A stretch of DNA of 33,126 nucleotides. Source: Deltaproteobacteria bacterium. GTDB lineage: Bacteria; Myxococcota_A; UBA9042; DTJE01; S145-11. The stretch spans positions 1 to 33,126 of the forward strand of contig WGCQ01000032.1 of assembly GCA_015493765.1 (NCBI GenBank), read 5' to 3'. A model generated the notes under the pieces. The model worked only from the letters and a program-made list of their open reading frames with translations, did not search any database and had not been told where the DNA came from. Made by a program: the position numbers and the translations under genes. Below are positions 1-33,126 of this stretch, one piece after another (the first letter of the stretch is position 1; each line of letters starts with the position of its first letter).

Positions 1-189
1 GCCGCAAGCCCCCTGACGCCCCTTGGTTTGCCTGTGTTGCCGTGCATGTGCGCCTCCTGTATTGCGAGTGAACATGTGTCCGCAAGGACCCGAGCAAGGC
101 CTTTGTCAAGGGCTGCGAAGCAGCTTGTTTACCCTTGACAAATGGCCGAGCGAGGGTCAGGACACTTGTTGTTCACGAGCAACAGGAGG
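1..189. other. Non-coding stretch with nested inverted repeat
   Basis: I see no convincing gene here. The only structure is an 11-bp perfect inverted repeat, TTTGTCAAGGG (102-112) and CCCTTGACAAA (132-142), enclosing a small inner hairpin GCTGC-GAA-GCAGC (112-124). No T-run follows on either strand, so it is not a classical intrinsic terminator. It may belong to the 3' flank of a gene left of the window or to the repeat island that follows. Confidence 0.5.
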
Positions 190-562
190 CGCAGGCAGGC
201 AACATGCATGCGGCAGGGGGCGCGGCCGTTGACCGAGGCCGTGGCCGTGACCGTTGGCCGTGACCGTTGGCCGTTGACCGTGGCCGGGGTTCCCGGTTGC
301 AACTGGAGCCTTCCCGAAGGCCCGCAGGGCCGTCCCGCGCAGCCGCAGGCTGCGTCCCGACACCCGAAGCCAGAGGCCCGAATCCGTAACCGTTGACCGT
401 GGCCGAGGGTTCCCGGTTGCAACTGGAGCCTTCCCGAAGGCCCGCAGGGCCGCCCCGCGCAGCCGCAGGCTGCGTCCCGATGCCCGATGCCAGAATCCCG
501 AATCCGTAACCGTGGACCGTGGCCGAGACCGAGTCCGAGTCCGTTGACCGGTGACCGTTGGC
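190..562. repeat. Mosaic repeat island 1 with 120-bp tandem duplication
   Basis: Runs of degenerate CCGTTG/CCGTGG hexamers at both ends surround two direct copies of a 120-bp unit (about 271-390 and 391-510). Segments 301-360 and 421-480 differ at one position by eye. Each unit carries small GC-rich hairpins, GGCCC-GCA-GGGCC and GCAGCC-GCA-GGCTGC. A diverged inverted copy of the same unit lies in the island at 4286-4596. Short reading frames across it have repetitive Arg/Gly/Pro-rich translations and are not credible genes. Confidence 0.85.
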
Positions 563-568
563 CTGGTG

Positions 569-1699
569 TTATCTCATGACTATGTGCGCAATAATGGGCA
601 GGTGATCAGAGCCTTCTGCATCATGTACTACGCCTGCACCCGGTGGAACCAGCATGAAACCACGTTCCATGATATAGTCCAGCCTGCGCGTAGGCTCATA
701 ACTGGGGAATGTGAAAGTGCTGGATTCCTGCAAGGTTTCCCCTGTTAGCGTGTCACGCAATCCATTGACACTCAATATGGTTTTCAATGTGTTATCCGTT
801 GTAAAATCTATATCCTCGTCGCTGAAGCCCTTCTTTTTGCGCGCATCCGGGGGCAGCGTGTTGAAATCACCTCCCAGGATCAACGGGCCATTGATGGCCT
901 GAATTGTATCCCGGACAATCGTGGCCTGTTGTTCACGGTTTTGCTGGTCGAAGGCCTCAAGGTGGCAATTCAATACGGGCAAGGGACTGTCCAGTCCGAT
1001 GTCGATCCGGGCCACCTGTATGGTCCGATGCAGGTAAAACCGGTTGTAGGTCCATCGCAAGGCCCTGTACACCGGTGGCATGTATCGTTTCCACCATGCG
1101 AAGTGGTTTTCCACCCAACTGTTGTGTTGGGGCTGGGGCAGTACCAGACCCTTGCAATCCCGGATGGGAAATTTTGACAGCACCGCCTGGCCCGAGTGAA
1201 TCCTGCCCAGTTGTTTTTCCATGGAAACGGCCATGGGAAACGGCACGTAGTGGCAATCCCACGTGGTCACAAAACAGCCATAACCAAAGGACAGGTGTTC
1301 CATGAGTTCCTGGTATTCATCGATCATGGCCGTTCGCTTGGACGGTCTGTCCACCTCCTGCAGTAACAGGATATCCGGGTCCTCCCTGGCTATGGTCCGC
1401 TCTATCAGTTTCAGGTTATTTTGCACCTCCTCCTGCGAATGCAGGTCCGTGGGTTCACCCCTGGCCCCTCCCGCGAACCCGATATTCCATGTCATTACGC
1501 TTAGGGTCGTGTGCGTTTCCCCGGAAGGTGCTGAACCTGGTTTCGATACCAGGTCAGGCCCTGGCAACCTGGTGTTGTTCGGACTGGGTGCCCAAATCAA
1601 CAGGAGATAGGCAACCGCACCGGTTACACTAACTATCGTAAATATAAGAATCAATAATATCTTCAACATCTTGTGGCTCGATTTTGTTCTTGTCCCCAT
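569..1699 (-). CDS. Membrane-anchored endonuclease/exonuclease/phosphatase family protein
   Basis: This 376-aa protein has the metal-dependent hydrolase fold shared by DNase I, exonuclease III and sphingomyelinases. An N-terminal hydrophobic segment (about residues 12-34) suggests membrane anchoring with the domain outside the cytoplasm. Visible family motifs are TWN (71-72), LLLQEVD with Glu115, His247 in the CHLEAFD segment, GGDFN (276-280), LDY with Asp341 and SDH (364-366), so the catalytic set looks complete. The substrate cannot be told: phosphoester, lipid headgroup or nucleic acid are all possible. The start overlaps the 3' end of the upstream radical SAM gene by 71 nt. Met11 (1669) would place the anchor right at the N-terminus and shorten the overlap to 41 nt. 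Neither start has a strong ribosome binding site. Confidence 0.85.
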   Translation of the reverse strand: MGTRTKSSHKMLKILLILIFTIVSVTGAVAYLLLIWAPSPNNTRLPGPDLVSKPGSAPSGETHTTLSVMTWNIGFAGGARGEPTDLHSQEEVQNNLKLIERTIAREDPDILLLQEVDRPSKRTAMIDEYQELMEHLSFGYGCFVTTWDCHYVPFPMAVSMEKQLGRIHSGQAVLSKFPIRDCKGLVLPQPQHNSWVENHFAWWKRYMPPVYRALRWTYNRFYLHRTIQVARIDIGLDSPLPVLNCHLEAFDQQNREQQATIVRDTIQAINGPLILGGDFNTLPPDARKKKGFSDEDIDFTTDNTLKTILSVNGLRDTLTGETLQESSTFTFPSYEPTRRLDYIMERGFMLVPPGAGVVHDAEGSDHLPIIAHIVMR

Positions 1700-4193
1700 A
1701 AGGTGCGTCGTAAAGACGGATTAAATTATACCGCGATACGGGTACACGGGCAAGCATGGATGTCACGGTTTCCACCCGTTCCTTGCCATTTTTTCGCATC
1801 ACGTGAAAGAGATTCCGTTGTTTGTGGGCGTGGATTTGTTCCAGTGGGGCGAAATGATACCCCATGAAATCCCGTGGTTGCTCCAGTTCGAAGCCTGGCA
1901 GGTATAGTAAGTATTCCACGGGTTTGTCGTACCGAGGTTTCGTACCGGTAGGGACCTCCCAGACCCCAAGAAATCGGACGCCGTGCAGTGTGACCGCGTT
2001 CAAATCTGCGACCGATGGTGCGTTGCCGTAAATCCACACGTCCATCCACTCACCAGCGCTCTGAAAGCCCAGGCCTGCGGGCTGGCGCGATGAAATTTTT
2101 GGCCTGGGATGAAATCCACCGGTGTAATGCAGACTGACGCCTGCACGCCTGAGTATCCTGGGAATGTGCCTGATCAGGTCCAGGCCTGACAAGAATGCGG
2201 CTGTGTCCAGTTTTGTAAAAACCAGGTGTATTCGCCTGGCTGGTCCATGCTCCGGTTCGGGCATGGGCTGCCGGTCGGCTATGGCCATTTGCCTGGCAGT
2301 GAGCACGGCGTTGCGGCGTTGCCCCAGGATCGCTTTTGTATCGCACGGAAGCCCGCATCCATGGCAGACCACGGCCCTGGCATCCAGGAATGACGTCCCG
2401 TCCGTCCATTTCGCAGGCTTTTCGCATGGCATGGTGGTTCGCCCCTGCATGCTGCGTTCGTACTCGCGTTGCAGGAATTTTTTGTCAATGCCCAGGTCCA
2501 CGTGGTCCCATGGCAGCCGACTGTCCCGGGGCAGCCGGAACATTGACAGGTCGAACCCCAGGCCCGCCTCATCGAAGGCCTCCAACCAAACCCGCTCCTT
2601 GAACATATCGCTCCAGGCATCCAGCCTGGCGCCCTTTTCAAAGGCCCGCTCGATCACCTTGGCCATTCGCCTGTCGCCCTTGCACACCGCCGCCTCGATC
2701 GTGCTCAACATCGGGTCGTGCAGCCGTAGTCCCATGGCAGACCCCTTGAATGCCTCCTTGATGCATTGCTGGCGTTTGAGGACCTCTTCAAGGCCAATGA
2801 AGCCCTCCCACTGAAACGGCGTCTGTGGTTTTGGTACGAACGTGGACACGGAAACAGTGATTTTGGGCCTGCGTGTGTGCTGTTTTGCGGTTTTGAATAC
2901 CTGGTCGGCCAGTTCCCGTATCCCCAGGCAGTCTTCGGTGGTTTCCGTTGGCAGTCCAATCATGAAATATAATTTCAGTTTGGTCCAGCCGTGCGCAAAT
3001 ATCCTGTCCACCGCATCCAGCAACTGTTCCCGGGTGATGTTTTTATTGATTACGTCACGCAGCCTCTGCGTACCGGCCTCAGGTGCCAGGGTCAGACCAG
3101 TGGCCCTTACCTGTTTGATGGCTTTCAGGGTCGCATCCGATATGCCATAGGCACGCAGGGAGGATACGGACAGGCTGACATGGGACCTGCCAAGCCGTCG
3201 CACCGCCGCCAGTACCAGGTCTTCGATACCAGGATAGTCCGCGGGTGACAAGGATGACATGGACACCTCGTCGTAGCCCATCTTGTCGATCATGTGTTGC
3301 ACTCCGTCCAGTACCTCGGCCGGGTCCCGGTCCCTGGTGGGCCTGTATGCATAACCTGCATGGCAGAACCGGCAACCTTCGGAGCATCCCCTGGCCAGTT
3401 CCACGGTCACGCGGTCAAATATCACCTGGTTCCACGCCATGGGCTGGTATTTGGGCAGCGGCGCGTACTTCAGGTCCTGCACGTAAACCCGTTTGACCCT
3501 TGCCGGCACATCGGGCAGGTCCGGCACAGGCACCAGAGCACCACTTACAGGGTCTTCCACAGTGCTGTAAAGCCCGGGACAATAGACACCCGGAAACCTG
3601 GCCAGTGCTTTCAGTATGTCCCGCCTGGGCGTGCCTGTGCGTCGTAATTCACCAAGTTTTCGCAGGACCTCCGCGAATCCGGCCTCGGCCTCGCCAATGT
3701 AAAATGCGTCAAAAAAAGGCGCCATGGGCTCGGGGTAATCGGCCAGGGGTCCGCCTCCGAACACAATGGGGTCGGCATGACTGCGTTCGTCCGAGTGTAT
3801 CGGGATGTCGGCCAGGTCCAGGCACGCCAGCACCGTGGGAAAGGTCAGTTCGTATTGCAGGGAAAAGCCGACACAGTCGAAATCTTTGAGTGGTGTCCGT
3901 GTTTCAAGGGATATGAGAGGCAGGTGCTCCTGCCTGAGTCGTTCCTCCATGGCAGGAGGCACGGCAAAGGCCCGTTCCATGTACAGGTCAGGGACGCGGT
4001 TGATGTAATTGTACATGAAAGCCATGCCCAGGTGACTCATGCCGACCTCGTAGAGGTCCGGAAACACCATTACCATGGTGGCTGTCATTTGGGTGTGGTC
4101 CTTGACCACGGTCCCGTATTCACCGCCCGTGTACCGCTGGGGTTTTTCTATGTCAGCCAGGAATGCCTTGTATGGATGGCCCCGCAATTTCAT
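1629..4193 (-). CDS. TIGR03960-type radical SAM protein fused to a TIGR03936/DUF2344 domain
   Basis: This 854-aa protein joins three parts. A B12-binding-like region covers about 40-200 (motifs EVGMSHLG and GGGPLADYPEP). A radical SAM domain follows with CxxxCxxC at Cys270, Cys274 and Cys277. The C-terminal DUF2344-type domain starts near 640 and contains the GGFHPRPK signature. The family is predicted to bind a 4Fe-4S cluster and S-adenosylmethionine; its reaction is not established, and a link to RNA modification is only inferred from its usual genomic neighbours. The fused form is common in deltaproteobacteria and related groups. A Cys-rich patch before the DUF2344 domain (CHGCGLPC) could hold another metal. 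No Shine-Dalgarno precedes the start; see the promoter at 4200-4228. Confidence 0.9.
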   Translation of the reverse strand: MKLRGHPYKAFLADIEKPQRYTGGEYGTVVKDHTQMTATMVMVFPDLYEVGMSHLGMAFMYNYINRVPDLYMERAFAVPPAMEERLRQEHLPLISLETRTPLKDFDCVGFSLQYELTFPTVLACLDLADIPIHSDERSHADPIVFGGGPLADYPEPMAPFFDAFYIGEAEAGFAEVLRKLGELRRTGTPRRDILKALARFPGVYCPGLYSTVEDPVSGALVPVPDLPDVPARVKRVYVQDLKYAPLPKYQPMAWNQVIFDRVTVELARGCSEGCRFCHAGYAYRPTRDRDPAEVLDGVQHMIDKMGYDEVSMSSLSPADYPGIEDLVLAAVRRLGRSHVSLSVSSLRAYGISDATLKAIKQVRATGLTLAPEAGTQRLRDVINKNITREQLLDAVDRIFAHGWTKLKLYFMIGLPTETTEDCLGIRELADQVFKTAKQHTRRPKITVSVSTFVPKPQTPFQWEGFIGLEEVLKRQQCIKEAFKGSAMGLRLHDPMLSTIEAAVCKGDRRMAKVIERAFEKGARLDAWSDMFKERVWLEAFDEAGLGFDLSMFRLPRDSRLPWDHVDLGIDKKFLQREYERSMQGRTTMPCEKPAKWTDGTSFLDARAVVCHGCGLPCDTKAILGQRRNAVLTARQMAIADRQPMPEPEHGPARRIHLVFTKLDTAAFLSGLDLIRHIPRILRRAGVSLHYTGGFHPRPKISSRQPAGLGFQSAGEWMDVWIYGNAPSVADLNAVTLHGVRFLGVWEVPTGTKPRYDKPVEYLLYLPGFELEQPRDFMGYHFAPLEQIHAHKQRNLFHVMRKNGKERVETVTSMLARVPVSRYNLIRLYDAPYGDKNKIEPQDVEDIIDSYIYDS

Positions 4194-4199
4194 GGTGGA

Positions 4200-4228
4200 A
4201 GGGTAGGTCAGGGCAGGTCTTTTGTCAA
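4200..4228 (-). promoter_or_regulatory. Candidate promoter giving a leaderless radical SAM mRNA
   Basis: On the minus strand a perfect TTGACA (4228-4223) is followed after 17 nt by TACCCT (4205-4200), which keeps the critical TA and final T of a -10 box. Six bases later comes the A of the start codon at 4193. No purine-rich ribosome binding site is present. The geometry predicts transcription starting at or next to the ATG. The weak -10 box limits confidence. Confidence 0.4.
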
Positions 4229-4242
4229 ATCATGAAGGAGTG

Positions 4243-4262
4243 CCCCAAATTACCGGACAAAT
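4243..4262 (+). repeat. Solo tip of the CCCAAATTACC dispersed repeat
   Basis: The sequence CCCCAAATTACCGGACAAAT matches the tip shared by several other intergenic sites (5765, 7511, 14567, 26247, 28017). No matching inverted partner is visible nearby. Confidence 0.5.
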
Positions 4263-4285
4263 CAATGACAAAACATATCAAATCT

Positions 4286-4596
4286 AACACCCTCGAGGTC
4301 GCCTGCGCTCCACGGCTTTCGTTTTCACCGGAATCACACGGTCAACGGCCACGGTCTCGGACTCGGCCACGGTCAACGGTCAACGGCCACTGAAATCTGG
4401 CTTCGGGTATCGGGTCTCGGGACGCAGCCTGCGGCTGCTTCGGGACGGCCCTGTGGGCCTTCGGGAAGGCTCCCGTAGTAACCGGAACCCCCGGCCACGG
4501 TCAACGGTCTCGGACTCGGACACGGCCCACGGTCTCGGCCAACGGCCTCGGCCTCGGCCTCGGACTCGGCCACGGAAAAGACGGGCGGGACGCCCC
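4286..4596. repeat. Mosaic repeat island 2
   Basis: The island opens with ACACCCTCGAG and a CTGCGCTCCACGG module, continues into CGGTCAACGGCCACGG-type degenerate repeats, then an inverted diverged copy of the 120-bp unit of island 1 (about 4388-4490), more degenerate repeats, and closes with a GGAAAAGACGGGCGGGACG module. The TTTCGTTTTCACCGG segment near 4318 recurs inverted near 12590. There is no credible gene between 4194 and 4638. Confidence 0.85.
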
Positions 4597-4638
4597 TCTT
4601 GTGGTACGTACGGTTTTCCTAATCGTTCGATGAATTAT

Positions 4639-5688
4639 CTACCTGGCACGCCGCCATTTTGTGGTCGGGAAGTTACGATCAGGGCCTGGGGCCTGGGCCG
4701 CAAGCACGTACACGACCCTGCGATTGCGCGACTCGGGTGTGTTATCGGGTGTGGCGACCTGCAGGACCTTTTCACCGAAACCCTGGTAAAAAACAGGGAC
4801 TCCCACGCCGTGTCGTACGAACCACTGCGCAATGGCCCTGGCCCGGTTGGTGGACAACCTCAGGTTGTCCGCATCAGAGCCAACAGTATCGGTATAACCC
4901 GCAATGTAAAGCCTGGCCTTGAAGTCGGTTTTCAGTTTTTTCAACGCGTTGCGTATGGTTACAAGGGACTGCTTTAACTTGGGCTCCTGGTCCGCACGGA
5001 TATTCCACTTGCCAAAATCGAATTCCACTTCCTGGTGGGGTATCTGGACAAAAAAGGGCATCATCTGGACGCCCGTATAAAACCCATCCCGGTCCAGGAC
5101 CTCCAACTGGGCCATACCAACCGGCCGTGCAGGCCTGGGAAACACGACCTTGTAGGCGAGGAGCACCCGGCGTCCCCTGCCCACAGTCAGGTCCTGTTTG
5201 GGTGTCAGATCGCCCTGGTAAAGGGTTTGATGGTCCTTGTCCAGGATCTTCAATTTTGCAACTGCAACCGGCCTGTTTACCTGGAAATGTATCACGCCGT
5301 TGGCCAGGTCCACCCCGGCCTTTGTTACCCGTAATTTAAGTGGTCCGACTACCAGGCAGTCGAAGGTCAGTACAAAGGGCTGATCCATGCCTTTGGCCGT
5401 TAGTTTTCCCTGATACGAAAAACGTCCCTTGGGCTGATTGAACTCGAACACCCTGGTTTCACCCGCATCGATTCGGGCCGCATTAAAGGACAGGTGTTTC
5501 CCATCCGAACGTGTCAAACGAATCCTGACGTCTTCCATGGTATTATTGGCTTGCAACACCAGTGCCGGCTTCTGGCGTCCGGCCAGGACCCTGTTACGCA
5601 CCCTGAAACGAAATGCGGACTGTTGTGCGCCAAGAGCAACGCCAAAGACAATTATTGTGCATATCGAAAAAATCCGTACAAAACGCAT
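4639..5688 (-). CDS. OmpA-family peptidoglycan-binding protein
   Basis: From the ATG at 5688 this is a 349-aa exported protein with an N-terminal signal peptide (hydrophobic core then GALGAQQ). The middle, about 25-220, looks like beta-rich repeats and I do not recognise a family. The C-terminal quarter is an OmpA-like domain: IAGYTDTVG, then DADNLRLSTNRARAI, which carries the Asp and Arg that contact diaminopimelate in this family, then SRNRRVVYV. It probably sits in the periplasm tethering the envelope to peptidoglycan. I chose 5688 because AGGAGG lies five bases upstream; a start 135 nt further upstream has no signal peptide in position and would touch the permease gene. A short basic tail follows the OmpA domain. 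Confidence 0.88.
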   Translation of the reverse strand: MRFVRIFSICTIIVFGVALGAQQSAFRFRVRNRVLAGRQKPALVLQANNTMEDVRIRLTRSDGKHLSFNAARIDAGETRVFEFNQPKGRFSYQGKLTAKGMDQPFVLTFDCLVVGPLKLRVTKAGVDLANGVIHFQVNRPVAVAKLKILDKDHQTLYQGDLTPKQDLTVGRGRRVLLAYKVVFPRPARPVGMAQLEVLDRDGFYTGVQMMPFFVQIPHQEVEFDFGKWNIRADQEPKLKQSLVTIRNALKKLKTDFKARLYIAGYTDTVGSDADNLRLSTNRARAIAQWFVRHGVGVPVFYQGFGEKVLQVATPDNTPESRNRRVVYVLAAQAPGPDRNFPTTKWRRAR

Positions 5689-5764
5689 GGAAACCTCCTG
5701 TGAATCCAATGCCTGTAAAGAGGGTAATTTATTTACAAGCACAATGTCAATTGCTTGGGCATTT

Positions 5765-5798
5765 CCCCGAATTACCTGACTAAATTGTGAGTCGGGCG
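5765..5798 (+). repeat. Tip of the CCCAAATTACC dispersed repeat
   Basis: This tip reads CCCCGAATTACCTGACTAAA and continues into GAGTCGGGCG. It matches 14567-14600, which carries the same AGTCGGGCG extension, and the inverted tip at 7746-7767. It lies between the OmpA-like gene and the ABC permease gene. Confidence 0.6.
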
Positions 5799-5819
5799 CT
5801 GAATTTCGTGGCTTAATGG

Positions 5820-6632
5820 TCAATACTCGCCAAATGAACCCCGCCTGGCCAGGTGTCTGACCACGATGCGTATGCTGTACAGCCCCAGTGGAAACAAGAC
5901 CACTGCCCAGGCACCCAGGAATAACAGGTGACTGCCCAGTTGCAACACGGAATCCCCGAACAGCAGGGAACGGCGCAGACCTTCGACAGCGTGCGTCATG
6001 GGTAAGGCCCAGCTGATCACCTGGAGCCAGTGAGGCAGGGACTGCACAGGATACAGGATTCCACCCAGCAGGAAGGACAGGCCTGCAAACAATGCACTGA
6101 CCGGCTCGGACTGTTTGATGTACAGGGTAATGGCCGCTGACAACAGGCCCATGCCTGAAAATGTCAGCATGGTCAAGAGCACAAAAATTACCACTGAAAG
6201 GTAATTTACAGGACCAAAACGCACGCCAAAAACCAGGCCCAGCAATAAGACTCCAACCGATCGGATCAGCGTTGATATGTATGGATAGGCAGCACTGTAA
6301 AATACGATTTCCACCGGGGATGCCGGTGTCATAAGCATTGCTTCCAGGGTGCCGAGTACCTGGGCAACACGGATATTGCTGGCAAACGTACGCATGGACA
6401 CGAACATGTAGTCCACGAATGCCACTCCAATCAGGGAAAATGTGAAATAATCCGTGTGATACAGGCGTACAGTGGCCGGAGTATGGCCGGACATCATCCT
6501 GCCCACGAAAAACAGGGTAATCATGCCTGACAAAAGTGAGCCTACATCATACAGAAAGCCCACCTTATAGGACCACCGCACCAGAAAATCGCGGCGCAAA
6601 AATGCACCGAACATGCGTAACGCCCGGCTCAT
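5820..6632 (-). CDS. ABC-2 type transporter permease
   Basis: This 270-aa integral membrane protein has about six hydrophobic segments spaced as in ABC-2 permeases of the NodJ/DrrB type. The N-terminus (FLRRDFLVRWSYK) is an amphipathic basic stretch typical of the family before the first transmembrane helix. It overlaps the ATPase gene by 4 nt (ATGA), so the two are translationally coupled and form one exporter: a dimer of this subunit with two ATPase subunits in the inner membrane. The substrate is unknown; relatives export polysaccharides, lipids or drugs. The 131-nt gap to the OmpA-like gene leaves room for a separate promoter there. Confidence 0.88.
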   Translation of the reverse strand: MSRALRMFGAFLRRDFLVRWSYKVGFLYDVGSLLSGMITLFFVGRMMSGHTPATVRLYHTDYFTFSLIGVAFVDYMFVSMRTFASNIRVAQVLGTLEAMLMTPASPVEIVFYSAAYPYISTLIRSVGVLLLGLVFGVRFGPVNYLSVVIFVLLTMLTFSGMGLLSAAITLYIKQSEPVSALFAGLSFLLGGILYPVQSLPHWLQVISWALPMTHAVEGLRRSLLFGDSVLQLGSHLLFLGAWAVVLFPLGLYSIRIVVRHLARRGSFGEY

Positions 6633-7384
6633 TTTCCCCCTTTGAAGCAGTCTTCCAGCAGGGGTTTCATGTCCTTGAAATCGCCATTACCAACGATCCT
6701 CCCCCGGTGGATTACCCAGGTCATGTCCGCAACGTATTCCACCGCATCCATGTCGTGACTGGCCAGGATTACCGTGCGGCCTTCGTGTGCAAGGGATTTT
6801 ATCAAGTCCAGCGTCTTGCGGCGCATGGCCACATCCAATCCACGGGTGACCTCATCGAAAATCAACAGCCTTGGATTGTGAATCAAGGACCTTGCAATGG
6901 ATAGACGCTGTTTCATGCCTGCAGAATACGACCATACAACCTTATCGGCCTTGTCACCCAGTCCGACCCAGTCCAGCAGTTCCGATGCGCGTTCACCTGC
7001 TTCGCGTGCTGTCATGCCGTACAATATTCCGAAAAAGCGCAGGTTTTCGATGCCTGACAACCTCAAGAAAAACGAACGCACCTCCGTTAGCCCGAATCCC
7101 ACCATGGATTTCACTTGCAAAGGGTCCTCGAGCGGGTCTATACCAAACACCCTGATCGAACCGCTGGTCGGCATCAAGAGACCTGCAATCAGTTTCAACA
7201 GTGTGGTTTTTCCTGCGCCATTTGGTCCGATCAATGCGTGTACCTTGCCGGATTCCAGGCTGAGGTTCGCCTCGTCGAGGGCCTGTACGGGCTGCTTGTG
7301 AAAGCGTAGCCTTGCGATGTCCTCGAATCGTAAGGGAGGCTGATAGATTTTTGTAAGGCCTGATGTCTCGACGGCCAGCAACAT
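6629..7384 (-). CDS. ABC transporter ATP-binding protein
   Basis: This ATPase partners the permease that follows. From Met at 7384 it has 251 residues with Walker A GPNGAGKT (53-60), signature YSAGMKQ (153-159), Walker B LLIFDE ending at Glu178 and switch His210. The usual DEPT after Walker B reads DEVT, a mild variant. The start is uncertain. AAGGAGG lies only two bases before the ATG at 7384, so the next codon, TTG, with five-base spacing may be the real start; an ATG at 7417 adds 11 residues with no better ribosome binding site. The insert after the first strand (PPLRFEDIARLRFHKQPVQAL) resembles that of ABC-2 exporters. Confidence 0.9.
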   Translation of the reverse strand: MLLAVETSGLTKIYQPPLRFEDIARLRFHKQPVQALDEANLSLESGKVHALIGPNGAGKTTLLKLIAGLLMPTSGSIRVFGIDPLEDPLQVKSMVGFGLTEVRSFFLRLSGIENLRFFGILYGMTAREAGERASELLDWVGLGDKADKVVWSYSAGMKQRLSIARSLIHNPRLLIFDEVTRGLDVAMRRKTLDLIKSLAHEGRTVILASHDMDAVEYVADMTWVIHRGRIVGNGDFKDMKPLLEDCFKGGK

Positions 7385-7510
7385 TACCTCCTTCTTGACT
7401 AAGGATACCCGGTCCAAGTTTGCGCCTAAATGTCAACCGGAAAACCATCGCCGTCTTTGGCTGCGAAAATATAACAGATCAAGGGCATAGGGTCCACCTG
7501 GTCAAGTAAT

Positions 7511-7767
7511 CCCAAATCACCTGTCAAATTTGAGGACAAAGGGCACTGAAAGTGCTTCAGATACGCGGAATTAAGCCTGTTTGAGCGCAGGCGTAATAGC
7601 GGTACGTGGTTCTGCACATCCTGCGGATGCTTACGTATGCCCCTCCGTGGCAATACTTAAACAACGACGAGGCAGATGGACCGCGTGCGGCGCCTTGCCT
7701 AAGGCCGCAGGCCGTGACAACGAGCCGTCAGGCGAAGTTTCACTGCCGAATTTAGTCAGGTAATTTG
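7511..7767. mobile_element. MITE-like element with CCCAAATTACC-type inverted tips
   Basis: The left tip begins CCCAAATCACCTGTCAAATT. The right tip, read on the minus strand from 7767, begins CAAATTACCTGACTAAATT. Aligned by eye, the tips agree at about 17 of 21 positions. The left 60 bp (TTTGAGGACAAAGGGC, then CAGATACGCGGA) is homologous to 19575-19625 and in part to 31768-31815. The interior has short frames (for example 7581-7763) that match nothing I recognise. It fills most of the 518-bp gap between two divergent genes. It could instead be the remnant of a larger insertion sequence. Confidence 0.55.
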
Positions 7768-7867
7768 TTTTTTTTGCATTGCAGCAACTTAACTACTGTC
7801 AACCCATACCAGGACAAGACATCTAAAAATAATCCCACATCGAAGAGCCCTCCCCCACCAATTTATA

Positions 7868-7896
7868 TTGACCACGATAATATATAGCGCTATTAT
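7868..7896 (+). promoter_or_regulatory. Candidate sigma-70 promoter giving a leaderless mRNA
   Basis: TTGACC (7868-7873), a 17-nt spacer and TATTAT (7891-7896) are followed by six bases and then the ATG at 7903. Transcription would start at the initiation codon. CATTCC before the ATG contains no Shine-Dalgarno, which fits a leaderless transcript. Confidence 0.55.
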
Positions 7897-7902
7897 CATT
7901 CC

Positions 7903-9912
7903 ATGAAAGGTACCTTGTTTTGCCTGCTCATTGTCTCCCTGACCATACCTGCGAATGCACGCATCATTGGACCCGATGCCCAGGTATTGAACGGTCTGCC
8001 TTCGGACTTGCAGACAACGCTGGAATTTCTGTTTGCATCGGCATCGCATGGCGACAAGGCCCTGGTAGGCCGATCCATCAATTCCATGCTGCAATTCAAA
8101 GCAGAAAACATGTACGACAATGTCAGCCCCTTGGCCGCCCAGGCCTTGGCCGGTATGGAACTCACCAGTGGACTGGACAACAAGGCCCGCGTGCGCATGC
8201 TGGAAAAGGTCGTTGCAATGGCACCGGACCTCCCGAAATCGCGTATGGCACTGGCAAAGGCCTACCTGAAATCCGGTGATACACCGGCTACGGTATCCAC
8301 CCTTACCAGTGCTGCTGAAAGTTTTTTTAGATACATGCCTGGCCTGTTCGTATCCATGGGAAACCTGTCTTTCTATCTTGAACAGGCCATCTCCCTGGCA
8401 GTAATACTGTTCGTCATAAGTTTGTTTATCCGCAAAATGCCACTTTTGGGACATGATATAGTGGATATGTTGCCAGGTGTCCGCATGAATGTCATGGACG
8501 TGTGGAATCCACACGAGCAGTACATGATGCTGGAAAGGCATACGGAACGCCTGGGGAGGTGGCTCATAATAGTGGTGGCATTTGTACCGCTTGCCATAGG
8601 GATGGGGTTGCTGCCCGCCGCGCTGCTGTGGCTGGTGGTGCTTGGGCTGTACATGCAGGGCCGCGAATTGCGTGCTGCCGTATTCATGGTGATTCTTGCA
8701 TCTCTCATCCCCGTCATGGCCCTGCAGGTGGGGTTGTCACGGGGAATACAACACAGCCTGGGGGCTGCGATTTACAACTGCGGTACGGATATGTGTTCAA
8801 AGGCAGAGGCATCGAGGCTAATCCAGGTCAAGGACACCAGGCAAAACAGGGATGCCAAAAATCTTGCCCTTGCAATACACGAACTGCACAGAGTGGCACA
8901 TCACCCACAGGCCGTTGATGAGGCACGGACTTTTACCATGCAGATGCCCGATTCCCCGGCCAAGTTCACCATGCTGGGCAATATCGACATGATCGAGGCC
9001 TTCCAGTACTGTCGCAAAACAATAATGGCAGCGGATCCCATTCCTGACCCCAAGTACCTGAAAGATGCAAGAAAATGGTATTCAAAGGCCATGGCCCAGG
9101 CCCCGGATGACATTGCGCCCTTGTACGGTATGATCTTGCTTGCCGCATATAGCCATGATAAGGACGCCATGGACAGGCTCCAAAGAAAACTGGTGGAACT
9201 GACCCCTGAAAAAGACCTCAACAAGATATCCAAGATTCGGGAGGCCTTGGGTTACAAGGATTTTTGCAAAAACCAGGCACTTATGCGCGGTCTCCTGCGT
9301 AATCCGAAATTTCCGTGGTCGCGGGCCTATATCACCGGCCTGAATATTATGGATATCAGGATGTGGTTCCCGTTGCCCACGGTCCTGGTTGGTAACATGC
9401 CTAAAATGATGTTGCTGTTGATGGGGCCGATTGCCCTGATCCTGCTGTTGCTGGCGTCTGCTGTTGGCAAGGGATTGTCCCTGGCCCATACATGTCCCAA
9501 GTGCTCCACTGTTTCCTGTTCGAAATGCAATGTAAAGACAACGGGCTTTGATTATTGCCCAACCTGCCTGTTGTCCGAGGTAAGGGGTGGGATGATCGCG
9601 CAGGAAGATGCATTCCGGCTGCGCAGGCACAGCGAGGCCAGGAAGCAAAGGGGACGGGTGTTGAACCTGCTGAGTTCGCTGTTTATACCAGGTACGGGAC
9701 AGGTGACTGCAGGCCGTTTAGGGCTGGGAGTGGTGCTGCTACTTTCCGTAAGCATACTTTTGATATGGGTGGCCTATCCATGGCCGCCTTTCTTCGAATT
9801 GAGGACTTTTACGGGATTCAAGGCCATGGAACCATCCTTGATCCCGCCGATCCTCCTGGTTATTGTATATGGCATATCATGGGTGGAAGCATGGCGCAGA
9901 CAGGTGATGTAA
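7903..9912 (+). CDS. Multi-span membrane protein with helical repeats and a zinc ribbon
   Basis: This 669-aa protein is not a family I can name. It has a signal peptide (1-19, ending PANA), TPR-like helical repeats at about 85-145, membrane spans near 162-177, 219-250 and 257-278, and a second helical-repeat region (about 300-470). A further span (502-522) leads to a cluster of three CxxC pairs (Cys531/534, 539/542, 552/555) that should bind zinc. Two C-terminal spans (about 605-625 and 646-660) follow a PGTGQ turn. It is the first gene of an overlapping operon with a DUF4388 protein, PhoH and YbeY, so a role near ribosome or RNA quality control at the membrane can be imagined, but that is inference only. 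Confidence 0.75.
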   Translation: MKGTLFCLLIVSLTIPANARIIGPDAQVLNGLPSDLQTTLEFLFASASHGDKALVGRSINSMLQFKAENMYDNVSPLAAQALAGMELTSGLDNKARVRMLEKVVAMAPDLPKSRMALAKAYLKSGDTPATVSTLTSAAESFFRYMPGLFVSMGNLSFYLEQAISLAVILFVISLFIRKMPLLGHDIVDMLPGVRMNVMDVWNPHEQYMMLERHTERLGRWLIIVVAFVPLAIGMGLLPAALLWLVVLGLYMQGRELRAAVFMVILASLIPVMALQVGLSRGIQHSLGAAIYNCGTDMCSKAEASRLIQVKDTRQNRDAKNLALAIHELHRVAHHPQAVDEARTFTMQMPDSPAKFTMLGNIDMIEAFQYCRKTIMAADPIPDPKYLKDARKWYSKAMAQAPDDIAPLYGMILLAAYSHDKDAMDRLQRKLVELTPEKDLNKISKIREALGYKDFCKNQALMRGLLRNPKFPWSRAYITGLNIMDIRMWFPLPTVLVGNMPKMMLLLMGPIALILLLLASAVGKGLSLAHTCPKCSTVSCSKCNVKTTGFDYCPTCLLSEVRGGMIAQEDAFRLRRHSEARKQRGRVLNLLSSLFIPGTGQVTAGRLGLGVVLLLSVSILLIWVAYPWPPFFELRTFTGFKAMEPSLIPPILLVIVYGISWVEAWRRQVM

Positions 9913-10979
9913 AAGGGCTGCCAAGGGTATGGGCCGCCCTGGTGGCCATAAATACGAAAAACCTGACAGGCGTACTTGAGGTCCAGACCGAAACGGGTAT
10001 TGCCAGGATTTCCGTGGATAATGGCAAGGTGGTAAACCTTAGTTCAGTGGATTTTTCCCCGGAACACGTGGTTCATGCCCTCAACACGATGCGCATCTTG
10101 TCCGATAGTGACATGGTCAGGGCCAGGAAAATGGCGAACAAGGAAGGCATAAGCCCTGTACAGGCCGTGACCAATCTCCAACTTGCCCAGGAAAACACGG
10201 TGGCCAGGGTACAGGAATTCCTGTTGAAGGAGTCTTTGCTGAAATTGATGATTGACGAAACAGCAAGCGTTAGTTTTACAAAGGAATTGCCAGGTGCCGT
10301 GGCCTATACTTTGCGAATGCCCATACCATTCCTGCTGAAGGAGGCCCAGAAAAGACAAAAGGAATGGGCGGCCATCAAGACAAAAGTACCTTTCATGCAG
10401 GCTGTTTTTCAACGGAAGCCAGCGGTTGATCCCGTAAGCGGGGCCAATTTGGCCTGGGAGGACCTTCCGATTCAAGGGATTGAAAAAATCGTATATTTTT
10501 TCCTGGATGGAAAAAGAACGGTCGCTGACATTGCCAATACCGCGTTCATATCACAATTCGACGCGGCCAGGTCGGTTTACTCGTTACTAAACCAGGACCT
10601 CGCTGTAAAGGTGTCATATTATAAGGACGACGACAAACCCCAAAAGGTCAAAAAACATAAAGGTCGGCTGGCACTTATGTTTGCGTATATCGTACTGCTG
10701 ATAACAACAGGCCTGGTGGGCTTTGGCATTTCCAGGATGTGGCTGGACAAAATCACTCCGGCGACCGTAAATCACGCGGCAAGACTAATACAGGCCCAGA
10801 CCCAGGAGAGGCTCCAGACGGCACTGTACGTATTCAAGGCCAGAAACGGAAGGTGGCCTGAGGACTTCAACGAACTGCTGGAGGCAAAGTTGGCTCTTAT
10901 CGTGGACAAAAAGGCTGCCATGCTGGTCAAAAAACCACAAGGCCCAGGATATCTGTATGAAGGCGATGAAACCCCCTGA
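9891..10979 (+). CDS. DUF4388 (PATAN-like) protein with one transmembrane helix
   Basis: From ATG 9891 the protein has 362 aa. Residues 1-140 resemble DUF4388/PATAN domains, with TGVLEVQTETGIARISVDNG as the characteristic beta-hairpin core followed by helices. A middle winged-helix-like region runs to about 245. A charged lysine-rich stretch (KVKKHK) precedes a single membrane helix (259-283), leaving an 80-residue C-terminal domain outside. DUF4388 proteins are common in Myxococcota, Acidobacteriota and Desulfobacterota and often sit in signalling pathways. The start overlaps the previous gene by 22 nt and the end overlaps phoH by 23 nt, so the genes are coupled. An earlier in-frame ATG at 9555 would run through the zinc-ribbon gene and is unlikely. 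Confidence 0.75.
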   Translation: MAQTGDVKGLPRVWAALVAINTKNLTGVLEVQTETGIARISVDNGKVVNLSSVDFSPEHVVHALNTMRILSDSDMVRARKMANKEGISPVQAVTNLQLAQENTVARVQEFLLKESLLKLMIDETASVSFTKELPGAVAYTLRMPIPFLLKEAQKRQKEWAAIKTKVPFMQAVFQRKPAVDPVSGANLAWEDLPIQGIEKIVYFFLDGKRTVADIANTAFISQFDAARSVYSLLNQDLAVKVSYYKDDDKPQKVKKHKGRLALMFAYIVLLITTGLVGFGISRMWLDKITPATVNHAARLIQAQTQERLQTALYVFKARNGRWPEDFNELLEAKLALIVDKKAAMLVKKPQGPGYLYEGDETP

Positions 10980-11988
10980 AGAAAAACACACGGTCATCAC
11001 AATTGATTTCCAGGATAGCGATGCGTTTATGGCCCTGGCATCGGCCCAGGATGAAAACTTCAAGGCCTTGCAAAAACAGGCAAACGTCCAGATGAGGGTC
11101 AGAGGCAACCAGGTGACGATCCAGGGAGCCAAAACACAGGTGGATTTGGCGGTAAGGGTGCTGCAAGGCCTGTACAAGGTTGTCCAGGCAGGGCGGCACC
11201 TGGGTCCAAACCAGGTCACTCAGACCGTTATAGAAGCGGAAAAACACCCGGATTTTTCCATCGAAAAGGCGTTCTTGCAAGGCATAGTGGTCAGAAAAGG
11301 CAATTTTGCGATCACGCCCAGGACACCGGGCCAAAGCGCCTACCTGGAGGCAATGAGGACGCATGACATCGTGTTTGCCGTGGGGCCTGCGGGGACTGGC
11401 AAGACGTTTCTGGCCATGGCAGCGGCGATCAATGCGCTCATGGAAAAGGCTGTCAAACGAATAATCCTCAGCCGTCCGGCCGTGGAGGCAGGCGAAAGAT
11501 TGGGCTTTTTGCCCGGAGACATGCAGGAAAAGGTGGACCCGTACTTGAGGCCTTTGTACGATGCTTTGCACGATACCGTGGGCGTGGACAAGGCCATGGA
11601 ACTCATGCAAAACGGCAGCATCGAGGTGGCACCATTGGCGTTCATGCGCGGCAGGACCCTGAATAACGCGTTTGTGATCCTGGATGAGGCCCAGAACACA
11701 TCCATAGAGCAGATGAAAATGTTTTTGACACGTCTGGGTTACAACAGCAGGGCAGTGATCACCGGGGACATCACGCAAATCGACATTCCTGAAAAAGGCC
11801 GGTCAGGACTGGTCATTGCAACCAGGATCCTGGAGGATACGGAAGGCATAGCCGTGTGCAGGTTGACCAAAAGGGATGTAATCAGGCATCCACTGGTACA
11901 AAAGGTAATTGCAGCCTACGAGAAATACGAGGCCGCGCAGGCAAAAGGAAAAGATGCTGAACCTCCTGAATCGACAAAGGACCGTTGA
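10957..11988 (+). CDS. phoH: PhoH-like ATPase (YbeZ)
   Basis: This 343-aa protein has an N-terminal KH-like segment (about 10-80) and a P-loop ATPase core with Walker A GPAGTGKT (143-150), SRPAVEAGERLGFLPGD (172-188), Walker B VILDEAQN (240-247) and the TGDITQID motif (269-276). Length and domain order match YbeZ/PhoH proteins, which act with YbeY in RNA metabolism and ribosome maturation. The gene overlaps ybeY by 35 nt, the usual pairing. The ATG at 10957 has AGGA seven bases upstream; an alternative ATG lies nine bases downstream. In many bacteria a 7TM-HD phosphodiesterase gene sits between phoH and ybeY, and it is absent here. Confidence 0.95.
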   Translation: MKAMKPPEEKHTVITIDFQDSDAFMALASAQDENFKALQKQANVQMRVRGNQVTIQGAKTQVDLAVRVLQGLYKVVQAGRHLGPNQVTQTVIEAEKHPDFSIEKAFLQGIVVRKGNFAITPRTPGQSAYLEAMRTHDIVFAVGPAGTGKTFLAMAAAINALMEKAVKRIILSRPAVEAGERLGFLPGDMQEKVDPYLRPLYDALHDTVGVDKAMELMQNGSIEVAPLAFMRGRTLNNAFVILDEAQNTSIEQMKMFLTRLGYNSRAVITGDITQIDIPEKGRSGLVIATRILEDTEGIAVCRLTKRDVIRHPLVQKVIAAYEKYEAAQAKGKDAEPPESTKDR

Positions 11989-12436
11989 ATTTCACGTAAA
12001 ATGGGTCCGAACGCTGCTTTTACGGGCCATCGAAGAGTCAGGAATAAACGATACGACGGAAGTGACCGTGGCCTTTGTGTCCGACAGCCGCATACGGGAA
12101 TTGAACAGACAATGGCGTGGTATCGACGCACCAACGGATTGCCTGAGTTTCCCCTTACAATCGGACGAACCTGACCCCTTTACGGATGATTACCTGGGAG
12201 ATATTGTCATATCCGTACAGACGGCCGCCAGACAGGCATCATTATATTTTCCCGAACATCACCCCAAGGATGCACTGGTTCTGGAAATCACCGTACTGTT
12301 CGTACACAGTTTGCTACACCTGCTGGGGTATGACCACCAGGACAAGGTTCAACAAACTGCCATGTCCAACAAGGAACAGGCCATATTGGCATCTCTCTTT
12401 CCGAATATGCCCTTGGCCCCCCTGACCAGGCGTTAA
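11954..12436 (+). CDS. ybeY: Endoribonuclease YbeY
   Basis: From ATG 11954 the protein has 160 aa. YbeY is a zinc-dependent endoribonuclease needed for 16S rRNA 3' end maturation and ribosome quality control. The family motif HSLLHLLGYDH (118-128) supplies the three zinc histidines, His118, His122 and His128; the second residue is Ser where Gly is usual. TDCLSFP (61-67) and LGDIVIS (81-87) are the other conserved blocks. AAGGA four bases upstream supports this start over an ATG at 11909, which would add 15 basic residues and lies deeper inside phoH. It is the last gene of the four-gene operon. Confidence 0.95.
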   Translation: MLNLLNRQRTVEFHVKWVRTLLLRAIEESGINDTTEVTVAFVSDSRIRELNRQWRGIDAPTDCLSFPLQSDEPDPFTDDYLGDIVISVQTAARQASLYFPEHHPKDALVLEITVLFVHSLLHLLGYDHQDKVQQTAMSNKEQAILASLFPNMPLAPLTRR

Positions 12437-12492
12437 TGTACTGTCCTATGCGTATAAAAACAAACGGGTTATTTACCGAATCACAATGTTCG

Positions 12493-12925
12493 TAACCATA
12501 TCCGTGGCCGTGGCCGTGCCGTTGGCCGTGGCCGTGGCCGTTGACCGAGACCGTGGCCGTGGCCGTTGGCCGTGACCGTGTGATACCGGTGAAAACGAAA
12601 GCCGTGGAGCGCAGGCGGCCTCCTGGGATCGCCGGCATCTTGCCGGCCTTTTCCGTGGCCGTGACCGAGACCGTGGCCGTGGAGACTGTCTCATGGTTAA
12701 TATCTATTTAGCAGTAAGCTAAATATTGCTATACTTGCGTCCAGATATGAGCTTTTTGCCATCAAATATCTAAAAGCCTTAGATTATCTTAAACCATAGG
12801 CTAATTTATCTGAACTTTTGTGAAACTTGGACTGCATATCTTTGACCGGCTTACTGCTAAATAGATATTAACCATGAGACAGTCTCCGTGACCGTTGGCC
12901 GTGTGGAGTGCAGGCCGTACGGAGG
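12493..12925. repeat. Mosaic repeat island 3 (interrupted by an inserted element)
   Basis: Degenerate CCGTGGCCGTTGACCG repeats run from 12493 to 12680 and resume at 12888. They include a GAAAACGAAAGCCGTGGAGC module (inverse of island 2) and a CCTGGGATCGCCGGCATC module shared with 19283 and 33077. The 207-bp element at 12681-12887 splits the array. Together with the repeats at 12934-13052 it accounts for essentially all of the 616-bp gap between ybeY and the SPFH gene; I see no gene in it. Confidence 0.85.
12681..12887. mobile_element. 207-bp element with perfect 39-bp terminal inverted repeats
   Basis: Positions 12681-12719 and 12849-12887 are exact reverse complements over 39 bases. They begin GGAGACTGTCTCATGG and end CAGTAAGC. 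The 129-bp interior is AT-rich and has no credible gene. If the repeat is taken as 38 bp starting GAGACTG, both sides are flanked by CGTG, consistent with a 4-bp target duplication. Deleting the element and one CGTG rejoins the surrounding CCGTGG array without a scar. This fits a miniature inverted-repeat transposable element needing a transposase encoded elsewhere. As RNA it would form a very long hairpin. Confidence 0.8.
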
Positions 12926-12933
12926 CTATTGAA

Positions 12934-13004
12934 AAAGTCGTTATATTACACAACACGCAATTTGTCTTGTAATGTAATGCCCTGAATTTACAGAATATTC
13001 GTAG
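12934..13004. repeat. Dispersed repeat with GTCGTTATATTACACAA (copy 1)
   Basis: It begins AAAGTCGTTATATTACACAA and ends TGAATTTACAGAATATTC. A second, diverged copy with the same order of blocks lies at 27902-27972 next to the Fur-family gene. No gene function is evident in either. Confidence 0.65.
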
Positions 13005-13007
13005 GAA

Positions 13008-13052
13008 CGGGTTCCAAACCCGCCCTGAAATTGCTATCAAATCAACACCCTC
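13008..13052. repeat. 45-bp repeat, left arm flanking the SPFH/NfeD operon
   Basis: The block starts CGGGTTCCAAACCC and ends ATCAAATCAACACCCTC, stopping exactly at the stop codon of the SPFH gene. An inverted copy with a few differences lies at 14630-14675, beyond the other end of the operon. A partial copy is at 19195-19214. Confidence 0.7.
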
Positions 13053-14060
13053 TTATATCCTGCGACCCGGACCTTTTTTTGTATCCTCCAACATCTCCTT
13101 GATGCCGCCCAGTGCTCCAAGTATGCCTGTAGCCTCCACTGGCAGATACACCACCTTGTTATCCTGACCGGATACCATCTCTTTCAATGTGTCGATGTAA
13201 CGCATAGCAACAAGATAACTGACCGGATCCCCGTTGCTTTCCTTGACCGCGTCCGTGATTAATTTGATCACCTGGGCATCGGCCTGCGCCACCCGCAACC
13301 TGGCCTGTGCCTCGCCCTCTGCGACCAGGATCCTGGATTGCTTATCACCTTCGGCACGATTGATTTTCGACTGCTGGTCGCCCTCGGCCTCCAGGATCTT
13401 GGATTTTTTCTCGCCTTCGGCCTGCAGGATTACGGCTCGGCGGTCCCGCTCGGCTCGCATCTGTTTTTCCATGGCGGCACGTATGTCCTTGGGTGGATTG
13501 ATGTCCTGTAGTTCCACCCTGTTGACCTTTACGCCCCACTTATCGGTGGCTTCATCCAGGATTAATCGTAATTTTGAGTTGATTTTGTCGCGTGATGACA
13601 GGGTTTCGTCCAGGTCCAATTCGCCGATGACATTTCTTAGCGTGGTTTGCGTCAGTTTTTCGATTGCATTCGGCAGGTTTGCGATTTCGTAAACCACGCG
13701 CATTGGGTCCGTGATCTGGAAATAGAGCAATGCGTTGATCTCGGTAACCACGTTGTCCTTGGTGATCACATTCTGCCTCGGGAAATCGTAAACCATTTCG
13801 CGCAGGTCGATCCTGCTGACCCGCTTGTGCTGGATGTACGTATTTCCGTCTGGTAATTGCTGCACGTATCGCCATTCGATCTCCCTGGGCTTGTCGATCA
13901 CAGGTATGATTACATTGATACCCGACTTCAAGGTTTTGTGATACTTACCCAGGCGCTCGATCACCATGGTTTCGGCCTGTTTCACGATTACCAGGCCCTT
14001 GACTACCAAAAACAACACAAATACAGCGATGACGATTAATACGATAAGTGCCCCTGTCAT
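13053..14060 (-). CDS. SPFH/Band 7 (stomatin-like) membrane protein
   Basis: This 335-aa protein has an N-terminal membrane helix (about 4-24), then an SPFH domain (QAETMVIERLGKYHKTLKSG near 28-47; WGVKVNRVELQDINPP further on), then a long charged coiled coil built of AEGE/AEGD repeats (ILEAEGDQQSKINRAEGD and following), and a short C-terminal tail. This is the layout of QmcA/paraslipin proteins, which form large oligomers in the inner membrane and influence membrane microdomains and proteases. It overlaps its partner NfeD gene by 4 nt (ATGA) and has AGGAGG four bases before the ATG. Pairing of SPFH with NfeD is the standard arrangement. Confidence 0.93.
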   Translation of the reverse strand: MTGALIVLIVIAVFVLFLVVKGLVIVKQAETMVIERLGKYHKTLKSGINVIIPVIDKPREIEWRYVQQLPDGNTYIQHKRVSRIDLREMVYDFPRQNVITKDNVVTEINALLYFQITDPMRVVYEIANLPNAIEKLTQTTLRNVIGELDLDETLSSRDKINSKLRLILDEATDKWGVKVNRVELQDINPPKDIRAAMEKQMRAERDRRAVILQAEGEKKSKILEAEGDQQSKINRAEGDKQSRILVAEGEAQARLRVAQADAQVIKLITDAVKESNGDPVSYLVAMRYIDTLKEMVSGQDNKVVYLPVEATGILGALGGIKEMLEDTKKGPGRRI

Positions 14061-14506
14061 ATGTCCTCCTTTGTGTCTATGGGTTCTACCAACAGTTTTG
14101 CCCCTTCCACGCGCAAAACCTTTACATCCATTCCTTCATCCAGTGTTTGGTCCGCCTCTGACACTGCCATCCAGTCCTCGCCGCCAACTTTTACCCTGCC
14201 CGGTTTCCTTGTGGAGATTGCCTGAGTTACCACGCCGGTCCGGCCTGCCAGGGCATCCATGTTTGTAGGTACATGGTCCGATGAGTGATACAAAAATCGC
14301 AGTACGAAAGGTCTGATTGCAATAAATGCGACAAAGGAGCCCAATGCAAAACCACCAACCTGCCATGCAAAAGCCACACCCAGCATTGCCGCCAACATGC
14401 CAAACAACCCACCGATTCCAAAGCAGGCAACCACGAACCCCTGGGTCAATATCTCCAGTGTCATCAGGATCACAGAAACCACCAGCCAATACTGCCATGC
14501 GGACAT
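14057..14506 (-). CDS. NfeD-family membrane protein
   Basis: This 149-aa protein has three hydrophobic segments in the first 70 residues (for example WLVVSVILMTLEILTQGFVV) and a C-terminal OB-fold domain (about 90-149, ALAGRTGVVTQAI, then GRVKVGGEDWMAV). That is the short NfeD form lacking the ClpP-like protease domain. It partners the SPFH protein encoded immediately downstream, probably as part of a membrane-scaffold complex. AGGAGG four bases before the ATG supports the start. It is the first gene of the two-gene operon. Confidence 0.92.
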   Translation of the reverse strand: MSAWQYWLVVSVILMTLEILTQGFVVACFGIGGLFGMLAAMLGVAFAWQVGGFALGSFVAFIAIRPFVLRFLYHSSDHVPTNMDALAGRTGVVTQAISTRKPGRVKVGGEDWMAVSEADQTLDEGMDVKVLRVEGAKLLVEPIDTKEDI

Positions 14507-14566
14507 AGCACCTCCTTTGATACCAGATTAACCTATTTAAGACCAAGAGTAAACCCGGAAGCGGGT

Positions 14567-14600
14567 CCCAAATTACCTGTCTGAATTCGGCAGTCGGGCG
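14567..14600 (+). repeat. Tip of the CCCAAATTACC dispersed repeat
   Basis: It reads CCCAAATTACCTGTCTGAAT and continues TCGGCAGTCGGGCG, closely matching 5765-5798 and the inverted tip at 7746-7767. It lies in the divergent gap between nfeD and valS. Confidence 0.65.
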
Positions 14601-14629
14601 ACCCTGCTGGCCCGGGTCGTTGCCATCCC

Positions 14630-14675
14630 GAGTGTGTTGATTTGATGGTAAATTCAGGGAGGGTTTGGAACCCGC
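14630..14675. repeat. 45-bp repeat, right arm flanking the SPFH/NfeD operon
   Basis: Inverted, slightly diverged copy of 13008-13052. It begins GAGTGTGTTGATTTGATGG and ends GGTTTGGAACCCG. The GAGGGTGTTGATTTGATGG core also occurs at 19195. Confidence 0.7.
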
Positions 14676-14712
14676 CCATACTGTAATGTATCTAAATCCA
14701 CACCTCCGCCCA

Positions 14713-14823
14713 CACGGCCAACGGTCACGGTCAACGGTCACGGCCACGGCCAACGGTCACGGCCAACGGTCACGGCCAACGGTCACGGCCAACGGTCACG
14801 GCCAACGGTCACGGCCAACGGCT
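14713..14823. repeat. Mosaic repeat island 4: 13-bp tandem array upstream of valS
   Basis: Degenerate CGGTCA/CGGCCAA repeats resolve here into five perfect, back-to-back copies of GGCCAACGGTCAC (14748-14812) plus a partial sixth. Perfect copies suggest recent expansion by slippage. The array ends about 20 bp before the -35 box of the predicted valS promoter. The rest of the 392-bp divergent gap holds the repeats at 14567 and 14630 and no gene. Confidence 0.9.
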
Positions 14824-14841
14824 AATTCGGGTTTTGCCCCC

Positions 14842-14870
14842 TTACAAAAAACTGCGTTTTCCTATAAAAT
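14842..14870 (+). promoter_or_regulatory. Candidate valS promoter
   Basis: TTACAA (14842-14847), a 17-nt spacer and TAAAAT (14865-14870) lie 28 bp before the valS start. The predicted leader is only about 20 nt, so there is no T-box or attenuator. GGAG seven bases before the ATG is the ribosome binding site. Confidence 0.45.
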
Positions 14871-14898
14871 TGCGCAACGACTTTTGCGGAGTTTATAA

Positions 14899-17574
14899 AT
14901 GGCAGAACTGAAAAAAGGGTACGAACCTCAAGCGGTTGAATCGAAATGGTACGAATGGTGGATGGAGCAGGGCCTGTTCAAGGCGTCGGACCACAGTGAC
15001 AAGCCCCCGTATTCCATTGTTATTCCGCCGCCGAACGTGACGGGCGCATTGCACATGGGACACGCCCTGACGTTTACGATCCAGGACATCTTGACCCGGT
15101 GGCGCAGGATGCAGGGGTACAACGCCTTGTGGCTGCCGGGCACGGACCACGCTGGCATTGCCACGCAGATGGTGGTGGAACGGGAACTGGCAAAGCATGG
15201 GGTCAGCCGGTTTGACCTGGGACGGGAAGGCTTTTTGAAAGAGGTATGGAAGTGGAAGGACCAGTACCACGACCGCATCGTGCGCCAGATGAAGGCCATG
15301 GGCGTGTCAGTGGACTGGGACCGCGAGCGTTTTACACTGGACGAAGGCCTGTCCAGGGCCGTGCGCCGCGTGTTCGTGATGCTGTACGAGGAGGGCCTGA
15401 TATACCGTGACCTGCGCATGGTGAACTGGTCGCCTGGGATCCAGACCGTGCTGTCGGACCTGGAAGTGGAACAGCGCGAGACACCCGGCCATTTGTGGTA
15501 CATGGCCTACCCGGTGGAGGGTTCTGACGAAAAGTTGGTGGTGGCAACGACCAGGCCGGAGACCATGCTGGGTGACACGGGCGTGATGGTTCACCCTGAG
15601 GACCCGCGTTACAAGCACCTGATTGGCAAGCACTGCATACTGCCGCTGGCGAACCGCAGGATCCCAATCTTTGCGGACGAGGCCGTGGACCTGGAATTCG
15701 GTACCGGCGCGGTCAAGGTCACACCGGGACACGATTTCACGGACTTCGAGGTGGGCAAGCGCCACAACCTGAAGGTGATCAGCATATTCGACAAGCATGC
15801 ACGCCTCAATGAAAATGTGCCCGAAAAATACCAGGGGCTGGACCGTTTCGAGGCCAGGGACCGGATCGTGGAGGACCTGCAGGCGCTGGGGTTGCTGGAA
15901 AAGATCGAGGATTACACCGTGGCACTGGGCTACTGCCAGCGCAGCGGCACTGTTGTGGAGCCCATGGTCAGCAAGCAGTGGTTTGTGCGCACAAAACCGC
16001 TGGCAGAGGCCGCGATCCGGGCGGTACGGGACGGCAGGACCCAATTCATTCCGAAACACTGGGAAAAGACGTATTTCCACTGGATGGAGGATATCAGGGA
16101 CTGGTGCATCAGCCGCCAGTTGTGGTGGGGCCACAGGATCCCGGTGTGGTACTGCCAGACCGAGGGCTGTGACGGGTTGTACGTGGGCGAAAACCCGCCG
16201 CCGGCAGGTTACAAGTGCCCGAAGTGCGGGGGCAGCGCTTTCGAACAGGACCAGGACGTGCTGGATACGTGGTTTTCCTCGGCCCTGTGGCCGTTTTCCA
16301 CGCTGGGATGGCCGGAGGACACGGAGGCGCTGAGGACATTTTATCCGACCACGGTCATGGAAACAGGCTTTGACATCATCTTTTTCTGGGTGGCTCGCAT
16401 GATGATGATGGGCCTGCACTTCATGAAGGACGTGCCGTTCAAGACCGTTTACCTGCACGCCATGGTGCGTGATGAAAAGGGCGAAAAGATGTCCAAGGTC
16501 AAGGGCAACGTGATCGACCCGCTGGACGTGATCAAGGACTACGGCACGGATGCCCTGCGTTTTACCCTGGCCAGCATGACCGCGCAGGGCCGCGACATAA
16601 AGATGTCCCTGGACCGGGTGGCCGGTTACAAGGCGTTCATGAACAAACTGTGGAATGCGGCGCGTTTCATTTTCATGAACCTGAACGAAGGGGAACATTA
16701 CACCACGGATATGAAGGAATTGCTGGGGCAGCCCCTTGCTGCACAGGACCGCTGGATACTGAACCGCCTGCGCATGGCGATCCGGGATACCAACCATGCC
16801 CTGGAGGAGTTCAGGTTCAACGATGCGGCAAGCCGTCTGTACCAGTTTACGTGGCACGAATTTTGTGACTGGTACATCGAACTGTCAAAGGGGCCTCTGC
16901 ACGAGCAGGGCAGGGCGGGCCTGACAACGCGCAACGTGCTGCTGACCGTGCTGGGTTATACCCTTCGCAGCCTGCATCCGTTTATCCCGTTCATCACCGA
17001 GGAGATCTGGCAACGCATGGGCGAATACACGGGGGCTGCGGGCCAGAGCATCATGGTTGCACCGTATCCGGACGGCTCGGATATACCTGAATTTGCGGAA
17101 GAAGACCGTCAGATGGCCGCGGTCATCGAGGTGATTACCGCGATCCGCAAGATCAAGGCGGAAACAGGCCTGCCGCCTGCACAAAAGGTGGATTGCATGA
17201 TCAATGCCGGGGATGAGGCAATCGCGGATATGCTGAAGGCCCACCAGGACAAGATTACGGCACTTGCCCGCGTGTCGGAAATCACGATTGCCCCTGGCCT
17301 GCAACGGCCGCCATACTCGGCCTTTGCCGTGACCGGCGACGGCAGCCGCATATTCGTGCCCATGGGCAAGGAACGCATGGAACAGGAGATGAGACGCCTG
17401 CAAAAGGCGATCGATGCGGTTGCAAAAGACCTGAAAAAGGTTGATGCCAAATTGTCCAATCCCAGGTTTACTCAAAGGGCACCGGCTGATGTCGTCCAAA
17501 AACAGCAACGCATCCGTGACGAACTAATGCAAAAGATGGATGCCCTGCAAAAGGCCATGGAGGCAATGAAATGA
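14899..17574 (+). CDS. valS: Valine--tRNA ligase
   Basis: This 891-aa class I aminoacyl-tRNA synthetase charges tRNA-Val. The HIGH motif is HMGH (52-55, within [13 protein letters not shown]) and the KMSKS motif reads KMSKV (530-534). The editing domain lies between them. A zinc-type cysteine cluster (CQTEGC, then CPKCGG) precedes [13 protein letters not shown], as in many ValRS. The last 65 residues form the coiled-coil tRNA-binding arm ([14 protein letters not shown]). Length is normal and no defect is visible. It starts an operon with an FHA protein (4-nt overlap) and a class IV aminotransferase. Confidence 0.97.
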
Positions 17575-18290
17575 CCACCCATACGCTGCCTGAGGCATAC
17601 CTTTTGATCGAGGTCCCCGAGTTCGGGCGCAACCGGGTGTTCAAGTACAAACTGAAACACGACGTCACCAAGATCGGCTCCGAGTCCGGCATCAACCAGG
17701 TGGTGATCCATGACGATGCCATGTCGAGTCAGCACCTTGAGATAATCTACGCGGAGGCCAAATTCTTCCTGCGCCGGGTGGCAGAGGCCGCGGTAACCCT
17801 GGATGGCAGGTTCATGGATGCGCCATCCGAGGAAATCAACCATGGCACGATCATGGAGATTGACAAGGTGCGCCTGACATTTTTGTCAGGGTATGCACAG
17901 GTGCACACCACCTTGTTTTTGAACATCTGGACTCACGACTCCGATAATCCCGTGCCTTTCATGTTAGCCTTGTTGGTAGGCCGCAGTACGTGCGTGGGTG
18001 GTGAGGGCTGCGATTTATTGCTGAATGACCCGGCCTTGCATGGCGGCAGCCTGCACTTTGAGAACTTTGGACCCAATGCCATGCTGGTGCAGTCCTCCAG
18101 CAGAATTAAGGGCATATTCCTGAACGATGAAGGCCTTAGCGCCATGGCCAGGCTCGTACCTGGCGACCGCATAATACTGGCCGAGCATTCGATTGGTATT
18201 GATTTCCTGGCCGCCTCGATCCTGGAAAATCCGTCATCGCTCCTGGCCGGGGACGAGATCAATCGGTTCAGGTTAACCCCCACTTTATAA
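17571..18290 (+). CDS. FHA-domain protein
   Basis: This 239-aa soluble protein has a recognisable forkhead-associated domain at about 10-105: an early Gly-Ser (36-37), SSQH (52-55), which in the family contacts phosphothreonine, and LDG (78-80) at the usual distance. Residues 130-235 look like a second, degenerate FHA-like repeat ([18 protein letters not shown], then PGDRIILAE) without the canonical SxxH. FHA domains bind phosphothreonine peptides, so a Ser/Thr kinase partner is expected, but none is encoded in the window. The ATG overlaps the valS stop (ATGA) with GGAGG seven bases upstream, so it is cotranslated with valS. The functional link is unknown. Confidence 0.8.
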
Positions 18291-18302
18291 ACGAGGTAAG
18301 GC

Positions 18303-19154
18303 ATGCCGTTTATGGCTTATGTGAATGATGTCCTGGTGCCGTTGTCAGAGGCCAGGGTTCCGGTTTTGGACCGTGGTTTTTTGTTCGGCGACTCCCTGTT
18401 CGAGGTGATGAAGGTACACCGGGGCAGGGCGATCCATGCACCTGAACACGTGGCCCGCCTGCTCGATGCGGCAGGGCAGATGCGGTTCAACGACCTGCCG
18501 GGTGCCGATGTATTACAGGCGCGCATCGAGCGTGTAATCCGGGCCAGCGAACTGGTGACCGGGTACGTTTACCTGCAACTTACGCGCGGCGCGGCACCCC
18601 AGCGCAGCCGCGTGTCGTCCACCAGGCCCACCGTGGTGATATTCGTGGATGACAGCCCCGGACCTGACCCTGCATTGGTCGAAAATGGCGCCAGCGTGGT
18701 CACGGTGCCTGACGACAGGGCCTTGTTCGGCCAGTTCAAGACCACCAGCGCCATGCCGCGCATCGCGTCCGAGTTGACGGCAATGGACAACGAATGTTAC
18801 GAGGCGATTTACAAGCACAAGGACGGCCGCGTGTTCGAGGCTACCGCGGCCAACCTGTTCATCGTGAAGTGCGGGCGCATCCTGACACCGGTTGCCGGCC
18901 GCCACGTGCTGGCAGGGGTCACCAGGGACAAGGTCATGGCCCTGGCCCGGGGGATGGGGATCGAGGTCAAGGAACGACACATCATCTATGACGAACTGCT
19001 GGAGGCGGACGAGGTCTTTTTGACCGGATCGGTTAAGATCGTGGTGGGCGTTGTCAGCGTGGACGGCCACCGCATAGGTGATGGTCACGTTGGGCCTGTG
19101 ACCCGGTCTTTGCGGGATGCGTATATCGGGCAATTCCTGCCTGAGCAGGGTTGA
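18303..19154 (+). CDS. Class IV PLP-dependent aminotransferase (D-amino acid or branched-chain type)
   Basis: This 283-aa protein belongs to the fold-type IV group that includes D-amino acid aminotransferase, BCAT and 4-amino-4-deoxychorismate lyase. Visible features are LDRGFLFGDSLFE (22-34), LTRGAAPQRS (93-102, like the RG.APR block of D-amino acid aminotransferases), Lys146 in GQFKTTSA as the PLP lysine, Glu179 in VFEATAANLF and the LTGSVKIVVGV block (240-250) near the phosphate pocket. These residues cannot safely separate the three activities. It starts 12 nt after the FHA gene with GAGG six bases before the ATG, and is probably the last gene of the valS operon. Confidence 0.85.
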   Translation: MPFMAYVNDVLVPLSEARVPVLDRGFLFGDSLFEVMKVHRGRAIHAPEHVARLLDAAGQMRFNDLPGADVLQARIERVIRASELVTGYVYLQLTRGAAPQRSRVSSTRPTVVIFVDDSPGPDPALVENGASVVTVPDDRALFGQFKTTSAMPRIASELTAMDNECYEAIYKHKDGRVFEATAANLFIVKCGRILTPVAGRHVLAGVTRDKVMALARGMGIEVKERHIIYDELLEADEVFLTGSVKIVVGVVSVDGHRIGDGHVGPVTRSLRDAYIGQFLPEQG

Positions 19155-19194
19155 GGGTGTTAAAAAGTAGGATTAGGGGGAGCGCATGCCGCCG

Positions 19195-19556
19195 GAGGGT
19201 GTTGATTTGATGGATTTAGTGATGAATCCGTAAATTTGTGTGTTTTGCAACGCCTTGAAATACAAAGATAAGTCAAGATGCCGTCTGGAAGCCGGCGATC
19301 CCAGGGTGGACTTTACACACCCTCGAGGCCTCCTGCGCTCCACGCGGCTAACGCCCTCGGTCCACGGCCACGGCCTCGGTCTCGGCCAACGGTCTCGGCC
19401 AACGGCCACGGCCAACGGTCACGGAAAGGCGGGCGGGACACCCGCGAAACAAGCAGGCGAGGCCGCCTGTGCTCCACACGGCTAACGGCCTCGGTCAACG
19501 GCCACGGCCTCGGTCACGGAAAGGCGGGCGGGACGCCTGCGCTCCACGCGGTCACT
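19195..19556. repeat. Mosaic repeat island 5
   Basis: Module order on the plus strand is: GAGGGTGTTGATTTGATGG; a GAAATACAAAGAT block; CCGGCGATCCCAGGG; ACACCCTCGAGGCCTCCTGC with GCTCCACG; degenerate CGGYCA repeats; GGAAAGGCGGGCGGGACACC; CAGGCGAGGCCGCCTG; more CGGYCA repeats; a second GGAAAGGCGGGCGGGACGCC. From the GAAATACAAAG block on, the same order appears on the minus strand of island 6. No gene is present between 19155 and 19693. Confidence 0.88.
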
Positions 19557-19560
19557 GCAG

Positions 19561-19692
19561 CCCAAAATAAACTGTCAAATTTGAGGATAAAGGGCGCTGA
19601 AAATGGTTCAGATACGCGGAGTTGCGCCTGTTTTCTGCGTACGTTCGCACCTGCTTGTGACCCGGGCGGCTCCTGAGGACACGTAATTTGGG
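19561..19692. repeat. Short element with CCCAAA-type inverted tips
   Basis: The left end (CCCAAAATAAACTGTCAAAT, then TTGAGGATAAAGGGCGCTGA and CAGATACGCGGA) is homologous to the left end of the element at 7511. The right end read on the minus strand starts CCCAAATTACGTGTCC. The right interiors of the two elements do not match. It stops two bases short of the stop codon of the 183-aa protein gene. Confidence 0.5.
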
Positions 19693-19693
19693 C

Positions 19694-20245
19694 TTATCGC
19701 CTGAAATCAGACTGGTTGTAACGTTCGAGCACAAAGTAGGAAACGAATATCCTCATTGGCCCGAGCGCGACAAATGCCTTGCCCAGCAATAGGTCATCGT
19801 TATCAGGGGATACCTGGACCAGGTAGTCACGCAGGAATGCGGACGGGTCCATCGGCGGGTTTTTGCCCTGCCCGTAATTCAGCAGCAGGGCGTTCGGATA
19901 CAGGTTGTCTTTTTCGCCGGGGTCCACCGGGTACACCCTGTAAAACCCGTAAGGTGCCTTGTCCTTGGGTATCCATGGTTCGCCCAGGCCGTTTTGCAGT
20001 ACATCCACGTTGTAGCCCCATATGGGCGACCTGTCGTGTTTGGGCTCCTCCTCTGCAAAGAACCCCTTCTTGAATTTCCTGAACCCCAGCACTGTTGTCA
20101 GGTCCAGGGTGTTGTAACCCCTGAACTGGTAACCCACCAGTTTACGTACGTCCGGTGCCTCGCCTTTGCGCATGTATTCTTCCAATACGGCGTTCGGCGC
20201 CATTGCAAGGTCGACATAGGTCACTTTTTTCTGTTCTTCAGCCAT
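19694..20245 (-). CDS. Conserved-looking protein of unknown function (183 aa)
   Basis: I do not recognise a family. The protein is soluble, without signal peptide or membrane segment, acidic at the N-terminus and rich in aromatic residues. The block GYQFRGYNTLDLTTVLGFRK, followed by KFKKGFF, reads like strand-turn-strand and could belong to a lipocalin-like or other beta-barrel binding fold, but this is a guess. GYNVDVLQNGLGEPW and MRIFVSYFVLERY are further conserved-looking blocks. GGAGG five bases before the ATG at 20245 decides the start over a GTG twelve bases upstream. It follows the epimerase gene by 30 nt in the FadR-controlled operon, suggesting it binds or processes the same metabolite. 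Confidence 0.7.
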   Translation of the reverse strand: MAEEQKKVTYVDLAMAPNAVLEEYMRKGEAPDVRKLVGYQFRGYNTLDLTTVLGFRKFKKGFFAEEEPKHDRSPIWGYNVDVLQNGLGEPWIPKDKAPYGFYRVYPVDPGEKDNLYPNALLLNYGQGKNPPMDPSAFLRDYLVQVSPDNDDLLLGKAFVALGPMRIFVSYFVLERYNQSDFRR

Positions 20246-20275
20246 GATTACCTCCACGGCACGTAAGAGCCTGAG

Positions 20276-21322
20276 TTATTTGAATATTCCAACTTCCTTG
20301 TACCACTGGATAGTCTCCAGCAGGCCCTTTTTGGGGTCAGGATACAAGAACTTATAGCCCGTGGCCTTCAGTTTTTCGTTGGAATACACAAAATCCTCAC
20401 CGAACAGGCCCAGCATATCCTTTTCCAGGTTGGTCATCTTTTTGCCAACCTTTTTGGCCACCATGTCGTCGATACCTGCCACGAATTGCAGTATGTCCTT
20501 TATGGGGTTGATCGGGACAGGCGGTAGCAACATGAAGGGGCGATTGAATGCAGCGGCCATGAGCCGTGCGACCTCAATGGTGGTGTATTGTGAATCATCG
20601 TTGACGTTGAATATCTCGTTACTGGTTTTTTTTGCATCCAGCACGTGCACTGCGGCGCCAGCCACATCCCGAACGTGTATGAACGGTACCCGGGCCGTGA
20701 AGTTGGATGGAATGCTGACGACCTTGTTATTTGCACCCAGTTCCAGTATCTGTACACCGCCGTAGCTCTGGCGAGGACCGTAAACCGTTGTGGGTCGAAG
20801 GATCGCGTAACTGTAGCCCAGTTTTTTTGCAGAAATCATCACCAGCCACTCCTCGAACCACTTGGAGCGCAGGTAAGCGTTCGGCGGGTTCGGCGGGTCC
20901 TCCTCGGTGATGGGCATTTTCATGGGGATGCCGTACACGCCGCCTGCCCCTATTGCCACGACCCGTTTGACGCCCTCCGCCGACGCCGCATTCAGTAGTT
21001 GCCTGGTACCTTCCACGTTGACCTTGTACAGGATATCCCAGGGCGTGGTGTATGAAAACACCGATGCCACGTGGATGATTGCATCCACACCCCGGACCAT
21101 CTTTTTCACGTCATCCGGGTTTGTAATGTCACCGGGCAGGACCTCGTCAGCAGCCTTTTTTGCCGCCATCGCGTTGTATTTGCGAATCGGATGGTCCGTT
21201 TCCAGGGTGGCGGACAGGTCAGTGGCCCGTACCTCAAGCCCTTTTTCCTTTGCGGCTTCCACCACGTGGCTGCCGATGAACCCTCCGGCACCGGTAATCA
21301 GTACCTTTTTGTACTTACTCAT
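20276..21322 (-). CDS. NAD-dependent epimerase/dehydratase (extended SDR)
   Basis: This 348-aa protein is an extended short-chain dehydrogenase of the sugar epimerase / 3-beta-hydroxysteroid dehydrogenase type. GAGGFIG (11-17) binds the dinucleotide, Asp35 at the end of the second strand favours NAD, and YLRSK (Tyr150, Lys154) is the catalytic pair. The Ser/Thr normally found before VYG is missing: the segment reads AIGAGGVYG. That may alter the chemistry or be compensated nearby. I chose ATG 21322 because GGGAGG lies six bases upstream. It overlaps the regulator gene by 8 nt. Control by a FadR-type regulator hints at a lipid, steroid or acidic sugar substrate; the sequence does not decide. 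Confidence 0.88.
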   Translation of the reverse strand: MSKYKKVLITGAGGFIGSHVVEAAKEKGLEVRATDLSATLETDHPIRKYNAMAAKKAADEVLPGDITNPDDVKKMVRGVDAIIHVASVFSYTTPWDILYKVNVEGTRQLLNAASAEGVKRVVAIGAGGVYGIPMKMPITEEDPPNPPNAYLRSKWFEEWLVMISAKKLGYSYAILRPTTVYGPRQSYGGVQILELGANNKVVSIPSNFTARVPFIHVRDVAGAAVHVLDAKKTSNEIFNVNDDSQYTTIEVARLMAAAFNRPFMLLPPVPINPIKDILQFVAGIDDMVAKKVGKKMTNLEKDMLGLFGEDFVYSNEKLKATGYKFLYPDPKKGLLETIQWYKEVGIFK

Positions 21323-22043
21323 AGGAGCCCTCCCTAAGGATATTTTCAACCATATCATCGCTGTGTTTCAGGTGTGACTCAAGTACTTTTTGAGCCTTAT
21401 CAGGGTCGCCTGAACACACGGCATCCATAACATTTTTAAGTCCGTCGATATAGGCCTGGTCCATCACCCACAAGGGCCTGGCATCCTGTGCAACCTGCCT
21501 GGTGATGGCCATGACCGTATTCGTCAGCCAGGTCAACACCATGGAGTTTCCAATACGGACCAGGGTTTGATAGAAATTTATGTCCGCATCCACCGGGTCA
21601 TCCTTGTCTTGCATGGCGTCCCTGGCCCTGTCCAGTGCGGCTTGCAGCATGGCGTGTGACGAGGTGGTGCAATTTTCGGCTGCCATGCGCACCACCATGC
21701 CCAGGGCCAGCCGCCTGACCTTCAGCGTATCCACCAGGAACCCGAGTTTTTCCTCCGTGTTGTCCATTAGTGTCAACACGTGTGGCAGCAGCCCTATGCC
21801 ACCGGTCATGCGCCAGTCCTGGACCATCATGCCGCCGCCCTGCCGTACATCGATCAATCCCTCCTCCTCCAGGACCCTTATGGCCTCCCGCAAGGTGTTG
21901 CGGTTGGTGCCGAAACTGGCGGCCAGTTCCCGTTCTGACGGGAGTTTGGTGCCTGGTTGAATCTGTCCGTTCAGGATCATGCCACGCAGTTGCATGGCGA
22001 TCTGGGAGGAAATGCTAAGTTTTTTGACTTCTTGTATTTTCAT
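21315..22043 (-). CDS. FadR-subfamily GntR transcriptional regulator
   Basis: This 242-aa protein has an N-terminal winged helix-turn-helix (about 10-75: SISSQIAMQLRGMILNGQI, PGTKLPSERELA, NTLREAIRVLEEEGLI) of the GntR type and an all-helical C-terminal FCD-like ligand domain (about 100-235) in which conserved His/Asp residues (ADINFYQTLV; HLKHSDDMV) resemble those binding metal in FadR-family sensors. It probably represses the operon it starts, with an organic acid or acyl ligand as inducer. The operator at 22056-22070 sits on its own promoter. The ribosome binding site is weak (GGCGGTG). Confidence 0.92.
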   Translation of the reverse strand: MKIQEVKKLSISSQIAMQLRGMILNGQIQPGTKLPSERELAASFGTNRNTLREAIRVLEEEGLIDVRQGGGMMVQDWRMTGGIGLLPHVLTLMDNTEEKLGFLVDTLKVRRLALGMVVRMAAENCTTSSHAMLQAALDRARDAMQDKDDPVDADINFYQTLVRIGNSMVLTWLTNTVMAITRQVAQDARPLWVMDQAYIDGLKNVMDAVCSGDPDKAQKVLESHLKHSDDMVENILREGSYE

Positions 22044-22055
22044 AAATCACCGCCA

Positions 22056-22070
22056 AGTGGTTTAACCACT
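22056..22070. promoter_or_regulatory. FadR-type operator (15-bp palindrome)
   Basis: AGTGGTTTAACCACT is a perfect palindrome around one central base and contains TGGTNNNACCA, the core recognised by FadR-subfamily GntR regulators. It lies at the predicted transcription start, 12 bp before the regulator's ATG, an ideal position for autorepression. Confidence 0.75.
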
Positions 22071-22072
22071 AA

Positions 22073-22101
22073 ACTTTAGAAACTTTAACCTGATTTGTCA
22101 A
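22073..22101 (-). promoter_or_regulatory. Promoter of the fadR-like operon
   Basis: On the minus strand a perfect TTGACA (22101-22096), a 17-nt spacer and TAAAGT (22078-22073) precede the operator directly. Expected products are the regulator, epimerase and 183-aa protein mRNA. Confidence 0.65.
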
Positions 22102-22129
22102 GGATAAATCACAATTTTTTTCATTTTTT

Positions 22130-24211
22130 TTATTTTCCTACGAAGGGCTGGCTCTTTACAGGGCGTCTTGGTGCCTTGAATAGTGCCTTTGAGCGTTTTG
22201 TATTGAAAATGGACGGCAGTCCCAGGTGACCGGCCATGAGGTCGGCTATGCGTCGCATGCTGTAGCCCAGCCGCGGCTTGGGAAATCCGGGTGGAAAGTA
22301 TCGTGACAACACGTCTTTGGCCTGGGCCAGGTGGTCTGCATTGTAGTACGACCAGGCCAGGTAGATCACGGCCACTGGGTTGGGGATCGGCAGTTGCAAT
22401 GCCTTTTTGAAGATATAGGCGGCGGTATCGTACCTGCGCGCGGTGAAATAGATGAATCCTTTGTCCATCAGCCCCTCCAGGCGGACCTTGGGATTATCGG
22501 ATTCAATCATCGCGTTTGCGCGTTTCAGCCTTTTTTGTACGGCTGGCTGGCTGAAATTACGATAGGACAGCATGTCCAGGTATGCGCGCTCGAATGACCT
22601 GGGGTCGTTTCCTTTGAAGACCAGGCCCATCACCCGCCAGTAGTGCAGTACACGCCCGATATTTTGCCTGTTGGCCGGTGAATTGCGCAAAAACACCTCC
22701 GCCGTGCTGTTGCCATAGATAAATATCCACTTGCTGTGGTCCCACGTGAGCAGGGGAAACATGGGCGGGGGAAAGATCACGATATCAAAGTGGTATTTTT
22801 TCCATGCCGTTTCCAAGGCCTGTTCCCGTTCGTATATCCGGTGGGTGGCAACCAGGTCCTTCATTTCGGCAGGTGTAAAATTACCGCGTCCATCCGTGAA
22901 TACCCTGCAATCCGGATACAACCGCCACAACAGGTAGCCACCCCATTCGGTGTAATGGAATATCCGTCCGTGCAGCCCCATTTCCACCATGGCATCGCAG
23001 GCCTTTTGCGGAAACCGTCCGGCCTCGTGGTTTCGGCTGATGTTGGCAATGGCATGCCTGAGCCCGTGTTGCTGAATCAGGATGTTGTATTCAAAGGACA
23101 GCATCAGGCCCAGCACGATCAGCAGGCCCATGGCAACCCGCGTGTAGTATTCGGCGTGTCCTTTCAGCCTGGGAAACAGCCACCATTTTGCCATCAGGAA
23201 CAATGGAATCACGGCAAAGAATATGAAGCGGCAGCTCTTGATTGACAGGAGCGCCAGTCCCAGGGCAATGATTAGTTCCCCACCGTCTATTGTGCGTAAG
23301 GTATCGCGCAGGCCTCGGCGTACCAGGACCAGGGATACTCCGACATAGGTGGCAATGGCCGTGAGGTACGGCAGGGCGCCGTCAACCACGTGGTGTCCCG
23401 ATATCTTGCCAACCATGGCAGGGTCGAAATACGCAATCGGTGGATGCCACTCGGGGATCAGTGCATAGGAGTGCGAGTACATGAAAAATGCGGTGTAAAC
23501 CCCGCGGATGAAACCCGGCAGCACCAGCAGGATGGCAGTGGAGGCCAGGAACCGGTACAGGTCAGGCTTCCAGTCGATGTCCTGGCCCATGGCCCTTGAT
23601 ACCAGACGGCCAATCAGTACGCCGCCGAACAGGATCGGCAGCATCAGGGCGCCACCTGCGTGGATGTTGCCCCATAACAGGGCCACGGTGAACAGCACGG
23701 CCAGTTCCCTTGGCGATGTCTTGCGAGGGGGGGCCAGCACGTAAGGAAACACCATGCCCAGAAACAGTGTGTTGAATGCCTCGGGCCGCAGCCTGATGCG
23801 GTCTTCGGACAGGAATACCAACACGGTCAGGAAAAACAGGGCATAACCGGGTTTGGACGTGTTTTTCCTGAAAAAGCGGTAAAACAACAGGAATCCAGTC
23901 ACATAAAGCAGGCCGTGCAAGGGCTTCAACCAGAAGAAACCCAACCCGCGATCCACCAGGTAGCACAGCACCTCGTAGAGCCACTGGAATGGGGTCCAGG
24001 GCCTGGTGGGGTCCACCGCGGAAAAGATGTCCGTATGAGGGATCGTCCCGTGCTGGATGATCCATTCACCCACCTTGATGTGCCAGTAGATGTCAATGGA
24101 CCAGTTGGGCCGCAGCGTGTACAGGAAAACCAGGCCCATCAATGTGGCCAGGAACAAAATCCTGCCTGCAGCCGCAAGTCTTTTGACGTAGGCATCCCAA
24201 CTCGAGGTCAC
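22130..24211 (-). CDS. Large polytopic membrane protein, GT-C-like, with C-terminal helical repeats
   Basis: This 693-aa protein has about ten or more membrane segments in the first 400 residues, then a soluble region and TPR-like helices at about 540-650 (GFIYFTARRYDTAAYIFKKA; VIYLAWSYYNADHLAQAKDV). The first loop has the SIDIYWHIKVGEWI, then HTDIFS pattern, with the Asp and His common in GT-C membrane glycosyltransferases and related uncharacterised proteins. The likely role is transfer of a lipid-linked sugar outside the inner membrane, but no defined activity can be assigned. The start is GTG at 24211, overlapping the yggS stop by 4 nt (GTGA). It is the last gene of the maf operon and ends in an A-rich region without a clear terminator hairpin. 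Confidence 0.75.
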   Translation of the reverse strand: MTSSWDAYVKRLAAAGRILFLATLMGLVFLYTLRPNWSIDIYWHIKVGEWIIQHGTIPHTDIFSAVDPTRPWTPFQWLYEVLCYLVDRGLGFFWLKPLHGLLYVTGFLLFYRFFRKNTSKPGYALFFLTVLVFLSEDRIRLRPEAFNTLFLGMVFPYVLAPPRKTSPRELAVLFTVALLWGNIHAGGALMLPILFGGVLIGRLVSRAMGQDIDWKPDLYRFLASTAILLVLPGFIRGVYTAFFMYSHSYALIPEWHPPIAYFDPAMVGKISGHHVVDGALPYLTAIATYVGVSLVLVRRGLRDTLRTIDGGELIIALGLALLSIKSCRFIFFAVIPLFLMAKWWLFPRLKGHAEYYTRVAMGLLIVLGLMLSFEYNILIQQHGLRHAIANISRNHEAGRFPQKACDAMVEMGLHGRIFHYTEWGGYLLWRLYPDCRVFTDGRGNFTPAEMKDLVATHRIYEREQALETAWKKYHFDIVIFPPPMFPLLTWDHSKWIFIYGNSTAEVFLRNSPANRQNIGRVLHYWRVMGLVFKGNDPRSFERAYLDMLSYRNFSQPAVQKRLKRANAMIESDNPKVRLEGLMDKGFIYFTARRYDTAAYIFKKALQLPIPNPVAVIYLAWSYYNADHLAQAKDVLSRYFPPGFPKPRLGYSMRRIADLMAGHLGLPSIFNTKRSKALFKAPRRPVKSQPFVGK

Positions 24212-24915
24212 AGGCGGGCTCCGAATATGGCGGTTCCAACGCGTACCATGGTGGCACCTTCCTCGATCGCCTGTTCGAAATCATGGCTCATACCCATGGA
24301 CAGCTCTGTAACCAGGGATGTATCCACGTCCCTGGCTTCCAGAAAGGCCTTCATTTCCCGGAACAGCCGTGTCAGGTCCCTGAAAAACGGCCTGGCATCC
24401 TCCGGGTCATCTACCGCCGGTGGCACGCACATCAGGCCCCGAAGCACGCATTTCGACCGGGCCGCAGCCGCCAGGGCGAATTCGTTCAGGTCCCCCGGCG
24501 CAATGCCGCCTTTTTCAGGTTCCTCGCCTATATTCACCTCGATCAGGCAGTTTACCGGGCGTTCAAAGCGCCGTTCGATTTCGTTCAGCACGCGTTCGCG
24601 GTCCAGGGAATGGATCCACTGTACCCGGTTATTCAGGTATTTCACCTTTTTGGTCTGCAATTGACCTATGAAATGCCACGTTGGCCTGTAACCTGCGGCA
24701 GCCACCTGTTCGTATTTTGCCTGGAATTCCTGCACGTAGTTTTCACCCAGGTCGGTCAGGTCGGCATTGATGGCCTGGATGACCATATCCACGGGCTTTG
24801 TTTTGGTAACACCCACCAGGCGTACTGTGTTGGGGGGCCGACCACTCCTTTGGCATGCCGCATTGATCCTGCTCCGGACCACTGACAAATTTTTGTTCAA
24901 ATCCTGTTCAGACAT
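24208..24915 (-). CDS. yggS: YggS-family pyridoxal phosphate homeostasis protein
   Basis: This 235-aa PLP-binding protein has the alanine racemase N-terminal-like barrel. YggS/PLPBP proteins manage free PLP and affect amino acid pools; no enzymatic reaction is established. The PLP lysine is Lys38 in VGVTKTKP, and further blocks are LGENYVQEF, WHFIGQLQTKK (with the usual HxIGxLQ pattern), IEVNIGEEPEKGG and SMGMSHDFEQAIEEGATMVRVGTAIFG at the C-terminus. The ATG at 24915 shares one base with the maf stop (TGATG). A TTG three bases earlier is closer to the upstream AAGGAGG and may be used instead. Confidence 0.93.
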   Translation of the reverse strand: MSEQDLNKNLSVVRSRINAACQRSGRPPNTVRLVGVTKTKPVDMVIQAINADLTDLGENYVQEFQAKYEQVAAAGYRPTWHFIGQLQTKKVKYLNNRVQWIHSLDRERVLNEIERRFERPVNCLIEVNIGEEPEKGGIAPGDLNEFALAAAARSKCVLRGLMCVPPAVDDPEDARPFFRDLTRLFREMKAFLEARDVDTSLVTELSMGMSHDFEQAIEEGATMVRVGTAIFGARL

Positions 24916-25553
24916 CAAAAGGGCAGTACCTCCTTGGCACCCATTTCCTGCATCATTTCCACCACCTGGGCCAGCGGGAGGCCCACCACGTTCGTGTAGG
25001 ACCCGTTGATGCTGTCAATCATGTATGCCCCAACGCCCTGGATCGCATAGCCGCCCGCCTTGTCCAGTCCCTCGCCGGAGGCCACGTATTTTTCGATTTC
25101 CCCGTGGCTAAGTACCTTCATATGTACCTCGGTGGTAACGGCCTGCAATCCCTCCTTGTTTTTGTACATGTCGTACAGGCAGAATCCGGTCATCACTATG
25201 TGGGTACGTCCTGACAAGGCCTCCAACATGGCCGCTGCATCCTCCGGGTCCCTGGGTTTGCCGATGATCTGGCCTTCCAGTACCACCGCGGTATCAGCAC
25301 CCAGCACCCACCTGACCGGCGCGTCAAGCATGGAATTGGGCACATGTTTTTCAGGATACAGGGTTTGCCTGACACGCTCCACGGTGGCCAGGGTTTTGGC
25401 CCGGGCCATGCGTTTCACGTAATTGTCCGGGGATTCGCCCTCCATGGGCACTTCCTCGATCTCGGCAGGCGTGATCTTTACGGAAAAACCGCACCTTTCC
25501 AGTAATTCTTTTCTTCTGGGTGAAGCACTTGCCAATACGATAGACACCGCCAT
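24915..25553 (-). CDS. maf: Maf-family nucleotide pyrophosphatase
   Basis: This 212-aa Maf protein hydrolyses non-canonical or ordinary nucleoside triphosphates to monophosphates and is linked to septum formation and nucleotide-pool cleaning. SASPRR (9-14), GADTAV with Asp87, GKPRD (98-102) and LSGRTHIVMTG (113-123) are the family motifs; the usual TDT reads ADT. AGGAG six bases before the ATG fixes the start. It heads an operon with yggS and the GT-C-like gene. A weak promoter, TTTACA (25617-25612), 16 nt, TAAACT (25595-25590), lies upstream. Confidence 0.92.
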   Translation of the reverse strand: MAVSIVLASASPRRKELLERCGFSVKITPAEIEEVPMEGESPDNYVKRMARAKTLATVERVRQTLYPEKHVPNSMLDAPVRWVLGADTAVVLEGQIIGKPRDPEDAAAMLEALSGRTHIVMTGFCLYDMYKNKEGLQAVTTEVHMKVLSHGEIEKYVASGEGLDKAGGYAIQGVGAYMIDSINGSYTNVVGLPLAQVVEMMQEMGAKEVLPF

Positions 25554-25589
25554 AGCCGTCTCCTTTTAAGGCAGATTAAGGCGGATTCA

Positions 25590-25617
25590 AGTTTACATCA
25601 TTTTGGGATAGTGTAAA
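25590..25617 (-). promoter_or_regulatory. Candidate promoter of the maf operon
   Basis: On the minus strand TTTACA, a 16-nt spacer and TAAACT. The -35 box is directly preceded by CCTAAATTACC, a form of the dispersed repeat tip. Confidence 0.35.
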
Positions 25618-25681
25618 GGTAATTTAGGTGTTAGAGGATTAATTTGCGAACCCGGGGGTCTCCGTCCAATATTGATGACAT

Positions 25682-26176
25682 CTACACGCCAATATGGAGC
25701 ATATCCCAGTAAATAGATGCATCTTCTGTATTTTGCAGATTCTCTTTTTCCCTCTTTAAAATTTCGTAATGCTTCAATTCCATTTCCGAAAGTTTTAACA
25801 GCATCTTTTTTATGTCATGATCACTATAGAACCTTTCTGACAGGGCTGCATAGAATTCATGGGCAGATAGTTCAGCCTGCATTGCCTGGTTCATGATCTC
25901 GCTAAGGTGTACCATTTCATGTTCAATATGGATCGACGGAAGAGGAACCTTTGTCGTATTCGGAAGCAATATCTCCTTTTGCGGAAATAATCCTTTGTAG
26001 GCTTCTGTCAAATAGTCAGCGTGTTTTTCCTCTTCTTTGGCAAGGTCTTTCAGAAGGTCTTTCAATACGGCGTTTTCAATTTTATCGGCCAGGCCGGTAT
26101 AGATTGCCAATGCCTCTTTCTCGCTCTTTATGGCCGTTAACATAAGTTCCTCTATGGAAAATTCTTTCAGGTCCAT
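25682..26176 (-). CDS. Ferritin-like/rubrerythrin-type diiron protein
   Basis: This 164-aa all-helical protein has two helix-pair halves, each with a glutamate and an ExxH motif: Glu21 with E49-x-x-H52, and Glu102 or Glu107 with E133-x-x-H136. That is the diiron site of rubrerythrin-like proteins. There is no C-terminal rubredoxin domain. Likely roles are peroxide reduction or iron handling. AGGAGG six bases before the ATG supports the start. The gene is visibly richer in A and T than its neighbours (many AAA, GAA and TTT codons), which suggests recent acquisition or different codon selection. It is monocistronic and divergent from the next gene. Confidence 0.85.
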   Translation of the reverse strand: MDLKEFSIEELMLTAIKSEKEALAIYTGLADKIENAVLKDLLKDLAKEEEKHADYLTEAYKGLFPQKEILLPNTTKVPLPSIHIEHEMVHLSEIMNQAMQAELSAHEFYAALSERFYSDHDIKKMLLKLSEMELKHYEILKREKENLQNTEDASIYWDMLHIGV

Positions 26177-26203
26177 TTATATCCTCCTTTCAAAGTTGTT
26201 TTT

Positions 26204-26232
26204 AGTTTACATTTAAATCATTTCTTTTTCAA
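26204..26232 (-). promoter_or_regulatory. Candidate promoter of the ferritin-like gene
   Basis: On the minus strand TTGAAA (26232-26227), a 17-nt spacer and TAAACT (26209-26204), about 28 bp before the ATG. No obvious PerR or Fur-type palindrome overlaps it. Confidence 0.45.
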
Positions 26233-26246
26233 TTCTGAGGCATGGT

Positions 26247-26286
26247 CCCAAATTACCTTGTCCATCCTTTAGTCTCCGTGTTATAT
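26247..26286 (+). promoter_or_regulatory. Candidate promoter overlapping a dispersed repeat tip
   Basis: TTGTCC (26258-26263), a 17-nt spacer and TTATAT (26281-26286). The -35 box is the end of a CCCAAATTACCTTGTCC repeat tip. The downstream gene has AGGGG six bases before its ATG at 26302. Confidence 0.4.
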
Positions 26287-26301
26287 TGCCAGGGGTAAAA
26301 C

Positions 26302-27861
26302 ATGAAACGAAAAATCATCGTTGCCATCCTGATTATTGCGGCCTTTGTATCGTTCCAGCACTATGACAGGCGCATGGCCCCGGGAAACGAATTCCTGCGC
26401 TACATGGCAATGCTGGCGTGGAGTGAAAAGCACACACCCTACGTTGACCCTGTGTTTACGGCCCTGTTCCCAGGCTGGAAAGACGGTCATAATGTGCCCA
26501 ATGTGGATGTTGCCGAATATCACGGACATTACTATTTGGACAAGGCACCTGGGCTATCCATACTGGGCATGATGTTGCATCCGGTCATCAGGTTGTTCCT
26601 GAATCCCTTTCGACAGGGCTGGATAGAACTACAGATGCTTACATTCCTGTTGGTCACATTGCCGGCACTGTTGTTTTTGTACTTCGTGTTATTCAAAGGC
26701 AGGGACGATTTCGCCGTACTGACCGTGTTTGCACTTGGAACACCATTCATCCTGTATGCTACGGTTTTTTTCGGTATCCTGCCGGCTGGCATTGCTGCGT
26801 ATGCCGGCTATACGCTTGCAACCAAAAACGGACGCCCCTTTTGGGGCGGGTTGCTGGTCAGCGCCGCCGTCCTACTGGAATACCCTGCCTTTGCCCTGGT
26901 TGCGGCAATCAGTTTGGTAATACTGCTACGGCCCGGGCCCTGGCGCCAGAAATTACTGTTTTTCACGGGCTATATACCCACCGTCCTTCTTCAAATATTG
27001 TACAACATTGTGGTCCTGGGCGGCGTTTTTGTGATGTCCTATTCACACAAATTCAACCCCAGGTTTGCGCGGATTATGGGCACCGGTTTGTTCGGTTTCG
27101 AATATCCGACACTTCATCGCCTGTACGGCCTGATGCTGTCCACAGAACGGGGTTTATTTTTTCTGTCACCCGTTCTGATATTCTCTTTTGCCATGTTTTA
27201 TAAGCCATTACGTCACGGTATAAGGGACTTTGCAAAACAATGGGACAAGGCTTTAATCTTTTTGATCACCCTGATCATTATCAGCGGCTTTGTTGACTGG
27301 AAGGCGGGTGCATCGGCAGGCCCAAGGCACCTGATCGACCTGCTGCCGTTCATGGCGGAACCCCTTGAAAGAGGCATCACGTACATACGCCAGTGGGCTG
27401 CAGGACGATTTGCCGTCCTGCTTACTGGTATCTTTTCCATGTTCCAGGTCCTTGTTACGCAATCCACTTTATTTTATCACTCGTTTACGGTCAGCAACCC
27501 TTTGTATCACGAAGTGATACCAATGCTGTTGAGTGGCTGTGGATATTTTACGGTGTTTTCATCCGTGCCACAGGTTGGGAAAGTCCTGCTGTTCATACTG
27601 CTGGCGTATGCAGGCATCGTCCTTGCCGTGGAATTGTCCGGTATTCACCACCCGGTTAAGGCACTATCAGGATTTGTCCTTGCATCAGTGCTGGTCGGCC
27701 TTGTTGCCCTGTCCTTGAACACGCTTGGCGATGGTACCGCCACTGGCCGGCATACGGTGGAAAGACAACTAACACAGGTATGGTGGTGCAAGGTAAAGGC
27801 ACCTGCCCGACAGTGGTTGGACCTGGGTATTGGGACAGGACGCGAAAGGAAGACACCTTGA
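26302..27861 (+). CDS. Polytopic membrane protein, probable GT-C-type glycosyltransferase
   Basis: This 519-aa protein has an N-terminal hydrophobic helix and about ten further membrane segments. The first large outer loop contains HGHYYLDKAPGLS; a DKAPG signature is typical of family 39-like membrane glycosyltransferases and their relatives. A second polar loop (DWKAGASAGPRHLIDLLPF near 333-351) resembles the GPR/H block seen in such proteins. It probably modifies lipids, proteins or polysaccharides at the outer face of the inner membrane; donor and acceptor are unknown. It appears monocistronic. The last 40 residues are hydrophilic. Confidence 0.7.
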   Translation: MKRKIIVAILIIAAFVSFQHYDRRMAPGNEFLRYMAMLAWSEKHTPYVDPVFTALFPGWKDGHNVPNVDVAEYHGHYYLDKAPGLSILGMMLHPVIRLFLNPFRQGWIELQMLTFLLVTLPALLFLYFVLFKGRDDFAVLTVFALGTPFILYATVFFGILPAGIAAYAGYTLATKNGRPFWGGLLVSAAVLLEYPAFALVAAISLVILLRPGPWRQKLLFFTGYIPTVLLQILYNIVVLGGVFVMSYSHKFNPRFARIMGTGLFGFEYPTLHRLYGLMLSTERGLFFLSPVLIFSFAMFYKPLRHGIRDFAKQWDKALIFLITLIIISGFVDWKAGASAGPRHLIDLLPFMAEPLERGITYIRQWAAGRFAVLLTGIFSMFQVLVTQSTLFYHSFTVSNPLYHEVIPMLLSGCGYFTVFSSVPQVGKVLLFILLAYAGIVLAVELSGIHHPVKALSGFVLASVLVGLVALSLNTLGDGTATGRHTVERQLTQVWWCKVKAPARQWLDLGIGTGRERKTP

Positions 27862-27901
27862 CCACTGGCAAAGACGTGGTGCCCAAAGGATGAGGGTGTG
27901 T

Positions 27902-27972
27902 AAAGTCGTTATATTACACAAAAGATATTTAGTCCTGTGTCGTAACATATTGAATTTACACAATATTAGTAG
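27902..27972. repeat. Dispersed repeat with GTCGTTATATTACACAA (copy 2)
   Basis: Second copy of the repeat at 12934-13004. It starts AAAGTCGTTATATTACACAA and ends TGAATTTACACAATATTAG, in the same orientation. It follows a GAGGGTGTG tag at 27891. Confidence 0.65.
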
Positions 27973-27990
27973 AGACTGATTCTAATCCCG

Positions 27991-28017
27991 TCCTCAAATT
28001 TGGTAGGTAATTTGGGG
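27991..28017 (-). repeat. Tip of the CCCAAATTACC dispersed repeat
   Basis: On the minus strand this reads CCCCAAATTACCTACCAAAT then TTGAGGA, matching the left tip of the element at 7511 including the TTTGAGGA extension. It lies just upstream of the palindrome controlling the Fur-family gene. Confidence 0.6.
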
Positions 28018-28028
28018 TAATTTCGGTC

Positions 28029-28057
28029 TTGCAATTCGATTGCAAAAAGACTATCTT
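28029..28057 (+). promoter_or_regulatory. Palindromic operator and promoter of the Fur-family operon
   Basis: TTGCAATTCGATTGCAA (28029-28045) is a perfect 7-3-7 palindrome. Its left half supplies TTGCAA as a -35 box, and TATCTT (28052-28057) follows after 17 nt as a -10 box. A repressor bound to the palindrome would block RNA polymerase. The likely binder is the Fur-family protein encoded next, but this is inferred from position. Confidence 0.6.
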
Positions 28058-28074
28058 GCGTTTTGGAGGTTTGC

Positions 28075-28521
28075 ATGGAGACTGCAAAAATCTTACATTC
28101 CGTTGGCCTGCGCAGTACTCAGGCCAGGCAGGTTGTATTGCAATTTCTTCTGTCCACTGGACAGCCGCTATCTCACCAGGAACTGGAGAAACAGCCGGCA
28201 TTGGAGCATATTGACCGTGTTACGATCTACCGTACACTGGAAAGCCTGCACAAGGCAGGGCTTGTACGCCGCATACGGGGTCTGGACGGGGTATGGCGTT
28301 TTTGTGCGGTGCCGCAAAAATCCGTTGGATGCCCTGGAAACCACCCACATTTTTTGTGTGTATCCTGCGGCCGTATGACTTGCCTGAAGGGCCAGGAGAT
28401 GCCCTGGGTTGACGTACCTGATGGCGCCACTGTCCTGGGCAAGCAGTTGCTGGTGTATGGACTGTGCCCTGATTGCGCCGCGCAGGGGAAAGGCGCTCCG
28501 TCGCTGGACTGGGAGTCGTGA
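28075..28521 (+). CDS. Fur-family transcriptional regulator (Zur-like)
   Basis: This 148-aa protein has a winged helix domain (about 10-75, recognition helix DRVTIYRTLESL) and a dimerisation domain with two CxxC pairs, Cys95/98 and Cys131/134, forming the structural zinc site. The regulatory segment NHPHFLCVSCG (89-99) has fewer histidines than typical HHxHF motifs, so the sensed metal cannot be named; zinc is plausible, iron, manganese or peroxide possible. GGAGG five bases before the ATG at 28075 supports this start. It is the first gene of an overlapping operon for two membrane proteins and a TonB receptor, so it probably represses a metal or metal-complex uptake system and itself. Confidence 0.9.
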   Translation: METAKILHSVGLRSTQARQVVLQFLLSTGQPLSHQELEKQPALEHIDRVTIYRTLESLHKAGLVRRIRGLDGVWRFCAVPQKSVGCPGNHPHFLCVSCGRMTCLKGQEMPWVDVPDGATVLGKQLLVYGLCPDCAAQGKGAPSLDWES

Positions 28522-29174
28522 TGGCAACAAGGACCACGGGTGCCGGTTTGCTTGCACCTGGTACGAAATCCGAAAAGAAAGACCTGTTTTATGCGTTTGC
28601 CGCCGCATTCGGTGCCCTGTGGGGTACGATCGAGATTACCCTGGGCGCATTCCTGCATACGTTGAGGCTCCCTTTTGCCGGTATCCTGTTGTCCGCACTG
28701 GCAGCCGCAATACTTGTGGGCGAAAGGCAATTACTGCCACGTCGGGGACTGAGTCTTGCCACCGGGGTTGTGGCCGCCATGTGCAAATCCATATCACCGG
28801 GAGGCATCATACTGAGCCCCATGATTGCCATCATCTTTGAATCCGTGGCCGTTGAGATTGCATTGTCAATCGCACCTCGTACCGCCTTTGCATCGGCCCT
28901 GAGTGGTGCCCTGTGTACGGCCTGGTCCGCATTCCAGGGTATCCTGTTTCAGTACATCTTTTACGGCAAGGGTGTGATAGACCTCTACGTGGCATTGCTT
29001 CACAAGACAACCGGATGGTTGGGTATTTCCGCCAGTGCGGGATGGTGGGCCTTGTGGGTGCTGTTGTTTGTAATCGTGGGTGTTGGTGCTGCTGGAGGCA
29101 TTGCGGGCAGGCAAATCGGCAGGCAGGCCGGGGCCAGGCTGGAATCCGCAGCATCCCAGGGGATGGCGGCATGA
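28521..29174 (+). CDS. Small polytopic membrane protein, ECF transporter S-component-like
   Basis: This 217-aa protein has five or six hydrophobic segments. The layout (FGALWGTIEITLGAFLHTL, then LLSALAAAILVG, SPGGIILSPMIAIIFESVAVEI, then two more spans) resembles substrate-binding S components of energy-coupling factor transporters. It lacks the Met-His N-terminus that CbiM and NikM need for cobalt or nickel, so it is not a plain CbiM. The ATG shares one base with the fur stop (TGATG) and GGGAG lies five bases upstream. The C-terminus overlaps the next gene by 4 nt. The substrate is unknown; regulation by a Fur-family protein and linkage to a TonB receptor suggest a metal or metal chelate. 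Confidence 0.6.
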   Translation: MATRTTGAGLLAPGTKSEKKDLFYAFAAAFGALWGTIEITLGAFLHTLRLPFAGILLSALAAAILVGERQLLPRRGLSLATGVVAAMCKSISPGGIILSPMIAIIFESVAVEIALSIAPRTAFASALSGALCTAWSAFQGILFQYIFYGKGVIDLYVALLHKTTGWLGISASAGWWALWVLLFVIVGVGAAGGIAGRQIGRQAGARLESAASQGMAA

Positions 29175-29776
29175 CCCTGCGACACCGGCACAAGATGCTG
29201 GGAACCCTGGCCCTGCTGTGTATTGGCCTCCAGGTGAAGGGCACGCTTGTCATGGCAGGTCTTGCGTTGACCTTGTGGTTATCCGGGCTCGTCCTGTTTG
29301 ACCGCACCAGTTTGAAACGGTTCTGGATGCCGCGTTTCTGGCTGTTCAGCATCCTGCTGGCTGTGGGCAGCGGGTTGCTGCTGGGTAAAACGGATATCCA
29401 CTTACTGGGGCTCGGATTTTCCTTGGCAGGATTGAATGCTGGCGCACTCATGGTCCTGCGAGGGGCATTCGTGTTCGCCCTTACGTCCTGGGCCAGCAGG
29501 AACATTGATTATTTGGCGCTACAAAAGGTGGCCGCCAGGCTCGGCATCTCCCGCCTGGCAGCCGCTGTGCCAGTGGCAATGCATCTGTTGCCAGAATTGC
29601 AAACCGTGGTATCCAGGCACCTAACCGAGGACAAAAAACACAAGATCAGCATACATGAAACAGCGGTGGCGTTGTTTTGTTATACCGCGACACTGGCCAT
29701 GGACATGTCATTGAATACCGAGGCCGGTTACAGGATGAAAATACCAAGAAAGGGTGATGACAGGCATTGGGATTAG
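29171..29776 (+). CDS. Membrane protein, possibly a divergent ECF T component
   Basis: This 201-aa protein has about four hydrophobic segments in its first 120 residues and a C-terminal cytoplasmic part. The order of features (ALMVLRGAFVFALTSWASRN, then LQKVAARLGISRLAAAVPVAM and HLLPELQTV) recalls CbiQ/EcfT proteins, where a short helix and an Arg-containing motif contact the ATPase, but the classic Ala-Arg-Gly coupling motifs are not clear. It is coupled to the S-like gene (ATGA overlap) and overlaps the TonB receptor gene by 20 nt. No ATPase gene is present in the operon, so a shared ATPase encoded elsewhere is required if this is an ECF transporter. I rejected an ATG at 28913, which would run through the S-like gene. 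Confidence 0.5.
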   Translation: MTLRHRHKMLGTLALLCIGLQVKGTLVMAGLALTLWLSGLVLFDRTSLKRFWMPRFWLFSILLAVGSGLLLGKTDIHLLGLGFSLAGLNAGALMVLRGAFVFALTSWASRNIDYLALQKVAARLGISRLAAAVPVAMHLLPELQTVVSRHLTEDKKHKISIHETAVALFCYTATLAMDMSLNTEAGYRMKIPRKGDDRHWD

Positions 29777-31793
29777 ACGAAATCTGTACGCCGGATTATG
29801 TGCAGTGGTTCTGGCGTTCCTGCCGGTTTCGCAGACGGCATGGGCGAAACATGCGCAGGCGAAACACCACAAAAAAAACTTGAAGGGCTCGGAGTCCCGT
29901 ATCTACGAGTTGCCTGGCGTGGTAATACATGAAAGGGAAGGCAAGCGCAGGCGCAATATAAACAGGATAGACCGGGACGAACTGGTTCGATGGGATGCAA
30001 AAAGCGTGGCCGACGCACTGGGGCTCCTGCCCGCCTTGCAAGTCACCACGGGCAGACGGGGGGAATACACGTTTTACCTGCGCGGGTTCGACCAGCGCCA
30101 GGTCAAGGTGTTGATCGACGGTGCGCCTGCTTACGTCCCTTACGACGGGCAATTGGACCTTAACATGGTGCCCTCGGAGATAGTTGACCATGTAACGGTG
30201 GTGAATGGACCTGGTTCCGTTTTATACGGACCTGACGGGCTGGGTGGGGTGATCAATATTGTGACTAGGAAGCCCGGTAATGGGCCTGCGGCCGAGGTGA
30301 TGCTGGAAAAGGGCAGGGCAGGTGGATTGCGGTTACACGGGTTTCACACGTATCGTACAGGGCCTGTGGCCTGGTTGGTGCACGGCGGGCTGGAACGTAG
30401 CCAGGGCTTCTTCCTGTCATCCTCGTTCAAACCGACACGCAGCGAGGATGGCGGGCTACGCAATAACAGTGACAAGGGGGCATACGACCTGGGTACAGGC
30501 GTTAGGGTTCACCTTGCCAAGGGCCACGAACTGCTTGCAAGGGCCAACTATATCAAGGCGAACCGTGGGGTGCCGCCCAGTACAACAGATACCAGGTTGA
30601 GATTCTGGCGCTTTACGGACTGGGAATACTCGAATTTTTCCCTGGGGCATCATGGTCGGTACAGTAACGCCTTGGACATGGATGAATTGCTGTACGGTGC
30701 CTTGTTTGATAACCTGTTGGACAGTTTCGATAACGCCGACTATACCACACAGACCACAAAAAAGGCGTTTCATTCGTGGTACCATGACCGCAGCGTGGGC
30801 GGCAGGATTCGACTCCGTTATTCGTGGGTAAAAACGCCATGGGGCCCAACTCTTTTCAGGCTGTGGTTGTCCAGCCAGTACGATTACCACGGTGAAACCT
30901 GGAAGACAAATGGTACAAGGACCTATCACCGTATGCTGATCACCGTGGGACCCGAGGTGCAGGCGCGTTTTTCCAGGCGATGGCTCATGCTGGCGGGGGT
31001 GCAGGCTGACGTGGAGGTGCCAGGTCAGGGCCAGGATGTCAGGCTTGGACTCGGCCCTATGCTGTCGGTCCGGTTCCGTCCTGTCGAACGCATGGCATTG
31101 CAGGTTACCGTAGCCCGGCGTACCCGATTCCCTACGCTGCGCGAACGTTTTTCAGGGGCACTGGGCGTCAGGATACCTGACCCGGGCCTGCATCCGGAAC
31201 ATGCATGGCATTTTGGGTTGGATTATTCATGGCGGCCGTTGCGTATGTTGAATCTACAGGTGTCGGCATTTGATGCAGAGGTTGGAGACCTGATAGAGGA
31301 TGTCCCCCTGGGCAACGGCAAGGACCAGTTGCAGAACATCGGCAAGGCTCGGATGCTGGGGGTGTCCACGTATTTCGAAATCAGACCGTGGCATTGGCTG
31401 TATTTTAATGCCGGCTACACGTTTTTGCTCGCCCGACGGACGGACAGGATGCAAAATGCCCGATTGCAGTACAGGCCGGCACACAAGGCAGTCTTTAACC
31501 TGGTTGCGAGGCCCGGGACCTGGATTAGTGCCTCCATGTGCCTGGTCATTGTCGGTCCTCGACCGTACCAGGACCCTGAGACTTTGAAGTGGGGCAGGCT
31601 TGGTACGTACTACGTGTGGAATGCGAGGGTGGAATTCAGGCCTGTATCCACGGTCAGTTTGTGGATTGCGGCACAAAACATGCTTGACATGAATTATCAA
31701 ACGCAATACGGTTTTCCGGCCTCGGGCTGGCAGGTGTGGGTGGGGTTGCGAGCGGCATATCCGCGATTGTCAAATTTGAGGACAAGGTACTGA
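29757..31793 (+). CDS. TonB-dependent outer-membrane receptor
   Basis: This 678-aa protein has a signal peptide (1-30, ending TAWA), a short His/Lys-rich stretch (KHAQAKHHKK, 31-40), a possible TonB box (ELPGVVIHE, 51-59), a plug domain (about 65-180: RDELVRWDAKSVADAL, then FYLRGFDQRQVKVLIDG and GPGSVLYGPDGLGGVINIVTR) and a beta-barrel. It imports a ligand across the outer membrane with TonB energy. Operon context suggests a metal or chelate passed on to the ECF-like proteins. The barrel plausibly ends at VWVGLRAAY; the last residues (SNLRTRY) are encoded by a dispersed repeat shared with 7521 and 19572, so the C-terminus seems altered by an insertion. A GTG one codon upstream is an alternative start. 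Confidence 0.92.
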   Translation: MTGIGIRRNLYAGLCAVVLAFLPVSQTAWAKHAQAKHHKKNLKGSESRIYELPGVVIHEREGKRRRNINRIDRDELVRWDAKSVADALGLLPALQVTTGRRGEYTFYLRGFDQRQVKVLIDGAPAYVPYDGQLDLNMVPSEIVDHVTVVNGPGSVLYGPDGLGGVINIVTRKPGNGPAAEVMLEKGRAGGLRLHGFHTYRTGPVAWLVHGGLERSQGFFLSSSFKPTRSEDGGLRNNSDKGAYDLGTGVRVHLAKGHELLARANYIKANRGVPPSTTDTRLRFWRFTDWEYSNFSLGHHGRYSNALDMDELLYGALFDNLLDSFDNADYTTQTTKKAFHSWYHDRSVGGRIRLRYSWVKTPWGPTLFRLWLSSQYDYHGETWKTNGTRTYHRMLITVGPEVQARFSRRWLMLAGVQADVEVPGQGQDVRLGLGPMLSVRFRPVERMALQVTVARRTRFPTLRERFSGALGVRIPDPGLHPEHAWHFGLDYSWRPLRMLNLQVSAFDAEVGDLIEDVPLGNGKDQLQNIGKARMLGVSTYFEIRPWHWLYFNAGYTFLLARRTDRMQNARLQYRPAHKAVFNLVARPGTWISASMCLVIVGPRPYQDPETLKWGRLGTYYVWNARVEFRPVSTVSLWIAAQNMLDMNYQTQYGFPASGWQVWVGLRAAYPRLSNLRTRY

Positions 31794-31815
31794 ATGTGGT
31801 TCAGGTGCAAGGAAG
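31768..31815 (+). repeat. Dispersed repeat fragment across the TonB receptor stop and the mnmA leader
   Basis: TGTCAAATTTGAGGACAAGG matches 7522 and 19573, and the similarity continues with gaps through CTGAATGTGGTTCAGGTGCA and AGGAA. It encodes the final residues and stop of the receptor gene and the AAGGA that serves as mnmA ribosome binding site. Confidence 0.65.
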
Positions 31816-31822
31816 TTCCTTT

Positions 31823-32917
31823 ATGACGCAGACACGAAAATACCGGGTTGCAGTGGCCATGAGCGGCGGCGTGGATTCCTCGGTGACCGCCGTGCTATTG
31901 AAGAGTCAGGGCTTCGATTGCTTTGGCGTAACCATGTTGACAGCCAGCCGGGACATACCTGCGGACAAGGGAAAGCGAGTGTGCTATGGCCTTGATCAGC
32001 GGCGGGATGTGGAGGACGCCGCGGCACAGGCAGAGGCCCTACGGATTCCACATTTCGTGATCGACCTGCGGGAAGCGTTCGAAACACAGGTGATCGATTA
32101 CTTCAAACGGGAATACCTTGCGGGCCGTACCCCCAATCCGTGCGTCAGGTGCAATGAAACCATCAAATTTGACTCCTTGATCCGGGAGACAAGGCGTGTG
32201 GCAGGTGAATTCGACATGCTGGCCACAGGTCATTTTTGCCGTGTGCAGCACCTGGATGGGGCCGGGCGATGGGCCTTGTTGCGTGGGCAGGACCAGGCCC
32301 ATGACCAGAGTTATTTTTTGTATCGCCTGGGCCAGGAAGTGTTGTCCCGGGTGATGTTTCCGCTGGCTGAAATGGACAAGGCACAGGTTCGTGAATTGGC
32401 GATGCGGTTTGGCCTGAAATCCGCACATCGTCCCAAGAGCGTGGATTTTGTCGTGCCCAGGACGTTTCCGGTCCTGTTCGGGAAGCCCAGGCCAGGGCCG
32501 ATCAAGGACCTGGAGGGCAGGGTGGTGGGAAAACACCAAGGCATCGAGCGTTTTACCATTGGACAGCGCCACGGGATCGGAGTGGCATCCGGCGGACGAC
32601 TTTACGTTATCGCATTGGAGCCTGAAACGAATACCGTTGTGGTCGGGCCACGTGAGGCATTGATGTTCAAGGGTTTGATGGTTGCCGGGGTGAATTGGGT
32701 GTCCATGGCCTGCCCACGGCGACCCCTGGATGTCCTTGTGCAGATCCGCCTGAACCAGCAGCCGGCCCGGGCCAGGGTCCAGCCCATTGGTTGCGACCGG
32801 GTCAGGGTTGAATTTAACAAGCCCGTGTTTGCTGTGGCACCTGGACAGTCCGCTGTCTTCTATGACGGGGCCATGGTCCTGGGCGGAGGTGTGATAGAAC
32901 GGGGAATACGGGGGTGA
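31823..32917 (+). CDS. mnmA: tRNA 2-thiouridine synthase MnmA, lacking the usual second cysteine
   Basis: This 364-aa protein is the ATP-dependent enzyme that thiolates U34 of tRNA-Lys, -Glu and -Gln. It has the PP-loop SGGVDS (14-19), NPCVRCNETIKF (105-116, Cys107 and Cys110), ATGHF (134-138), FTIGQRHGIG and a C-terminal beta-barrel. In E. coli the catalytic or cluster set includes a second cysteine in a DSxGICF-type block. Here that block reads RPKSVDFVVP (203-212) with no cysteine and appears one residue short. The CxxC at 107-110 may compensate. ATG 31823 has AAGGA nine bases upstream. It starts 29 nt after the TonB receptor gene and may be cotranscribed with it. Confidence 0.93.
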   Translation: MTQTRKYRVAVAMSGGVDSSVTAVLLKSQGFDCFGVTMLTASRDIPADKGKRVCYGLDQRRDVEDAAAQAEALRIPHFVIDLREAFETQVIDYFKREYLAGRTPNPCVRCNETIKFDSLIRETRRVAGEFDMLATGHFCRVQHLDGAGRWALLRGQDQAHDQSYFLYRLGQEVLSRVMFPLAEMDKAQVRELAMRFGLKSAHRPKSVDFVVPRTFPVLFGKPRPGPIKDLEGRVVGKHQGIERFTIGQRHGIGVASGGRLYVIALEPETNTVVVGPREALMFKGLMVAGVNWVSMACPRRPLDVLVQIRLNQQPARARVQPIGCDRVRVEFNKPVFAVAPGQSAVFYDGAMVLGGGVIERGIRG

Positions 32918-33126
32918 CCGTTGACCGAGACCGTGGCCGTTGACCGTGGAGCGCAGGCGGCCTCGCCTGCCTGTACCGCGGGCGTCCCGCCCGCCTTTGG
33001 TTGACCGAGACCGTAGGCCGAGACCGTGGCCGTTGACCGTGGAGGGCAGGCTTCCAGAGGGTGTTACAAAGTCCCCCCTGGGATCGCCGGCGTCAGCCGG
33101 CATCTTGAATTGTCTTTGTGTTTCAA
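32914..33126. repeat. Mosaic repeat island 6
   Basis: Read on the minus strand from 33126 the module order is: TGAAACACAAAGA block; CCGGCGATCCCAGG; ACACCCTCTGGAAGCC; degenerate CGGYCA repeats; AAAGGCGGGCGGGACGCCCG; CAGGCGAGGCCGCCTG; more CGGYCA repeats. This is the same order as 19254-19505 on the plus strand, so the two islands share one ancestor. The window ends inside it. Confidence 0.88.

Follow-up and report, generated by a model that had tools for sequence, protein, structure and literature searches.

The question raised by this locus is what a pair of ECF-like membrane proteins carries, and by what means, when its operon contains no ATPase gene. The locus lies in a 33,126-nt stretch of contig WGCQ01000032.1 (hereafter the window) from the 3.57-Mb assembly of a deltaproteobacterium (GCA_015493765.1), our statements about which rest on family searches and pattern searches. 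In the window, a palindrome is followed by a Fur-family gene, genes for an S-like and a T-like protein, and a gene for a TonB receptor, with consecutive genes overlapping (Table 1). The gene after the operon is mnmA, and the ABC ATPase encoded at 6629-7417 lies away from the operon, together with an ABC-2-like permease. On the reading we favour, to which we give about an even chance, the operon specifies an importer that spans both membranes and brings in finished molybdenum cofactor (Moco) or molybdopterin, as an ECF variant that has lost its ABC motor.

Table 1. Operon features and their positions in the window.
Feature	Position	Strand	Properties
Operator-like palindrome TTGCAATTCGATTGCAA, probable (predicted) site of the Fur-like regulator	28029..28045	.	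core TGCAA-N5-TTGCA
Fur-family regulator	28075..28521	+	148 aa; PF01475, E 7e-10
S-component-like membrane protein, presumed substrate binder	28521..29174	+	217 aa; Foldseek match 5edl; 1-nt overlap with Fur-like ORF
EcfT/CbiQ-like T-component	29171..29776	+	201 aa; Foldseek matches 7nnu_D, 5x3x_Q; 4-nt overlap with S-like ORF
TonB-dependent outer-membrane receptor	about 29754..31793	+	679 aa; PF07715 plug, E 6e-22; alternative start ATG 29757; ~20-nt overlap with T-like ORF

Operon layout and membrane protein folds

The elements described in an earlier note on this DNA, a palindrome and four overlapping genes with no ATPase among them, are all present. The note also set the palindrome over a promoter. 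The palindrome, which has perfect 7-bp arms and a 3-nt spacer, does lie 30 bp upstream of the Fur ATG; a consensus promoter scan gave no sigma-70-type match around it, so that its promoter position is unproven.

Repeats are found near the operon and elsewhere in the window. A 99-nt element (27902-28000) just upstream of the operon has a 75% alike copy at intergenic positions 12934-13032, and at 31768-31800, across the end of the TonB receptor gene, lies a short repeat (GTCAAATTTGAGGACAAGG...) with further copies at 7523, at 19574 and on several other contigs. Between genes, short repeats (for example CGGTCACGGCCAA) form arrays at 4334-4564, 12505-12627, 14691-14840, 19340-19562 and 32916-33051, and a perfect 39-nt inverted repeat (12681-12719 / 12849-12887) has its arms 129 nt apart.

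Searches of Pfam, NCBIfam and PDB sequences gave no useful match for the S and T of the window, and structure prediction and relatives were therefore required. The S of the window did not match solved S-components by sequence profile, a pooled Pfam scan of its family returned weak matches only (Trep_Strep 0.011; ABC_cobalt 1.8), and a search of its own genome with the CbiQ profile found nothing, the divergent T included. AF2 models built from family alignments were more informative. For the S-like protein (pLDDT 91), the top Foldseek match in the PDB is the S-component 5edl, with a probability of 1.00, TM scores of 0.57/0.61 and a weak E of 0.02; TmRibU was also matched (0.82). For the T-like protein (pLDDT 87), it is the EcfT chain 7nnu_D (probability 1.00, weak E of 0.01), with CbiQ (5x3x_Q) lower in the list, and T proteins of the same family from two Chloroflexi loci (L127, L130) exceed the cut-off of the CbiQ model (PF02361). 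Residues E38 and P51 are invariant among the 49 sequences of the S family. On these models, we are fairly sure that the S-T pair has an ECF-like fold. The identities first proposed for both proteins are thereby upheld, and the profile searches that had been suggested as a check succeeded in part, with CbiQ matched by the T of some relatives and no family matched by the S and T of the window.

The S gene was found in 24 of 284 genomes of the phylum, and a GTDB scan with the S alignment recovered 47 loci. Most of these are of Myxococcota type, the other S-bearing groups being Chloroflexi, Oligoflexia, Actinomycetota, Calditrichaeota, Bacteroidetes and Phycisphaerae. The relatives are nearly all metagenome assemblies, with genes called by a simple ORF finder, and the genomes are related, which makes several of the p-values below optimistic.

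ABC ATPases, the coupling motif and THEP1

No EcfA-type ATPase was found with TIGR04520 in the operon or in the assembly, where the best match reaches 155 of the 315 bits needed; the 20 matches to PF00005 in this genome were classed one by one only in part. The TIGR04520 cut-off was exceeded in three Chloroflexi only. At seven loci, from Chloroflexi, Actinomycetota and Phycisphaerae, a double ABC ATPase lies within about 1.8 kb of S, and this division is mirrored in the T protein itself. EcfT coupling motifs are described as Ala-Arg-Gly (PMC11109136); the motif RLRGG or RLRAG is present in 6/6 T proteins of the ABC group and in 0/36 others, the T of the window included (Fisher 2e-7), where one of the six (L129) comes from a 3-kb contig with no ABC gene visible and was placed with its Chloroflexi relatives by judgement, and two loci with an ABC gene (L126, L128) lie outside the T set scored. 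The T proteins of L116 and L124, which have degenerate ABC genes, are also without RLRGG.

In Myxococcota relatives, T is commonly fused to, or adjoins, a THEP1-type P-loop NTPase (PF03266; E 3e-8 to 5e-18 in four T-linked relatives). The Aquifex member of this family (NTPase_1) is a P-loop NTPase that hydrolyses both ATP and GTP (PMC1079890); what sets the module relatives apart from it is the fusion to a T-component. The T of the window has no fused NTPase, and its genome has one unlinked THEP1 gene, of 147 aa and above cut-off, on another contig. A THEP1 match occurs in 18/24 genomes with S and in 9/260 without (p 4e-17), a test that is partly circular because the matched THEP1 is often the domain fused to T. 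Genomes with an unfused T offer a cleaner test and give 6/9 against 9/260 (p 8e-7). In the THEP1 tree, stand-alone proteins from one related family of genomes (f41) fall among those of the module, and the THEP1 of our genome is placed less clearly, on a long branch. The presence of both THEP1 and an ABC ATPase at L127 and L136 argues against THEP1 having just taken the place of the motor. Both the T-linked NTPase of relatives and the lost coupling motif are invisible within the window and were absent from the earlier note.

Two further THEP1 arrangements were observed. Three loci (L095, L096, L103) have a second THEP1-type gene downstream of or overlapping the TonB receptor gene, and at L116 (5423-8001) and L124 (5288-7980) an HTH and PBP_like regulator is fused to THEP1 (Pfam-confirmed in L116), with degenerate ABC-like genes adjoining.

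ECF transporters with a fused double ATPase (YkoEDC-type; Chloroflexi L126, L127, L130) share with the window system the S and T folds, the S-then-T order and a homologous T, which in some cases matches CbiQ. The window system differs in having no ABC ATPase and a T without RLRGG, and in adding a TonB receptor and a Fur-like regulator. Transport by S-fold proteins that have no ABC motor is known from the solitary S-components BtuM and BioY, and the BtuM host lacks EcfT and an ECF-type ATPase (PMC6072759, PMC11109136); unlike these, the window system retains a dedicated T, and its relatives usually have a THEP1 NTPase. In the open-access literature, such transporter parts without the usual ATP motor were not found described for bacteria, and the suggestion of an undescribed class of system is supported.

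Operator, neighbouring genes and the cofactor pathway

The Fur domain of the regulator has two conserved CxxC pairs, and its regulatory ligands deviate: C86, H90, H92 and C103, an unusual set, are invariant in an alignment of eight module- or operator-linked homologues. This agrees with the atypical sensor site remarked on before. The reading of the palindrome as an operator has also gained ground, in that its core is conserved before homologous operons. Across the 3.57-Mb genome, TTGCAAYNNNRTTGCAA has a single match, the palindrome itself, and TTGCAA-N5-TTGCAA would be expected about 0.14 times at the base composition of the window. TGCAA-N5-TTGCA precedes the module operons of L091, L092, L051 and most f41 loci; in the f41 genomes, further copies stand upstream of the regulator gene, of lipoprotein genes from the T-adjacent family, and of genes for TonB receptors and XDH-type molybdoenzymes. 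With at most one mismatch and within 350 bp upstream, the operator is found at 7/16 f41 XDH loci (binomial 6e-13), a p-value that is optimistic because these genomes are related, and that depends on a lead, since the test followed the sighting of a box at one XDH gene and of two more in the site list. The reversed control pattern is rare. No operator was found at the XDH genes of our own genome, which counts against a Moco reading, and none with up to two mismatches near unlinked THEP1 genes. We are fairly sure, from the sites themselves, that this candidate operator is common to the module operons and the regulon; the direction of regulation by the Fur-like protein is one that we infer.

Genes of Moco synthesis recur beside the module. 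The pair moaA-moaC lies upstream of S in L097, L104 and L106, with mobB also in L104; mobA adjoins the module in L107 (by Pfam) and, judging from sequence, probably in L132. A pooled scan of 87 neighbours gave PBP_like 3, XdhC 3, TrmO 3, MobA-like 2 and MOT1 1, which are raw counts rather than identified genes; the three PBP_like hits were assigned to L095, L096 and L103 by equal length, an assignment backed for L095 alone. The neighbour names ZnuA/ZnuB, PadR, ModE-like and Rnf were read from sequence, without a profile match.

The genomes themselves suggest a need for the cofactor. Our genome encodes two XDH Mo subunits, and it and at least 15 module-bearing relatives have molybdenum hydroxylases with no detectable moaC. 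Among 46 S-bearing genomes searched, a Mo-hydroxylase domain is present in 39 and MoaC was not found in 28, with our genome and the majority of S-bearing Myxococcota among those lacking a match; the 18/46 with MoaC count against a Moco reading, as do seven S-bearing genomes (G037, G090, G287, G288, G292, G304, G306) with no XDH match. A concatenated query for MoaA, MoaC, MoaE and MoeA found none of these in our genome, in G070, G011, G040, G267 and G249, or in six f41 genomes, and in G035 and G101 MoeA was the only one of the four to be found; the f41 genomes G104 and G199 were checked for MoaC alone. Twelve relatives without S, picked non-randomly from genomes listed earlier, served for comparison: the pathway is present in four with XDH, G110 has XDH without the pathway, and the rest have no XDH match. 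Moa genes are missing more often with S than without (p 0.014, with few genomes in the latter group). G110 has XDH genes, no Moa genes and no S match, which counts against a Moco reading, but this genome is 82% complete.

It is rather unlikely, though the most favoured of the other accounts, that the operon takes up a transition-metal cation or chelate (zinc, nickel or cobalt), with a Fur-like sensor, a TonB receptor importing the chelate and the S-T pair moving the metal. In its favour are the membership of the regulator in the Fur family and its conserved Cys and His residues, the conserved His46 and acidic residues of S, and the ZnuA/ZnuB-like pair, read from sequence, directly upstream of the L092 operon. 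The operator of the window also equals the consensus tTGCaa-N5-ttGCAA of Nur, the Fur-family nickel-responsive regulator of Streptomyces (PMC3919588); the regulon here comprises the uptake module and Mo enzymes and points to Mo. A metal would leave unexplained the moaA, moaC, mobB, mobA, XdhC and MOT1 neighbours, the XDH genes of the f41 regulon and the molybdoenzymes without a pathway. Zinc or nickel uptake had been the leading idea and gave way once Moco genes were seen beside the module and MoaC was found missing. Of the metal or metal-chelate uptake first proposed, the idea of a transporter stands and a free metal has become less likely, the suggested survey of conserved neighbours having pointed away from it; Moco would still fall under the term "metal-chelate".

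Uptake of molybdate or tungstate, free or chelator-bound, for Mo/W enzymes is unlikely. PBP_like regulators adjoin the module (one in L116, and three in the set of neighbours), the molybdate transporter MOT1 is a neighbour, and L137 has an HTH that by eye is ModE-like, but molybdate rather than the pterin cofactor would be useless to the at least 16 S-bearing genomes with Mo-hydroxylases in which MoaC was undetected. Quite unlikely is the import of a purine or another pterin for XDH-type enzymes: the operator common to XDH operons and the 8-oxoguanine-deaminase gene in our genome's XDH operon would fit, but the Moco-synthesis neighbours and missing pathway would go unexplained and another route to Moco would be required. 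Corrinoid or heme uptake through the ECF-like pair is highly improbable: the receptor does resemble BtuB structures best, has TonB-B12 (TIGR01779) as its best NCBIfam match (E 2e-35), and a Cys-Pro in the regulator may resemble heme regulatory motifs, but the receptor match is mainly confined to the plug and far under the model cut-off (123 of the 600 bits needed), and none of the corresponding genes were noticed adjoining the module. Vitamin B12 uptake, raised by the BtuB-like plug, was set aside; the receptor does not reach the cut-off of the full-length BtuB model.

A proposed route for the cofactor and its meaning

The neighbours, the regulon and the missing molybdopterin-synthesis genes thus favour Moco over a free metal, and we are moderately sure of a Mo-cofactor role for the module. 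In the proposed route, the TonB receptor, a homolog of which adjoins the module in many Myxococcota loci, would carry Moco or molybdopterin over the outer membrane; in many relatives an adjoining small lipoprotein, for which no Pfam or PDB relative was found, would probably pass the cofactor on. At the inner membrane, S would bind the cofactor, and S and T together would move it inward in an ECF-like manner. The pair would no longer use an EcfA-type ABC motor; instead, an ATP-dependent step may come from the THEP1-type NTPase (part of the T protein in most relatives, unlinked here), or this NTPase may accept the cofactor. The Fur-like protein would control the set through TGCAA-N5-TTGCA. We are unsure of the exact cargo of the S-T pair and of the role of THEP1, both of which are presumed.

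Free Moco and molybdopterin are described as exceedingly unstable (PMC9370521), which counts against a Moco reading, as the environmental source would be in question. External mature Moco is acquired from the diet and used by Caenorhabditis elegans (PMC9793310), an animal case unconnected with TonB or ECF components. In the open-access literature searched, no Moco importer was reported for bacteria. We put forward tentatively, as somewhat short of an even prospect, the fuller picture of a bacterial Moco importer spanning both membranes, with an ABC-less S-T pair and a THEP1-type NTPase, a Fur-like regulator governing molybdoenzymes as well, and hosts that are natural Moco auxotrophs.

This hypothesis makes the uptake of Moco by cells, and its route, directly testable in bacteria. 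If it is true, THEP1 would acquire a role, the ECF scaffold would be shown to function without an ABC motor, and Moco would be a shared, vitamin-like nutrient of anaerobic communities.
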